Part shown: positions 1 to 64,000 of the stretch, piece by piece
Position numbering within the stretch: the first letter of the stretch is position 1
Layout of the letters: the number at the start of each line of letters is the position of its first letter
Assembly: GCA_938743325.2 (NCBI GenBank)
Contig: OW568889.1
Span: 1 to 64,000, forward strand
Length of the DNA stretch: 64,000 nucleotides
Reading direction: 5' to 3'
From: Pycnococcus provasolii
Lineage: Eukaryota > Chlorophyta > Pseudoscourfieldiophyceae > Pseudoscourfieldiales > Pycnococcaceae
The notes under the pieces: model-generated
Databases searched by the model: none
The model's input: the letters and a program-made list of their open reading frames with translations, nothing else
What the model was told of the DNA's origin: nothing
Made by a program: the position numbers and the translations under genes

Positions 1-53
1 CTAACCCTAACCCTAACCCTAACCCTAACCCTAACCCTAACCCTAACCCTAAC
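1..53. repeat. Terminal telomere array, CCCTAA repeats
   Basis: Nearly nine perfect CCCTAA units start at the first base. The C-rich strand reads 5' to 3' on the plus strand, as expected at the left end of a linear chromosome. TTAGGG is the type found in animals, fungi and several algal lineages, and differs from the plant and Mamiellales TTTAGGG. Confidence 0.97.
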
Positions 54-219
54 ACTCCGGCAAGAATGACGAGAGCCAAGACGACGACAGACGAAGAGAG
101 CAAGCGACGACACGTGCAGGTACGCATGCCGGACAGCTATTGGTTCGGTGAAGCAAATAAAAAATGATAAAATAAAACGTCACAAAGCAGAACGAGGACA
201 GTTGTGACAACACAGGAAA
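54..219. other. Non-telomeric island inside the telomere array
   Basis: A 166-bp stretch of ordinary sequence separates two pure telomere arrays. Its first half is rich in GAC/GACGA and its second half is A-rich. I see no long open frame, no flanking duplication and no second copy in the window. It could be a sequence captured at a chromosome break, or the tail of a transposon that landed in the telomere. Confidence 0.75.
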
Positions 220-355
220 CCCTAACCCTAACCCTAACCCTAACCCTAACCCTAACCCTAACCCTAACCCTAACCCTAACCCTAACCCTAACCCTAACCC
301 TAACCCTAACCCTAACCCTAACCCTAACCCTAACCCTAACCCTAACCCTAACCCA
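220..355. repeat. Second perfect telomere array
   Basis: About 22 perfect CCCTAA units in the same orientation as the terminal array, lying inside the 54-219 island. Confidence 0.97.
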
Positions 356-574
356 ATGGTAACCCTAACCCTAACCCTAACCCTAATCGTAACCCTAACC
401 CTAACCCTAACCCTACCAATCGTAACCCTAACCCTACCAATCGTAACCCTAACCCTACCAATCGTAACCCTAACCCTAACCCTAACCCTACCAATCGTAA
501 CCCTAACCCTACCAATGGTAACCCTAACCCTAACCCTAACCCTAATGGTAACCCTAACCCTAACCCTAACCCCA
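356..574. repeat. Variant (degenerate) telomere array
   Basis: CCCTAA units are interspersed with short variants: CCAATGGTAA, AATCGTAA and CCAATCGTAA. The CCAATCG variant recurs several times with one to four normal units between, giving a higher-order pattern. The same variant reappears at 3579-3640. This is typical of the inner, no longer telomerase-maintained part of a telomere. Confidence 0.9.
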
Positions 575-575
575 A

Positions 576-589
576 TTGCCAGGCTGGCA
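576..589. repeat. TTGCCAGGCTGGCA boundary motif
   Basis: A near-palindromic TTGCCAG-G-CTGGCA sits exactly where the variant telomere array ends. The same motif recurs at 1349-1363 and, with one change, at 1372-1386, immediately before the next CCCTAA run. Confidence 0.6.
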
Positions 590-768
590 GTGAATGGTGA
601 AAGGTGAATGGTCATTTACTCATTTTCAGGATCATCTCTCATTTGTTGCTATTGCGGACGCTGCTGGCGCTGCGAGCGGCAACACGACTGCTGAAGTCCC
701 TGAGGCAGACGCATGCTCGCGCGGCGGCCGCCGTGATTCCGCGGTATTACTACGTCGAGGATCATGAA

Positions 769-895
769 TGAACAACATCTTGTCCTATAACCTCAAGGTC
801 AAACCACTCTCCCTTAAGGTCGCATCCCCCCTCCATGTAGGTTTCATGTTCGAAGATGTTGTTACATGGAGCTTACATGAGTCTCACCAACAAGG
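769..895. repeat. Dispersed subtelomeric duplicate, copy 1
   Basis: These 127 bp match 3041-3167 in the same orientation with only a handful of differences. A short open frame of 67 codons covers copy 1 but is not kept in copy 2, so I treat it as a repeat and not a gene. Confidence 0.8.
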
Positions 896-950
896 GTTAG
901 GCATCGCCCTCTTTGAGTCAAAGACCAAGAAAGCGCGCATGTTTCACAAT

Positions 951-1157
951 CTTTTGTCTCATAAGTCATAACTATCTATCTAGGTGTTCGTTTTTACTGT
1001 TGCAGCGTGCTGGCAATCAGAATCCATCGCATTATTTACGACGTCATGTCGTCGGCCGCACGCACAATTGGATGTTGGCGCTGTGATCCGCACGTTGAAT
1101 GCTGCTTTGCAGATAGGGCATCTTTTGTCTCATAACTATCTATCTAGGTGTTCGTTT
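951..1157. repeat. Short local duplication
   Basis: The text around CTATCTATCTAGGTGTTCG occurs at 951-992 and again at 1122-1157, about 170 bp apart. Nothing coding is recognisable between the copies. Confidence 0.6.
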
Positions 1158-1348
1158 GACTCCATTTTTTCGCTCAAACGGTCGCCCTTGAGGTGTTACG
1201 AGACACTATACAAGCATTTGTTAGCATCTTCAACCTCTGCATAGTAATGGATAACTTTAAAGTTGTGAAAGAAGCGTAAATCCTTTGAAAACAAATCTTC
1301 CAAGATTCAGACTCTCGAATAACGATCAATGTAGGATCCCCATTCTAA

Positions 1349-1410
1349 TTGCCAGGCTGGCAAAACCCGAATTGCCAGCCTAGCAAGCCCTAACCCTAAC
1401 CCTAACCCTC
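1349..1410. repeat. Boundary motif pair followed by interstitial telomere repeats
   Basis: Two copies of the TTGCCAG...CTGGCAA motif (1349-1363 and 1372-1386) lead directly into about four CCCTAA units. Confidence 0.65.
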
Positions 1411-1550
1411 CCCGGGGTTAGGTCTGACCCTCCGTTTGGTTAGGTCTGACCCTCCGTTTGGTTAGGTCTGACCCTCCGTTTGGTTAGGTCTAACCCTCCC
1501 CGGGGTTAGGTCTGACCCTCCGTTTGGTTAGGTCTAACCCTCCCTTAGCA
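1411..1550. repeat. 22-bp telomere-derived tandem repeat, block 1
   Basis: About six tandem units of GGTTAGGTCTGACCCTCC followed by either GTTT or CCGG. Each unit joins TTAGG and CCCT, the two telomere strands, head to head. The same unit recurs near 3380-3436, 4050-4112 and 4784-4942. Confidence 0.9.
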
Positions 1551-1920
1551 GCTTGTAGAAGTCAAGACGCGTGGGCACTTGCGACAAAGATAGCAGTGTT
1601 TCCTCGTCGATGGTGAGCCGGTGGTATGGCAGCACGCTGAAATGGGCGAAGAAGATAAAAACAAGAGATGGCGATAAGTTAACCGTCAACGCCGCCACGT
1701 GCACGTGCACGGCTCACACGACGAACGCAGCCACCACGTGCCGCAGCAAACCCGCCGCAGCCGCCGCAGCCACGGGATCAACGGTGCTTTTGTACTCGGG
1801 AAATCGGGACAAGGTTTTGGCCCGGGACAAGGTTTTGTCAGCCCCCTTCCTACCCAGACGCATTTCGCCACAACAGAGCCATGGCCCATGGACCCGCTCG
1901 CGCAGGGCACCGGTCCCCAA
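1551..1920. other. Subtelomeric sequence without a recognised gene
   Basis: Open frames of 68-118 codons overlap here on both strands, but none shows a known domain or biased codon use. The stretch has a CACGTGCACGTGCAC motif near 1695 and GGGCACCGGTCCC-like sequence that leads into the tandem repeat that follows. Confidence 0.5.
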
Positions 1921-2452
1921 ACGTTAGGGCACCGGTCCCAAAGGTTAGGGCACCGGTCCCCAAGCTAGTTTGGGTAGGTTTATGACCAGCCGATGCCACT
2001 TTAGGGTAGTAGCGTATCTTTATTTAGTCGCCGTCGAGTCACTTGCCAAAGTCGAGTCACTGACCGAACGTTAGGGCACCGGTCCCAAAGGTTAGGGCAC
2101 CGGTCCCCAAGCTAGTTTGGGTAGGTTTATGACCAGCCGATGCCACTAGGGTAGTAGCGTATCTTTATTTAGTCGCCGTCGAGTACTCGAGTCACTTGCC
2201 AAAGTCGAGTCACTGACCGAACGTTAGGGCACCGGTCCCAAAGGTTAGGGCACCGGTCCCCAAGCTAGTTTGGGTAGGTTTATGACCAGCCGATGCCACT
2301 AGGGTAGTAGCGTATCTTTATTTAGTCGCCGTCGAGTACTCGAGTCACTTGCCAAAGTCGAGTCACTGACCGAACGTTAGGGCACCGGTCCCAAAGGTTA
2401 GGGCACCGGTCCCCAAGCTAGTTTGGGTAGGTTTATGACCAGCCAATGCCAC
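1921..2452. repeat. ~150-bp subtelomeric tandem repeat, 3.5 copies
   Basis: Units begin at 1921 (147 bp), 2068 (153 bp), 2221 (153 bp) and 2374 (partial, to about 2452). Each starts with two copies of GTTAGGGCACCGGTCCC, so a TTAGGG sits inside each unit. The first unit lacks a short GAGTACTC insertion present in units two and three. The low divergence suggests recent unequal exchange. Confidence 0.93.
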
Positions 2453-3040
2453 GATTAGGATGTGATGCCTGGGAGGGGGAGGGGGAATGAGCCCAAAATG
2501 TCCAAATGTCCAAAATCGCATCTCCACTCTTTTTCCCCGTTACAAACAACAGTTAACAACAGTAGGTTCGACACAGGGTACTGTACAGTACATCCCAACT
2601 TCAAGTATGTAAGGTTAGTTGAAGCAAGGGAGGGGAAATGAGGTGTATTTCCCCTTGGTTGAAGTTGGGTTCAAGTCAGGAGACTATCTAGAGTGTTCGT
2701 GCAAAGAGCCAAAACCTCTTCCTCGAGGACCTCTTGCAAGCGTCCCTGAATCTGGCCGGACCTCTTTCTGGAAGAGGTCCCCGGGCTCGGGAAAGAGCTT
2801 TTTTTTTTTCTGTTTGTGCAAAGAGGAATTCCTCTTTGTAGGACCTCTTTCTTGCCGTTGTATTCCTCCGTTATGAAATCGGTCAGGTTGGTTGGGGACA
2901 ACATCCCGGCGCCATGGCGTCGTCGCCGGCGGTGGTGGCGCGCGTAGTGGCGCAGTCTGAGGTGTATGGCTGGTGGGCAGGCTCACAGGCTGACAGGTGG
3001 GGGACTGGTTGACCTCATGTAAGTTGACCTTGTAACATCA
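2453..3040. other. Subtelomeric sequence without a recognised gene
   Basis: Short overlapping open frames up to 100 codons occur on both strands. Several copies of GACCTCTT-like words and their complements lie between 2700 and 2850 and could fold, but no known domain or RNA is visible. Confidence 0.5.
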
Positions 3041-3167
3041 TGAACAACATCTTGTCTTATAACCTTAAGGTCAACCCACTCTCCCTTAAGGTCGCATCCC
3101 CCCTCCGTGTTGGTTTCATGTTCGAATGTGTTGTTACATGGAGCTTACAAGAGTCTAACCAGCAAGG
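3041..3167. repeat. Dispersed subtelomeric duplicate, copy 2
   Basis: Second copy of the 127-bp segment at 769-895, same orientation, with a few substitutions. Confidence 0.8.
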
Positions 3168-3379
3168 CATAAGCCAGCCGCGTAGCCAGTGAGCCAGCCA
3201 TACGACGCAGACTGCGCTACAACGGGTGCCGGGACCGCCGGCGACAACGCCATGGTATTGGCATGTCGGTCAAAGAGGGCATGTCGTACCTCCTCCCTGG
3301 TCGAGACAAACAGGACAACGACCTGGGATACGTCGTAGGTGCACAAATGCATGACTCTTGGGGGTTTGCTGGCTGCCAG

Positions 3380-3640
3380 GGTTAGGTCTAACCCTCCCCG
3401 GGGTTAGGTCTAACCCTCCCCGGGGTTAGGTCTAACCCTAACCCTAACCAAAAAGCTAACCCCAAAGCTAACCCTAACCCTAACCCTAACCCTAACCCTG
3501 ACCCTAACCCTAACCCTAACCCTGACCCTAACCCTAACCCTAACCCTGAAATGTTAAGCTAAGGGGGGTCCGGGTACCTAACCCTACCAATCGTAACCCT
3601 AACCCTAACCCTAACCCTACCAATCGTAACCCTAACCCTG
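3380..3640. repeat. Interstitial telomere-like arrays and 22-bp repeat, block 2
   Basis: Two to three GGTTAGGTCTAACCCTCCCCGG units lead into CCCTAA arrays interrupted by CCCTGA variants (about 3431-3550). A second patch at 3579-3640 carries the CCAATCG variant seen at 356-574. Orientation matches the terminal telomere. Confidence 0.9.
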
Positions 3641-4049
3641 ACTTTGACTTTGTAAATTTACTCGTGACTGTGACAAGATGTGTGACGACTCACTTACAAC
3701 AAACCCCTTAATCCCTATCCCTTCAGAGCTCGCTCGGCGCAACAGGCAGGTCTAAGGTGGTCAGAGATGCGTTGGCATGGCAACTCGAGCGAGTTTTTTA
3801 AGATCGCCACCTTGTATTCCCTATTGTACGAAAAGGTCGGGAAAACCAGGACGAGAACCACCACTTCCCCATGTGGTATCCCCCTCCCTGTCCTCGGGAT
3901 GACTCTGTGTCAACAATAGTGCATGACTGACTCTTGACTCGACCGTGCACAAAACCCAAATGCCTGACTTGACTTGACTCTGACTGTGTTTTATTTATGC
4001 TTGACTACTTTGACTCGTGACTCGTGACTCTCTGACACCTAGCCTTAGT
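3641..4049. other. Subtelomeric sequence rich in TGACT words
   Basis: No gene is recognised. Between 3900 and 4035 the sequence repeats TGACTC, TTGACT and GTGACT many times, a degenerate simple-sequence pattern. Confidence 0.5.
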
Positions 4050-4112
4050 TAGGTCTGACCCTCCCCGGGGTTAGGTCTGACCCTCCCCGGGGTTAGCTCT
4101 GACCCTCCGTTG
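4050..4112. repeat. 22-bp telomere-derived repeat, block 3
   Basis: Three units of GGTTAGGTCTGACCCTCC plus CCGG. Block 3 ends where an unrelated AT-rich segment begins, and block 4 resumes beyond it. Confidence 0.85.
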
Positions 4113-4129
4113 GCCCACCCCATTGCTAT

Positions 4130-4770
4130 AGTAATATTACCAATTTTGCCCTAAAATTAGTAAAATTACTAATGTTGAAAAGTCACTGTTATAGCCCGTT
4201 GGTAGCGCTCCTGGTCTTCTGCCCGTTGAAAGTGAGTTGGTCCATGAGTTGGGACACCGTCTGTGCCAAACCTCGTCCAATTTGAAGACGAATTCGAAAA
4301 GTTATGCCATCTTAAAGTGTGCGTGTTTCCCGCGTGTATACTTTAAGATTTTCCCGACCATTTTTCCCGACCATTAAGGTAATAAATTTTAGTACCTTAA
4401 GCACAAAATGGACATGTGACAGGTCCGTACGATATCCCACGGTGCTCCCGCCTTAGGCACTTTGTTCCTTACACCTATGGACTAGTTTTTTGGGTAGTGT
4501 GCACAACTAAATATTGTGTTAAGTCCCTACCGCGCACCTCCAAACTTAATTTTTCAAAAAAACGGCAGTTTTGGAAAATTGGTCGAGTTTGGGAGTGCCT
4601 AGGAAGGTCCCATGGGTCTAACCCCACCGATGTGGCTGTTGGGGCTCCTAGTAGGGACGGTTGGATGACATGTACACCCCGAGATCACATGGAAATACCA
4701 CCGGAAAAGTATGCAAAAGCCTATGCAAAAAAAGTGCTAAAATTGGTAAATTTACTAATTTTACGCCGAG
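4130..4770. mobile_element. Possible small non-autonomous DNA element with inverted ends
   Basis: This AT-richer segment interrupts the 22-bp repeat. Its left end has TTACCAATTTT and TAAAATTAGTAAA; its right end, read in reverse complement, has TAAAATTAGTAAA and TTACCAATTTT. The ends are therefore imperfect inverted copies about 600 bp apart. No transposase frame is recognisable; the 124-codon frame inside resembles nothing I know. A rearranged repeat is the alternative. Confidence 0.35.
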
Positions 4771-4783
4771 GAGGGCCACCGTT

Positions 4784-4942
4784 TGGTTAGGTCTGACCCT
4801 CCCCGGGGTTAGGTCTGACCCTCCGTTTGGTTAGGTCTGACCCTCCGTTTGGTTAGGTCTGACCCTCCCTTTGGTTAGGTCTGACCCTCCCTTTGGTTAG
4901 GTCTGACCCTCCCTTTGGTTAGGTCTGACCCTCCCCGGGGTA
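4784..4942. repeat. 22-bp telomere-derived repeat, block 4
   Basis: Seven tandem units of GGTTAGGTCTGACCCTCC with GTTT, CTTT or CCGG spacers. This is the innermost telomere-related sequence; single-copy genes begin soon after. Confidence 0.9.
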
Positions 4943-4992
4943 GAAGGGGGATAACCAAAACCCCAACGCCCTCCTGCACCCGCGGCCTCGTA

Positions 4993-5010
4993 ACCTGACA
5001 GCTGTCAGGT
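4993..5010. promoter_or_regulatory. 18-bp perfect palindrome
   Basis: ACCTGACAGCTGTCAGGT reads the same on both strands. It is followed at once by a second inverted pair, GGTCAC-ATCA-GTGACC (5008-5023). The pair sits at the junction between subtelomeric repeats and unique DNA. A protein-binding site or a replication or recombination landmark is possible; no function can be read from the sequence. Confidence 0.5.
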
Positions 5011-5532
5011 CACATCAGTGACCGCACGATGCCACCCTGAACCCACCGCCTCGGTTGTGGTGTTGCTCTGCACGCTAGGAAAGAGCTTGCACCCAAGGTG
5101 CGCGACAACGGGAAGGGGCTCGATGGCGTGGACTCGTCTGCGATTTGGAGGGACGTGGCGGAGCTGGTGCACGGCTTCTCTGTACCAACGTGGAAGACTT
5201 CAATTACCGTATTATAGTGGCCGAACAAAACATGCCTTCCATAGTTTCGACTTTCGAGGTGTTGCACGTCTGTGTCAAGAAGGGCCAGAGGGACGCCTTC
5301 GGGCTCGGGCTCGGGCTGCCGAGCGTCAAGGCGTTCGCGGAGCGCGAGGGGGGAGACCAGATTTCCCGTTCAAGGGTGAAATTCCCCAAAATAATGGACT
5401 TGCGCTCTACGGTGCATCCCCAAAAGGCCCAAATGATGCACAAAATTTTGCACTCTCCGCCCTTCCGCCTCACTCTTCCGATCTATCCAGAAAAAAGCTC
5501 ATTTCACGTCGCCATCAACCGATTTCGGAGAT

Positions 5533-6059
5533 ATGGCTGAACCTGCATCTTCGGCACCGGCGCCGGCGCCGCGCGACGTCGACGAAGCAAACAACCTCGC
5601 AGCAGGCTCTTCTGAACCTTCGTCGCGTGAATCTCACGAAAAGGCTGGAGCTGCAGACTCGAAGAAGGAGGACGATGGCGAGGAGCCTGAGTGTGGATTC
5701 TGCAAGTTCATGAAGGGCGGGTAAGTATGCGTTGCTTGTCGTCGTGGCGACGACTCACTAAATCATTACTAACGCTTCCCATGTATATATTCGTTTTTAG
5801 GCCATGTGGTGATGTGTTCGAGAAGTGGGAGGCGTGCGTCGACGGCGAAAGAAAGGCGGGCAACGACTTTGTCGAAAGCTGCCTCAATCCGACAAGAGCA
5901 CTAAAAGAATGCATGGAGGCGAACCCGGAGTACTATGGACCGCTACTTGAGGCGGAGAAGGAGGACCTGGCTGCAATGGACGCAGAGGAGTCCGCGTCAG
6001 CGCAGCAAGAGCCACAGCATCAGCCGCAGACAGCGCACGCACCTGAGCCGAAGAAATAG
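5533..6059 (+). CDS. GCK-domain protein (two exons)
   Basis: A 148-residue protein encoded by exons 5533-5720 and 5801-6059. The N-terminal ~50 residues are acidic, Ala/Ser-rich and probably disordered. The core (about residues 55-105) starts with ECGFCKFMKGGPCGDVF and continues with a KWEACVD stretch, a further cysteine, and KECMEANPEYYGP. The spaced Cys pairs match the GCK domain (glycine, cysteine, lysine), a small twin-CX9C-like fold of unknown role found in plants, algae and protists. The tail is Gln/Pro-rich. Splicing joins GG|G without a frame change and creates the conserved KGGPCG, which supports the intron. The function is unknown. Confidence 0.88.
5721..5800 (+). other. Intron of the GCK-domain gene
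   Basis: An 80-bp GT-AG intron with donor GTAAGT, branch-like TTACTAAC at 5766-5773 and acceptor TTTTTAG. The branch adenosine is about 28 nt from the acceptor. Removing it restores the GCK domain across the junction. Confidence 0.9.
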
Positions 6060-6103
6060 ACAGTGTAACTACAGAACATATGAGGAAAAGTCGCCATGAC
6101 AAA

Positions 6104-6131
6104 ACCTGTCCTGTCCGCCGACAGGACAGGT
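6104..6131. promoter_or_regulatory. Perfect 12-bp hairpin between two genes
   Basis: ACCTGTCCTGTC and its exact complement flank a 4-nt CGCC loop. It lies 45 bp after the GCK gene stop and 136 bp before the next start, so it could act as a 3'-end signal of one gene or a binding site for the other. Confidence 0.5.
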
Positions 6132-6266
6132 GCCGGATTTCGTGGTTGAACTTCGACCCCTCCCCTCCCCTTCCCCCCCCTTCCTCCCTACCCCTTGTAA
6201 CTTGCAAGAGGGGAGCAACTCCACTCCATACCAACCTAACTAGACTACGGGAGACATCCGGATAGG

Positions 6267-7406
6267 ATGTTGGTTGGAATGCGCGTTTGCTCTCGTCGTG
6301 TTAGCAGCCTGCGCGCGTGTGCGACCACGGCAAGCGTGTCCTCCAAAGTGGCGGCGCCAACCCAACAACCACGTAAGCGCAAGCAGCACGGACCTCTCCA
6401 AAAGCAAATACCCGTCACGCCGAACGCTCTCGCGCAGTTCATCAAGTACCGCCGGGACCTATTCGTGAACATGCCAAGACCGGTCGAGCTCGACGCGGAC
6501 GCGAAAGCGATGGGAGTTGAGGTGACACCAGCTTATGTCTCAAGGTTGGCGGCGTTCCAGTGTGATGTGCTTGCATCTGAACACGTCGGCGTACAGCCGG
6601 ACGAGACGCTCGACGTAATCTTTCGACATCGCGTATTACTGCTCCAATCTAGAAAAGGGTACCGAACAACCAGTGACGCGATGCTGCTGACTTGCCGCGC
6701 CGCAGAGCTGTGGAACGAGGTTCACGGTGATGACGCGTCGCCAAACATCGTCGTCGACGTGTGCGCAGGTTCGGGCGTCGTTGGCATAGGTCTTGGTTTG
6801 CGATATGCCAAAAGCGACGTCTTGGCTCTAGAGCTTCAGTCACAATTTGCCGAACGCTGCCATCGCAACGCAATCCTGAACGGACTCGCCAAGCGTATGG
6901 AAGTGGTGAATGGCAACGCCTCGGAGGTGGATCTATCACACCACCTTGGAAGTGTCGACCTTCTGGTGTGCAATCCGCCGTACATGCAGGTGGATGATTA
7001 TTCGACGCGCGATCCACAGAGCGAAGAGCGCGCTCTTGCAAAGAGAGAAACTGCCGCTACCATAGATGATTTCCTGCGCTTGACAAAGTCACTGCTCCAT
7101 CCAACGAGAGGCATTGCACTCTTCGTGTACCCTCAAAAGCGCCGCGATCGGATGAATGATGCGTTGGATCGCGTTGGCGGATTTCACTCCATCCGGTGGA
7201 CGGATGTGCACCGTGGAGGTATCTCTTATCATAAGCCCAGCGCGACCGTGATCGTCGCAGTTAGTGTAGGTGACATCCTTGCGAAAGCTGCGCCGGACGT
7301 TTGCACAGACAGGCTGATGCATCCTGTCGGCAGCGAAGATGTCACGAAATACACGCCGTGGATCGAGGATTTCTTCTCGAGCATTGGGCTGCACGTTTCG
7401 CCATGA
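6267..7406 (+). CDS. TrmN6-like adenine-N6 methyltransferase
   Basis: A 379-residue class I SAM-dependent methyltransferase. The SAM-binding loop VVDVCAGSGVVGIGL is around residues 162-176 (Asp164), and the adenine-N6 catalytic motif NPPY is at 236-239. The region just before the fold (DVIFRHRVLLLQSRKGYR) and the overall layout match bacterial TrmN6/YfiC (COG4123), which methylates A37 of tRNA-Val. The first ~80 residues are basic and Ser/Arg-rich, longer than in bacteria, and read like an organelle-targeting extension. A chloroplast or mitochondrial tRNA substrate is therefore likely, but this is inference. A C/T-rich tract precedes the start. It converges with the CorA gene downstream. Confidence 0.82.
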   Translation: MLVGMRVCSRRVSSLRACATTASVSSKVAAPTQQPRKRKQHGPLQKQIPVTPNALAQFIKYRRDLFVNMPRPVELDADAKAMGVEVTPAYVSRLAAFQCDVLASEHVGVQPDETLDVIFRHRVLLLQSRKGYRTTSDAMLLTCRAAELWNEVHGDDASPNIVVDVCAGSGVVGIGLGLRYAKSDVLALELQSQFAERCHRNAILNGLAKRMEVVNGNASEVDLSHHLGSVDLLVCNPPYMQVDDYSTRDPQSEERALAKRETAATIDDFLRLTKSLLHPTRGIALFVYPQKRRDRMNDALDRVGGFHSIRWTDVHRGGISYHKPSATVIVAVSVGDILAKAAPDVCTDRLMHPVGSEDVTKYTPWIEDFFSSIGLHVSP

Positions 7407-7551
7407 ATATTAGTTCACTGTTATTTACAGTAGTAATATAATCTATATACATATTATTAAATTTGGTATGCATAACTAGTATTCTGTACACAGTACTGTA
7501 GTTCTTAACCTACATCTTCATGGTGTAGCATTGACGTCAGGGATTTGCGCC

Positions 7552-9585
7552 TTAAACGGCGTACGCCCTTTCGTCAGACACCCTCGCGCTAGCTCCGGTA
7601 TTCCAGAACTTGCGCGTCCGTTGCTTCAATCGGTGTAAAGTGTTTTGAAAAAAAGCAAAGGCACGCCCTCTTCTTCTCTCTTCTGCCTGTTTGGTGGTAA
7701 GATTCAGCTTTCCCTCGTCAATGGACTGATCTTGGAAGAATATGCCCACGCCATCAAGCAGTCCCGTCGTGCGAAAGAAAACAAGCAAACCAGCGTACAA
7801 ACCAAGGCACACGGCGCCGGCAATGCCCACAGAGTAGTAGAATGCGGAAACTTCTTCCTCAAGGCCGTGCTTTAAGTTCATGCCAAAGGTGCCTGTTATG
7901 AGAGCAAAAAGTGCAATCATGAACGTGCCGCTGACAAAAAGCAACTCCACCTGCTCAAGCTTGTTTCTGTGCGCATTCAATTTGACCGTCACGAATTCCT
8001 CCGCATGTTGCACATACTCGTCCAGCATCTGCAAATTATTTCGTACGCCATCGACGAGCGCAAAGTTGCTGTCCAGAATGTCAACAGCCTCGCTCACGTC
8101 AATCATGTCGTCCTTCGCATCTTCAGAATGCGACTCCTCGAGCCGCCGGCGTTCCGTCAGGTGCAAATTGTGAATGTCCTCGTCAGAGTCAAGTAGACTC
8201 TGGATGGCATTGCGCACATTTTCCACCTTTCCCGTCAAGCGTGAAAGACCTGTTTTGGCAAGACGTACTCGATTTAAGCCACGCAGCGACGTGGACTTAA
8301 AAAGTTGCTGCGCAGCCGCGCGCGTTTTCTTGTCAATCGCCTCAGCCTCTTCTACAAGAGCTGACATGCAAATCTCGAGACAAATCTCCAGCGCGCGGAG
8401 TTCGAATGGCAGCCCCTTATTCTTCTTGATTTTCCGCTTGTGTCGCCTGATTGCTCTTTGCGCGACACCTAGGTGTCCGACGTTTTCCAACTCACCCTCA
8501 GATTCCGACGATTCGGCGTTGTCATCAGACGACTCAGCGACCGAGTCGGCGTCAGCGTCGTCGCCATGTTCCTCATTGGGTGTACCACGTTCGTTATTGA
8601 AATGTTGCCTGTGCGATGATTTCCAATTCGTCTTTACGACTTTTTGCGAGTGCGTGTTGAGCGACTCCTCCAGCGACCTTCGTGCATCCTCATTCGCACG
8701 CAAAGACTCTTCTCGCCGTTGCCTTTTTGACTGAAGCAGAAACGTGTGCTGCAGGGCATGTATGAGGTCCTTCAGGCGGCTGTTGCTAGCAGGGCGCATA
8801 ATCACCTCTTTCGTTTGCGATATGACGAGCTTAAGCTCGACAAGGTTCACGACGATGGCACGAGTACGTGCATGAATCACCGACGCATAGCTTGTGGAAA
8901 ACTCCGGGTCGAGCAGTCGCAGGTCGCGAAGTCTAAGTCCGTGCTCCTTAGCCTTGTCTGGACGTTTCACGCGGTCAGTCTTAAGCTGGCCGTGGTGGTC
9001 GATCGTTATCCACGTCACCTTATTTCCGCTAGACTTCTCCTCCTTCGCAAACTTTCCTCGAAGTCCGTCCACAGCCAATTCTTGTGCGTCTCCCACCATG
9101 TTCCAAGGCGTGCCTGAGTCCTGCATTGCCTCGTTGCGCCCTTCGCTGCTATGCAAGGAATCGTCATTCGCGTTTGACTCGTCGGGCATGTCCGAGAAGT
9201 TAGTAAAGGTGGAGTCAACTGTGGTAAGCTTCGGCTCGAGCTGAGTTCTCAAGTGACTTGCACCTGCTAGCCCGCGCAAGCGCACGGCCACCCTGCTCGC
9301 CATCGCCAAGCCCGTAAACGATGCGGCACCGAACTTGACTTGTGCGTTTTCTCTGTATTCGCCTCTACGGAATGAGTGCAGTTTGTGCAGCCGGTGAGTC
9401 TTTCCAGCGTTGTCCTCTCCGTCTGACGATCCTCCCCGCTTTTCCGACACGTGCAGTCGCACAGAGTCAGCGCGCGAGACTACGACCTCCGTGTCTGACG
9501 ATATGTCATCCACGAGTGCATAGCTGCCCGTGGTGCCTTGGATCACTGCGCGCGACGACGCGGTCGAGCGCTTCAGCCGGGACAT
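7552..9585 (-). CDS. CorA/Mrs2-type magnesium channel
   Basis: A 677-residue protein. The C-terminus has two membrane segments (about 551-567 and 583-604), and the first ends in the diagnostic GMN motif (GTFGMNL, about 568-571) that forms the Mg2+ selectivity ring of CorA/Mrs2/Alr1 proteins. Before it lie long charged helices, including an acidic patch around residues 340-370, as in the cytosolic or matrix funnel of the family. About 70 basic residues follow the second helix. With 677 residues it is longer than plant Mrs2 (about 400-450) and nearer fungal Alr1/Mnr2 in size, with a long disordered N-terminus. The protein should form pentamers in a membrane; which membrane is not clear. Confidence 0.88.
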   Translation of the reverse strand: MSRLKRSTASSRAVIQGTTGSYALVDDISSDTEVVVSRADSVRLHVSEKRGGSSDGEDNAGKTHRLHKLHSFRRGEYRENAQVKFGAASFTGLAMASRVAVRLRGLAGASHLRTQLEPKLTTVDSTFTNFSDMPDESNANDDSLHSSEGRNEAMQDSGTPWNMVGDAQELAVDGLRGKFAKEEKSSGNKVTWITIDHHGQLKTDRVKRPDKAKEHGLRLRDLRLLDPEFSTSYASVIHARTRAIVVNLVELKLVISQTKEVIMRPASNSRLKDLIHALQHTFLLQSKRQRREESLRANEDARRSLEESLNTHSQKVVKTNWKSSHRQHFNNERGTPNEEHGDDADADSVAESSDDNAESSESEGELENVGHLGVAQRAIRRHKRKIKKNKGLPFELRALEICLEICMSALVEEAEAIDKKTRAAAQQLFKSTSLRGLNRVRLAKTGLSRLTGKVENVRNAIQSLLDSDEDIHNLHLTERRRLEESHSEDAKDDMIDVSEAVDILDSNFALVDGVRNNLQMLDEYVQHAEEFVTVKLNAHRNKLEQVELLFVSGTFMIALFALITGTFGMNLKHGLEEEVSAFYYSVGIAGAVCLGLYAGLLVFFRTTGLLDGVGIFFQDQSIDEGKLNLTTKQAEERRRGRAFAFFQNTLHRLKQRTRKFWNTGASARVSDERAYAV

Positions 9586-9909
9586 GAGTGCCCCCAGTTA
9601 CCGGTTGACGCGTGCAAGATTTGACTTCGTCGCGGCCGCCGCGTGTGTTTCCGTCAGGCGGCAGAGTCAGAAAATCACAGGGGGTTAAAACGGGAGGTTG
9701 GATAAGAAGGGGAAAAATGAAAAGTCTCGGGGAAAGGAAGGAAGGCGACATCAACATCAACATCACACGTGACAAATGGGGCAATCGGGCAACGACCATC
9801 CCGGCATTATCAAGGGTGGTAAAAAGAGGTGGAAAGCGATCGAACGTGACGGAAAATTGAGCTCGCCCAAGTTTACAAGAGAGTACGTTCGCGGAGTCGC
9901 GACGACGAC
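9586..9909. promoter_or_regulatory. Intergenic region between CorA and CCDC40 genes
   Basis: Both neighbours are on the minus strand, so this holds the CorA promoter and the CCDC40 3' end. A purine-rich patch on the plus strand at about 9690-9750 is a C/T-rich tract on the CorA sense strand. No gene is seen. Confidence 0.5.
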
Positions 9910-12660
9910 TCATGCATCCTCATCCAAGCTCAGGTGCAGCAGAACGCGCTTGAAGCTCTGCTCGAGCTCGGGCATCTCCTTCAGGGTCGCCTCGACAAAG
10001 TCACGCACGTCCTCGCGCTTTGACATCAACGTGTCAAGCTCGCCGTCGACGCGAGATGTGTCCACATCCGCATCCGTGCCATGCCGCGCCATCGCGTCCT
10101 CATATCTCTTCGCCATGCGCTGGTGCTTCGCCGTGCGGAGCAGGCACTGTGTTCGGCTAAATCCCGCACCCTCAGCCTCCTCGTACGCTAGTCGCTCAAC
10201 CTCCTTCAGCGATGCAACGCGTTCGGTAAGATCTTCAACGGATCGCTGCGCTTCAACGCGCGACTCCGTGAGTGTGCCGATGTTCGACTCGAACAGCGTC
10301 GTCTCTCTCTGAGTTTCTTTGATGCTTCGCTTAAGGTCGTTGCAAGCCTTGTTGAGTCCCGCCTTGGTGTTGTCCACGGCGTTCTTCTTCGTTGTCAGCT
10401 TCGTTGCAAATGCGCGCGACTTCGTTGCGATCGTCTCGCGCTTGAAGATGGCAGTTTCCATGTCGGCGATGAGCTTCTCCTGCCTCTTCAGCAGCTCAGT
10501 GTGGCGCAGGCGCATCCGGTGAATCTCCTTCTGCATCTCCTTAATGACGTCGTTGCCCTCCTCAGGGTTGAGCGCCGCCTGCATCTCCTTCTCGAGCTGA
10601 ATTTTGCGCTCCCAGAGGTGAATTTGTCGCTCCGTCTCCACGATAGCCGCAAGCACGTCGCGCTTCTCCGTCTTCGTCGCCTCCACGCGGCTGTCAAGCC
10701 GCACAGCCTCCTCCTCAAGCTCGCGCAGCTTGCCACCAATGTCCGTCTCGAGATTGAAGTTGTTGTTCGCAAGCTCCTGCTGCAGCTCCGTGTTCTTCGA
10801 AATCTGGTTGTTCAGCGCAGCCATCTCCTTGTGCATGTTTGCCATGTCCTTGTCGATGCCCTTGATGTCCTCCGTGTACGTTGAGCACGAGGCGTCGAGG
10901 CGAGCTCGCTTCTGTCCAAGCACCGTGTACTCGCTCTTCAGGCGACGAACGTTGTCCAACAGCGCGTTGTTGTTCTGCACAAGCTTTACGAGCTCCTGCT
11001 GGTAGCCCACCCATCGGCGCTGCAGCTCCTTGCCCTCCGTGTCCTTGCGCGTAATCTCCCGCGACAGGTTGGCAATCGTCGCCTCCAGCGGTCCGGTATT
11101 CTCATCCTCCAGGTTTGCGACGAGCTTCTCGAACTGTCGGTTGAGGCGGTCCACCTCCTTGGTGCGCTTTTCGATCTGATCGTTCCGCCGCCGAATCTCG
11201 ATCTCGTACTTCTCGATCGTTTCCATCTTCGATCGAATCTCGTTGTCCACCGTCGATAGCGTCTCGTCGAGCCGCGCGTTGTGCGCCTCCGTGTTCAGGA
11301 TGTCCACCTCCACCTTCGCGAGCTCGTGCTGAACGCTGATGACGTTGTCCGACTCGTCCATGATGCTCTTGTCCATGTCGCGGATGCCAGCCACCGTCTT
11401 GTTCGACGTGCTCTTGGTTGTCTTCTGGTCGGAGAGCTTGTTGAGCATCTCGTTCTCGACGTCCTTCACACCTGCCGCGTGCTTCAGCGTCACCACGTCA
11501 ACCTGCTTCGTCTCCTCCTGCAGCTCCTTAGCCTCCTGGTCCGCAGCCGCCTGCGCCTCCTCCGTCTGCTCGAGGCTCCTCTTCAGCTTGCCGAAATCCT
11601 CGACAAGCTTGTCGTGCTTCTCACGCAGGCCATTCATCGCCTTGCCCACCGTCTCCGCCTCAGTTTCCACCTTCTTGAGCACACTCGTGAGCTGCTCGTT
11701 GCGCTTCTGCTCCGCGCGGATTCCACGCTTAAGCGCCTCGAGCTCGTTCTCAATCGAAAGCTCCTGCTCGCGCTGCTGGCGCAACGCCTCCTCGGTGCTG
11801 TTTAGCGCCTCGTCGCGGCGTGCCATGGCATTCAGGCAGCTATTCCACTGCTGCAGCAGCTGCTTCTTTTCGAAGGCAATGGTCTCCATCTCCGACTCCG
11901 CCTCGGCGAGCGTCTCCATAGCGGCTTTCGTCTCTCGCCTCTGCGCGACGATCTGTGCCTCGAACATAGCGCGCTGGTTGTGAAGAGTTTTCAGCGTCTC
12001 TTGCAGGTTGTCGATGCGCAGGTCCTGGCCCTTCTTCTCCTTCTCGAGCGTCGTGACCTGCTCCTCCGCGACGTACGTCGCGCGCCGCGTGACTGCGATC
12101 TCGTTCTTCATCTGCACGTTGTACGCCTCAATCTCCTTGAGCGTTCCCGCGAGCTTGTCGAGCTCCGTCTGGAACGTGGTAACCTTTCCTCTCTTCTCGG
12201 TCGTCTCCGCCTCCTGCGCCTCAAGGTCATCTTTCATCTTGTTGAGCGCCGCCTCCGCCTCCTCTCTCGTGCGGTGCACCACCTTGTACTGGTCGTGGGT
12301 CTGTTCGAGACCCGTCTGCAGCTTAGCAAGCTGCTGCTGCGCTCCGTACAGCTCCACGCCCACCTGCTCACGCTTCGCCTTGGCGGACTTGAGTCCTTGC
12401 TTCTTCTCGCGCAGCTCCTCCTCGAGCCTGGTTCGCGTGTCCTTGAGCTGCTTGGCCAGAGCCGCCTGCGCTCGTGCGAGCAGCGGGTGGTCCGGGTCCA
12501 TGGCGATGTCCGATGTCGTGTCCGTCGACTGCGCGAGCGGGTCCTCTTCTGCCGCGGCTCCGTACGCCGCGCTCTGTGAGTCTCCCCCGAGAGGCGCGGC
12601 TGTTCCTGCGTCGGAGGGCACCTCGGGCGGCCCTGGGTTGTCCGTCGCCGCGTCTGCCAT
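9910..12660 (-). CDS. CCDC40: Coiled-coil domain protein 40 (ciliary axoneme ruler)
   Basis: A 916-residue, almost entirely coiled-coil protein without introns. The conserved block KKQLLQQWNSCL followed by ARRDEAL is a hallmark of CCDC40 (FAP172 in Chlamydomonas). With CCDC39 (FAP59) it forms the 96-nm molecular ruler along ciliary doublet microtubules that places inner dynein arms and the nexin-dynein regulatory complex. About 60 N-terminal residues are acidic and disordered; the coils run from there nearly to the end. I chose the ATG at 12660 (MADAATD); the frame remains open a little upstream but without an ATG. The gene implies a motile flagellum. CCDC39 is not in the window. Confidence 0.88.
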   Translation of the reverse strand: MADAATDNPGPPEVPSDAGTAAPLGGDSQSAAYGAAAEEDPLAQSTDTTSDIAMDPDHPLLARAQAALAKQLKDTRTRLEEELREKKQGLKSAKAKREQVGVELYGAQQQLAKLQTGLEQTHDQYKVVHRTREEAEAALNKMKDDLEAQEAETTEKRGKVTTFQTELDKLAGTLKEIEAYNVQMKNEIAVTRRATYVAEEQVTTLEKEKKGQDLRIDNLQETLKTLHNQRAMFEAQIVAQRRETKAAMETLAEAESEMETIAFEKKQLLQQWNSCLNAMARRDEALNSTEEALRQQREQELSIENELEALKRGIRAEQKRNEQLTSVLKKVETEAETVGKAMNGLREKHDKLVEDFGKLKRSLEQTEEAQAAADQEAKELQEETKQVDVVTLKHAAGVKDVENEMLNKLSDQKTTKSTSNKTVAGIRDMDKSIMDESDNVISVQHELAKVEVDILNTEAHNARLDETLSTVDNEIRSKMETIEKYEIEIRRRNDQIEKRTKEVDRLNRQFEKLVANLEDENTGPLEATIANLSREITRKDTEGKELQRRWVGYQQELVKLVQNNNALLDNVRRLKSEYTVLGQKRARLDASCSTYTEDIKGIDKDMANMHKEMAALNNQISKNTELQQELANNNFNLETDIGGKLRELEEEAVRLDSRVEATKTEKRDVLAAIVETERQIHLWERKIQLEKEMQAALNPEEGNDVIKEMQKEIHRMRLRHTELLKRQEKLIADMETAIFKRETIATKSRAFATKLTTKKNAVDNTKAGLNKACNDLKRSIKETQRETTLFESNIGTLTESRVEAQRSVEDLTERVASLKEVERLAYEEAEGAGFSRTQCLLRTAKHQRMAKRYEDAMARHGTDADVDTSRVDGELDTLMSKREDVRDFVEATLKEMPELEQSFKRVLLHLSLDEDA

Positions 12661-13461
12661 GTCTTTCCGACGGAAGAGCCAAGAGCAGCCACTCACTCAC
12701 TCGCTCGCTCACTCGCACGCACGCCCACCTTGTGCGTGTGCGTGTGCGAGCAGAAGCAGCGTTGCGTTTGGTGCAGCGTCTTCGGACTTCGGAGGTAAGG
12801 TCAGGGAGAGGGGAGGGGAGGTAAGGAGGGGAGACCGCGGAGGGGAAGGGAAGGGGAGATGGGAGGGGAGGGGGGGGAGACCTCGACACTCTCCGCCTTC
12901 GCCTTCGCCTTCGCCTTCGCCTAGCGCACGTTTCGCAGCTAAACGGTGCGAACTCCGACCAACTGCTCCCCTGCACTGCACTGCATGGCTCGCCCTCGCC
13001 CCTCCCCTCCCCTCCCCTCCTGCTCGGTCCTCCGTCCTCCGGGGAACCTAACTTCCACGTCTCCCTTGCGGGCCCTCCGGAGCTCCTTGGCATTCTTCGC
13101 AGCCTTGGCCGAGAGAGAACAGGACAGGCAGACGGGCAGAGGAGTCAGGAGAGGGCAACGGGCAACTCTTTGAGACTTCGTGGTTGGTATCCCCTACCCG
13201 GCTGCCCGGTACCCTACGACTGTACGAGACCAGCCATCGACGCAAGCCTTAACAGTTATCCCTATCGTAGTCCCTACCCGATGGTGGCCTCGAACTCTCG
13301 AGTCTCAAGTCGGCACGTCTGGTCGAGTCTCTCTGGAGGAGCTCCGGACAGCCGGAGGGCTGTGGGGCTGTCAACGAGTGGATCCCTACAACATCCTCCT
13401 GCAACGGAAAAAGTACAGTAGATAGGGTACATACGGTAGCTCCTTTTTCCTCGCTCTAAAG
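12661..13461. promoter_or_regulatory. Divergent promoter region
   Basis: About 800 bp between the minus-strand CCDC40 gene and a plus-strand gene. It contains a CACGCAC-rich patch, a long G/A-rich tract on the plus strand (12790-12880, C/T-rich for CCDC40), five CGCCTT units near 12896-12921, and a CCCCTC repeat at about 13000-13020. No coding sequence is convincing. Confidence 0.55.
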
Positions 13462-15397
13462 ATGACTGGCACATATGGTCCAGCGGAGATGGAAACCTCA
13501 AGATACACGACTGCGATTTCCATCCAGCAAGCTGGCAAACCTCCGAGGCGCACGACGGGAAACGCAGGCGAGGAAGCAGCAGCACTGCAGCAGGCGAAGT
13601 CTTGGAAGATTCCCCATCCAACATTCCAACCCAACCCTCCGCCAACCCGTCGACGGCACGAGAAGCTAGCTGGCAAGGCCGCCGACATGGCGCCGCCTCC
13701 TCCGTCTTACAAGCGCCGGTGGAGACACGGTGCCAGCCGACAGCACGACAACTCCTTGGAAACGCTTGCGGCGACGCTCGAGGCGCTCAAGGCGTCCAAG
13801 GCGTCGCCGGAGTCGGAGGTGCGTGCAGCCGCAGCCGTCGAGGTGACACGAGGCGCTCTGGCGGTACTCAAGCTACTGCACTCCGCGGGGGGCACGCATA
13901 GGCGCGTCTCACCGGATACCATACTTTGGGACGGAAGGAACGGAGCGAGCGTGCAGCTGATTTTCTCCGACGCATACGCCCTACAAGGCACCGACTGGGA
14001 CGAAGGCGAGTACAGCTCACCGCACGTCTGTCACGGAAGCGTGGTGCAGCCGCGCGAGCGAGGATGTGCGCGCGACGACCTCTACAGCCTGTTGTACATT
14101 ACCGTACAGGTGCTCGAGGGCAAGCTGCCATGGACAGGTCGGGCGGTCACGTCGCAGCCGGCACTCAAGCAGCACTGCCAAAATGTACCCAGCATGCTCT
14201 GGATGGGACAGGTGGCCACCTAGCCTGAACAGCTTTGCGCTGGTCGTGCGCGCGCTGGACGTCGGCGAGAAGGCCAATTACGACTACCTGGACGAGTGCA
14301 TCGCTAAGCTTGCTCCTGGGGGCGCCGCCAGCGCCGGTCCGCCTCCCGCTATAGTCGCACCTTCCGTGCTCCCTCCGCCGGTGCCGCAGGAGGAGAACCG
14401 CGCTGATAAGGCAGCAAGCGCAACGCCAAACGCCGCCAGCCAGCCTCGGAGCAGGTCAGCGTCGGCATCGGCTGCAGATGGTCGCTTCGTCATACCAAGG
14501 CGCGGCGGGAGTGGAAGCATCACGCCTCGTGGCGCCGACGCAACCTCGCCTGCCGCCTTATCGGCGCCCACGCCCGTGTCGTCTTCGATGCCGTCCACTC
14601 TTCCGCCGAGCAACAAGCTTACGCCGGAGGATCTCGAGCCTATATGCGTGGACATGCTCAACAAGGGTGAGTGCGAACGAGGCAGTGCCTGCCGCTATAA
14701 GCACCCCGCCGACGGCCGCGTGCCAAATGGTCAACCAACGGGGCTGTGCTTTCACTTCCTCCTCGGCAAGTGCAAGCGCGTTGGCTGCACACTGCATCAC
14801 TTCACGCTCGCGGAGCGACGTCGCTACCTGGCGACAGGTGCTCTGCCTGACGCTTACCGCAAGGGCGGCAGAGCGTACGTGCCGCGCGGGCAGGCTGGCG
14901 ACGTGCCGCGCGAGGAGGTGCGCGACGTCGCATCGGCACCTCCAAGTCGTCGAGGCATGAACGACACCATCAAGGATATCCCCGCAACTGTGCTGCTACC
15001 TTGGAACAATCCCAAGAAGTGCGCCACACACGGCGACGAAAGGCAGATCGCAGGGTACAGCCGACCTGTTCGCACATTCGAAAACGCACGGGTGTCAAAG
15101 CTCGCCTTCCAGCTCGCCGTGCCAAACGGATGCCTGCCGAAGGGGTTGTTCAATGCCAAAGTGTGGGTTCGCCTGCACTGGGCCGCAGACATCGCCTCTG
15201 AAAATGCCATGCGTCGCCTTTTCGACGAGGTGAACACGCAGCTGTCGCGCGCGGCGGATCCGAGCGCTGGTGTGACGACCTGGTCGGTTCCGAACCTGCG
15301 CAAACGACTGCTCGAACTCGTGGACGAAGAGCAGGTGGTGCTTCCAGAACCTTCGGGCAGGCGTAAGCGCGTTCGGGGTGACAACCGAACTGTGTGA
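13462..15397 (+). CDS. CK1-like pseudokinase with CCCH zinc fingers (frame change inside)
   Basis: Two open frames overlap. The first (13462-14223) encodes the C-lobe of a CK1/VRK-like kinase: HRRVSPDTIL corresponds to the catalytic loop HRDVKPENFL, RDDLYSLLY and KLPWTG to helix-F region motifs. Arg replaces the catalytic Asp, and no N-lobe is visible, so it looks catalytically dead. The second frame (to 15397) continues the fold (SLNSFALVVRALD) and then carries two CCCH-type fingers (CVDMLNKGECERGSACRYKH and CFHFLLGKCKRVGCTLHH). The frame change falls near 14138-14228; a 55-bp GT-AG intron at 14138-14192 would join the frames in phase, but a frameshift is possible. The start could also be 13687. 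The C-terminal 130 residues are not recognised. An RNA-binding scaffold is plausible. Confidence 0.6.
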
Positions 15398-15669
15398 AGA
15401 AGTTGAGGATGCGCCGCCTTCTTTTCTGTGTCTCATAAAATGAAATGTTGTTGCTTTCACACCCATCGTTGTGTTTCTTTCAAAGATGAAGAACAATTTT
15501 TTTTGTAACGCTCTATAACAAGAATTTGACCTAATCATCCACGTCTGCGGTGGGCGTAAAGGTGAACTACCATAGAAGCATGGAATGGGCTGATTGGTGA
15601 ATGTGAATAGTGTGAATGAATGACGAAGATGAACTCCATTCCATTACTGAATGAGCAACTAATCTGAGC
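15398..15669. other. Convergent 3' intergenic region
   Basis: 272 bp between two convergent genes. AT-rich patches (including an eight-T run near 15496) and TGAATG repeats near 15597-15625 are seen. No gene. Confidence 0.5.
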
Positions 15670-18579
15670 TCACAAGAGAACCTCTGGATCTGCAGCTAGA
15701 CGATGCACGAGATGTGACAGATTCGTCTCCAGCAGCGTCGACGACTTCAGCGCGCCCACGAGACTTTGGAGCTGCTCTTGGAACGTCTTTGCGAGTTCCT
15801 CATTCGCGGTGTAGAAGAGCGCATCCTGTGCAACAGCCTCGATGTGCGAGTGGTCAAGCTGTTCTTCGCCCGCGCCGTCAGGGCCTGGCGCAAGGCGCCT
15901 TAGCGTTCCGGCACAAAAGCGAAGACATGTAGCTTTCGCCGCCTCGAGGCGACGCAGAATCCCAGGTTTGAACAGCAGGCACTCCTTCATGCATGTGTCA
16001 AGGAAAGCCTCGTGCTTCTCAATGAGCGCGTCGAGCGTGCGCGACTCCGCAAAGTCCTTCTCGAAGCGCACCCAATTAGGCTCGAACACCTCGAATGTCA
16101 GGTAGTAGATGTAGTTCTGTATGAAGAACAGCATCTTCGCGCAGAGGCTGCAATTCACGCCAAGGCTGCCTCCCTGGATCGAGCGCGTGCGCTGCTGCAG
16201 CCGCCATGTCGCACACAGGCGCCTCTCGAGGAACTTGCATGTGAAAAGGTGGCGGAAGAGCAGCTGGTACTTTGTCAGTGCCCGGCGGCTCAGCAACACG
16301 CTGTGAGGCCAGCCAGCGTCGTACGAGAGCGTGAAGAGCTCAAGACCGGTGCTGGTGGCAAACTCGTCCGTGTCGCTCGCCGTAGCCGCGCCATCTGAAG
16401 TTCGGTCTCCACTCGTGTCGTAGATTCGAAGCAGCGTCGTGACAATCCCGTGGCGTTCCAGGTCACACGAGACGTTGTCCAAGAGAACATCCGAGGCGCA
16501 GCTGCTGCTCTTAATGCTCATCTCGAGGAGGCTTTGCACGCGGCTCAGAACCACCTTGGAGGCTGGCTGGCTCAGCTCCTCGGTCGCCTGATCGAGGAAG
16601 TGCACAAGAAAGTCTCCCTGCGCGAGCAGGAACGTGGAACGGATAGCACGCAGGTGGTTGAGAAGCGGCCCGCCTCCAGCTGCACCCGTCTTCACCGCAC
16701 TCAGCAGCGCCTCGGCGGCGCGAGAGAAGGAGGCTGAGACGAGCGCTCGGCATCGCCGCTCCTCGGCGTCGGCAGGTGCACCGTCGGACGCCGAAGACGA
16801 TGGCATGGTGCCCGCGGAGGGCATGTCGATGGCGCCAACGGCACGCCGAGCCTCAACGATCGAGCCGCCGTTGCGGCGGTCAAAGCCTGCGTCCGCCCCT
16901 AGGCCGAGCGCCCCGCCTCCCGAGACGGCGTTGGCGGCATGCGACGGAGCGTCGCAGAACCTTCGCCACGGCTCGCCGCCGCATTCACGAAGCGCGTCGA
17001 CGTAGCGGCCAGCCGTCAGCACGGCAGGTGCGACGTCGCGCAGGAAACGTGGAACCGCGCTTGGTTTGAGACGCCATCGACCGCTCCAGTACGCAGAGAG
17101 CGCGTCGCTGGCAAGGCTTTCCTTCTTTTGCGTGGGATCGCCGAGGACGAAGAACTCGCCAAATGGGTCGTCGACGACGCCCTCCTCGAGCCAGCGAGCG
17201 AGCATGCGCCGGTAGGGCTTCAGGCACGCGGCATGCAGTCGGCGAAACACGCCTGACAGCGCGGCGTTTCCCGAAGCGCGAGCCTCCTTGTCCTTCAGCA
17301 CGTCGAGCAGCGCCGCGCCGCGCAGGCCAGCACGGCCGCCGCCTGTGGCTGCCGACTGCGGCCGTCGCGTGGCATCCATGACAACGGCATGCAGCGCGGC
17401 GAAGACCTCCGACGCTGGCGCGAGGTGAAACCACGCCTTGTGCAGCGTCAGTGCGCCGCACCTCATCTGGTGCTCGAGCTGTGCAACGAGCACGTCGAGC
17501 TCGTCGAGGATCAGGCGCAGCGCCGCGGACAGCGCGTGGCAAACGCGCCCCATCGACGTCTCCTGCCTCGACTCGGCGTACTTGAGCACGGATGCGCGGT
17601 GCTGGCAGAGCGGCAGGAAGCGTTCCGCCACAGCGCGCACGAGCGGGTCGACGCCGTCGTCGAGCTCGAATCCCACGGGCGCGCCGCTTCCGTCAGAAGG
17701 CGGCACGACCGCCTGCACGAACTTTCCTCCCGCGCCCTGCAGGCAGTACAGCAGGTCGTCGAGGAGCAGAAGCTCCTGCACGCCAGCCTCGAAAGCCGCG
17801 AGCTTTTTTCCCGAGACCTCCTGCGACAGGTTTCCGCGCGCGGCGCCCGCCGGTCGTGCAGCCTGCCACAGGTGCTCGCCGGTTAGAAACGGCCGTGCCG
17901 CACCTGCGTCTCGTATGGGCGTTTCGGACGACGCGTGCAGCTCGCCCGTGCGAAAGGGCGTCGTGGCGGACGCCGGCTCGAGCGGTGCCGCGTCCGAGTC
18001 GCGCGTCGCGAAACGCGACGACGTCGACGTTCGCTTGGACGTGTTGGAGGCGGCGGGCGTGTTCAGCTGCTCCGTGAGATTTGCCAAGCTTCGTCGTTCT
18101 TGCGTCGTTGGCGTGAAGCCGCCCGTGCCAGCCGCGTACCGGCTTTGCGTCGCCACGGGCGTCGTTGACTCCAACATGTCAGGCGAGTGCGTTGCCGCCG
18201 CCGCCGCCGCCGCCGTCGTGCTCGGTCCTCCCGCCGGTTCGCACAGCAGAGCGTGAGCGTCCTGGTCTTGCGCGATGCGCGCGAGCACCATGAGAAATCG
18301 GTCGAGTCCCGGCGCACCTTCCGCCTTGAGCGACTCGTACAGCGCCTCAAACTTGTCGGCGTTTTCGCCCGACGTTTGCTTCAGCGTGCGCAGAGTGGTG
18401 GAGAGGGAGACGCGCGTGACTTCGTAGGGCGCGATCATGTTCGAGAGCATCGCCACGGACGCCTTGAGCACTCCTCGCGACTGCTGCGCCGCCGACGCGC
18501 CGAGTATGCTTTGCGAGAGCGAGTCGACGATATCGGGCAGCCGCTCCTTAGCGCGTTCTTTGTCCGCGTCCGTCGCCAT
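15670..18579 (-). CDS. TUBGCP2: Gamma-tubulin complex component 2
   Basis: A 969-residue protein of the Spc97/Spc98 family. GCP2-type matches include FVQAVV after a single-codon-rich linker, PYRRMLARWL followed by DPFGEFFV in the first GRIP domain, LLAQGDFLVHFLD at the start of the second, KYQLLFRHLFTCKFLERRLC, and MLFFIQNYIYYLTFEVFEPNW near the end. GCP2 pairs with GCP3 in the gamma-tubulin small complex that nucleates microtubules at spindle poles and basal bodies. The frame stays open upstream to 18852, but that part is low-complexity and G/A-rich on the plus strand, like a promoter; the ATG at 18579 (MATDADKERAKERL) is chosen. Disordered linkers around residues 110-240 are Ser/Thr-rich. 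Confidence 0.88.
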   Translation of the reverse strand: MATDADKERAKERLPDIVDSLSQSILGASAAQQSRGVLKASVAMLSNMIAPYEVTRVSLSTTLRTLKQTSGENADKFEALYESLKAEGAPGLDRFLMVLARIAQDQDAHALLCEPAGGPSTTAAAAAAATHSPDMLESTTPVATQSRYAAGTGGFTPTTQERRSLANLTEQLNTPAASNTSKRTSTSSRFATRDSDAAPLEPASATTPFRTGELHASSETPIRDAGAARPFLTGEHLWQAARPAGAARGNLSQEVSGKKLAAFEAGVQELLLLDDLLYCLQGAGGKFVQAVVPPSDGSGAPVGFELDDGVDPLVRAVAERFLPLCQHRASVLKYAESRQETSMGRVCHALSAALRLILDELDVLVAQLEHQMRCGALTLHKAWFHLAPASEVFAALHAVVMDATRRPQSAATGGGRAGLRGAALLDVLKDKEARASGNAALSGVFRRLHAACLKPYRRMLARWLEEGVVDDPFGEFFVLGDPTQKKESLASDALSAYWSGRWRLKPSAVPRFLRDVAPAVLTAGRYVDALRECGGEPWRRFCDAPSHAANAVSGGGALGLGADAGFDRRNGGSIVEARRAVGAIDMPSAGTMPSSSASDGAPADAEERRCRALVSASFSRAAEALLSAVKTGAAGGGPLLNHLRAIRSTFLLAQGDFLVHFLDQATEELSQPASKVVLSRVQSLLEMSIKSSSCASDVLLDNVSCDLERHGIVTTLLRIYDTSGDRTSDGAATASDTDEFATSTGLELFTLSYDAGWPHSVLLSRRALTKYQLLFRHLFTCKFLERRLCATWRLQQRTRSIQGGSLGVNCSLCAKMLFFIQNYIYYLTFEVFEPNWVRFEKDFAESRTLDALIEKHEAFLDTCMKECLLFKPGILRRLEAAKATCLRFCAGTLRRLAPGPDGAGEEQLDHSHIEAVAQDALFYTANEELAKTFQEQLQSLVGALKSSTLLETNLSHLVHRLAADPEVLL

Positions 18580-18872
18580 GGCGGTTAACCGTCTGCGCAG
18601 AGTGCACTGGGCGGAAGGGGGCGGAAGGGAAGAGTGGGGATTTGGGTTACACCTCCCGAGGGGAGGAGGGGGGAAGGGAAGGGAAGGGCCAAACGGGCGA
18701 AGAAACGCGGGAAACTCAATCAAGGGCTGGGGCAACCCGGGGACCAGAAACCTGACCAGAGGCGGATCCCCACAGGCCTGAAGTTCAAACGGGGGAGGGA
18801 CTAGTGGTTGCGCAGGCAGGGCAACTCCTGGCCAGTCACCACTCGCTGCCATTTTATCCCAACCTGTCCCTC

Positions 18873-19649
18873 ATGTCGGCGACGACTTGCCCGCACGCAC
18901 GCGCACGCACGCCGCACGCACGCACGCCGCACGCAAGCACGCAGCGATGCAGGGACGCGGCCAGAGTATCGTGCTCGCGACATGCAACCAGGGCGGGTTC
19001 AGATGAGCGCACGACGACGAGCAGGAGATCAGCCGCACTCGCACTTCTCGCGATCGTCAACGGAGTGAACAGCGCCAAACCAGCCTCGGCGCTTGAGGGA
19101 CAAACTGACGACGTCGACGAACAAGTCGCGGCGAACGCGGCGCTTGAAACTGTTATGGTGGCACGCGTTGAACTAAGGTCGGTGCAGGCAACCTTGGAGC
19201 GAGCAGTCGCGCAAAATACAAACGTAGACTGGAAGGCACTCAAAGCAAGCATCAAAAACAGTTCCATGGGAAGCTACCCGAAAATCACGCTGCCTCTCGA
19301 CCGCGTCATCGGGCCGCTTCCACTCGAAGCGTGGGAACAGAGGACGTGGGGCACCATGCCAGATAATCTCGACGAAGGGACAAGCACACCTCTGCCGCAG
19401 CTCGACCGACCGAACGCCGTGGCGTGTGCAATTTTTTCGTGCATCGACGACCCTCGACAGCTCGCCTCAACAATCTCGAACGCCAGCCTAAAAATGCTTG
19501 TCGACGGCGTTGAGATGGGAGCGCGCGGAGACCAACGCGTCACCGCAGCGGGCTTGCTGAACAACGTTGAGGACGTCGCGTCGAAGATGGACTTGTACAT
19601 CGGATTCGCAAAAAACAAGCTGCGTGGCAGCACTTCTGTTACAGAGTAG
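18873..19649 (+). CDS. Putative thylakoid-lumen protein with Tat-type signal
   Basis: A 258-residue protein. The first ~50 residues are Ala/Arg/His/Thr-rich with His-Ala-Arg repeats. Then a twin-arginine stretch SRRSAALALLAIV leads into a hydrophobic segment ending ASALEG, a typical lumenal cleavage site. The mature part (about 180 residues) is mostly helical, with no recognised domain; its size and helix content resemble small PsbQ/PsbP-associated lumen proteins, but I cannot assign it. The frame is open slightly upstream of the ATG at 18873 but lacks an ATG. It shares a ~290-bp divergent promoter with GCP2. Lumen targeting is inferred from the signal only. Confidence 0.7.
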   Translation: MSATTCPHARARTPHARTPHASTQRCRDAARVSCSRHATRAGSDERTTTSRRSAALALLAIVNGVNSAKPASALEGQTDDVDEQVAANAALETVMVARVELRSVQATLERAVAQNTNVDWKALKASIKNSSMGSYPKITLPLDRVIGPLPLEAWEQRTWGTMPDNLDEGTSTPLPQLDRPNAVACAIFSCIDDPRQLASTISNASLKMLVDGVEMGARGDQRVTAAGLLNNVEDVASKMDLYIGFAKNKLRGSTSVTE

Positions 19650-19668
19650 TTATTGTAATTTCTTTCAC

Positions 19669-19866
19669 CTACCTCTTGCACCTCCCACTGCCGCACGAAC
19701 TGTCCGGTTTGGCACACATGGGCTTGGACGTCGTCGACGGAGAGGCTGCGCTTCCGAAGAGCGGTGCGCCGAAAGGCTTCAGGCCGGAAGACTTCCCTCT
19801 TTTCCCACACGAGCACGACTTCCCCGAGCACGTCTTGCAGGTCGACACAGCCAGCGCACCGAACAT
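19669..19866 (-). CDS. Small cysteine-rich, metallothionein-like ORF
   Basis: A 65-residue frame that converges with the preceding gene, leaving only 19 bp between stops. It has seven cysteines, including CKTCSGKSCSCGKRG and MCAKPDSSCGSGRCKR, separated by a Ser/Pro/Gly linker. CxxC and CxC spacing, few aromatic residues and two Cys clusters are metallothionein-like. No homologue can be named, and an overlapping open frame exists on the plus strand, so this may be chance. Confidence 0.35.
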   Translation of the reverse strand: MFGALAVSTCKTCSGKSCSCGKRGKSSGLKPFGAPLFGSAASPSTTSKPMCAKPDSSCGSGRCKR

Positions 19867-20196
19867 GTACGCGTGCGGAGTGAGTGACCTGAGTGATAAA
19901 TGATGGTGGGAACCTTCTTGGGCAGACGAGCACGACGGGCAACAAGGCAACAAGGAAGGGTTGGCCAACACGTGGCGCACCAAGGGCGAGATCGATCATC
20001 GACGACCCTTCCCTTCCCCCCTGGCTGCGTGGATGTCCGTGAGGAAAATAGGCCCGATGGTGTGATGTCACGTTCCAAAGCGGCGCATCATTCACCTCAC
20101 CAGGGATCCCCCCGACCCTCCCTTCCCTCCCGGTGTCCGAGGGGACGCGGCGTCTCGTCTCTCGTCTCGCCTCGTCAAGCACACACACAGACAGAC

Positions 20197-22956
20197 ATGC
20201 CAGCAACCGCAGGTGGGGGCATGGCGCCGTCGACGCGGCGATCGCTCCTCGTCCTCGTCGCCATGTGCACCTTGACCGTCCTGACGCGATGGCACCACGA
20301 CGCAAGCACGGCGAACACGGCGGACCACCCCACTTCAGCCGCGACGCTCAAGCAACGCATACTCGAGCGCGCGCAGAGACTAGGCAAGCTCTCCGAATCC
20401 ATGGCCAGCGAAGTCGGCGACTACGCAAAGAGAATACGCAAAGGACAAGGTGCGGCGGACATACAGATCGCCAAAAAAGCAGCCGCGGAGAGCATGCAGG
20501 ATGACTTCACCCCGCCGCCGCACGAACGTATCAGTCGCACGTCGGACGAAGGACTGCTATACCCGGAGCATAACCAGCGCAGCGACAAGGAGACTGCCAG
20601 CCAGATCCGTGACCACCTCGCGCAGAGGGGCGTGCACGTGGATCGCGGCAGCTTGCTCAAGCTCATCCAGCCAAGTAAGCGCGATTACCGAGACTTTCTG
20701 CGACACGAACGGGAACGGCCGCGCAGGCCACCGCCTCCTGCGCCGCTTAACTTTGTGCTGGACGGCGAAGGCAAAGGTCGGCGACGTGGTGCCAACAAGG
20801 GGTACGGTCATGGTGCGCATGCACGCGAGCACGTGCTGGTAGACCGTGAGGCGGAGGCTGCCGCCTTCGACACGGCGGGAGACGACCTCGAGGGTCTGGC
20901 TATCGCCGACTCGTTCAACGACGGCGGCGAGCACGAACGCATGTCGCAAGGGAACGAACCTGTCGAGGAGTCACCGCCGTTAGATGGCGATTCGCCGGTG
21001 GGAAAGGAAGGAGATTTGGAGAGCGATGACACCGACGAATCGGATGGCGAGGATGGCGACGGGCGGCAGCAGCAGCAGCAGCAGCAGCAGGAGGACGAGG
21101 GTGACGAGAATGACGACAAGGAGGAGGGTGACAACGACGACGACGAGGAGGACGAGGATGCCACACCCAAGGCGAAGGTTGCTGCTGATGCCCAGCAGTT
21201 TCCCCAAAAGGATGGAAACGGCATCTTGGCAGCATTTGCGAATGCCATTAACCCGCGCGTGACCGTGAATAGTCCTAAGCCAGCCGTCCAGCAAGCACGG
21301 CAGTCGCGTCTGCCAAATGCGGCTGCGCCGTTTCGCCGAAGTAGAGAGGGCGAACTCACGGCGAAGTGTTTCGGTGCACCGTCCATCTGGGATCCGCTCA
21401 CTCAGTTCGCCAGGCCACCGCCACCTGTTGAGCACGACCCGGTGTGGGAGGCTATGCACCCAACTCGTCTGCGACCACCGCCGCCACCACCGCCAGAATT
21501 CCGCAAGCAACTTCCTGGGCTTAAGACGCAGGCCACGCATATACTCGGCAAGCGGTACAACAAGCTCGCGGACGTGCAGGACGCGCTCAGAGAGGGACAA
21601 GATCGCACGCACATGGAGGCGAACTTCGCCAACCTGAAGAATGGCAAGGGTGCCGCGGACCTGCTCCACGACGTGAAGTGGATCGAAAGACATGGGCAGC
21701 CAAAGAACATTATGCCTCGTCCGCGAGGAGTTCGTGTGCTGCGCCGCCGCCATCTGATGCGTGCAGGCGGATCGTTCCACACGGCAAGTCGAGGCGGGCG
21801 CCACGGAGTTTCGTGCGATCCCGACGCGCCAGCCAAGGCGAGGCAGGCATGCGCAGAAAACCGAGCGCTGGAGCGCTGCGCGGAGGAGGAGGAGATTGGG
21901 AACGCTCTCCATCGAGAGGCTGTAGGTGGCAATGGAGACGGCGATAGCGACGATAACGTCGACACAAAGCCGTTGACGGATGACGAACGTGCGCTTGCAT
22001 CGTGCCTTAAGGACATCAGCTCGTGTGAGGCATCGAAGCAGCAACTGCGCCGCGCCGCTCGCAAACTCGAGGGCTTGCGTCGCTTCATCGGCAACATCAG
22101 GCCACAGTGCTTCGTGCAGCACCGCGGCGGCGGCGCTATGCGCGGATGTGCGCCGCTCCTTTCGAACAACGAGACGGCGCTTTACATGGGTGGGTGCGGC
22201 GAGCACGGCGGTGGCCCGTCGAAGGGATGTGACACAAAAATTGCCGCGCAGGGGCACGCGGGTGCAGCTGCGCGTAGATCGGCGCTGCCACTCACGGACG
22301 AGCTGCGCACGAGGCGGCTTGGTCGGTGTGCCGTCGTGGGAAACTCGATGAATCTGTTTCGATCGGCAAACGGCGAGGCGATCGACGCGCACGACGCCGT
22401 GATTCGATTCAACAACGAAGGTGATCGCATGGCATTTTCACTCGGCGTGCCTGTGTCGAAGCTTGGCAAGCATATTGGCAAGCGCACGACCCTGCGTTTG
22501 CTGAATCGCAAGTACACGAACCAGCTCCTCGACGAGGAGGTGAAGAAGGGCGAGATGGATGTTGAGCGCGACGGCATGAACATCTTCTGGCATCTTTACG
22601 CCGCCCCGTACCTGGCGCACATTCAGAAATTGCACCACACAGCGCCCATGCGTCTCATGGCGACGGATCTCGTCAACTGGCAGCTCGCGGCGTACAGCGC
22701 GCTTCGCGTGGACCTGCTCCGCCTAGGCCTGGGCCCGTTCCCTTGCTACCGTTCTCTGAGTTCTGGTATGCACGGCCTGCTCCTAAGCTTCTTGGTGTGC
22801 GAGTCCGTGGACGTGTTTGGCTTTTCGGTGGACATGCACAAGTTCAAGTCAGACTTCAACCACGGTCGTCCGAGCGAGAGTCACAGCTGGGAACTTGAGA
22901 CTATGCTCCTGAGGTTGTTTTACGTGAGCGGGCTTGTGAACGTGTGCAACCGGTGA
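20197..22956 (+). CDS. GT29 sialyltransferase-like Golgi protein
   Basis: A 919-residue type II membrane protein. A single hydrophobic anchor (about residues 13-31, SLLVLVAMCTLTVLT) follows a short cytosolic tail. A very long stem (about 40-700) includes an acidic Asp/Glu-rich block with an eight-Gln run near residue 290-300 and a Pro-rich PPPPPP segment. The C-terminal 220 residues carry the family motifs: motif L starting CAVVGNSMNL (about 711) and ending AVIRFNN, motif S SSGMHGLLLSF (about 855), and the late His/Glu region SHSWELE. GT29 enzymes move sialic acid or, in plants and algae, related sugars such as Kdo from CMP donors. The real donor and acceptor are unknown. Residues 730-919 give the best evidence. 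Confidence 0.85.
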   Translation: MPATAGGGMAPSTRRSLLVLVAMCTLTVLTRWHHDASTANTADHPTSAATLKQRILERAQRLGKLSESMASEVGDYAKRIRKGQGAADIQIAKKAAAESMQDDFTPPPHERISRTSDEGLLYPEHNQRSDKETASQIRDHLAQRGVHVDRGSLLKLIQPSKRDYRDFLRHERERPRRPPPPAPLNFVLDGEGKGRRRGANKGYGHGAHAREHVLVDREAEAAAFDTAGDDLEGLAIADSFNDGGEHERMSQGNEPVEESPPLDGDSPVGKEGDLESDDTDESDGEDGDGRQQQQQQQQEDEGDENDDKEEGDNDDDEEDEDATPKAKVAADAQQFPQKDGNGILAAFANAINPRVTVNSPKPAVQQARQSRLPNAAAPFRRSREGELTAKCFGAPSIWDPLTQFARPPPPVEHDPVWEAMHPTRLRPPPPPPPEFRKQLPGLKTQATHILGKRYNKLADVQDALREGQDRTHMEANFANLKNGKGAADLLHDVKWIERHGQPKNIMPRPRGVRVLRRRHLMRAGGSFHTASRGGRHGVSCDPDAPAKARQACAENRALERCAEEEEIGNALHREAVGGNGDGDSDDNVDTKPLTDDERALASCLKDISSCEASKQQLRRAARKLEGLRRFIGNIRPQCFVQHRGGGAMRGCAPLLSNNETALYMGGCGEHGGGPSKGCDTKIAAQGHAGAAARRSALPLTDELRTRRLGRCAVVGNSMNLFRSANGEAIDAHDAVIRFNNEGDRMAFSLGVPVSKLGKHIGKRTTLRLLNRKYTNQLLDEEVKKGEMDVERDGMNIFWHLYAAPYLAHIQKLHHTAPMRLMATDLVNWQLAAYSALRVDLLRLGLGPFPCYRSLSSGMHGLLLSFLVCESVDVFGFSVDMHKFKSDFNHGRPSESHSWELETMLLRLFYVSGLVNVCNR

Positions 22957-23267
22957 GGCTGGATTGGTTCGACGAACACGCAGCGCAAGCAGCCTGGCCT
23001 CGCGAAGATTGCCAAGCTCGACTGGCCGACGTTCACCACCTCCTCACAGCCCCTCCTCACCTCCTGTAAGAGCGCATACAGTAACTATTGTTGTTTTGCG
23101 TGACAGATTTGCACGGGACGGGGTCAGACTCTGTGTTTTGAGGGGTCCCGGGATTCATATTCCTATTCCTCCGGGGTTCTGAACTCTGGGGGAGGCCTTC
23201 TCCCTTCTGGGGTCGCCGAGAGGAGAAGAAGATTCATCCATTTCCCCTCCCGCCACAGCACGCCACC
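22957..23267. promoter_or_regulatory. Intergenic and promoter region
   Basis: About 310 bp between two plus-strand genes. C/T-rich CCCCTCCTCACCTCC (about 23048) and TTCCTATTCCTCCGGGG (about 23158) precede the next start, which has a strong CGCCACCATG context. Confidence 0.5.
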
Positions 23268-24491
23268 ATGTTCGGTGACGCCAGCGACGCCGCACCGCCG
23301 CCTGCCGAGCCTGTCAACGAGGCGCTCGACGGCGACGGCCCCATGGACGTCGCGACGGCATACCTCGTCCTGGAAATTGCAGAAGCCGACCGCGGCAAGC
23401 TCGATAAAATCAAGGGGGCGTACCGCAAGATGGCGATCAAACACCACCCAGACAAGTCGCCGCCGGAGAAGCGCGAGGACGCGTCGCGCAGGTTTAAGCG
23501 CGTGGCGGCAGCATACCACACGCTGACGACCAATAACTTCGACTACGAACGGTGGTCCAACGCGTTCGTCATCCCGCCGCTGCAGACGCTCGCGGACGTC
23601 ATGGAGCTGGCCCTCAGTGGCAAGGACCCGGACGAGATCGACGCCATGCTGCGTGCTCGTGGCGATTACAGGCCACACCGCGACTTTGGCGTCAACCTTT
23701 CCATTCCTTGGTCGGCGGGAAGCCGCGACGCGCCGTCGTGGGAGGTTCCGTCGGGAGCCGCGTACTCCAACACGCGCGACATCGAGTGGGTGAGCGCGTC
23801 GCAGAAAGCGCGCGCTGAGCTCGAGTACCGGGCGAAGCGCTACTTTCTCAAGTCCAATCCTACCGTACGTATCGAGTCGCTCGTGGGCATCGCCGCTGAC
23901 AAGCGCCATCTGTGGGGTGACGACGAGGCTGACGACGACGACGACTCCGCCGCGGCGGCGGAGGCACAGGCGCAGAGAGACGCCACGGCGAAGGATATGA
24001 AGGATGCGATGAATAGTCTCGGCCTCTCCGGAAAGGAGCGCGTTGTCGGCGGCGGCAGCGGCGGCGGCAACGACGTGCCAGAGGATCTGTGCCAAGAGAT
24101 GTCGGCAGGCGACGATGGTGCTTTGGATGCCGCGGAGCGCATGAATGACAAGGGCATCGACGCGTTCTCCGCAAAGCAATTCAGGCGTGCCATCGCCTAC
24201 TACGACGAGGCGATTCGCCTGTGCGGAGACCCACCGAAGCTGGCTTACTACGGAAATCGCTGTGCATGTCATCTAAAGCTCAGCAATGCCGAGGCGGCAC
24301 TCGAGGATGCCATGATGACAACGCGAATCGACGATAATTACGCCAAGGGCTTTGCTCGTGCGGGAAAGGCTCTCGGTATGCAGGGCGAGTGGATACGAGC
24401 AAAGAGTCTGTTTCAACGAGCAATTGAGCTCGACTCGGGCAACAAAATGGCGGCGAGTGGCTTGAAGGAGGCGGCAAGATACATTTCTTGA
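23268..24491 (+). CDS. DnaJ-TPR co-chaperone
   Basis: A 407-residue protein. The N-terminal J domain (about residues 25-90) has the HPD motif at 60-62, needed to stimulate the ATPase of Hsp70. The middle is charged and low-complexity, with an Asp run and a Gly-rich stretch (about 215-270). The C-terminus holds about three TPR units (AERMNDKGIDAFSAKQFRRA onward, residues about 285-400), which usually bind EEVD tails of Hsp70/Hsp90. The domain order J then TPR is the reverse of DNAJC7 (TPR then J), so it belongs to a different group. The gene converges with the next, leaving 73 bp. Confidence 0.85.
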   Translation: MFGDASDAAPPPAEPVNEALDGDGPMDVATAYLVLEIAEADRGKLDKIKGAYRKMAIKHHPDKSPPEKREDASRRFKRVAAAYHTLTTNNFDYERWSNAFVIPPLQTLADVMELALSGKDPDEIDAMLRARGDYRPHRDFGVNLSIPWSAGSRDAPSWEVPSGAAYSNTRDIEWVSASQKARAELEYRAKRYFLKSNPTVRIESLVGIAADKRHLWGDDEADDDDDSAAAAEAQAQRDATAKDMKDAMNSLGLSGKERVVGGGSGGGNDVPEDLCQEMSAGDDGALDAAERMNDKGIDAFSAKQFRRAIAYYDEAIRLCGDPPKLAYYGNRCACHLKLSNAEAALEDAMMTTRIDDNYAKGFARAGKALGMQGEWIRAKSLFQRAIELDSGNKMAASGLKEAARYIS

Positions 24492-24564
24492 CGTCTTTTT
24501 ACGTAAAAATTTAAAAAAATTATGTTCTAAAGAAGAATCTTACATTATTGTTTTGGCTTTCGCA

Positions 24565-26472
24565 TTACCAGAGCCACCAATGGTCGAGTTCCCAGCTTCC
24601 GGTTTCCGGACGAAGGCCCTCCTCCTTCGCCCAGCGACGCATGAGCTCCCAAGCCGTCTGCGTCGGCCAAGCTCGCGGGCGTGGGCCCTCAGCCTGGTGG
24701 ATGATGCGTTCGTCGTTCCAGATTTCAACCAGCAAAGCGACGTGCACGCGCTCGCCGTTCGCCTCACCATTCTCGTACATCATGTACTCAAGACTCCAGA
24801 ACGAACTCACACCGCTGCGTGCACGGCGGCAGTACTTTTCCAAATTGTATCCCATGTTGTGTTCGCCTTGCAGGCAGTTTCCGAGGAGCTGCCCCTGCGC
24901 TTCGAGGCGGGCTGAACTGAGAATCTCTTCGAAGCGAACGAGAGCCATCGCCTGATCTCCCAGCTCGGGGATGTGCACCGGCTCCTCAAAGCGCGTTGGT
25001 CGTATGCCAACGTGATTGCGCTGAAATCTCTCCCCCTGGCTGTTCAAGGCTGTAAGAGCCGATGCAGCACCACCCCACGTCTGGCTGAGCTCGGCGAGGC
25101 GACTTGGCGTGCGTCCCTTGAGACTCCACGACGGATTTCGGCGATGCTCCTCGAACATAAATGCCAACGCTGATTCCACGCTTTGGATTGTGTGCCAACC
25201 ATCTTCGGCATCGTCGGACGAGGATGTCGAAAACACCGCGGGACGTGCGAGGAGCATGTTTGTGGACTCGGAGACGGCGGAGACGGCATTGTTCGCTGCC
25301 GCTGCTGTTGCTGCACCTTGCAGAGACGCAACGGCATCGTCCGTAAAGAACGCGGGCGATGGCCAGTCTTCCTTGGCAATGGAATCCACGCGAGTGGCGG
25401 CGAATGCGACAGCCTCGCGCGCAAACGATCGACGCGCCTCCGCCTCGTCCGTCTGAGCAAGCAGGTCCGTAAGGACGGCACCGCCCTGCGCCGTTGCTAG
25501 TGCGTGGTAGCACGCCGCGGCGATGCGAATCTGCTGCTCCTCGGTGATGGAGTTGTTGTTTGTTGCCGTGCGCTGCATGCCCAGGCTCACAGCAAGAGCG
25601 TACGCGCCTGCACAATACTCCACTCCTCGCATGCGTGCTGCTTCCAGAGACGTGTGGACAGCACTGCCGCCATCGGACAGCATTTTGATTTCCGCCTTGG
25701 TAAGATTCGCATCGAGGTGTCCTTTGAGGGCAGCCTTGAGGCTTCCCCCTGCACCGACATCAACGAGCGAACGCACAAAAGGCAGAGCCGACTGCGACGA
25801 TCGGCGCAGAGAATTGGCCGACCACGCGGATGGTGTTGACGACGCCGGTGGCAAAAGGCTGTGCACGAGCAAGCTGGGTGGAGGATGTTCGCAGAGGCAG
25901 TGTGTAAGGAGGTTGGAAAGCTGCACGTCGACATCTCCGGCGTCACCAATGCGTGGGAAACGTGCGTGACGTAGCCACAGCAGGTGCATGTCCTGCGTCT
26001 CCTCGTCGTTTGCTGTCGCTTCGTCAAAGGACGTCATGGGCGTCGTCCAGTCTTCAGGCGCGTTGATGAATGTGAATTCAGAATCGTCGTCGTCGTCGTC
26101 GTCATCTGTCATCGCCATCGCAATCATGACGGATGCGTTCGCAAGTGCAAAGGCACCAAGCGGCGTCGCAAAGAGCGCCGTGGTATCGTCGCGTGCTTCC
26201 AGGAGCTGGTCCAGAATGGATTCCGCTTTTGAGCGCGTGCTAATGGAGGGCGCACAGTTCATGCGGCGTTTCGCAGCCATGGCGAGGACACCACGGTGCT
26301 CGTCGGACCAATGGTCGACGATGACCACCTCAGCGCCATCATCACGAGCTGGCGAGGAAGGCGACGACGACGAATATGGCGAAGGCGATGGCTCGAACGC
26401 ACCCCCATTCCCTCGGCGGAAGAAGGCGTGGCAAGAGTGGCGCGTAAGAGGGCGAGACGGACGGAGCGCCAT
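24565..26472 (-). CDS. Protein with a PcfJ-like C-terminal domain
   Basis: A 635-residue protein. The first ~480 residues are Ala/Ser-rich, helical and not recognised, with a seven-Asp run near residue 125. The C-terminal part (about 500-635) contains LLGNCLQGEHNMGYNLEKY, then a WSLEYM strand, VALLVEIWN and IIHQAEGPRPRAW. This order (Cys-containing turn, Tyr, SL strand, EI strand, QxxG) resembles the PcfJ-like domain, known mainly from plasmid and phage proteins of unknown biochemistry. The match is by eye and needs a profile search. A short Arg/Ser-rich N-terminus could target an organelle. Confidence 0.55.
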   Translation of the reverse strand: MALRPSRPLTRHSCHAFFRRGNGGAFEPSPSPYSSSSPSSPARDDGAEVVIVDHWSDEHRGVLAMAAKRRMNCAPSISTRSKAESILDQLLEARDDTTALFATPLGAFALANASVMIAMAMTDDDDDDDDSEFTFINAPEDWTTPMTSFDEATANDEETQDMHLLWLRHARFPRIGDAGDVDVQLSNLLTHCLCEHPPPSLLVHSLLPPASSTPSAWSANSLRRSSQSALPFVRSLVDVGAGGSLKAALKGHLDANLTKAEIKMLSDGGSAVHTSLEAARMRGVEYCAGAYALAVSLGMQRTATNNNSITEEQQIRIAAACYHALATAQGGAVLTDLLAQTDEAEARRSFAREAVAFAATRVDSIAKEDWPSPAFFTDDAVASLQGAATAAAANNAVSAVSESTNMLLARPAVFSTSSSDDAEDGWHTIQSVESALAFMFEEHRRNPSWSLKGRTPSRLAELSQTWGGAASALTALNSQGERFQRNHVGIRPTRFEEPVHIPELGDQAMALVRFEEILSSARLEAQGQLLGNCLQGEHNMGYNLEKYCRRARSGVSSFWSLEYMMYENGEANGERVHVALLVEIWNDERIIHQAEGPRPRAWPTQTAWELMRRWAKEEGLRPETGSWELDHWWLW

Positions 26473-26666
26473 CGCTCACACAGGTGCTCTTCGGCGACAC
26501 GTCGACGAAGTGATGTTGAGGTGAGGTTGATTTTGCCACGCGTCAAATTAGGGGTTGGTTCGGCACACCCCTGGGAGAGTTCGGGGTTTTAGCCTGCGCA
26601 TGATTGATTCGTCGGAACAGCTGCTCAGCGTAGACCACTTTGCTTTATCATAAATACGCACTTGTT

Positions 26667-27911
26667 TTACAAACCCACCTTAGCGTCACGCAACACACGC
26701 AACGTGGCGACGAGGGCCACCCGCGGATCGCCCGACGGCGGGTCTGGCAACTTCGCTTGTTGAAATGTCTTCAACGCCGCGGTGATTAAAGGCGCGATCT
26801 CAGGCGACGTGGCAGCGGCGAGAAAAGGGTTCGCGCGGCGCTCCTCTCCGAGCGTCGACCAACCGAATGCAGTCTTAGCCTCGCGCGCTTGCTTGCCTCG
26901 AACAGCTTCGTCGGCACGCCACGCCTCGTCCGAAAACACGTGCGCAGCAAATGCCGCATTCGCTGGGCCGTACTCGTGTCCCGTTAGAGTTAGGCATGAA
27001 TCGGGCAGCGCCTTTCGGCGCGTCGGTGGCGGCTGGCCCACTCCACCACCCGCTGATGTCGCTTGCCCCTGCTCACCGAATGCCCACGCCAGTGCTCTTG
27101 TAGCTTCCTCCGCTGTATTTTCAAAGAATTTTCCCACTCCCAGGCGAAACAGCGCGTCGCCCGTAAACACAGCTCTTGCACTAGGCAAACGCGCATCCTC
27201 TTCATCGTCACGCAAACTTGGTTGCATCATGACGAGGTTTTTATTTGGCGCCTGCGCGACGTCAAAGTCAATCTCCTCCGAAGTCGCTGGCGCGACGTAA
27301 AACGACGCGTGGCCTTTCGTGTGAAGTCCATAGACTGGAAGCATGCCTATGGCGACTTTCCCGCCAACAATCGCAAACACTCCAGGCTGTTTGATTGCGT
27401 GCGTCGTCTCAGGTACATTATCTTTCGCAGGTGCGATAATTGGCACATCTGGAAGTTCTCTTCTGACATCCGCGTGTCCCGCGCAGTGGTCCCAGTGGTG
27501 GTGCGTGCACAAAACAAGCGCAAGTTTCGCGTCCAGCTTTGTGCACATCTGCGCGGTACTTCGGTAGTCGGCAACGTCCACCGCGACCGCCAGTCTGCCA
27601 TCAGTTTTCGTTTCTACCACCATCAAGTACGACCAGTTATCAGACAAGACGGGCACGGCGTGAATCGTGAGTCCTAGCGCTACGTCGGCAAGAATGACGT
27701 CTGTGTCGTTCGGCAAGGACGTGTGTGGCTTCGCCCCCGTCGCCATGCGAGTGAGAAAGCGTCCGATGGCAGTGTTGTAGACGGGGTAGAGTATGCGCAA
27801 AGCGGTGGATCGGTGTAGGGACAGGCCGACACGTGTATGTGCGTTGTTCATGGAGGGCGAGGGCGAGGGCGAGGGCGAGGGCGAGGGCGAGGGCGGCGCG
27901 TCGTCCGCCAT
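26667..27911 (-). CDS. Metallo-beta-lactamase hydrolase, glyoxalase II type
   Basis: A 414-residue protein. The zinc-binding motif THHHWDH is at residues 136-142, followed by a GHASF His, GDALFRLGVGKFFE and TLTGHEYGPANAAFA with the last ligands, in the order of hydroxyacylglutathione hydrolase (glyoxalase II). That enzyme hydrolyses S-lactoylglutathione to lactate and glutathione in methylglyoxal removal. A ~75-residue extension precedes the core, starting with a Ser-Pro repeat encoded by GAGGGC hexamers, then a basic Arg-rich piece that could target mitochondria. The C-terminus has additional inserts. ATG at 27911 (MADDAPPSPS) is chosen; the open frame extends to 28292 but that part overlaps the promoter. 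Confidence 0.85.
   Translation of the reverse strand: MADDAPPSPSPSPSPSPSPSMNNAHTRVGLSLHRSTALRILYPVYNTAIGRFLTRMATGAKPHTSLPNDTDVILADVALGLTIHAVPVLSDNWSYLMVVETKTDGRLAVAVDVADYRSTAQMCTKLDAKLALVLCTHHHWDHCAGHADVRRELPDVPIIAPAKDNVPETTHAIKQPGVFAIVGGKVAIGMLPVYGLHTKGHASFYVAPATSEEIDFDVAQAPNKNLVMMQPSLRDDEEDARLPSARAVFTGDALFRLGVGKFFENTAEEATRALAWAFGEQGQATSAGGGVGQPPPTRRKALPDSCLTLTGHEYGPANAAFAAHVFSDEAWRADEAVRGKQAREAKTAFGWSTLGEERRANPFLAAATSPEIAPLITAALKTFQQAKLPDPPSGDPRVALVATLRVLRDAKVGL
27853..27893. repeat. GAGGGC hexamer microsatellite in coding DNA
   Basis: About seven GAGGGC units, read as Pro-Ser codons on the minus strand near the N-terminus of the glyoxalase II-like protein. The number is a multiple of three per unit, so expansion keeps the frame. 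Confidence 0.9.
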
Positions 27912-28090
27912 GGAACGTAAAGAACGTGATGGTGGGTGATCAATCGCTCCCGAAGCCCATCCCCTGATTTTAAAACTGTCTTCCAATCCCCCAAACTTCT
28001 TTACTGTCTGTCTCTCTCTTACGTTGCGTTCCATGCGGATGTGAAGTTGCATTCCTGCGGTTGGGCGTGGCGGGAGACACGAAGGGGTGG

Positions 28091-29467
28091 ATGATGGCGG
28101 CTCCAATTCGCCACCATGCCGTCCCGCGTTGCCAAGTGTTATCAGGCGTTCGTGCACGTCGGCGGACACACACGCGCGCTCATGCACGTGCAATCCTTGC
28201 AGCAGCAGCAGCAGCAGCGAGCCATAAAACACCCACTGCGCAGCAAGCCATCCAAGAAGCTTCCACGCTCGAGCACCTTGCGGCAGCATCAAACTTACTC
28301 GTGTTGCCTGACGAAATCAACTCTCAGCAAAGTCACCTCAAACAGCACATACACCAGATTAAAAGACAGGCGGCGGCGACGCGCGCGCTCGTCAAGGCTG
28401 TGAAGTTATCACGCGCGTCGGCGCAAGATGGACAAGAATACTGCTCAAAACTTGCGCGGTTCGCAAGAGCAGCCGCCTTGCCATCCACCGCCACGGAAGA
28501 CGATGCGGCGGACGCGGCGCGATGTGCAACGGCGCTGCACGCAATTGCAAGTCTCGTCGCATACGGAAATCACCATCTTTCGGACCACGTGCTCGAGTAT
28601 GCATCTCAGCTCGCAGTACGCGTCGACGCACATGTCAAAAGCCTTCCGCTCTCGCTTGCCACGCAAACACGGTGGGCGTGCGAGTGCCTTGGCGTTGACG
28701 CCACACCCGAAGCAATAACTTTCGTGGCATCGCAAGCGCCATTTCATGTTAGTGTCGGTGAATTGCAAGATGCGCTCGATGTCCAGCTCCTCGCAGATGC
28801 CATTCCGTTCGCCAAGGAGATGCTCGTAACGCGAAGTGGGACCAAGGTGCTTGAGCGGCGGAGCACCTGCTGGATGGCGGACGAAGACGTCGGTGGCCTC
28901 GCCTATAGCGGCAAGATCATGCTCCCCAAGCCCTTCGTGCGAGAAGTGGCTGAGCTGCGCGATGCGCTGCACGCGACGTACGGATTCTACAGCGATTGCT
29001 GCTTAATTAATCTGTATGCCGACGGGTCGTGCGCATGCCGTTGGCATTTTGATCCAGAGCACGGCGAGGCACTTGACGTTCCACGCGCGAAGTGGGATGC
29101 AAGGCAGGCGGTAGTTAGCGTTGGTGCCAGCCGACGCTTCGTCTTCCGACCGCGGCGCATGTCTGGCGATCCTTCTCCGCAAATGAAAGACGAGGATGTG
29201 CATCAATTTGTTGTTCGGGAGGGTGACGTCGTCTGGATGTACGATGACTGTCAGGACGCGTGGGAGCACGCTGTTCTAAAAGACGACGACGGTTGCGTCG
29301 AAGCTGGCCCTCGCATATCGATTGTCTTTAAGTCTGCTCTCATACAGCCTGGTGGAGGCAAGGGCCACCCGCTGAATAAAGCTGGCAGCCGTCGTGAGCG
29401 CGCGAGGCGCCGGGATGCCGGGAAGCAAGTGCCGAAAGGAAAGAATAAAAGGAGGACGCGTGCGTAG
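28091..29467 (+). CDS. AlkB-like 2-oxoglutarate/Fe(II) dioxygenase
   Basis: A 458-residue protein. The C-terminal 180 residues hold the AlkB core: NLYADGSCACRWHFDPEHG with iron ligands His319 and Asp321, distal His393 in WEHAV, and Arg408 in PRISIVFK for 2-oxoglutarate. AlkB homologues remove methyl groups from DNA, RNA or proteins. The first ~240 residues are helical, with an Ala-rich stretch (residues ~37-43) that could end a targeting peptide; they are not recognised. The tail is basic (RERARRRDAGKQVPKGKNKR), suiting nucleic-acid binding or nuclear entry. The ATG at 28091 is the first in frame after the divergent promoter. Substrate cannot be told. Confidence 0.85.
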   Translation: MMAAPIRHHAVPRCQVLSGVRARRRTHTRAHARAILAAAAAAASHKTPTAQQAIQEASTLEHLAAASNLLVLPDEINSQQSHLKQHIHQIKRQAAATRALVKAVKLSRASAQDGQEYCSKLARFARAAALPSTATEDDAADAARCATALHAIASLVAYGNHHLSDHVLEYASQLAVRVDAHVKSLPLSLATQTRWACECLGVDATPEAITFVASQAPFHVSVGELQDALDVQLLADAIPFAKEMLVTRSGTKVLERRSTCWMADEDVGGLAYSGKIMLPKPFVREVAELRDALHATYGFYSDCCLINLYADGSCACRWHFDPEHGEALDVPRAKWDARQAVVSVGASRRFVFRPRRMSGDPSPQMKDEDVHQFVVREGDVVWMYDDCQDAWEHAVLKDDDGCVEAGPRISIVFKSALIQPGGGKGHPLNKAGSRRERARRRDAGKQVPKGKNKRRTRA

Positions 29468-29519
29468 AACCTTATATGCTTAAGGATGTAAATTTACAAA
29501 GAAGAGAGAAAATCTAAGT

Positions 29520-32500
29520 TCATTTTACGGCTGTGGCAGGACGCGCCATTTCGCCGTCCGCTGTCGACCGAACGTCGTCATTGTAAAGGGCAATCGCGTT
29601 GTCGTCGTCGTCGTCGTCGTCGCTCAGTCCTTGCGATTCGCCGGCGTTGCCGCCGGTAAAGAGGACAAATTCTTGACAACCCTCTGCAGAGGCCATCTTT
29701 GCCGTTCCGACAAAGACAACCGCGTCGTCGAACAAAACGCGGAATTCGCGAACGCCTCGGCGTTTTGTCTTCACATAATTCCATATGCGAAGCGACGAGA
29801 AGCGGTGTCCGCTGGAAATGCACGGAAGCAGGAGACAAACTTCCGCCTTGCCAGTCCACGGCGCAAGCCAGCTGCTCGCAACGTGATCTTCGCTGTGCAC
29901 GCCGTCCGCAAGCTTGTTCGGCGTTCGCGGGTCGTCGTCGCTGACGCTCCAGGGTGACGCAAATACGTTCGCGGGATCGAGAGGAAAGCCTTCGCATGTC
30001 GTCGCATCAACGAGTTCCACACCCTGCAGGCCGACGTAGTGCTTGTCTCCCCAAGTGCGCGAAACGACAATCTTCACGTGGCTGAACGCTACGGGTGCAA
30101 GGTCTGCCACACCGCCGACGCCACGAGAAGGCGAGGGTTGCATAGCATCACTCGAGAGAGATGTGAGGACGAGCTCCTGTGCAAACTCGCTGACCCACGG
30201 GACGCCAGGCGCCTTGCGCACCCAAACACCATCCACGGGGCCAAGGGCAACCCCGTCCAGCAACACGCGTACGAGGCGCACGCCACGAGAAGCGTCGTCC
30301 ACGTTCTTGTTGTAGTTGTGCACACAGAGAGTGTGAACCTCTCTCTTCGGATCGAGAGTCAGTTCCACGAACGTTCCTCCGCCAGGCTCGAATGGCGCAA
30401 GCCACGTGTGCGAGACGTCGTCGAGAACGCCGTCCAGAAGCTTATCAGCCGTGCGCGGATCTGCGGAAGTACCATCCATCGCCTCGAAGTGCGGCGCACC
30501 AGTCGCGCTGAGAATTTCTACGGGCGTGCCACTCGCGTCAAGCAGCGATATGTTCGACAAACCAGCGTAGTTGGCATCACCCCACGTCGCAAGCACCTCC
30601 AAACGAAGCAGCCGGCCTTTGACGCCAGCTGCGCTCGACGTCCCTGAGGTGAATGCCGCCGCAGACGACGACGACACCGGAGCTGTGGCACCTAGAGCTG
30701 CACCGCCGATGGCTGTGAAAGGGCGGTTCATGCTGGCACGAAGGCTTGCCGCTTTCGTAGATTCGTCCTCCTTCTCCGCGGTCGGTGGACGCTGCAGTCG
30801 CTCGATATCCTGGGTTATTATTAAGGTGGGTGGTTAATAGGGTTAATAGAGTTTTCAGGGCTATTGGGTTGTTATGGTTGTTGGATTACCTCAGCCGTGA
30901 TGGCGTCATCGCCCAAGAGCGAATCGTCAGTCGCCGCGATTGCCTCCAGGCAAGCTTCGCTCTCCGTGAATAGAATGCACTCCGCTGCTTGGTAGCATCC
31001 CACGGCGGATCCAGGTGCGCGCCCCAACTCACCCTGGAAGATTGGCAGGCCGTCCAGAAGCACCGAGCAGTGGCGTACGCCGCGGTGGCTGTGTATGCGA
31101 CTGATTGTTTAAGATGATCGTCGTGTTAGTCAGGGTAAGTCAAGTTGTTTCAGCAAGAGAACAAGGCAAGAAGAAAGTTATACCTCTTATTGTAATTCCA
31201 GATGCGCAGCATGCCAAGCGCTACTGCGGGAGATGTTTCAGGAGCTAGCGCGAAGCTCACGACGTGCTCCTGCTGGCGTGTGAATGGCGCGAGCCACATG
31301 TGCACGTCGTCGGACGTGGCGAACACGCCGTCGATGAGCTTATCTGGGGTTCGAGGGTCGTCTTCTAGTCCCGGAAGTTCACTCACGGACGATGGACTTG
31401 CGCCGAGAAGCTGCAGCGGGATTTCAGCGCCCGATCGGTCGAATGCCTGCACGCCAGCGAGCCCAATGTAGTGGCGATCGCCCCATGTTGTGTGGAGCAG
31501 GAGGTCGAGCACGTGACCAGCTGGCTCAAGTGGAATAATGAAGTCCGCCGTAGGCTGCTGTCCCTCTGCGTTGCCGGCAGAAAGCTCCGGCGTTGTGGCC
31601 GACGCCATGAGCACACCCGAGCTATTTGGCTGCTCGTTGAATGCATCGAGAGCGTCAGGCAAATCGAGGGGAAGCTCGGCGCCCACACTTGCCAGGAGGT
31701 TGTCCTCGTCGTGCAAGGAACCGCGCAGCATTGGCGCGAGATCATCCGAATCTTTGGAAGTACCGACACCCCGCTGAAGACGGCCCGCCTGCGTGCGGCT
31801 GAAGAATGCCAGACTATCCCAACTCGCCTCGAGATGGCTGTTGCCACGCTGGCGGCGGCGAGGATGTGGTGCCGGCTCCTCGCTCGCTATTGGTGCTGCC
31901 GACGCATCTTTTTCTTCGTCTTCGTCGCTGGTTGCAGCGCGCCGCGGCCCTGCGGGCGTTCCCGCACGCCGTCCCGCGGACGGCATTCGGGAAGCAGAGG
32001 CACGAAGTGTCGACGTGTCCTCCGCTCCCGTCGCTTCCTGCTCCTCGCTTTTTGCGTCAGCAAACCAAAGCGGGCGGGCGGCAGCACCGTCACTGTCCGC
32101 AATCTTCGTAGATTTTTTCTTCAGCGCGGAGGCTGGACTGGCATTCACCGCCGCCGTCGTCGATGCCTTGGCGCCCTCGTCCATCCTATCCGTCTGCACA
32201 GCGGTTTCGCAAGTTTCGGGAGTAAGTGGTGCCTGCGGCGGGCTGGTGCTTGCTGGCAACGCGGCACCTTGTATGTCGTCAGTCTGCGCCGCCGATGACT
32301 TTGTCGGCACTTCCGCCTGAAAGCACTTGTCCACTCCAGCAGAGGATGTTGCCTCCCTTGCCGCCCTTGCCTCGGCAGCAGCCTCGTCGCCGAGCGAAAT
32401 GCCCTGCTCAAGGGCCTCAAGTGCGCGCATGAGCTCAGCACGACGCGCGCCATCGAGCGCACGCATGCGACGCATGATCGCAATGTCGTCGGCTGCCGGT

Positions 32501-33453
32501 GCTGCACTCGCGGGAGTCGCGCTGGGAATCTCGTTCGCGGTCGTCGCCGGCTGTATCCGGTGGCGTGCACTCGCCTGCCTGTTCTCCTCCTTGAGCGCCT
32601 GGACAACGCGGCTGATCTCCGCAACGTCCTTCGCGGCACTTTTCAGGCTTGCGTTCTCAGCCTTGACGCGTGTCGCGCTGAGTGGCCGAGACGACATGCG
32701 CGCAGGCGGCGCCTCGTCCTCCAGCGGCGCCGTCGCTTCCTCCTCAAGCTCGTCGACGGGATCTTCCACCACCTCATCGTCGTCGACGTCGTCTTGATGT
32801 TGAAAGTACACACTTCTTTGCTGCTGCTGCTGCTGCTTGTACGGGCTGTCTAGTTCGACGTTGTCCAGTTCGTCCTCCTCCTCGATGTCGTCGAACGTCT
32901 CGTCGCCGTAGTCGACGAAGCCTTCGTCCGGCGCCTCCGCTGCAACGGCGGCATGCTGTGCCAAGCTGTCTACATTGGGTGGCGTAACAATCTCCGCCTG
33001 CTCCCGACGATAGGTTGACAGTGCGGCTGCGTACCCCGCCGCGGCCGACGCGTCCACCCAGTTTCTGCGCGGTGGTCTGATGCCCGCCGCTGCGGCGGCC
33101 GCCGCGGCGGTCGCCTCCCTCTTCCTTCGTTCGTCGACGCTCTGCGCGTTCGCGCCGTTCAGCGCGGTCATGAATCCCTCTTCCCTTCTCCGCAGCTCCT
33201 CCAAGTGCGACTCCTGAGGCTGAGGCTGGGAGGTTGCCAGGGCGTTGGAGGCCGCCAGGGCGTTGGAGGCCACACCCACAGCAGGGGGCCCGGCACACCA
33301 CTGCTTTCTCTGAGGCGGCTGAGAAAGCAGCGGGGAAGAATTGCTGCAAGGAGGAGCATCAAGTCCACATGTCCCATCATCCAGCCCCATCATCCTGGAG
33401 CTGCTGTTCTCTTCCAAGGACTCTTCACCGTACGGCCCAGGCGGGGACGGCAT
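29520..33453 (-). CDS. KATNIP: Katanin-interacting protein, KATNIP (three exons)
   Basis: Exons on the minus strand: 33453-31184, 31100-30890 and 30809-29520, giving about 1,256 residues. The first ~640 residues are acidic, Ser/Ala-rich and disordered. The rest holds repeated KATNIP (DUF4457) modules: LLLHTTWGDRHYIGLAG with a DDPRTPDKLIDGVF stretch, then RIWNYNK|SRIHSHRGVR across intron 1, LEVLATWGDANYAGLSN, and VVSRTWGDKHYVGLQG ending LRIWNYVKTKRRGVRE. Both splices keep frame and restore domain sequence. KATNIP binds katanin and sits at basal bodies; loss causes Joubert syndrome in humans. I chose ATG 33453; the open frame extends to 33591. Human KATNIP is about 1,600 residues, so this is shorter. 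Confidence 0.9.
30810..30889 (-). other. KATNIP intron 2
   Basis: An 80-bp phase-0 intron: donor GAG|GTAATC at 30889, acceptor CCCAG|GAT ending at 30810. CTATTAACC words may serve as branch sites. Confidence 0.88.
31101..31183 (-). other. KATNIP intron 1
   Basis: An 83-bp phase-2 intron: donor AAGAG|GTATAA at 31183, branch-like TGACTAAC at 31132-31125, acceptor AATCAG at 31101. Splicing creates NKSRIHSHRGVR, conserved in KATNIP. Confidence 0.92.
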
Positions 33454-34719
33454 GACGGAACAGAAGAAGAATCTTGATTTTTTTTCGAAATGAACTTTCA
33501 AAAACGAAGAGAAGAGGGCAGGAGGGGGAAAGACAAGCAGGCCGCGGAAAGGAGCTCCCTCCCGGGATCCCCTCCCCCTCCCCGGGAACAACGGCGAAGC
33601 AGCTCATAAGTGGCCGCGGGATAGTCCCACGGGCTTTCCGCTTCTCGGGCGGGCCCCCTTTCCCCTGCTTGGGGATACCTCCTTGCTCATTTCCCCTTGA
33701 TGGGAAGAGGCCCGCCTCAACTTCGTTGCGGATTGTGTGGGAGCAGTGAGTGGCGCGCCGGGCTGAATTGGATGCAAGGACGTCGTGCACACGTGCGCTA
33801 GCTGGAGTGGCTGAATCGGCGGCGGCGGGCGGCTCATCTGGTGGCGGCTCGGCGGCGGCGCAAGCTGCAATCACGCCGGCGTACATCACCAAGTACGTCG
33901 AGCTATGCTCAGCAACGCCTAACCATTGGGCCGACCTAAACAGTTCCAAGGCGTACGTGAAACATGCGACCGCACCATATCCCGGGGATAATTCCGAAAC
34001 GAGCGGACCCGAACAAGTTATCTCTCGCCACCACCTCCGGGAACTTGCAGAACAAAGCTTGCATGATCTTGCGGCCCCACGAGGCCCCACGAGGCCTCTG
34101 ACCCCTCCATGGGTCAGGGGGGATGCGCCGCCTCCGGTTGGAGAGTGGTCACGCGGTCGAAATTCCCGACATCGTCAAGTGGTGGTTTGCTGAGAAACGA
34201 GACAAGATCGTCACGCGATTTAATGTGCGATACGCAATGAAGATGATTAGGGGTTTGACGAAAATTGATATCTCAGCGAGTACGTGTCCGTTTTGGACGA
34301 GGTAAAGGCGTAGCGGTCTAGCCTAGGACCCTAGTGACCTGCCAATACCACTTGGACGACAGGAGAACACGTCCCACGCACAGGGTACACGTTTGGACAC
34401 AACCCTGTGCTACATCCCTTACGACTTTCGGTGGGGCGGACACCCATGTTTAGTTTTACCGCCTCTTTGGTTCTGTCCCCGACCTTAGTTTGACCATGAT
34501 CCACATCGGGGCCTTAAGTCGAAAATGCCGCGTGCCGCGTGCGAGTGGTACTGTATACAATGCGCGTGCCTCTTTTCCCTCCGTGCGTCGTGCGATCGAT
34601 CTCCGGGCGGCACTTGGCAAACCGCTTCCGGGGCGCCCACGTGCGTCGTCTTCCACGGGTTCGCGCGAACCAAGGTCACCAAACGCAACCCCGGGGTGAT
34701 GCTGATGCCCTCCGCCACC
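33454..34719. other. Divergent intergenic region, 1.27 kb
   Basis: Lies between KATNIP (minus) and the ATAD3 fusion (plus). Near KATNIP it is purine-rich on the plus strand. A 147-codon plus frame (33750-34193) and a 60-codon frame (34123-34305) that overlap in different frames show no known domain; the latter has PDIVKWWFAEKRDKIVTRFN, which looks protein-like but could be an exon or relic. A small inverted repeat TGACCC-CTCCAT-GGGTCA lies near 34099. Confidence 0.45.
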
Positions 34720-37700
34720 ATGAACCGCCACACGCGGCGTCGGCGCTCCCGGCCGCCAGCACGCGTGCAAGGACACTGCGCCATGATCGCAGGCCTGCTC
34801 GTCGTCGCGTGCATAGCGGCTTCTATTTGCACACGCACAGCAGAAGCCGCGTGGGTGTACCACCGCCACGTCGTGCAAGATGCCTTAGCCGCGCGGATCG
34901 AAGTTACCAAGCACGTCGACAAGTCGAACAAGGGAACGCCGCCCGCGCAGCCGCCCGGATTCGACAACCACTTCGCCATTGGCCAGAGATGTCCTGCGAG
35001 AGGGGAGAGAGGAGGGCCGTACCGCGCTCTTGTCAAGTTCCCGATGGACACGCTAGCCAGCCTAGACATCGCAAGGGCGGAGGTCAAGATAAGCCTGCGT
35101 CGATACGACTTCAAAAGCGAGACCGTTGAGGTGCACCGACTCGCGGGAGACTTTGACAAAGCCGTCACACCGTCGAACGCGCCTGCGCGAACTAGCGACG
35201 TTGCACTAGCAACGGCTGACGTGTCCGACTCGGTGCGCGGCGTTTGGACGGATGTGGCGCTGAACGTCACGCAGAACCTCATACACGACGTCGAGAGGGG
35301 ATACGGCACGTTTGCCGTATCGCTCAGTGGCGACGAGGCGAACTGCTTCACGCGCTCCGCACTCAAGTCGAGCGCAAGCCTCGTGATCACGCACCAAACG
35401 GACGGCACGCCACCCGAGGCGACTCTCGTCGGAGCGCCGAGAAGTCCGAGCGCGTCAGCCGAGTCGCGGCTCAGCTTCGTCGGTAGCGACGAGGAGAGCG
35501 GAGTGAGCCACTTCGAGTGCTCGCTCGACGGAGGCGACTACCTGCCGTGCACATCGCCTTGGCGGTACCTCAGCCTGCTCGACGGCACGCACACGTTTGA
35601 CGTGCGCGCCGTCGACCGCGCGGGTAATGTGGGAACTCCCTCGTCGGCGACGCCATGGATCGTTGACACATCCGCGCCCGTCGTGTCCATCTACAGCGCG
35701 CCAGTGGCGAAGAGCGACTCCGCATCTGCCACATTCGCATTCACGTTCAGTGACCCCAAGCCCGTCGACGGCGACGGCGCGACGAGCGGCGTCGCCTCCG
35801 TGCGCTGTCAGCTTGACGGAGGAGCTCTCAGCCGATGCAGCTCGCCGATGACGTACACGGGACTCACGGAAGGAGAGCACACGTTCGTCGTGCACGTCAC
35901 GGACGAGGCGAACAACACGGGAGTGTCGAACGTGCACACGTGGACGGTGGACCTACCACCCGCCGTTGCGCTCGAGCTCGTCGTGGATGCCGAAGAGGCT
36001 CCTTCTCGGGGTGTTGGTCGCAATGCCGCCGCCGCTCGCGCCGCAAAGCGTCGCGGTGCGGGGCGAGATGCGCGCATCGTGCGCGGCGAATTTACGGTTC
36101 GCGTTGCGTGGAGCGAACTTGTGCATAATTTTGACGAAGCGGACATTCAGTTGACTGGTGCCGCGGCGGAGATTTTGTCGCTGTCGGTTGACAAGAAGTC
36201 GCCGGGACCTGGAACGGTGTACGTGCTTGCCATGAAGCCGCGCTCCTCGGGAACTCTCACCATCTCGGTTCCGGCTGATTCTGCAAAAGACGCGAATGGA
36301 CGCGCGAATCCTCTCCCGGCTCCATCGCTCACGGTGACGTGCGACCTCGACGCACCCGTCGCACGCATCGTGGGCGAGCCAGCAATTGCCGACGGCGCAT
36401 TCATTGCAACCTTTGCATGGAATGAGGCGGTGTTCGGATTCGATCCCACGAACGAGGCACTCTTCGCGGGATTGCCCGTGACAGTTGAGGAAGTGATGAA
36501 AGGCGGCAACCAAGCTGCACCGTCTGCAACTAGCTTTTCCGTTCGAATCGTGCCAAAGAGTGTTGGAACGCTCAAAATACTCGTTCCCAAGGACGTGGCG
36601 CAGGACGCCGCGGGCAACGCCAACGCCGCCATGGATAGTGCCGCGTCCATTCAAGTTGTGAGCGGAACATCCTTCGTCTTGTCGCGAGAAGAGAAAGGAC
36701 AAACTCGCGTGCGTCGATTCACCGCAGGCCTTGACGCGCTCGGTGACGCGCAGATACTCCCAATAGATCTCGCGGATGATGCTGTCTCAACTGCCACTGT
36801 AGATCGGACCGGGCGCCTTCTGATCGCGGATGCGGCAACTTCCTCTATTCAATTCTTCGGTGCCGATCTGAGTCCTGATGCCACCCTGCATGGTTTTGCG
36901 AACGTAAGCTCCATCGCTATTGACGAAGCGTCGGGAGTCATCTTCGTTGCACATGGCGCGGGTGACGCGCACGGAATTTGGGCTGTGAATGCGACAACGG
37001 GCGAGACGTTGAATCGTATCGATGTCGACGTCACGAGTGCGAGCGGCGACGACAACGATGAAGACACGAAGCCTGTGAGACTGCATCACGCGGACGCGCT
37101 TGCATTTGACGGATCGTCCACGCTCTATGCCCTCGATGCCAAGCAGGGCGTGGCCCTTGCCTTTCTTACGCAAGCAGGTGCTGCGGCTGGAGCGAGCAGG
37201 TTTACAAATGAATCGTCTTTTGCACACCCGAAGGCAATTGAGGTGGATGGCGATGGGTATGTATACGTTGCGGATGGTGACAGGGTGCACATATTCGCAA
37301 GGAATGGAAAGTTAGCTGGCATGATTGACGCGTCGGCGCTCCCCAAGGGTGGCACGTTCCGCCCCGTAAGCCTTGCGATGGATCGTCATGCTAGACTTCT
37401 TGTGGGTAATAACGCGAAAGCGTCGGCGCTTGTATTCCGCAAGCTGCACCCACGTGCACCTGCCACCACGTATGTTTCAGCTCTTCCCAGCGGATCGGGT
37501 AATGTGGCGGCCGTGTCTGTGTACCGTGAGCGCGCTCCGCCCGACGCATCTTTGAAACTGATGCAGGACGCGGCGACGACGAGTATGGAGGTGTCGTCGT
37601 CGGGCGACGGAAGCCTGCCCACCGTGCATGGAGAATTTGACGTGGCTGTCACGTGGTCAAAGCCGGTGACAAATTTTTCCGCGAATGCCCTAAAAATTGG

Positions 37701-39576
37701 CGGTGCCGGTGGATCTGTGCTTGAGGTTGTGCCGCTCGACACTCCGGCGATGGACAATGACGGCGACGGCGAATTCGACGAGGACGATGGGGTTCCTCGC
37801 AAGAGCTTTCGTGTTCGCGTCGCCCCAGCTGGCGTCGGCGTTGTCATCGTGGGAGTTCACCCTTCGACTGTCGTGGACGTGGATGGCAACACGAATGTAG
37901 AGTCGTCGTCTTCGTCGTCGTCATCTCTCGTATCCGCATCGGCGTCGTCGGAGGCGGCAACCTCCGAGCTTCGCACCGTGTTCTACGGTGGCGAGTGCTC
38001 AGTGACACTCGGTTGCCAGTGGCAGCTGACTGAGTACGAGCACGAGCTTGCAGCGCGGCGCGTATCTCTCGAAGTGGACAGCCGCATTCGCCTTGAGAAG
38101 GAGAAGCTTGCGATTCAGCATGCCGCAGATGCGCGTCGCGACGCTCAGAGACACGCGGCGGAGGAAAAACTTGAGGCAATGAGGCACGAGGCGGCGCTTG
38201 CCAAGGCGCAGATTGAACGCGAGACACTTGCGGAGAAGGCGCGCCTGGAGGAGGAGGCTCGTGTGAGAGAGGCGAAGGCGACGCAGAGCCTCGAGCTTGA
38301 GAAAATTGTGGCGCGCGGCGCGGCGGCACGCGACACGGCGATTGCCGCGGTGGGGCACACGCTTTCCATGCTAGGCGAAGGTGCGAATGCTCTTCTCGGC
38401 GATCCTACGAAGCTGCGCAATGCTGCGATTCTGCTAGCTTGCATCTTTTTCGGCTACTTTGCTGCACGCGAGATCGCCTCGGCACTGGCTGAGGTGATGC
38501 GTCGCGTCCTGGGGCAGCCGCGTCTCGTTCGCGCTTCGAGTCGCTTTCACCTGTCATCGCTGCTTCCCGGTTTCGTCCGCCGTATTTTTGCGTCGAGCAA
38601 GCCACCACCTGCGGTGATCAGTGGCGATGAGCCCGATATCGTGCTGAGTGACTCGGTGGCTGCGAAAGTGAATGCGATCGGATACGCCGTGCACGCCTGC
38701 CACACGCGTGGCACGGCGCTCCGCAACGTGCTCTTTTTCGGAGCACCGGGCACCGGCAAGACGCTCGTCGCCGAGCGCCTTGCTCGCACCGCAGGTCTCG
38801 ACTACGCCCTGATGAGCGGCGGCGACGTCGCGCCGCTTGGTGAGAAGGCGGTCACTGAGCTGCACCGCGTGTTCGACTGGGCAGCACGAAGCCCTCGTGG
38901 CGTTCTGATCTTCGTCGACGAAGCGGACGCCTTCTTGAAGCGACGTGTTGACGAGGCACACGCGGCACCTGGAGGTGATGCGAGCCATAGCGGCAGCCGC
39001 GCGGCGGTGAACGCATTTTTGGCCCGCACGAGTTCCCAGAGCACTCGCGTGATGCTTGTCCTGGCTACGAATCGCCCGCACGATCTCGACGCTGCCGTCT
39101 TGGATCGTGTGGACGCGACGATCGAGTTCCCCATGCCTGGCGCGGTGGAGAGGAGCCGTTTGCTAAGGTTGGGGCTGACGCGCGATCTCGGCACGCCGGA
39201 AACGAACGGTGATGGCAAGAGCATAAAGTGCTTCGTGCCTCGTCGGCCGAGTGGCCTGCGTTCCATCTTGGCCCGTCGACAGCCAGACATTATGGCTGTT
39301 GGCGGTTTGAATTGGGCTCATGTGGACGCCGCCGCGAGCCAGCTAGGCGGCTGGAGTGGCCGTGGCATTGCAAAGTTGTGCTCGGCGCTCGCACTTGCGG
39401 TGTTTGGGCGTCACACCGACGACGGCCGGCTGGCGGACGCGTTGACAATCTCTCCCTCTGACTTTGACATTCTCATCAAGGAGAAGTCTGAGGAGGCGAG
39501 GCATTTGAGCCTATTCGACAAGCACTCGCGCGAATCGTTTCTGTTCCCTCTCAAGAGCAATGGCAACGGGCACTAA
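34720..39576 (+). CDS. Secreted adhesin-like domains fused to an ATAD3 AAA+ ATPase
   Basis: A 1,618-residue protein in one uninterrupted frame. Order: hydrophobic signal (residues 22-40, ending TAEA|AW); a DNRLRE/CBM-like beta domain (about 100-228); two bacterial Ig-like repeats (ECSLDGGDYLPCTSPW and DGTHTFDVRAVDRAGN; 231-414); two further Big-like domains (414-647); an NHL-like propeller (650-937); a third Big-like domain (940-1057); a Ser run; then ATAD3: coiled coil (1098-1204), membrane segment (about 1229-1254) and AAA domain with Walker A GAPGTGKT (about 1342), Walker B FVDEADAF and ATNRP. ATAD3 is normally a ~600-residue mitochondrial inner-membrane ATPase for nucleoids and cholesterol handling. 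ATG 34720 has GCCACCATGA context. The location of the fusion is unclear; mRNA is needed to exclude two genes. Confidence 0.85.
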   Translation: MNRHTRRRRSRPPARVQGHCAMIAGLLVVACIAASICTRTAEAAWVYHRHVVQDALAARIEVTKHVDKSNKGTPPAQPPGFDNHFAIGQRCPARGERGGPYRALVKFPMDTLASLDIARAEVKISLRRYDFKSETVEVHRLAGDFDKAVTPSNAPARTSDVALATADVSDSVRGVWTDVALNVTQNLIHDVERGYGTFAVSLSGDEANCFTRSALKSSASLVITHQTDGTPPEATLVGAPRSPSASAESRLSFVGSDEESGVSHFECSLDGGDYLPCTSPWRYLSLLDGTHTFDVRAVDRAGNVGTPSSATPWIVDTSAPVVSIYSAPVAKSDSASATFAFTFSDPKPVDGDGATSGVASVRCQLDGGALSRCSSPMTYTGLTEGEHTFVVHVTDEANNTGVSNVHTWTVDLPPAVALELVVDAEEAPSRGVGRNAAAARAAKRRGAGRDARIVRGEFTVRVAWSELVHNFDEADIQLTGAAAEILSLSVDKKSPGPGTVYVLAMKPRSSGTLTISVPADSAKDANGRANPLPAPSLTVTCDLDAPVARIVGEPAIADGAFIATFAWNEAVFGFDPTNEALFAGLPVTVEEVMKGGNQAAPSATSFSVRIVPKSVGTLKILVPKDVAQDAAGNANAAMDSAASIQVVSGTSFVLSREEKGQTRVRRFTAGLDALGDAQILPIDLADDAVSTATVDRTGRLLIADAATSSIQFFGADLSPDATLHGFANVSSIAIDEASGVIFVAHGAGDAHGIWAVNATTGETLNRIDVDVTSASGDDNDEDTKPVRLHHADALAFDGSSTLYALDAKQGVALAFLTQAGAAAGASRFTNESSFAHPKAIEVDGDGYVYVADGDRVHIFARNGKLAGMIDASALPKGGTFRPVSLAMDRHARLLVGNNAKASALVFRKLHPRAPATTYVSALPSGSGNVAAVSVYRERAPPDASLKLMQDAATTSMEVSSSGDGSLPTVHGEFDVAVTWSKPVTNFSANALKIGGAGGSVLEVVPLDTPAMDNDGDGEFDEDDGVPRKSFRVRVAPAGVGVVIVGVHPSTVVDVDGNTNVESSSSSSSSLVSASASSEAATSELRTVFYGGECSVTLGCQWQLTEYEHELAARRVSLEVDSRIRLEKEKLAIQHAADARRDAQRHAAEEKLEAMRHEAALAKAQIERETLAEKARLEEEARVREAKATQSLELEKIVARGAAARDTAIAAVGHTLSMLGEGANALLGDPTKLRNAAILLACIFFGYFAAREIASALAEVMRRVLGQPRLVRASSRFHLSSLLPGFVRRIFASSKPPPAVISGDEPDIVLSDSVAAKVNAIGYAVHACHTRGTALRNVLFFGAPGTGKTLVAERLARTAGLDYALMSGGDVAPLGEKAVTELHRVFDWAARSPRGVLIFVDEADAFLKRRVDEAHAAPGGDASHSGSRAAVNAFLARTSSQSTRVMLVLATNRPHDLDAAVLDRVDATIEFPMPGAVERSRLLRLGLTRDLGTPETNGDGKSIKCFVPRRPSGLRSILARRQPDIMAVGGLNWAHVDAAASQLGGWSGRGIAKLCSALALAVFGRHTDDGRLADALTISPSDFDILIKEKSEEARHLSLFDKHSRESFLFPLKSNGNGH

Positions 39577-39827
39577 ACTTTTTGTAACATTAACAAAATT
39601 ATGTGTGACACAACTTCCAAAACATCAAGCGGAATGGAACCCCGCCAACCAGAGCAGAGCCTCTCAACCCAACCCCGAAACCCCCGAACCCCGAACTGAC
39701 CCACGGACTTGATTCTCCGACCGGAAACCTGCCTCGCCTGCTTTGCGATCTGCTTCCCCCCCGCGTTTTCCCTCCCTCCCGCGTTTCCCTTCCATTTCCC
39801 CTCCCCCTTCCCGCTCAGCCGCTGGCG

Positions 39828-41036
39828 ATGGGCGCGCGCTTCTCAGCCTTGAAGGACGACGACGGCGACGCTGGTGCGGGTGCAGCGCCTGCACCAGCTG
39901 CTGAGGGGTCGCCCACCAATACCGATTCGCAGGGGCTTACCTTAGTGCGCCAACGCGACAGCGATGCGGCTGCGCAAGACGACGCACCCGCGGCTGGAAA
40001 GAGACCGCGTCTCGCGCGAGAGGGCGCGGGCGCGGAGGGACGATGGCCGCTGCCGCCACACCTCACGGAGCGAGTGATGGAGATGCTTCTTACGGAGCCG
40101 AACGCACGTAGCGGAGAGGATGACGACACGGAAGCGGACGAGTGCCACGTGTGCACGCGGTGCGTTATTAGGGATTGTGTGAGAGCAGGCCAGACGTGCC
40201 GTTCTCTCCGTGCTGCGAGTCGCGTGGTTCTACGGCAACGAGTTGTGTGGTGCGTCGAGGTGATCAGGACGGAGTACGACTTCGACGAAGGCTGGAATCT
40301 TCACGAATACGAGTGCGGAGAGCCGGTTGGTTCAGTCGGCAACCTTAGTACCGAGGTCGCGGAGTGCTGTCGGTCACACACCGAGGCTGTGAACATGGCC
40401 CGTCGCACGTTCGTCAAGGAACTCAAGTTTGACAAATACGGCGACCGAGTGGAGCGAAAGAATGTCGCTGGTTGGCCAACAGTCGATTATCTGTCGACAA
40501 GTCCACCCTACGATAGCCGCGACATGCCGAAAAACGACCGTGTTCAGTTCGACCACCAAGGAGTCAGGGCAAGTGACATTGAGCGGCTGGATAATCACGA
40601 CGAAATTATGAACATAATGATCGAAAGAGACGGCTGGTGGGAAGGACCTGGTCGCGACAGAGTTCGTGTGCGCATTGTGGAGCGGATTTGCCAATCACGT
40701 GTCACGCCGCCAGCCGTCGAGCGACTCGCGGCAGGCTTCAAGTGCGATCCTCCACGATTCGACTTTTTAAACGACGGCGATTCGGACGACGACGACGACG
40801 ACGACGACGACGAGGGAAGCAGCGATGATGACGACGACGACAGTAGTGAAGTGCCCACGTCACTTGTGGAGGATGAGGACGAGGACGAGGAGAGCGACGG
40901 CGACGACGACTCTATGCCTAGCCTAGCCGATGGCACGGACGACTCCCAGGAGGGAATTTCTGGCGAGGATGACCTACCGTCCACGGAAAACACGGAAGAC
41001 GCACTCGCCCGACTATATGAAGAAGATTCCGAGTAA
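39828..41036 (+). CDS. Acidic protein with possible F-box, N-myristoylation start
   Basis: A 402-residue protein not firmly recognised. It starts MGARFSALK, a good N-myristoylation signal. Residues about 68-75 and 125-140 (LPPHLTERVMEMLL, then CRSLRAASRVVL) look like an F-box helix pair, which would link it to SCF ubiquitin ligases. The middle (140-300) has scattered Cys and Trp and no known fold. The tail is strongly acidic, with a nine-Asp run around residue 325 and more Asp/Glu blocks to the end. A C/T-rich tract (39757-39815) and AACCCC-type motifs precede the start. It converges with TrpG, leaving 42 bp. Confidence 0.55.
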   Translation: MGARFSALKDDDGDAGAGAAPAPAAEGSPTNTDSQGLTLVRQRDSDAAAQDDAPAAGKRPRLAREGAGAEGRWPLPPHLTERVMEMLLTEPNARSGEDDDTEADECHVCTRCVIRDCVRAGQTCRSLRAASRVVLRQRVVWCVEVIRTEYDFDEGWNLHEYECGEPVGSVGNLSTEVAECCRSHTEAVNMARRTFVKELKFDKYGDRVERKNVAGWPTVDYLSTSPPYDSRDMPKNDRVQFDHQGVRASDIERLDNHDEIMNIMIERDGWWEGPGRDRVRVRIVERICQSRVTPPAVERLAAGFKCDPPRFDFLNDGDSDDDDDDDDDEGSSDDDDDDSSEVPTSLVEDEDEDEESDGDDDSMPSLADGTDDSQEGISGEDDLPSTENTEDALARLYEEDSE

Positions 41037-41078
41037 GTTTTTCACTCTTTGCTTTCATTTTTGTTGCTCGTGTTTACA

Positions 41079-41969
41079 CTATTCTTGCTTTCTTTCTTGC
41101 TTCACCTCCTTTACTCTTCGAATCCAGTTTTCAACCATGCGCAGCCCGTTTTTGGTGATGATCGACTCGGGGTGGAACTGCACGCCGACGATGTCGAGCT
41201 CGTTGTGCTTAACGCCCATGATGGACCCATCCTCCGTCCACGCGGTAATGGTCAGGCAGTCTGGCATCGACTCCTTCTCGATGCACAGGCTGTGGTACCT
41301 CGCTGCGTCGAACGGGTTGTCCATGTCCTCGAACAGCCCTTCGCCGTCGTGGAAGACTGGGCTGCTTTTGCCGTGCACAAGTCCCGTGGGCGTTCGCACG
41401 ACGTTCCCTCCAAACGCCTGTCCTATGCACTGGTGTCCCATGCACACGCCGAAGACAGGTATTCCGTGTTTGGCCGTGAGCATCTCCGCCACCTCGAGGC
41501 TGATTCCGCTATCCTCCGGTCGTCCCGGTCCCGGACTGACGACGACGCCGTCCGGTTTACGTGCGGCGACTTCAGGGACGGAGATCTTATCGTTTTCGAT
41601 GACGTCGACGAGACATCCTAGGTCGCCTAAGTACTGCACGATGTTGTACGTGAACGAGTCGTAGTTGTCGATGAGGATAACGCGCGGCGCCGAGGAGGAA
41701 TCTGCGATTGTGGATGATGATGATGATGAGGAGGAGGAGGAGGAGGAGGAGGATGCCCTAACAGGGACGACGTGCCTCAAAGAAGAGGAGTGACGCCGAT
41801 GACAAGAATGAGAGTGAGAGTGAGAATGAAAGACATCTGACTTCTTCTTCATGTGGTGACGAGCAACGCAACAAGAGGGAGGATGCGACCCCCTTGGCCC
41901 TGGAGCTGGAGAGAGACAGACAGAAGAAGTTCTCTGGACGATCATCATGGATGTCGGGAACGCCATCAT
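41079..41969 (-). CDS. trpG/pabA: Anthranilate/aminodeoxychorismate synthase glutaminase subunit
   Basis: A 296-residue class I glutamine amidotransferase. After a ~95-residue Ser/His-rich extension, the domain starts VILIDNYDSFTYNIVQYL, with oxyanion loop SPGPGRPEDSG, nucleophile Cys176 in FGVCMGHQ, and His266/Glu268 in VQFHPESI. This is the order of TrpG and PabA, which give ammonia to chorismate for tryptophan or folate. The two cannot be separated by sequence alone. The N-terminal extension suggests plastid import; a poly-Ser run (around residues 74-88) comes from GAG/GAT triplet repeats. ATG 41969 is chosen. The synthase partner (TrpE/PabB) is not here. Confidence 0.9.
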   Translation of the reverse strand: MMAFPTSMMIVQRTSSVCLSPAPGPRGSHPPSCCVARHHMKKKSDVFHSHSHSHSCHRRHSSSLRHVVPVRASSSSSSSSSSSSSSTIADSSSAPRVILIDNYDSFTYNIVQYLGDLGCLVDVIENDKISVPEVAARKPDGVVVSPGPGRPEDSGISLEVAEMLTAKHGIPVFGVCMGHQCIGQAFGGNVVRTPTGLVHGKSSPVFHDGEGLFEDMDNPFDAARYHSLCIEKESMPDCLTITAWTEDGSIMGVKHNELDIVGVQFHPESIITKNGLRMVENWIRRVKEVKQERKQE

Positions 41970-42740
41970 GGTTCCCAAGCACCTTGCAAGGATTCTTCAA
42001 GAGCGACAGGATACCCGGGCCCTTGATGAAGATGAAATGAAATGAAGGAGGGAACCACCTAAAGGTAGGTGGTCCTGGGAGGGGGAGGGGGGGGAGGGGG
42101 AGGGGGGAGCGCCGACGCCCGGATTGGATAAATCCATCCCCGAATAATCAGCAACGAAACGAAACGAAACGAAGTCATGAATCCACGGAAAAGGAAACAT
42201 CCTACCCGTAACCCCCAAACCCCAAAAAGAATTCATGAAACATCCTAACCCCCAAACCCCAAAAGTTGACGTTGACGTTGAGAATTGACGTTGACTCTTT
42301 CTAAGGTTAAGTTCTGTTGACTCTGATGAGAGACAGACTCCTGAAGGGAGGAGAGGGGTGTGCTATATTTCAGAAAGGTGCAACGACAAGGATGTATCCC
42401 CCCCAGAGTGTTTTGTAATGTGTGTTATACCCTAGGGGTGCGGCCGCCACTCTGCTTCTCCCCCTGCCCTGACCTCTGAGGGGATACTCCTTCCCTCTCC
42501 TTCCCTCTCCTTCCCCCTTCCTCCTTCCCCATTTCCATTTTCCATTTGGCCATTTCGTTGCCGCCGCATTGGATTCAAATTCCCACCACCCTCTGTTTCT
42601 TTGCGAATCATTGCTTTGGGAACACTACCGTACCGTACCGTAGTTGTTATTCCATAAACGTGAGTGCGTCGTGTTAGTCGTGGTAAAGTCATCACTGTGC
42701 TGTTGCTGCTTCGTCATAGCTAGGTTTAGCTTGTGCTACA
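41970..42740. promoter_or_regulatory. Divergent promoter region
   Basis: About 770 bp between TrpG (minus) and a carrier gene (plus). G-rich tract at 42078-42108 (C-rich for TrpG). Two direct copies of TAACCCCCAAACCCC at 42209-42223 and 42245-42258. CGTTGAC repeats at 42268-42295, and T/C-rich TCCTTCCCTCTCC at 42489-42530. No gene is seen. Confidence 0.55.
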
Positions 42741-44033
42741 ATGCAGCACTGGATACCGCTCAGCCTTCGCTGGCGAGCGCGAAGACGACAACAAGGCGCC
42801 GGGGGGGGACCCGCGGCACTGAGAAGCACGTCGGCGAGAAGACTCGCGCGAAGGAGAAGAACCTCTTCACATTCAGGGTCTTCTTACAACAACTCCTCCG
42901 ACCCCTCGGCAAATTCGGCTTGTGTCCTCGTCTCACGTTGCGAAACCAACGCGCTTCTACCTGGTTTGAGGGACGGACCAGACGACGGAATTCCCGGTAG
43001 TCTCGACGACGACAGAGGTTCGGGAACGCCTTCCACATCTTCACAAACGGAATTAAGCACATTTACGCCGAGATACTTGCACCACGCCATCGCCGGGGCT
43101 ACCGCAGGGGCGGTCGTCGAAGCCCTTCTATTTCCAATCGACACCATCAAAACACGCCTCCAGAGCGGAAACTTTCTGCCTTCCGTACAGAGCGGAAGGC
43201 ACGACTCGTCGCTCAAGGCGGCGATGGACAGCCACTTCGCGCGGCAAAAGCTCTTCCATCGACCACTTGCCGGGGTCACGCCTGCCGTGTTGGGTGCCAT
43301 GCCGAGCAGCGCGCTGTTCGTTGGAAGCTACGAACCGACGAAAAGCGCACTGCTCAATCTCGTGCAGCGAACGGGAGGCGACGTCGACAAGTGGAGCTCC
43401 GCCTGCCACCTAGGTGCCGCCGCATTCGCAAGCTGCGTGAGTGCGATCGTGAGAACGCCCACGGAAGTCCTCAAGCAGCAGGGTCAGATGGCTGTGCAAG
43501 GTACTCCCACCTTCGAGCTTTGCCGCGACCTGGTTCGCAAGTCGGGACTGCGGGGTCTGTACCAGGGAGGTTGGTCCATGTTGATGCGCGACATACCCTT
43601 CAACGTCATCGAGTTCGTGACGTACGAGCAGCTGCGACGCTCGCTGAAGAATTTGAAGTCCAGGCCATCAGATCAGTCTGAGCTAACGTCAAAGGAGAGC
43701 GCGCTCATCGGATGCATGGCTGGTGCGCTGACGGGAGCTCTCACGTGCCCACTGGACATGCTGAAAACACGCATGATGCTAAACGAGATGGCAGGCAAGG
43801 CTTGGTGGCAGGCTGTTCGTGAGATTGTTTCGAAGGAAGGGCCTGCCGTGTTCTGGTCAGGCATCGGGCCAAGGGTGGTCTGGATTGGCGTTGGCGGAAG
43901 CATCTTCTTCGCCACGCTCGACATCATGGAAAAGTCTCTGTTGGCGTACACGACGCAAAGGGAAAACGATGCGAGCAAGAAAGTGCGAAGAAAACAGAAC
44001 CAACAACAACAACGTGTAACCTTGGAAGTCTAG
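42741..44033 (+). CDS. Mitochondrial carrier, SAM-transporter-like
   Basis: A 430-residue mitochondrial carrier family protein. Three repeats each carry Px[DE]xx[KR]: PIDTIKTR, PTEVLKQQ and PLDMLKTR. The third-repeat sequence PLDMLKTRMML, and RDIPFNVIEFVTYEQ in the second, match S-adenosylmethionine carriers (SLC25A26, SAMC1), which swap cytosolic SAM for S-adenosylhomocysteine in mitochondria or plastids. The first ~110 residues are Arg/Ser-rich and longer than in most carriers, as in plant SAMC dual-targeted forms. The tail is basic and Gln-rich. Substrate is inferred from similarity only. Confidence 0.78.
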   Translation: MQHWIPLSLRWRARRRQQGAGGGPAALRSTSARRLARRRRTSSHSGSSYNNSSDPSANSACVLVSRCETNALLPGLRDGPDDGIPGSLDDDRGSGTPSTSSQTELSTFTPRYLHHAIAGATAGAVVEALLFPIDTIKTRLQSGNFLPSVQSGRHDSSLKAAMDSHFARQKLFHRPLAGVTPAVLGAMPSSALFVGSYEPTKSALLNLVQRTGGDVDKWSSACHLGAAAFASCVSAIVRTPTEVLKQQGQMAVQGTPTFELCRDLVRKSGLRGLYQGGWSMLMRDIPFNVIEFVTYEQLRRSLKNLKSRPSDQSELTSKESALIGCMAGALTGALTCPLDMLKTRMMLNEMAGKAWWQAVREIVSKEGPAVFWSGIGPRVVWIGVGGSIFFATLDIMEKSLLAYTTQRENDASKKVRRKQNQQQQRVTLEV

Positions 44034-44301
44034 AGTACCATTTTGTGCTTCAATCTGTACTGTGTACTGTGTACTGTGTAGAAGACAGCCCTTGCTGCTG
44101 CTGCTGCTGCTGCTGACGTGGATGTTGTTGTTGTTCCTATTATTTTTGTATGTATTTCTACCCAAAAAACCAGTAGTTACATGTTTTTTTTCGTTCTCTT
44201 AAAAAAAGAACAAAAGAAAAGGGGAAAAACTCCTCTCTCCTCTCTCTTCTCTTGTATATTTTTTCCCCACATACCATACCTATCACAAACATACCTCTGC
44301 T

Positions 44302-46857
<2,556 letters not shown>

Positions 46858-49161
46858 TTACCGAATGAGCAGTTCTTGACGCTGCAACGTCGAAACCTTC
46901 TCCAGCGCGGCATCGCGCTGACGCTCCGCCCTTCGGTGCTGAGCATCGAGCGCATCCACGCGATCGCGCAGATTCGAGCACTCGCGAATGCGAGCCTCCT
47001 CGTCAGCCACCTGAGCATTCAGCCTTTTTGCGTACAGCTCAGCCTGCCGCCTCGCCGCCTCCAAGCTTGGGCGCAAGCTCGACTCAGCCTTTTGCAGCAC
47101 ACTCACCTCCTCCTTCAGCGCCGCCAATTCGCCGTGCAGCGTCGATCGATCCGACTCTAGCGCGGCGATCTTCTGCCTGCTCGCATCCGCATCCGCACGA
47201 GACTCCGCGGCAAGCTCCGCCACACGTCGGTCACACTCCTCCGCGGTACGCGTCATCGACGCCAGAGCGCGCGCGCGATCCTCAGCCGAGGCTGTCGCCT
47301 CCGCGGCGCTCGCTCGCTGCGCGGATCGAGCCGCCTCCACCTTCTCCAAGCTCGCCTGCAGCGCCACCTCGTGCTCCGCCTTGATGCGGCTCACCTCGCG
47401 TGCGTGCTGCTCGGCTGCACGCTCCACCGCAAGGCGTGCGGACGTGAGCTCCGAGCGAATTGCGTCCGCGTCGCGAACGCTCGCCGCATGCAGGTCGTCC
47501 GCCTGCACCCTCGCGGTGTCCGCGGTGGCTAGCTTCGACGCCAGCTCCTCCGACACCGCGGCGAACTGCCGCCTCTCGCGCTCGAGCTGCATGCGTGCGA
47601 TGCCGAGCTCGCGGTGCGCGGTGTCGCGCTCCTCGCGAATCGTCTCGAGCTCCTCGGAGATTGCCGACTGAGCCGCGACAGCAGCCTCGGTGGACGTTGC
47701 CGACCCACCGCCGTCGGCGTCGCGAGCTGCGGACGACGCTCCCGAGCGAAGCAGCACGCGCATGTGCTCAGCTTCGCCACGTGCCTCAGCCGCCTCGCGG
47801 CGCGCGCGATCAGCCGCGACGCGAAGAGCCTCGTTCTCCTCCGACAGCGCTTTATTCGCGATGTGGTGTGCATCCTGAGCTGACTCCAGCTCCGACCGTA
47901 CCTGCGATCGCTCCGCCTCGAAGCGCGCCTCAAGCTCCTGCCTCTGTGTCACGAGCTTCTCGGACAGGCGAGACAGCTCGGCATCCTTCTTCTGCTCACT
48001 CAGCAGCGCGCGCTCGCGTGCAAGTCTCGCCTCCTCCGCGTGTTCCATAGCCTCCTTGATGCGAGCGTACACGTCCGCGTCGCGCCTCTGCAGCTCCGCA
48101 AGCCTCGCGTCCGTCGCCTGCAGCGCGTCGCGAAGGTCGTCCGCCTCGCGCTTGCTCGCGTCGCGAGCCGAGGCAGCCGCCTGAAGGTCCGCGACGAGCC
48201 TCGACTGCTCGCTCGTGTGCTGAGACACCTGGCTGCGCAGCGCCGTCACCTCCGTCGCCGCGGCGTCGTAGCGGTCGCGCACCTCGCCCTCTCTCGCGCG
48301 TGCCGACTCGGCGTCGCGGTAAGCAGACTCGGCGCGCGCTCGGAGGTTTGCGAGCTCCTCCTGCACCGAGGGTGCTCCCGCGCCGGTTCGAACCTGGAGC
48401 GAAGCGAGCTCACCTTGTGCCGCGGCGAGCTCGCTCGACTCGCGCCGCCGTGCCGCCGCGGACGCCGCGAGCTCCTGCGAGAGTCTCACCGCCTCCGCGG
48501 TCCGCTCGTCGAGCGTTGCGTGCAGGCCCTTGAGTTCGTCCTTGAGCGCAGCCTGCTGCTGCAGCAGCAGGTCGTTTTCCTCCGTGAGTAGCGACACGCG
48601 CGCATCGCCCCCCTCGCTTGTCGGCGACAGAGGTGCGGCGCCTGCTGCGGCTGACGCGCTCGCGAGCGCCTGTTCTCTTTTCGCGAGAAGCGACGAGATG
48701 TGCTTGAGTTCGTCGTTCAGCCTTGCGTTTTCCTCCGTGACGGCGTTCACCTCTGCTCGCACGTCCTTGACGTCCCCTCCTCTCCTCGCGAGAGCCGCCT
48801 CCATTTCAGCGACGCGCGCGTCGTACGCGACGAGGAGCGGGCTGAGGTACGCCGGTTCCGTGATCCATATGGGCAGCGGCGCGTCGTCTCCCGCCGCGTC
48901 GACGAACGACTGTGTTTGCTGAGCCGTGTTTGCGTTCGCCGCATTACTGTGCGTGCTACTGCTACGCGCGTGCGCCTGTGCGCGTGCGAGTTCAGCCGTG
49001 AGTCTCTTGACGTTATTTTCCAAGAAGAGCGACTTATCCTTAAACTCCTTAAGCTCGGAGTTGCCTTGTGTTGCCGAGTTAAGGCTAGATAGGTCGACTT
49101 TCAGACTACCTATGCGCGAGCGAGGCACGCCCAGGTCCGCGTCCATGACCGTGGCTCCCAT
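46858..49161 (-). CDS. Coiled-coil protein, possibly centrosomal or basal-body
   Basis: A 767-residue protein, nearly all predicted coiled coil from residue ~30 to the end, rich in Ala, Glu, Arg and Leu. A short non-coil block (about 66-92) reads LPIWITEPAYLSPLLVAYDARV, a motif worth a search. No known domain is recognised. Long Ala/Arg coiled coils of this sort are common in centrosome and basal-body proteins (CEP family), and CCDC40, KATNIP and GCP2 lie on the same arm, but this does not prove a role. The ATG at 49161 is supported by a C/T-rich sense-strand tract upstream. Codon bias and GC match neighbours. Confidence 0.7.
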   Translation of the reverse strand: MGATVMDADLGVPRSRIGSLKVDLSSLNSATQGNSELKEFKDKSLFLENNVKRLTAELARAQAHARSSSTHSNAANANTAQQTQSFVDAAGDDAPLPIWITEPAYLSPLLVAYDARVAEMEAALARRGGDVKDVRAEVNAVTEENARLNDELKHISSLLAKREQALASASAAAGAAPLSPTSEGGDARVSLLTEENDLLLQQQAALKDELKGLHATLDERTAEAVRLSQELAASAAARRRESSELAAAQGELASLQVRTGAGAPSVQEELANLRARAESAYRDAESARAREGEVRDRYDAAATEVTALRSQVSQHTSEQSRLVADLQAAASARDASKREADDLRDALQATDARLAELQRRDADVYARIKEAMEHAEEARLARERALLSEQKKDAELSRLSEKLVTQRQELEARFEAERSQVRSELESAQDAHHIANKALSEENEALRVAADRARREAAEARGEAEHMRVLLRSGASSAARDADGGGSATSTEAAVAAQSAISEELETIREERDTAHRELGIARMQLERERRQFAAVSEELASKLATADTARVQADDLHAASVRDADAIRSELTSARLAVERAAEQHAREVSRIKAEHEVALQASLEKVEAARSAQRASAAEATASAEDRARALASMTRTAEECDRRVAELAAESRADADASRQKIAALESDRSTLHGELAALKEEVSVLQKAESSLRPSLEAARRQAELYAKRLNAQVADEEARIRECSNLRDRVDALDAQHRRAERQRDAALEKVSTLQRQELLIR

Positions 49162-50011
49162 GGAGGAAGGGTCCCGGGAGTTTGGAGTTTGAAGTTTGAC
49201 TTGGAGAGGGAAACGGAGGGGGAGTGTGGGACGAGGGAGAAGGAGAAGGGGAAGGGGGAATAATGGGAGGGCCTTCGAAGTTCGAACGGAACGGTTAACA
49301 GGTGCCAGGCCAGGTTCAAGCAGTTCAATGTCATGTGTGTGTGACTGTGGGGGGATCCGCTGTTGTCTACCACTATATCTCTATACAGTATGCAAGAATG
49401 GCGTACCTGTACAGGTATTCTTACCATGCAATCAAGGGGAGATAACATGGGGAGGCAACCTCGTGCCTTTTGCACGCACGTTTGCTCTGTCAGTCTGTGC
49501 GGCCTTCTCTTCTCGCGGTGAAGGCACTTCGTCTCTTTGCGGCCGGCTCTTGCACGCGTTCTTCTCGCGGGATCCCGGGATGGGAATAATAATATGTAAG
49601 TGCGAAAAGCAGGTCCCGGGAGGGAGGGAGGGGGAGTTTTTGGCCAACGCCCTTGAATCAAGTCTCTCAAGCTCTCATTTGCCTCTCTCGATCGGAAGTA
49701 AGATAACTTTACTGTCCGTCCGTCATTATTAGCACAACGGCACAACCTTGCTACGACGTATAGTATAGTCTAGAGAGGTAACACGCGTCGTTAGGCCAGC
49801 CTCTTACTACTAACGAACCGTCGTGAGTGAGTGAGTGAGTGAGTGAGTGAGTGAGTGAGTGAGTGAGTGAGTGAGTGAGTGAGTGAGTGAGTGAGTGAGT
49901 GAGTGAGTGAGTCCACACAGACAGCAGATTCACGTCGCTGCTCGTTCACGTACGTTTTTTTAAGTAGTAGCTGGCTCAAGAGGAGGAGGGCGCATTTGAC
50001 GAATTTAAGAC
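49162..50011. promoter_or_regulatory. Divergent intergenic region
   Basis: About 850 bp between two divergent genes. The part next to the coiled-coil gene is a G/A-rich tract (49200-49265). Open frames here are short and conflicting. A GAGT tetranucleotide array lies at 49823-49912. Confidence 0.5.
49823..49912. repeat. GAGT microsatellite
   Basis: About 22 perfect GAGT units. It ends 99 bp before the start of the MgtE-type gene. Read in frame it gives repeated Leu-Thr-His-Ser, an artefact. Confidence 0.95.
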
Positions 50012-50680
50012 ATGACGGCCGCGGATCTCGATCTGCCGATGCCAGGCAGCCCCACAGCAGGATCTTCGGGCAAAGACAGCGACGCGAACCTCGTCGGGTC
50101 GTACGCAACTGAGGGAATCCTTGAGGCTGTGAGAACGCGCATCGGGTGGCTCAGCGTCTTCTTCATCGGTCTCATGCTCGCGGCGTTCGTCGTCGAGTCG
50201 TTCGAAGACGTCCTCAAGAGAGAGGTGGAGCTAAGCTACTTCGTTCCACTGCTCATAGGACACGGCGGAAACACAGGATCGCAGGCAGTCAGCTCGGTGA
50301 TCCGCGCGCTCGCACTGAAGCAAGTTCGGCCGCGAGACGTCATCATGGTGGCCATCAAGGAGTCGTCGACGGGAATGCTGATGGGCATAGCTCTCGGACT
50401 TCTCATCTACTTGCTTTCCGCCGTCTGGAGCGGGATGAGCCAGTCCGTCGGCGTCGTCGTCGCCATCGCGCTTCCCTTAGTGTCGCTCTGGAGCAACCTG
50501 CTCGGCGGGCTGCTTCCGCTTCTATCTGCCTCCTTTGGAACGAACCCCGCCGTAACCGCCGCACCTCTCATGACGACAATCGTCGATAGCACGGGCCTCG
50601 TCATATACTTTGTGATTGCGCGCATGGTGCTGGGCACGATCGGCGCGGACAAGGCTGTGCACGTTCCAGCGGTGGCATAA
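50012..50680 (+). CDS. Stand-alone MgtE membrane domain (Mg2+ transporter)
   Basis: A 222-residue protein consisting of one MgtE transmembrane domain with about five helices. GHGGNTGSQ (residues 83-91) and NPAVTAAPLMTTIVDSTGLVIYF are the pore-helix signatures of MgtE/SLC41. Bacterial MgtE adds an N-terminal domain and CBS pair (~450 residues); SLC41 has two membrane repeats. Here both are missing. The sequence is nearer the bacterial form. The first ~40 residues are polar and may be a short targeting region. As MgtE works as a dimer, the short form could still form a channel but would lack CBS gating. Confidence 0.85.
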   Translation: MTAADLDLPMPGSPTAGSSGKDSDANLVGSYATEGILEAVRTRIGWLSVFFIGLMLAAFVVESFEDVLKREVELSYFVPLLIGHGGNTGSQAVSSVIRALALKQVRPRDVIMVAIKESSTGMLMGIALGLLIYLLSAVWSGMSQSVGVVVAIALPLVSLWSNLLGGLLPLLSASFGTNPAVTAAPLMTTIVDSTGLVIYFVIARMVLGTIGADKAVHVPAVA

Positions 50681-50993
50681 TCTGAGATCCCTCATTCAGT
50701 AATGAAGTGTACTTTACTCTGTCCAACGGTCGTCCATTCACACCATTCACTTTCACCATTCAGCCCATTCACCGGTGCCATTCAGTAGGGTGCTTGGTTG
50801 GCGCGCGCTCACTCAGTAAACCATCAACGCTAAAAACTCTAGCTAGAGGGGATCCCCTCCTGCACCCGCTGGTTGCGAAGGAGTACTGCGAATCTCGCCG
50901 GTGTTCTCTTCTCTTTCCCCCCCTGGTCCCTTCGTCCTCCGCCCCCCGACCACGAGGCGATCTTCCCATCACAAAAAGCCCAACCGCTCCTCC
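50681..50993. promoter_or_regulatory. Intergenic and promoter region
   Basis: 313 bp between two plus genes. CCATTCAC-type short repeats lie at 50735-50785, and a strong C/T-rich tract (about 50907-50947) precedes the next ATG. No gene. Confidence 0.5.
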
Positions 50994-52069
50994 ATGGCCG
51001 CACCTACGGGCCTCGGGGCCTCGGCTCCGTACAACGCGCTCGTGCAGCAGGCGGCGCGCAGGTACCTCGAGGAAACGGCCAAAGACAGCGACGCGGCGAG
51101 CAAACTCTCGGGCCAAGGCGTCGCAGCCATATGCGCAACAGGTAAGGCGGACGGAAGTCACCGGTGGGGACGGTGCAGGTTAGCGTCATGGCCGCTTCAT
51201 CTTAACGCTGGCACGCAAAAGGGCGAGCATTGCAGTGACGGAAAAAGCGCTCACAAGCGCACCAACACACACAACCACAAAAACGCACAGGGCTGGTTAT
51301 GGGTGTCACCCACGTACTTAGCGGTCCCGACCACCTGAGCGCGCTCGCGATGCTCAGCGTGGGAAGCAGCTGGCGCGCGTTTGGTCTTGGTTGTCGGTGG
51401 GGCGTCGGGCACAGCACAGGGTTGCTGCTCATTGCCATAGCGTTCTTTGCAACTTCCATGGAGCTTGACCTAAAGACAGTCTCCTTCTACGCCGACTGGT
51501 TCGTGGGCATCTCCATGCTCGCGCTCGGATGTTTTGGGTTCTACAAGGTGAAGACAGACTGGGACCGCGGCGCGTTCAAGCCGGCTGTGCAGGATGCAAG
51601 AGCAAAGGGAGACTTGCCTGATCAGGTGGAGGAAAAGCTGGAGGAGAAGTCGCTCATGGCGGACGCGGAGGCGGGAGCAGCAGAGGCGGCGAAGCACGAC
51701 CCCTGCGAGGAGTGCACGCAGTTCCTGAAGTCGGTGGACTTCTCGAAGCCGTCTACACAGCGCCTTGCGGCGCTCGGCGTGGGCATCATCCACGGCGTCG
51801 CCGGCCCGGGCGGTGTGCTCGGCGTTCTTCCCGCCGTCGTTTTAAACGACTGGGTGAAGAGTTCTGTATACTTGCTGAGTTTTATTGTCGCGAGCATTTT
51901 GATGATGGGCATTTTCGCCGCTGGATACGGCGAGATGACGCTTCGTCTCGGCCGCACGGAGCGCATCAACGCGATGTTGAGCGCATTCAGCGCGGGCCTC
52001 AGCTTCCTCGTCGGCGTCGTGTGGATTTTGCTGATGTATGAGGGCAAGCTCGACGAGGTGTTCGAGTAG
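50994..52069 (+). CDS. NicO/UreH-like metal transporter (two exons)
   Basis: A 308-residue membrane protein from exons 50994-51141 and 51291-52069. The first helix holds [16 protein letters not shown], the His/Asp-His metal signature of the NicO/UreH/RcnA superfamily, and [10 protein letters not shown] is the second. A large soluble loop (about residues 145-210) includes CEECTQFL, a possible metal site, before [14 protein letters not shown] and two or three further helices. The family moves Ni2+, Co2+ or related ions; plant and algal members are plastid or Golgi proteins of uncertain substrate. Splicing forms G|GG and joins the soluble N-terminus to the first helix in phase. Confidence 0.83.
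51142..51290 (+). other. Intron of the NicO/UreH-like gene
   Basis: A 149-bp GT-AG intron: donor CAG|GTAAGG, acceptor ACGCACAG. A CTTAACG word near 51200 may be the branch. The last 60 bp are rich in AC repeats. Confidence 0.88.
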
Positions 52070-52304
52070 CCAGCGAGGAAGTTCAGTATTCTTATAAACC
52101 CGTAATTGTGACTATTCTTTTTCTTCGAACCTTCTTTCGTCTACTGTGTGGTAATGCACGGTTCATGGCGACGGCGATTACGACAAACAAAGGGCGCAAG
52201 CGGAGCTCTCACGGCGCCAATCAATTAATCTTAGTGGTGGACAGTAGAACTAATGTAAAATCGGTAACCAAAAAACAAACAAAAACACCTCTCGTCATCA
52301 GTCA

Positions 52305-53432
52305 TCAGAGTTTGTGTTCGCGGATGAAGTCTGCCACGTCGAGCGGCGTGACACCCCTCACACCTGTGGCAGTCTTGCACAGAGCGACGAGCCCGCCCTC
52401 TCCACCGGGCTGGAACGTGTCGCCGAGGTCGAAGGCTCGATTCAGAGTCTCCGCCATCTCGCCGCCATCCGCATCCATGATCGTTTGTCGACGCGCGAGC
52501 CGTTTCACCCACCCATGACCCGGCTTTTCGACTTCCATCAAGTACTCATCACTGTGACTCGTTCTTCGCGCGCGCACGACGCGTTGGCAAGCTTTGGCTG
52601 ACAAGCCGTCGGCACCCATCTCGCACAAACCTCGATGAAGCGCTTCCGGTGCGAGGCGCGCGGCATCACAAGGCTCTCTGACAATCGCAACGTCGCCGCA
52701 CAGTTCGATCGTCACCTTTCCGCTATGTAGTGCTCTGTAGCCGTCGTTAATTGCGTCCCAGCTAGCTTCGTAGAGGTCCGAAAACGCGTCGAGATTGTCC
52801 AGCATTTCGGGAAGAAGACGAAACGCGTGCTCGTAAGCCATTTCGTCGTCGTCGTGCTGTGCGCCTATGGTTTCGATGGCGGCGTTCAGTTTGACAGCTT
52901 CTTCTGATGGCGACTCGCCAAAGTCACCCACTGCCGCTGCGGCGGTGAGCAGCTCTTCGTGTTGCAGCGCCTTCTCAGGTTCTAGGAGTGCGAAAGCGCT
53001 GAACACGCCATCACCGTCGTAGTGGTTGTTGACGACGCCTGCTTTTTCGTATCGTTCTGCGTACTTGCTGCTTTTGAGAAAGTTGAATGCAATTTCCGTG
53101 GACGTGTCTGCGTAGAGTTCTTCCGGCGTGTCGTTGTTCGTCCAGTGCGTAAGTTGCAGGGCCGCGCCCGGCACGAGGCCATCGCACGTGATGGTCGGCA
53201 CGGACGCCTGCAACAACGGCGCACCGTACGGAACAAACATGAATGAACGACTAGCCTCAGCATGCGACGACGACAAGGACGCTGACGATGACGCCTTCAA
53301 GGACGAAGATGAAGAGGCAACGGCAACAAGAAAGCGACGACGAGAACAAGAACAAGAATCCCAAGAAGAAACAGGACTCCGAGAAACAGGTACTGTGATG
53401 ACTGTGCTGCGAATAAGCAACGACGTGGACAT
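52305..53432 (-). CDS. DUF6687-like protein
   Basis: A 375-residue protein. After ~65 Ser-rich residues that look like a targeting peptide, the domain begins MFVPYGAPLLQASVPTITCD. Notable stretches are LTHWTNNDTPEELYADTSTEI, then NNHYDGDGVFSAFALLEPE, and later AVGDFGESPS. The His, Asp-x-Asp-Gly and Gly-Asp-Phe elements resemble DHH-type metal sites, and the family (DUF6687) occurs in bacteria and plants without known function. The family name comes from memory of these motifs and should be checked. A C/T-rich sense-strand tract lies near 53507-53528. The retroelement lies directly upstream. Confidence 0.6.
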   Translation of the reverse strand: MSTSLLIRSTVITVPVSRSPVSSWDSCSCSRRRFLVAVASSSSSLKASSSASLSSSHAEASRSFMFVPYGAPLLQASVPTITCDGLVPGAALQLTHWTNNDTPEELYADTSTEIAFNFLKSSKYAERYEKAGVVNNHYDGDGVFSAFALLEPEKALQHEELLTAAAAVGDFGESPSEEAVKLNAAIETIGAQHDDDEMAYEHAFRLLPEMLDNLDAFSDLYEASWDAINDGYRALHSGKVTIELCGDVAIVREPCDAARLAPEALHRGLCEMGADGLSAKACQRVVRARRTSHSDEYLMEVEKPGHGWVKRLARRQTIMDADGGEMAETLNRAFDLGDTFQPGGEGGLVALCKTATGVRGVTPLDVADFIREHKL

Positions 53433-53540
53433 GGACACTAAAATCCTAAAATAAAAGGTAGGACGGATCCTCACGTGCGGGACTCCAAACTCCTCGAGGC
53501 TCTTGGGAGATGGGGAGGGGGAAGATGAAAACCAGTATCG

Positions 53541-53554
53541 TAACCCCTAAACGA
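53541..53554. repeat. Left arm of a split 14-bp inverted repeat
   Basis: TAACCCCTAAACGA pairs exactly with TCGTTTAGGGGTTA at 55387-55400. The retroelement is inserted in the loop between the arms, so they were originally about 19 bp apart and made a hairpin in the divergent promoter. Confidence 0.8.
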
Positions 53555-53570
53555 ATAAAATCAGGAATCC

Positions 53571-53995
53571 TGTCGTGTTTCTACCCAAACCCTACTAGGG
53601 TGTAATCATTTTATAGTGAGCGTACAGGTCGAGAAACCTCGGCTGCTCCTAACGGAGATTTAGTACCATGATGCCTACTAGGGTTTACTTTACTGACTAG
53701 ATAATTCGATTATATCCTATGTTTGCTTATATAACTGTCTTTTATTGTTTCTTATCGAACCATCACTAAACTACTCTAACTGATCTACATCTTCTTTACA
53801 TTACTACTACAGGACTACGACGACAGGTTATGTCATCACGTTTTCCTTTGTAAAGGTGTGATCATTCTTCCCTCTGCCAATCTATGGCGGAGTAGGTTAG
53901 AAGCACACTTCTTTTTACCGTTGATACTAATTTTTGTTGTCGTCATCTCTGGTCATTCGCCGCGCTGCAGATTGCTACTGCATTCCCCAACGACA
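53571..53995 (+). repeat. 5' LTR of the copia element
   Basis: 425 bp, AT-richer than the host, starting TGTCG and ending CGACA. It matches the 3' LTR along its full length by eye. Confidence 0.93.
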
Positions 53996-54953
53996 GGTTA
54001 TGAGCCTCATGGGTTCGCAGACGAAACCGAGTGACAGCGACAATCATGGAATCTTTGATGGAATTTCAGTATCTCTCTTTCCTGGATGGCAGCAACGCGC
54101 AAAAGCAGCGCTCCATGCTGTGAAGCGAAAGGGGCACAAAAAGATACCAAAGATGCCATCACCGCTGGCGGGCAGGATCACTGGGAAGTACCTATTTCAT
54201 GTGATTGATGAAAAGCCAGCCAAAGACGGTGTTGATGCTAACCCTGCGAATCGTGTTTTCACAGAAAAGCAAAAACAACGGGAGTCTTGTTTCAGATCAA
54301 CAAGATATCTTCTGTCCATTGGATATGTCAAAAGCAGCGTCATGTCGCAATTGATTCAACCGATGCTGAGATCGTTGCACAAGTTGCAATGACTAAAGAC
54401 GCGTATTGGTTGCATGGACTGATGAACGATTTAGGTCATCCACAGGACACGATCGTTTGTGATGTCGACAACAGCGCCAGTGTCACAATGGCAATGAACG
54501 ACATTGGAATGTCATCTCGCAAATCTCGTCATGCATCAGTACGCAAGGCGTACGTTCGTGAAGGTGTACGAAATCGCATAACTGCTATGCGTCATGTCAA
54601 AGGGTCTGACAATACATCAGACGTCTTCACCAAAGCTCTGACTTGGAGTTCATTCTCTCAGCATCGCGCTTCTCTACTCGGACGCGAATCTGATGATTCT
54701 CACTCTTCAGCGAAACGTACTCGATTCACGTAGCTTATTCGCTGTACCGTTGCATCACAGTTAATCTGTGCCTATGTTGCTTTTTCTTTTAATGATAGGG
54801 TGGTTCCCTTGGCTGCTGACTTTTAGTCGCATAAGACCATTGAACAACTGAGACTTTGTCTCCATGGACGTGGCAGCTTTTGTAGCTTAAGACCATGCTT
54901 CCTTTCTTTTTCACATTCCACCTCTCTCTAATCACGTTCGACGTGCGGGGGTG

Positions 54954-55378
54954 TGTCGTGTTTCTACCCAAACCCTACTAGGGTGTAATCATTTTATAGT
55001 GAGCGTACAGGTCGAGAAACCTCGGCTGCTCCTAACGGAGATTTAGTACCATGATGCCTACTAGGGTTTACTTTACTGACTAGATAATTCGATTATATCC
55101 TATGTTTGCTTATATAACTGTCTTTTATTGTTTCTTATCGAACCATCACTAAACTACTCTAACTGATCTACATCTTCTTTACATTACTACTACAGGACTA
55201 CGACGACAGGTTATGTCATCACGTTTTCCTTTGTAAAGGTGTGATCATTCTTCCCTCTGCCAATCTATGGCGGAGTAGGTTAGAAGCACACTTCTTTTTA
55301 CCGTTGATACTAATTTTTGTTGTCGTCATCTCTGGTCATTCGCCGCGCTGCAGATTGCTACTGCATTCCCCAACGACA
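54954..55378 (+). repeat. 3' LTR of the copia element
   Basis: 425 bp, same as the 5' LTR, preceded by a G-rich GCGGGGGTG that may be the polypurine tract. Confidence 0.93.
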
Positions 55379-55556
55379 AATCCGTTTCGTTTAGGGGTTA
55401 ACCGGATGGGGTTGGTTAGGTTAGGGTTTGGTCATTAATGGCCTCATTGGTGTAATCTGTGACGACATGGGCTATTATTTATTATTTGGATGTTTTCTTT
55501 CCCCTGGGGTCTTCGTCTTCCTCTTCCCCCCTGTGATCATTCTCCGCATTAGTGCC

Positions 55557-57068
55557 ATGGCCTCCACCGACAACCCTTGGGATCACATCTCGCCGCCGCC
55601 CTTGGATGTGCCCATGGATAGTACTTCCATGCAGCCGGTGCATGTGGTGCCCATCTCACTCATCAGCGGGTTCCTCGGCGCGGGAAAAACCACGCTGCTC
55701 AGACAACTACTCACGCAGACGTCGATGAAGATTGGACTCATCGTCAACGACGTCGCCGCCGTCAACATCGACGCGAAACTTGTCAGAAACGATAACATGC
55801 AGGCAAGCGCAGGAGCTGGCGGATCAACCGCCGATATGGCGGACACGGTCGAGCTGCAAAACGGGTGCGCGTGCTGCACGGCTTCAGACGAACTACTCGA
55901 CAGCATAGACAGGCTGCTCTCTCTCAGCGCAAGGAGAGGAGAGAGGTACGACCGCATCATCATGGAAACGAGCGGCGTCGCGGAACCGCAGGCGATCAGA
56001 GACAAATTCAACGACGCCATCACGTACCAGGACCCAATCATGGACCTCGTCACGCTCGACACGCTCGTCACCGTCGTCGACACGTCCGCGTTCCTGCAGG
56101 AGTACGAGAGCCGAGACGTCATCGCTAACAGGCCTGACCTCGGAGGAAACGAGGCGCAGGGCGGAAGCGGGCAGAGGCGCGTCGTCGACCTGCTTGTCGA
56201 GCAAGTCGAGTGCGCGGATATTGTGCTGCTCAACAAAAGCGACATGGTGAACGAAACGGAACTGAAGCACCTCGAGCAAGTCGTGGGAGCCATCAACCCG
56301 CTCGCCTCCGCGTACCCTTGTACGTACGGAAAGGTGGAAACCGAACTCGTTTTCGGCGCATCGGGACAAGCAATCGTAAGCAAACTTAACACGGAGGGAC
56401 ACCATCGTGGCGCGGTGGCATTTGCGAGGAGCCAGCAGAGGAAAGAGCAAGCAGAGGGCGGCGCCTCCGCCGCCGCCGCCGCCACCGCAGAGGCGACGAA
56501 TCCCTCCGCTGCCGCGGCGCGCGCCGCGGCGACGCAGCGGCAGGAGACGACAGCGACCATTCGCTTTGGCATACGAAACTTTGTGTACAGCGCCCGCAGG
56601 CCATTTCACGTTCAGCGCCTGCGTAGCGTGGTTCTCGCATGGATGCCTGTGAAGAAGAATACGGCGGTGAGTCATGAGGAGGTTGCCGCCGCGAATGCAA
56701 GCGCGTCGACGAGTCCGATGAAGGCTGTGATTCGATCGAAAGGATTCGTGTGGCTCAGCACATCTCATGTCACAGCTCATTACTGGAGTCACGCCGGGAA
56801 CTTCTTCGAAATTCGTGACGAGGGAGACTGGTGGGATGCCGTGCCACGCGACGACTGGCCGCAGGTTGCAGCGCAGCGCGCGGTGATCGAGAGCGAGTTT
56901 GAGGGTTGGTGCGGCGACCGCAGGCAGGAGATTGTGTTCATCGGCGCGAGCATGGACGAGCCTGCGATTCGCGCGCAGCTCGACGAGTGCCTGGTGACGG
57001 ACGACGAGCTCACGGAATACCGGCAGAAGTACCAGTGCGCAGAAAAGAAAATTGAAGAACTAAATTGA
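55557..57068 (+). CDS. COG0523 (CobW/ZNG1-type) GTPase, copy A
   Basis: A 503-residue G3E GTPase. Walker A GFLGAGKTT is at residues 38-46, the metal motif NGCACC at 102-107, then ETSGVAEP (switch region) and NKSD (guanine specificity). The C-terminal CobW_C part has RNFVYSARRPFHVQRL and KGFVWLSTSH. COG0523 proteins carry Zn2+ (or Co2+/Fe) to client proteins using GTP; human ZNG1 feeds methionine aminopeptidase. An Ala-rich insert (about 300-325) is variable. ATG 55557 is after a C/T-rich tract and shortly downstream of the inverted-repeat promoter. Its paralogue lies at 58633-60330. Confidence 0.9.
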   Translation: MASTDNPWDHISPPPLDVPMDSTSMQPVHVVPISLISGFLGAGKTTLLRQLLTQTSMKIGLIVNDVAAVNIDAKLVRNDNMQASAGAGGSTADMADTVELQNGCACCTASDELLDSIDRLLSLSARRGERYDRIIMETSGVAEPQAIRDKFNDAITYQDPIMDLVTLDTLVTVVDTSAFLQEYESRDVIANRPDLGGNEAQGGSGQRRVVDLLVEQVECADIVLLNKSDMVNETELKHLEQVVGAINPLASAYPCTYGKVETELVFGASGQAIVSKLNTEGHHRGAVAFARSQQRKEQAEGGASAAAAATAEATNPSAAAARAAATQRQETTATIRFGIRNFVYSARRPFHVQRLRSVVLAWMPVKKNTAVSHEEVAAANASASTSPMKAVIRSKGFVWLSTSHVTAHYWSHAGNFFEIRDEGDWWDAVPRDDWPQVAAQRAVIESEFEGWCGDRRQEIVFIGASMDEPAIRAQLDECLVTDDELTEYRQKYQCAEKKIEELN

Positions 57069-57077
57069 GTAAGTTGT

Positions 57078-57099
57078 AACCCCCAATCGATTCGGGGTT
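57078..57099. promoter_or_regulatory. 22-bp near-palindrome in an 84-bp promoter
   Basis: AACCCCCAATCG then ATTCGGGGTT is a palindrome with one mismatched pair. It lies in the 84-bp gap between two plus-strand genes, so it probably belongs to the second promoter. It contains the AACCCC motif found upstream of other genes here. Confidence 0.55.
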
Positions 57100-57152
57100 T
57101 GTTGCTCTCGCCCGTTGCCAAACTTGCCCTATTGCACACCTTTCAATCTTTC

Positions 57153-58328
57153 ATGTCCGTCGCGTCTCTGCTCCTCCAGGCGCGCCGTGGCGCCCCCGCC
57201 GCCGACCTGCCTCTGCTCCTGAGCGAAAACGTGCCTCTGCTGAAGTCGTGGGCCCATGCGTTCAACTCAGCGTCGTTTGACTTCATCGCCTCCTCCTCGC
57301 AAGTGATAAATTTGAAACTTGCGCGCAAACCAACAGCGTCGTTCATGTACGAAGAACACGGGAACGCGAACTTGTCAGAAGACGTCATGAGCGACGCGTT
57401 TCACACGGAAGCATTCGCGTGTGCACCACACGAAGTGCTGGCCATGTGCAAGCAGCCGCCGGCGGGGACGAGCGTGTACTACACGCAGGAGGTGAGCAAG
57501 GATGTGCTGGACGAAAGGACGCCCGGTTGGCAAGACCTTGCGAGCGGTGCAGTCAACAACAAGCCCATACGGTGCTCGGTGTGGATGAGCAGTCAAGGTG
57601 CGAACACGCACGCGCACTACGACGCATTCGACAACGTCATCGTTCAGCTGTATGGGAAAAAACGAGTCACGCTGTGGCCACCTCGTGAGCACTGGCAGAT
57701 GCGCGTGTTCCCGGACGCTCACCCGCGCGCGAGGAAGAGCAGGCTCGTCGAACCAGCTGGCCCAAGCGGACCAACGCCGTGGCAGGTGGTTGAGCTCGAG
57801 CCCGGCTCCGCGATCAGAATACCCGCGCTGTGGTTCCATCACGTCGAGAACGTTGGTGCTGACGCGGCTGTCTCCTTGAACTGCTTCTCCGACTCGACGC
57901 TGCGTGAGGCGAGCTCGCGTGCATTCTCGGCGGCGTCAGCTTGCAGCGCGAATTTCGCGTCGGCTATGGATGGCGCGCTGGCAACTTCGCCTTCGCTGCG
58001 CGAGGCTGTGGGTGCGACCGACTTCAGAGAGCTTTGCGCGCGCATGCTATGGTCACGCTATGCGAGTTTGAGTGACTCGTACGAGCCTGTGAGGGGGAGT
58101 GCGCGGGAGGAAACACCTGTCGTTTCGGAGGCGGGCGACGAGAGCCATCAGCTTCGCACGGCGCTCGAGCGCGTGCACTCTCTCTCCGGCGAATATGGCG
58201 CGGCAAGTGTGGTTTGCGCGCACATGGCTGAGCTCGCGTGCGTCGTCGCGTCCTCCTCCTCGTCCTCCTCCTCTCCAAATCAAGGCGCGTCTGACGTGCG
58301 TGCGTGGCTACGGAAGCACGCTGAGTGA
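57153..58328 (+). CDS. JmjC/cupin-8 type dioxygenase-like protein
   Basis: A 391-residue protein. The cupin core has THAHYDAFDN with His155 and Asp157 as iron ligands, LYGKKRVTLWPP, and a distal His at 229-230 in WFHHVEN, with SIRIPALW-like turns. This is the FIH/TYW5/JMJD7 layout of 2-oxoglutarate Fe(II) hydroxylases acting on proteins or tRNA. A ~95-residue helical N-terminus and ~140-residue C-terminus are not recognised; the latter ends in a long Ser run and may be a dimer region. Only 84 bp separate it from the COG0523 gene upstream. Substrate is unknown. Confidence 0.78.
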   Translation: MSVASLLLQARRGAPAADLPLLLSENVPLLKSWAHAFNSASFDFIASSSQVINLKLARKPTASFMYEEHGNANLSEDVMSDAFHTEAFACAPHEVLAMCKQPPAGTSVYYTQEVSKDVLDERTPGWQDLASGAVNNKPIRCSVWMSSQGANTHAHYDAFDNVIVQLYGKKRVTLWPPREHWQMRVFPDAHPRARKSRLVEPAGPSGPTPWQVVELEPGSAIRIPALWFHHVENVGADAAVSLNCFSDSTLREASSRAFSAASACSANFASAMDGALATSPSLREAVGATDFRELCARMLWSRYASLSDSYEPVRGSAREETPVVSEAGDESHQLRTALERVHSLSGEYGAASVVCAHMAELACVVASSSSSSSSPNQGASDVRAWLRKHAE

Positions 58329-58632
58329 TTCGTCGTGATTACTGTTAAAATATTGGTAACATAATTGTATTAATTTGTTTTGCGAATGGGTAAGATGCTC
58401 GATCGTCCGCAATCGTCCGACTAAACACACACATCAAACGGTACCTCAAAATCGCAGCACCAGAGCAAGAACCCAAACGCACAATTTGTATGATGTGTGG
58501 AGAAAGTGCAAAGAATTCAGAACCAACCGTGGCAGACACTTCTGCTAAATGAATCAAGAAATTGTGTGCGTAAATGACTTCTCAGTTACATAACCCATCT
58601 AATGTAATCGCGGCGAGTCACACGTACGCGAG
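58329..58632. other. Convergent 3' intergenic region
   Basis: About 300 bp between convergent genes, AT-richer than coding DNA. No gene or repeat is seen. Confidence 0.5.
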
Positions 58633-60330
58633 CTAGTGTCCATGTCCACGTCCTTGCCCAGCATGATCGTTGCCATCACCCCCTTCTCCTCTTAAGTCCA
58701 TCTCCTCGAGCGTTGGCCAAAGTGGGAAAGGGTCCTTCCCTATCGGCGCCATCTTCAAGTTGTCCAGCTTGAGCTTCCACTCGTCTTTACGAAGATAGCG
58801 GCCCCCGTTTTTGTCGTCCCCCGCGGCTGCTCGCGCATCCGACGCCTCCTTGCGTGTCACCTCGCACTTCTCTAAGGCGGCGACGATGGCGTCGCAATTC
58901 ATGTCGCGTCCGATGAACACGAGCTCCTGCCTGCGGTCCAGTAGCACCGGCCCGGCGATGTCACGCTCAATCATCTCGCGCTCGTCGGAACCCTCCTCGG
59001 GGAGCATATCTTCAGGCATGAGGCCCATCCAGGGGCCGCCGCAGCCGAGCTCAAGGACGGCGCCTGCTTGGCTCCATGAGCCTGATACATCGTCGCGGTT
59101 GGCAAGCCACACGAAGCCCTTGGAGCGCAGGATGTGGCCGAGGTTTTGGTGCTGCCTCGACATCTTCTCCTCGACGATTTGCTGGCGCACCACGAGTGGA
59201 GGCTTCCCCTGTTCCTCCTCCTCCACCCCATCCTCATCTTCTTGATGCCTGGTCTCCTCAACTCCTTCAGACATCTCTTGGTCCTCTTCTTCAATATCGT
59301 CTTCGTCGTCCTCCTCTTCATCGAGACACACCAGAAAGTGGTCGTTGAGGAAGTTGAAGAGCCTCACGGGGTGGAATGGCGTGCGGGACTGGTACGTGAA
59401 GCTGGAGATGCCGTACTCTCGTGTTTGGGTCACCTTGTTGTTTCGCATGTGTTGCAACCACCCCGGGCTGTCCAACACCTTTTGCATCGAGAACAGCCCC
59501 GTGCTCAGCACCTTTTCCAGTGGTACTTTCGACCGTTTCGTGCGGATGACCTCCGCTTCGGGATTGAGGGCGTGCAGGGACGCCTCCACGGCGGCTGCTT
59601 CGGCGTCTGTGACGAGATCACACTTGTTTAGGAGGATGACGTTGGCGAACTCTACCTGATGCATGAGGAGCTGCCCGACGCTACGGTCGTCCCCGGGGTT
59701 GGCGTCGCCATCGCCCTTCTCACGCGAGCCGAAGCGCTCGACGAGGTCTTTCGGCGTGGTGAGGTCGCCACTAAAGGCGGCACAGTCCACCACGGTGACG
59801 CACGTGTCGAGGCGCGCCACCTCATCCAGGGTGTTCGCTCCGCGCAGGGCCCTGGCAGCCTCAGACACACCCCTCCGATCGCCTTCGCTGCCGAATTTTG
59901 ATTTTTTACCATCTGCGTTGCCGAGCTTCACTGTGAACATCTCCGCCACCTGCTCGGGCTCGCTGACTCCCGAGCTCTCGACTACAATGGCATCGAACTT
60001 CCGCTCGTTCGCGAGCTCTGCTATTGCCTTGACGAGGTCAGTGCGTAGCGTGCAGCAAATGCAACCATTTTGCAGCTCGACCAGCGTCTCGTTGTTTGCC
60101 AGCGTGCGAGTGCCGCGTACGAGATTCGCATCGACGTTAATAGCCGCGACATCGTTCACCACCACCGCAACCTTCTTGTCGCCCGCCTCCTCGAGAATGC
60201 GTTTCAGCAAGGTGGTCTTGCCCGCCCCGAGAAAGCCTGACAGCAAGGACACGGGCACAGGAAGAATTGGAGCGGAAGCTTCCACCGTGTACTTCCACCA
60301 TGGGAGGCTACGTTTGCGATAGCCTACCAT
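58633..60330 (-). CDS. COG0523 (CobW/ZNG1-type) GTPase, copy B
   Basis: A 565-residue paralogue of the 55557-57068 gene. Walker A GFLGAGKTT is at residues 32-40, NGCICC at 88-93, ESSGVSEP and NKCD follow. The middle has an acidic Glu/Asp block (about 340-390), perhaps metal-buffering. The C-terminus carries SKGFVWLANRDD and ends in a Gly/His/Asp-rich tail GQGRGHGH, a likely Zn2+ or Ni2+ site. The frame stays open to 60393 without an ATG, so ATG 60330 (MVGYRKRS) is taken. Two TGACGTG/CACGTGG units lie upstream. Confidence 0.9.
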   Translation of the reverse strand: MVGYRKRSLPWWKYTVEASAPILPVPVSLLSGFLGAGKTTLLKRILEEAGDKKVAVVVNDVAAINVDANLVRGTRTLANNETLVELQNGCICCTLRTDLVKAIAELANERKFDAIVVESSGVSEPEQVAEMFTVKLGNADGKKSKFGSEGDRRGVSEAARALRGANTLDEVARLDTCVTVVDCAAFSGDLTTPKDLVERFGSREKGDGDANPGDDRSVGQLLMHQVEFANVILLNKCDLVTDAEAAAVEASLHALNPEAEVIRTKRSKVPLEKVLSTGLFSMQKVLDSPGWLQHMRNNKVTQTREYGISSFTYQSRTPFHPVRLFNFLNDHFLVCLDEEEDDEDDIEEEDQEMSEGVEETRHQEDEDGVEEEEQGKPPLVVRQQIVEEKMSRQHQNLGHILRSKGFVWLANRDDVSGSWSQAGAVLELGCGGPWMGLMPEDMLPEEGSDEREMIERDIAGPVLLDRRQELVFIGRDMNCDAIVAALEKCEVTRKEASDARAAAGDDKNGGRYLRKDEWKLKLDNLKMAPIGKDPFPLWPTLEEMDLRGEGGDGNDHAGQGRGHGH

Positions 60331-60453
60331 GTCTACGCCGATAGACGAGGTCAGGTGTCCTAAGCTTAGGGTGATGCCGTGACGGATATGCACACGATGC
60401 CGTCTGTTTTAGGCGAGGGATGCAAAACACGTTCGTAAAACAAAACACAGACA

Positions 60454-60526
60454 TGACGTGTGGCTAAGTCCACGTGGCTAGCATTGAAAAAAAAAACAGT
60501 CTTGACGTGTGGCTCCATCCACGTGG
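60454..60526. promoter_or_regulatory. Duplicated TGACGTG/CACGTGG promoter units
   Basis: Two direct copies (60454-60477 and 60503-60526) of TGACGTGTGGCT, three variable bases, then TCCACGTGG. Each holds a bZIP-type TGACGTG and a G-box CACGTG. They lie 124-196 bp upstream of the COG0523 copy B start, on its promoter side. Confidence 0.65.
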
Positions 60527-60530
60527 ACTG

Positions 60531-60576
60531 GTTAACCCCTAACCCCTATTCCTATTCGCGCCTTGGACAAACCCCT
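60531..60576. promoter_or_regulatory. AACCCCTAA motif cluster
   Basis: TTAACCCCTAACCCCTATT and AAACCCCTAAAA lie between copy B and the light-harvesting gene's 3' end. The same word recurs in other promoters of this window. Confidence 0.45.
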
Positions 60577-60659
60577 AAAAGCAGCTTCATTATTACTGAA
60601 CGAGACGAGTGAGACATTCTCAGCAAAAAATTGAAAATTCAACTCCCGCGCGCAGAATA

Positions 60660-61781
60660 TTAATCCCTTCTTGCAGCGCCGCTTGTTTTCCAGTTCGCGA
60701 TCCACTGCTTCGCGTCGTTGACGTTGACCGGCGCACTCGCGTTTAACGAGGAGGAGGCTGGTGGCACCTTCCTGGCGCCAGGAGGCGACTCGTTCTCCGT
60801 TGTAGGAACAGCGATGGTCGTCACTTTGTTTTTGGTGGTTGTTTGAGCTATGAACACGACGGAAAACATTAGGCCCAACAGCACGCTGAGCTCAAGAACG
60901 CCTTTTCCAAATAGGCCAGTCAACCAGCCGCGGTATCCGAAAATAGGACGGGCGCTCGCGACTTCCTGCAAGACGCAGCCTGCAAGGGCTACCATCGCCA
61001 GCCGACCGTTGTTGAGCTCCTTTTCCTGCATATTATAGAAATCCTCAGAGGTATCTGGTTTAAGTCCGAGCGGATCCCAGCCGAGGTCACCAGGCGTGTG
61101 CATCTCGCGCATCGGCCAGTCACCGCTGATGGCGCGTTTGAACGTGTTGTCGCCGTCGGACGTAGGCTCGAAGACAATATTCGCGCGCGAAGCCTCCGAT
61201 ATTCCGATGCCCAACGCAACAAACGCCCACAGTCCAGGAAGCGCCTTCTCAGCCTCCACGAACTGCGAAACGGCCATGCCACCCACAAGTCGTTCCTTAC
61301 CCGCTCCTGCGTCAAGAAACGGCGCCACTTCCCCAAAAAAGAATCCGACAAAACCCACCATGCCAAGGCGGCAGTGTGCAAGCTCAGCCTCTCGAAAGAA
61401 CTTCACGCGATTCACGTCAGCGTTGGCACTCAAGTTAGCCCAGTCAAACGGTTGCTGAAACGGTTGCGTCGCACCTGGCAAAGACTCGAGGTACTCGTAA
61501 CCGTCACTCAAAGAGCCTGCCGACTCGCCCTTCCACGACGTCGGTGACGACTTAGCCGAGGTGTTGCGGTGGATGTTAATCACCTGCCGTCGAAAGAGTC
61601 CCTCCTGCACGTGGTGGAGATACGGCTTGTTGTACTTTATTTTTGTCGTCGACATCGACATTGAAAATCGCTCGCTTTGTCCAAAATGATAAAAGACAAA
61701 GATAAACAATGATAAGAAAATGATAAGATACGCCGATGATCGGTGTGCACACCCACCCATGAGGCTTCTTATGTGACACAT
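60660..61781 (-). CDS. Light-harvesting chlorophyll-binding protein (FCP/LHC family)
   Basis: A 373-residue thylakoid membrane protein. Helix 1 REAELAHCRLGMVGF (about 130-150) and helix 3 KELNNGRLAMVALAG (about 254-275) carry the ExxxxR chlorophyll-binding pairs; helix 2 is LWAFVALGIGISEASRANI (about 184-202). PGDLGWDPLGLKP is a strong LHC/FCP marker. An additional hydrophobic segment (about 294-312) lies after helix 3. The first ~110 residues hold a very hydrophobic stretch (AYLIIFLSLFIFVFYHF) that could be the signal peptide needed for complex plastids, but it is AT-rich and the start is uncertain (61781 or 61661). G-box CCACGTGG at 61852-61859 lies upstream. Confidence 0.88.
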   Translation of the reverse strand: MCHIRSLMGGCAHRSSAYLIIFLSLFIFVFYHFGQSERFSMSMSTTKIKYNKPYLHHVQEGLFRRQVINIHRNTSAKSSPTSWKGESAGSLSDGYEYLESLPGATQPFQQPFDWANLSANADVNRVKFFREAELAHCRLGMVGFVGFFFGEVAPFLDAGAGKERLVGGMAVSQFVEAEKALPGLWAFVALGIGISEASRANIVFEPTSDGDNTFKRAISGDWPMREMHTPGDLGWDPLGLKPDTSEDFYNMQEKELNNGRLAMVALAGCVLQEVASARPIFGYRGWLTGLFGKGVLELSVLLGLMFSVVFIAQTTTKNKVTTIAVPTTENESPPGARKVPPASSSLNASAPVNVNDAKQWIANWKTSGAARRD

Positions 61782-62040
61782 ACTTACTTGTTTAACGTGT
61801 ATGTGTATGGTGGACCAGATAGACTAGCAGATTCTCCGGGCACGCGCGGGGCCACGTGGAAGGGCCACTCGGCCGAACCCCTAACCAGAAGCAGGGAAAC
61901 TTGCCCTAGGGGATACCACTTTGCCCTACCAGGTCTTCTTCAACTCCCGGAGGTTCCGGGGGGCACGTGGCAGGAGAGCTCGAGAGGGCCATGACGGTTT
62001 CCAGGATTTCGTTGCATTGGCGGATGCGGTGGCACTCGCG
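61782..62040. promoter_or_regulatory. Divergent promoter with G-boxes
   Basis: 260 bp between the light-harvesting gene (minus) and the reductase (plus). Palindromic CCACGTGG at 61852-61859, CACGTG at 61964-61969, and AACCCCTAACC at 61877-61887. G-boxes are typical of light-regulated genes in plants; here it is suggestive only. Confidence 0.6.
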
Positions 62041-64000
62041 ATGGAGGAGCTACCTGCATTCAGTGCTGCGGATCAGTGCGTGCGAGCACGCCCGCGTTGT
62101 GCGAGACGGTGGGTCGCATGCGGATGCAATGCCGTCGCGGTGGGGCTCACGCTCGCGCCGCTTGCCGTGCCGGTGTTCAGTATCCTGAGGAGAGTCGCCT
62201 ACTTGTATGGAACTTCTGGACGTGCGGTCGAGCGAGACGACACTGCCGACGCTCTGATGGTGTCATTTGCGCTGCCCGTGTGCCTAGGCGCCCTCGCCGC
62301 TACCATCTCACTAGCTCTGCACCCAGCAAGTGGTGGAGGGAGCCGATGGCGCATGCACTTCGCAATAGCAGCAGTGGTGTTCGCTGGGGTGGCTGCGTTC
62401 ACCTCCCATGTTTGGCTTGAGTGTGCCACCTTTGCGGAGCGCGAAAAGAATGCTGGTCAAAGCGCTGCTATGCTAGGCAACGCATCGCTTGCTGAGGGCC
62501 CCCAATTTAGAGCCTTCCACTTCAAGACTTGCAGAGACGCCGACGTTCTGTACAAAGTGATGGGCATCTCGTTTGGAGTCGCTGCGACCCAGGTTGGGGC
62601 GTACGTCGTTGCGGTGGCTGCTGTCTCCAATCCTGTCCTATCCTCTGCACGGCTGCGCCTTGGCGAAAGCCTGAACGTGCACGCATTGCTTGGACGTGCT
62701 GCTCTTGTCGGCATTTTTGCGCACGGCGCGCTCTACGTTATTGCGTGGTGGCACGAAGGCGGGGTCGAGGAAGCTTGGAGGAAGCTCACAAAGTGGCAGG
62801 AGTTTGGCGTCGCGAACGCGCCTGGCGCCCTTGGCGTGCTTGGTGCTTTGATTCTCTACATCACGTCGCACAACTATATACGCCGTGTATTTTATACGTT
62901 ATTTTACGTTGGGCACATCTTTGGAACGTTGGGCTTCTACATCCTTGGCGTGCTGCACGCGGAGGCGGTTCTGTACTACTGCGTGCCTGGGAGCGCGATA
63001 TGGGCTGCCGAGCTCGCGCGCCGGTGCCTGCGCGATCGTGTCAGTGCTCGTGTGACGAAGCTGGGGACATCGCTTTCCCGAGTCGAGCTGGATTATGCCA
63101 AATCCAGACGCAAAATGACGACATCGCTCCACGGCCATGTAGCAGCACCGCGGGGGGACGCACATGTGTACCTATCGACGAGATGTGTTAGCCGGGGGCA
63201 CCCATTCTCGGTGGTCGGACCTCTAATAGACACGGATGACTCGGAGGGGAACATGAAGTTTGTGACATACGTGCGGTCTGTTGGGGTGATGACAAAGCTC
63301 ATATTGGAAAAGGGGGAAAAGTGCGAGAGGATGCCGCTCTGTCTCGATGGCCCGCACGAAACGTTTGCGTCGCATCGTTGCATCGAGTCGCGCACGGATG
63401 TCCTCTTTGTCGCCGGTGGTACTGGAATCGTCCCACTCCTCCAGCTGACACATGCGCGTGTTGTGGCCGAAGCTGCGGATGCGCGTGAGTCTGATTCAAG
63501 CGTATTTGAGAGGTCGTCGATTCGCATAGTTTTCGCCGCGAGGGACGAGAACGACGTGCACATGCTCGAGCTGCTTCCTGCTCATTGGGACGACACAAAT
63601 ATCGACCTCGACATCATTGTGTACACTTCCGGCGATGTGGAGTTGGCGCAGCAAAACGCTAATGCTGCGCTATCAAAGCGATCGCTTGCTGCTCCAAGAA
63701 GACCGCAGGCACGAGACGGTGCGCTTGTTCTTAGCGCCACGATGCAGATTGGAGCCTGTGTTGGCGTTTACATTGGCCTTAGAGCGTCGTGTGAGATGCG
63801 GATTGAACCGACGTGGGCCTTACGACTTTACCAAACATTATTCCTGAATGGTGCGGCCTTTCTTGTGTCATTTCTCGCAGGAGTGCTCCTCAGGTTCTTG
63901 AGATCCGTCGCCGTAAATAATTCGAAATTCCTGTGGAGTGACAACCCGTCGTTTGAATACCTTTCCGATGAGAGCGTTAATTTGATGGCTCTCAACAGGA
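62041..64000 (+). CDS. Ferric reductase / NADPH oxidase family, 5' part
   Basis: An open frame of 653 codons that runs off the window. Several hydrophobic segments precede a heme-type pair: His214 and His228 (NVHALLGRAALVGIFAH), then His292 and His306 (GHIFGTLGFYILGVLH), each 14 apart, as in FRE/NOX transmembrane cytochromes. FAD-binding HPFSVVGP is at 387-394, and the NADPH loop VAGGTGIVP at 457-465. Two more membrane-like segments (about 570-590 and 600-620) follow, as in plant FRO ferric-chelate reductases rather than NOX. The frame has no ATG between the upstream stop and 62041. The protein passes electrons from NADPH across a membrane to Fe(III) or Cu(II), or to oxygen. Confidence 0.87.
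   Translation, partial: MEELPAFSAADQCVRARPRCARRWVACGCNAVAVGLTLAPLAVPVFSILRRVAYLYGTSGRAVERDDTADALMVSFALPVCLGALAATISLALHPASGGGSRWRMHFAIAAVVFAGVAAFTSHVWLECATFAEREKNAGQSAAMLGNASLAEGPQFRAFHFKTCRDADVLYKVMGISFGVAATQVGAYVVAVAAVSNPVLSSARLRLGESLNVHALLGRAALVGIFAHGALYVIAWWHEGGVEEAWRKLTKWQEFGVANAPGALGVLGALILYITSHNYIRRVFYTLFYVGHIFGTLGFYILGVLHAEAVLYYCVPGSAIWAAELARRCLRDRVSARVTKLGTSLSRVELDYAKSRRKMTTSLHGHVAAPRGDAHVYLSTRCVSRGHPFSVVGPLIDTDDSEGNMKFVTYVRSVGVMTKLILEKGEKCERMPLCLDGPHETFASHRCIESRTDVLFVAGGTGIVPLLQLTHARVVAEAADARESDSSVFERSSIRIVFAARDENDVHMLELLPAHWDDTNIDLDIIVYTSGDVELAQQNANAALSKRSLAAPRRPQARDGALVLSATMQIGACVGVYIGLRASCEMRIEPTWALRLYQTLFLNGAAFLVSFLAGVLLRFLRSVAVNNSKFLWSDNPSFEYLSDESVNLMALNR

What the first reader, a model, noticed from the sequence alone, without database searches (positions are those of the whole stretch)
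34720..39576. ATAD3 ATPase fused to a bacterial-style secreted adhesin
One uninterrupted frame of 1,618 residues runs from a signal peptide through a DNRLRE/CBM-like domain, several bacterial Ig-like domains and an NHL-like propeller, then straight into ATAD3 with its coiled coil, membrane helix and complete AAA motifs. ATAD3 is known as a ~600-residue mitochondrial inner-membrane protein without any such extension. The Ig repeats (SLDGG...CTSP, DGTHTF) are typical of bacterial surface proteins, so the N-terminal ~1,050 residues may have been acquired by gene transfer. If expressed as one chain, an AAA ATPase would carry a large extracytoplasmic arm, either in the mitochondrial intermembrane space or, with a signal peptide, elsewhere.
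Basis: partly seen in the sequence, partly recalled or inferred. Interest (0 to 1): 0.88.

Follow-up and report, generated by a model that had tools for sequence, protein, structure and literature searches.

The report
Cell-surface-style arm on ATAD3 ATPase
A tiny marine green alga carries, besides a normal mitochondrial-type ATAD3, a second ATAD3-type ATPase whose front end is replaced by a signal-peptide-like start and a large sticky, bacterial-looking arm, and the same fused protein turns up in other, unnamed organisms, so it is probably a real and old protein family that may have left the usual mitochondrial setting.

Summary
Window 34720-39576 (+) is one open frame (1,618 aa from ATG 34720). 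It runs from a signal-peptide-like start through a DNRLRE-like domain, two Ig-like domains (Big_13), Big_12-type domains and a weakly recognised beta-propeller into ATAD3: coiled coil, membrane helix, AAA with its motifs. The genome matches Pycnococcus provasolii CCAP190/2 by contig number and sizes. The fusion is not an assembly accident: two further full-length relatives (57% and 31% identical) have the same order, and three shorter unnamed proteins carry the same seam. All six share a C-x5-C motif just before the ATAD3 coil; the other 135 ATAD3 proteins held here lack it. The seam is about as conserved as the AAA core. The alga also has an ordinary ATAD3 on another chromosome. The fused form lacks the first ~100 positions of ATAD3_N. 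All eight Cys invariant in the full-length alignment lie before the membrane helix. Best reading: a type I secretory-pathway membrane protein, arm outside, AAA in the cytosol, working as a wall/ligand tether or receptor. Compartment, expression and function are inferred. Transfer of the whole arm from bacteria is neither shown nor excluded.

The parts
34720..39576 (+). Fused gene: signal-peptide-like start + adhesin-like arm + ATAD3 (1618 aa from ATG 34720, stop included; open frame back to ATG 34525)
34720..34848 (+). Signal-peptide-like N-terminus (aa 66-108): Arg-rich n-region, hydrophobic core MIAGLLVVACIAASI, A-E-A before the conserved A-W
   Evidence: A-A-W invariant in window, P0002 and P0004, with small residues at -3/-1 (A-E-A, G-R-A, A-T-A); hydropathy; no signal-peptide predictor run
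34849..35400 (+). DNRLRE-like (CBM-like) domain, aa 109-292
   Evidence: NF033679 7e-8 in relative P0004, 32.7 bits vs cut-off 34; not listed for the window, nor among the 25 of 27 families shown for P0002; 54%/25% identity to P0002/P0004
35401..35958 (+). Two Ig-like domains (Big_13 / OmpL47-type), aa 293-478, each with an invariant C-x9-C
36070..36654 (+). Two Big_12-type Ig-like domains, aa 516-710
   Evidence: three Big_12 stretches in P0004
36655..37554 (+). Beta-propeller (NHL/SGL/ScyE-F-like), aa 711-1010
   Evidence: weak in the window, NHL at cut-off in P0002, ScyF/ScyE-type matches far below cut-off
37555..37899 (+). Third Big_12-type domain, aa 1011-1125
   Evidence: Best Big_12 stretch in P0004 is the equivalent domain; below cut-off in P0161; profile matches in P0161 and P0014
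37975..38028 (+). Fusion seam, aa 1151-1168: FYGGECSVTLGCQWQL, with C-x5-C (Cys1158, Cys1164)
   Evidence: 89%/67% identical to P0002/P0004; C-x5-C in 6 of 6 fused sequences; pattern in 6 of 141 ATAD3 proteins held
38029..38412 (+). ATAD3 coiled coil, aa 1169-1296 (ATAD3_N profile from position 102)
38413..38484 (+). ATAD3 transmembrane helix, aa 1297-1320
   Evidence: hydropathy; ATAD3_N match
38710..39174 (+). AAA domain, aa 1396-1550: GAPGTGKT (Walker A), FVDEAD (Walker B), ATNR (sensor 1), DRVD
   Evidence: motif names recalled
39175..39576 (+). AAA lid region and C-terminus, aa 1551-1683, and stop

Best explanation
It is a single-gene, conserved paralogue of ATAD3 that has been moved out of the mitochondrion into the secretory pathway. 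A signal peptide brings the N-terminal ~1,050-residue arm (DNRLRE-like, Ig-like and propeller domains, disulfide-bonded) into the ER lumen and then outside or into the cell-wall space; the ATAD3 coil forms an oligomeric stalk, the single ATAD3 helix crosses the membrane, and the AAA ring sits in the cytosol. As in ordinary ATAD3, whose N-terminal region reaches across a gap to another membrane while the ATPase works on the other side, the protein would tether its membrane to something across a gap, here cell wall, another cell or a soluble ligand, with ATP-driven ring changes altering clustering or grip of the arms (or ligand binding altering the ATPase). Shown: one frame, domain order, conservation of the fusion and its seam at protein level, AAA motifs present, absence of the ATAD3 N-terminal segment, a separate ordinary ATAD3. 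Inferred: expression, compartment, disulfides, oligomerisation, ligand, mechanism.
For: Full-length fused relatives P0002 (57%, whole length) and P0004 (31%, 96%). Three more with the seam: P0014, P0161, P0162. Seam 89%/67% identical (P0002/P0004) against AAA 83%/63% and propeller 48%/21%. Seam pattern and the FDP motif of ordinary ATAD3 exclude each other: 6 and 116 of 141 proteins, 0 with both, 19 with neither. All eight Cys invariant in the full-length alignment (156, 274, 332, 342, 428, 438, 1158, 1164) precede the membrane helix (4 rows, one of them the same species). Sequons in six proteins: 21 before the helix (14.2 expected from shuffles), 2 after it (5.6 expected). Signal-peptide-like starts with a matching cleavage site in window, P0002 and P0004, the three species sequences that reach the N-terminus. 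The same kind of Ig modules precedes a membrane helix (seen by eye) and a kinase in one protein of this genome, C21. Ordinary ATAD3 retained on C22.
Against: No localisation or RNA data; for the relatives I saw predicted proteins, not their DNA. The Arg-rich n-regions of the window protein and P0004 could also be read as mitochondrial presequences; ordinary ATAD3 is mitochondrial with the coil outside the matrix (PMC10419812 passages; PMC13249166 passages), so N-out/C-in fits both compartments. Flank charges help little: 5 K/R in the 25 residues at and after the helix end, 1-3 in the 15 before it, but net +1 to +3 against -1 to +2, equal in P0014. The sequon excess is mild; the two on the far side are in P0004 and P0161. 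P0014 and P0161 have as many or more Cys after the helix as before it (4 and 4; 4 before, 5 after). No hydropathy window above 1.4 is reached anywhere in P0004, neither at its signal nor at its membrane helix. The C21 kinase frame shows no signal peptide by eye; its start was not resolved.
Confidence: 0.6

Rival explanations
1. The fused protein is still mitochondrial: an Arg-rich presequence plus hydrophobic sorting segment brings it to the inner membrane, the AAA lies in the matrix and the arm fills or crosses the intermembrane space, perhaps as a bulky spacer or contact-site tether.
For: ATAD3 is otherwise mitochondrial with this orientation (passages); the n-region of the window protein, MNRHTRRRRSRPPARVQG, is strongly basic, and P0004 likewise.
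Against: P0002 starts with a short ordinary signal-peptide-like sequence; a ~1,050-residue beta-rich arm with eight conserved Cys is unlike intermembrane-space proteins (recalled knowledge); similar Ig modules sit in a receptor-like kinase here; an ordinary ATAD3 is also present.
Confidence: 0.22
2. Plastid reading: bipartite targeting to the thylakoid, arm in the lumen, AAA in the stroma.
For: P0004 has a long Pro/Gly/Arg-rich leader before RRALRALALAGAVGAATA; the host is photosynthetic.
Against: The P0002 leader is about 30 residues as predicted; the window leader from ATG 34720 has no transit-peptide-like stretch by eye.
Confidence: 0.08
3. Two genes or two products: the arm and ATAD3 are made from separate transcripts, or the chain is cut into a secreted adhesin and a free ATAD3.
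For: No transcript data were available; the relatives are predicted proteins.
Against: The ATAD3 part alone lacks the first ~100 positions of ATAD3_N; the seam is at least as conserved as the AAA core; the window frame is continuous and five other predicted proteins run across the seam.
Confidence: 0.07
4. Assembly or gene-model artefact, or contamination.
For: None found.
Against: HiFi assembly with QV 58.2 if the match to Pycnococcus is right; the same order in proteins 57% and 31% identical.
Confidence: 0.03

Closest known systems
ATAD3 / ATAD3A (mitochondrial AAA ATPase; PF12037 + PF00004)
   Same: Coiled coil, membrane helix and AAA with its motifs, in the same order; 42% identity to the alga's own ordinary ATAD3 over query residues 1166-1541.
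   Different: First ~100 positions of ATAD3_N and the FDP motif are replaced by a signal-peptide-like start and ~1,050-residue arm; C-x5-C at the seam; a branch apart from the 11 ordinary ATAD3s in the tree, support 85/83 with P0035 inside.
Bacterial DNRLRE / Ig-like (Big_13, OmpL47-type) surface proteins
   Same: Best local identities up to 47% over 11% of the query, presumably the Ig part; a DNRLRE + Big_13 combination occurs in listed bacterial proteins such as a Gaiellaceae one (P0060).
   Different: None of the Ig-type proteins listed matches the family's DNRLRE-like or propeller profile, and none lists an ATAD3 domain.
Ig-ectodomain receptor-like kinase of the same genome (C21, L020:1068-7562)
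   Same: Six matches to the family's Ig profile before a membrane helix (by eye), then an enzyme domain.
   Different: Enzyme is a protein kinase plus RING finger; proline-rich rather than DNRLRE/propeller modules; no signal peptide seen in the frame.
P0035: Peptidase_S74 + ATAD3 (NCBI/JGI sequence), with a sub-cut-off MYRF_ICA match
   Same: Signal-peptide-like start and a non-ATAD3 N-terminal module on ATAD3; groups with the fused set, weakly (85/83).
   Different: Different arm; ATAD3_N matched from position 19; no seam pattern; very long branch.

Membership tests
ATAD3 | AAA domain with Walker A/B, sensor 1 and Arg residues | tested here: met
   PF00004 8.5e-22; motifs conserved in alignments
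ATAD3 | ATAD3_N domain (coiled coil and membrane helix) | tested here: met
   5.5e-22, but positions 102-265 of 265 only
ATAD3 | N-terminal FDP segment of ordinary ATAD3 | tested here: not met
   Motif in 116 of 141 ATAD3 proteins held, in 0 of the 6 with the seam
ATAD3 | Mitochondrial inner-membrane location | not testable with these tools
   No predictor or data; sequence features lean to the secretory pathway
Bacterial Ig-like surface protein | Big_13/Big_12 domains above cut-off | tested here: met
   36.5 vs 27 and 27.2 vs 27 bits
Bacterial Ig-like surface protein | DNRLRE domain | tested here: inconclusive
   Seen only in P0004, 32.7 vs cut-off 34
NHL-type beta-propeller protein | NHL repeats above cut-off | tested here: inconclusive
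   Window 12.5 vs 20; P0002 20.2 vs 20; P0004 12.9 vs 20
Single-origin fused ATAD3 subfamily | Same seam position and C-x5-C motif | tested here: met
   6 of 6 sequences
Single-origin fused ATAD3 subfamily | Fused ATAD3 parts form one clade | tested here: inconclusive
   Six alone 70/47; with P0035 85/83; neither starred. In the first tree, with a mis-cut fish row, the six needed 2 changes and were one group in 12% of bootstraps
Type I membrane protein of the secretory pathway | Cleavable signal peptide, one membrane helix, Cys/sequons on the N-terminal side | tested here: inconclusive
   Sequence features mostly agree, exceptions in P0014, P0161 and P0004; no predictor or experiment

The most novel reading that the evidence does not exclude
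An old eukaryotic ATAD3 paralogue family left the mitochondrion and became a cell-surface machine: a hexameric AAA ATPase in the cytosol mechanically coupled through the membrane to six extracellular adhesin/receptor arms, an energy-driven surface receptor or wall tether of which I found no description in the paper searches made.
Probability: 0.4. Interest if true: 0.93.

Novelty: new variant of a known kind. Interest (0 to 1): 0.77.

Why it matters
ATAD3 is reported essential in mouse embryos and in Plasmodium (PMC3556029 listing; PMC13249166 title and passages), and what it does is still being worked out. A natural version in which the gap-spanning N-terminal part is swapped for an adhesin-like arm would suggest that coil-helix-AAA is a portable tethering engine and that the N-terminal part sets the partner. 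If it sits at the surface, it would be an AAA ATPase with a large extracellular arm, which specialists would not expect, and it can be tested in a cultured picoalga.

Tried and rejected
Rejected: read-through of two adjacent genes (seam conserved, ATAD3 half lacks its own start segment). Rejected: assembly chimera (relatives at 57% and 31%). Rejected: recent copy of the alga's own ATAD3 given an arm: window + P0002 + own ordinary ATAD3 as one clade gives p-AU 0.0009. Not rejected: fused set grouped with green ordinary ATAD3s, apart from animals and P0035 (p-AU 0.25). A first tree of 19 rows had a wrongly cut fish row (Micropterus); in it the fused rows needed 2 changes (12% of bootstraps with 1). 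That row was dropped and the tree rebuilt with 18 rows and stricter columns.

Led nowhere: alignment search 2 was swamped by bacterial-type Ig repeats (699 hits, 120 listed; P0004, a query row, is not among those listed). GTDB genome scan with the DNRLRE-Ig1 alignment: 0 relatives among 410 stretches; insensitive, since it missed the known bacterial Ig relatives. PDB sequence search: the 60 rows shown of 272 and of 408 are AAA proteins. Rfam and tRNA scans of the window: none. Papers: of seven searches none listed a paper on an ATAD3 fused to such an arm, judged by titles and abstract starts; one search found 0 papers with all five terms. Read: PMC11130579 parts 1-2 of 3; PMC13249166 and PMC10419812 passages only. 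Most papers of subscription journals are not held.

Full report
Host. The window is G000:C29:1-64000 of a 32,333,900-base, 46-contig genome. The lengths of seven contigs seen (C9 1,001,743; C13 867,455; C17 728,549; C20 713,274; C21 693,180; C22 681,528; C29 596,599) agree with chromosomes 9, 13, 17, 20, 21, 22 and 29 in Table 2 of the Pycnococcus provasolii CCAP190/2 genome note, which lists 44 chromosomes plus MT and PLT (PMC11130579, parts 1-2 of 3 read). The host is therefore taken to be this picoplanktonic green alga (taxonomy). The genome has 51 Chloroa_b-bind matches. The identification rests on sizes, not on a named sequence match; the 18S search failed twice, and only one weak RuBisCO_large match was returned although a plastid contig would be expected among the 46, which I cannot explain.

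The gene. Pfam finds Big_13, Big_12, ATAD3_N and AAA above cut-off. NCBIfam adds the OmpL47-type Ig domain above cut-off in window, P0002 and P0004, and DNRLRE just under cut-off in P0004. The propeller is weak in the window, better in P0002. G+C at third positions varies (0.52-0.81 per 100 codons) without a step at the seam.

The fusion is real and old. The first protein search (residues 110-1683; only the 7,999 candidates sharing most words were scored) returned 43 proteins: three cover at least 96% of the query (P0001, 100% identical, taken as the same species; P0002, 57%; P0004, 31%), 18 are other ATAD3 proteins including P0014 and P0035, and 22 are others, 21 of them with Big_13. P0014 (1,091 aa) begins in a propeller-like stretch and has a Big_12-like domain, seam and ATAD3; its propeller match is weak (hhalign probability 41%, Big_12c 83%). 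The third search gave 1,794 proteins, 120 listed; the top two, P0161 and P0162, on contigs of 2.4-2.6 kb, start upstream of the seam; P0161 has a Big_12-type domain (below cut-off in Pfam). At the seam all six fused sequences have C-x5-C immediately before the ATAD3 'LxxYExxLA' stretch (FE for YE in P0014, S for A in P0004), where the three ordinary ATAD3s aligned have a coiled-coil-like sequence. Of 141 ATAD3 proteins held, 6 have the seam pattern, 116 the FDP motif of ordinary ATAD3, none both, and 19 neither (truncated models, variants of the motif, and P0035) (the window is represented there by P0001, and L002 was not in that count). Identity window-P0002 / window-P0004 by part: DNRLRE-like 54/25, Ig1 67/48, Ig2 71/40, Big_12a 57/34, Big_12b 53/32, propeller 48/21, Big_12c 45/28, seam 89/67, coil 71/30, helix 67/33, AAA 83/63 percent (aligned positions only, seam 18 residues). 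Conservation of the seam itself is the strongest argument for one chain. The names of the hosts of P0002, P0004, P0014, P0161 and P0162 are not given by their sources (ENA, JGI), and I saw their proteins, not their DNA.

Descent. In a tree of 18 ATAD3 parts (469 columns) window and P0002 pair at 100/100, five fused rows group at 95/93, all six plus P0035 at 85/83 against 11 ordinary ATAD3s, and the six alone at 70/47. Holding window, P0002 and the alga's own ordinary ATAD3 together is rejected (p-AU 0.0009). So the fused form is not a recent copy of the resident gene. Only plants, green algae and animal-type sequences represent ordinary ATAD3, P0004, P0014 and P0035 have long branches, the frame of the alga's ordinary ATAD3 stops at residue 503 (probably an intron), and the hosts of the relatives are unknown; age and single origin are therefore likely, not proven.

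Topology. A-A-W is invariant at the start of the mature arm, preceded by small residues at -3/-1 in all three species sequences that reach the N-terminus. In the full-length alignment all eight invariant Cys lie before the helix. Over six proteins the sequon bias is mild (21 before the helix with 14.2 expected, 2 after with 5.6 expected); raw Cys counts before/after are 9/3, 10/1, 12/1 and 2/0 in window, P0002, P0004 and P0162 but 4/4 in P0014 and 4/5 in P0161; flank charges lean to C-inside only weakly. Ordinary ATAD3A also keeps its coil outside and its AAA inside, in the mitochondrion (PMC10419812 and PMC13249166, passages), so topology alone does not settle the compartment. What tips the balance for me is the signal-peptide-like start of P0002, the conserved Cys in a large beta-rich arm, the ordinary ATAD3 kept on C22, and a second protein of the genome on C21 with six matches to the family's Ig profile, a membrane helix (by eye), a kinase and a RING finger, although no signal peptide was seen in that C21 frame.

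Origin of the arm. Among listed hits, best local identities to bacterial-type proteins reach 47% over 11% of the query, against 33-38% for the genome's own C21 Ig stretches; the first figure is the best of very many, so the comparison is loose. Of the 280 proteins listed by the three searches, 139 besides P0001, P0002 and P0004 match the Ig profile, while the DNRLRE-like and propeller profiles match only those three; four Ig-type proteins also match a Big_12 profile. Those 280 were gathered mainly by Ig and ATAD3 words, so this cannot exclude a bacterial donor. The GTDB scan was negative but insensitive.

Mechanism. I commit to a membrane tether or receptor: arm outside binding wall polymer, neighbour cell or ligand; coil as stalk; AAA ring in the cytosol, coupling ATP state to arm arrangement. 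The parallel with ordinary ATAD3, whose N-terminus is described as extending to the outer membrane (figure legend in PMC10419812), is the reason. Nothing here tests binding, oligomer state or ATPase activity.

Noticed in passing
G000:C29 about 200,434-200,632 (L022:5434-5632), copy of window 35490-35688: A 199-bp stretch of the Ig1 coding sequence occurs again, inverted and 100% identical, about 165 kb away beside what looks by eye like an importin/exportin gene: a very recent fragment duplication.
   Followed up: partly
G000:C21:401068-407562 (L020:1068-7562): A 2,164-aa frame with proline-rich stretches, six Ig-profile matches, a membrane helix (by eye), a protein kinase and a RING finger: a receptor-like kinase with bacterial-type Ig modules in a green alga.
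   Followed up: partly
P0035 (NCBI/JGI protein, 971 aa): ATAD3 behind a signal-peptide-like start and a Peptidase_S74 chaperone domain, with a sub-cut-off MYRF_ICA match: possibly a second, different N-terminal fusion of ATAD3.
   Followed up: partly
window 29520-33591 (-): Two frames with DUF4457 domains, the domain that I recall from the katanin-interacting protein KATNIP; perhaps one gene with an intron.
   Followed up: no
G000:C8:308973-309701 (-): Weak RuBisCO_large match (E 3.6e-20) on a nuclear-sized contig, perhaps a Rubisco-like protein; no strong rbcL match was returned.
   Followed up: no
G000:C2:548-552 kb (L021): Another frame with Big_13/Big_3_3 repeats (561 aa) downstream of a frame with a hydrophobic segment (by eye).
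   Followed up: no
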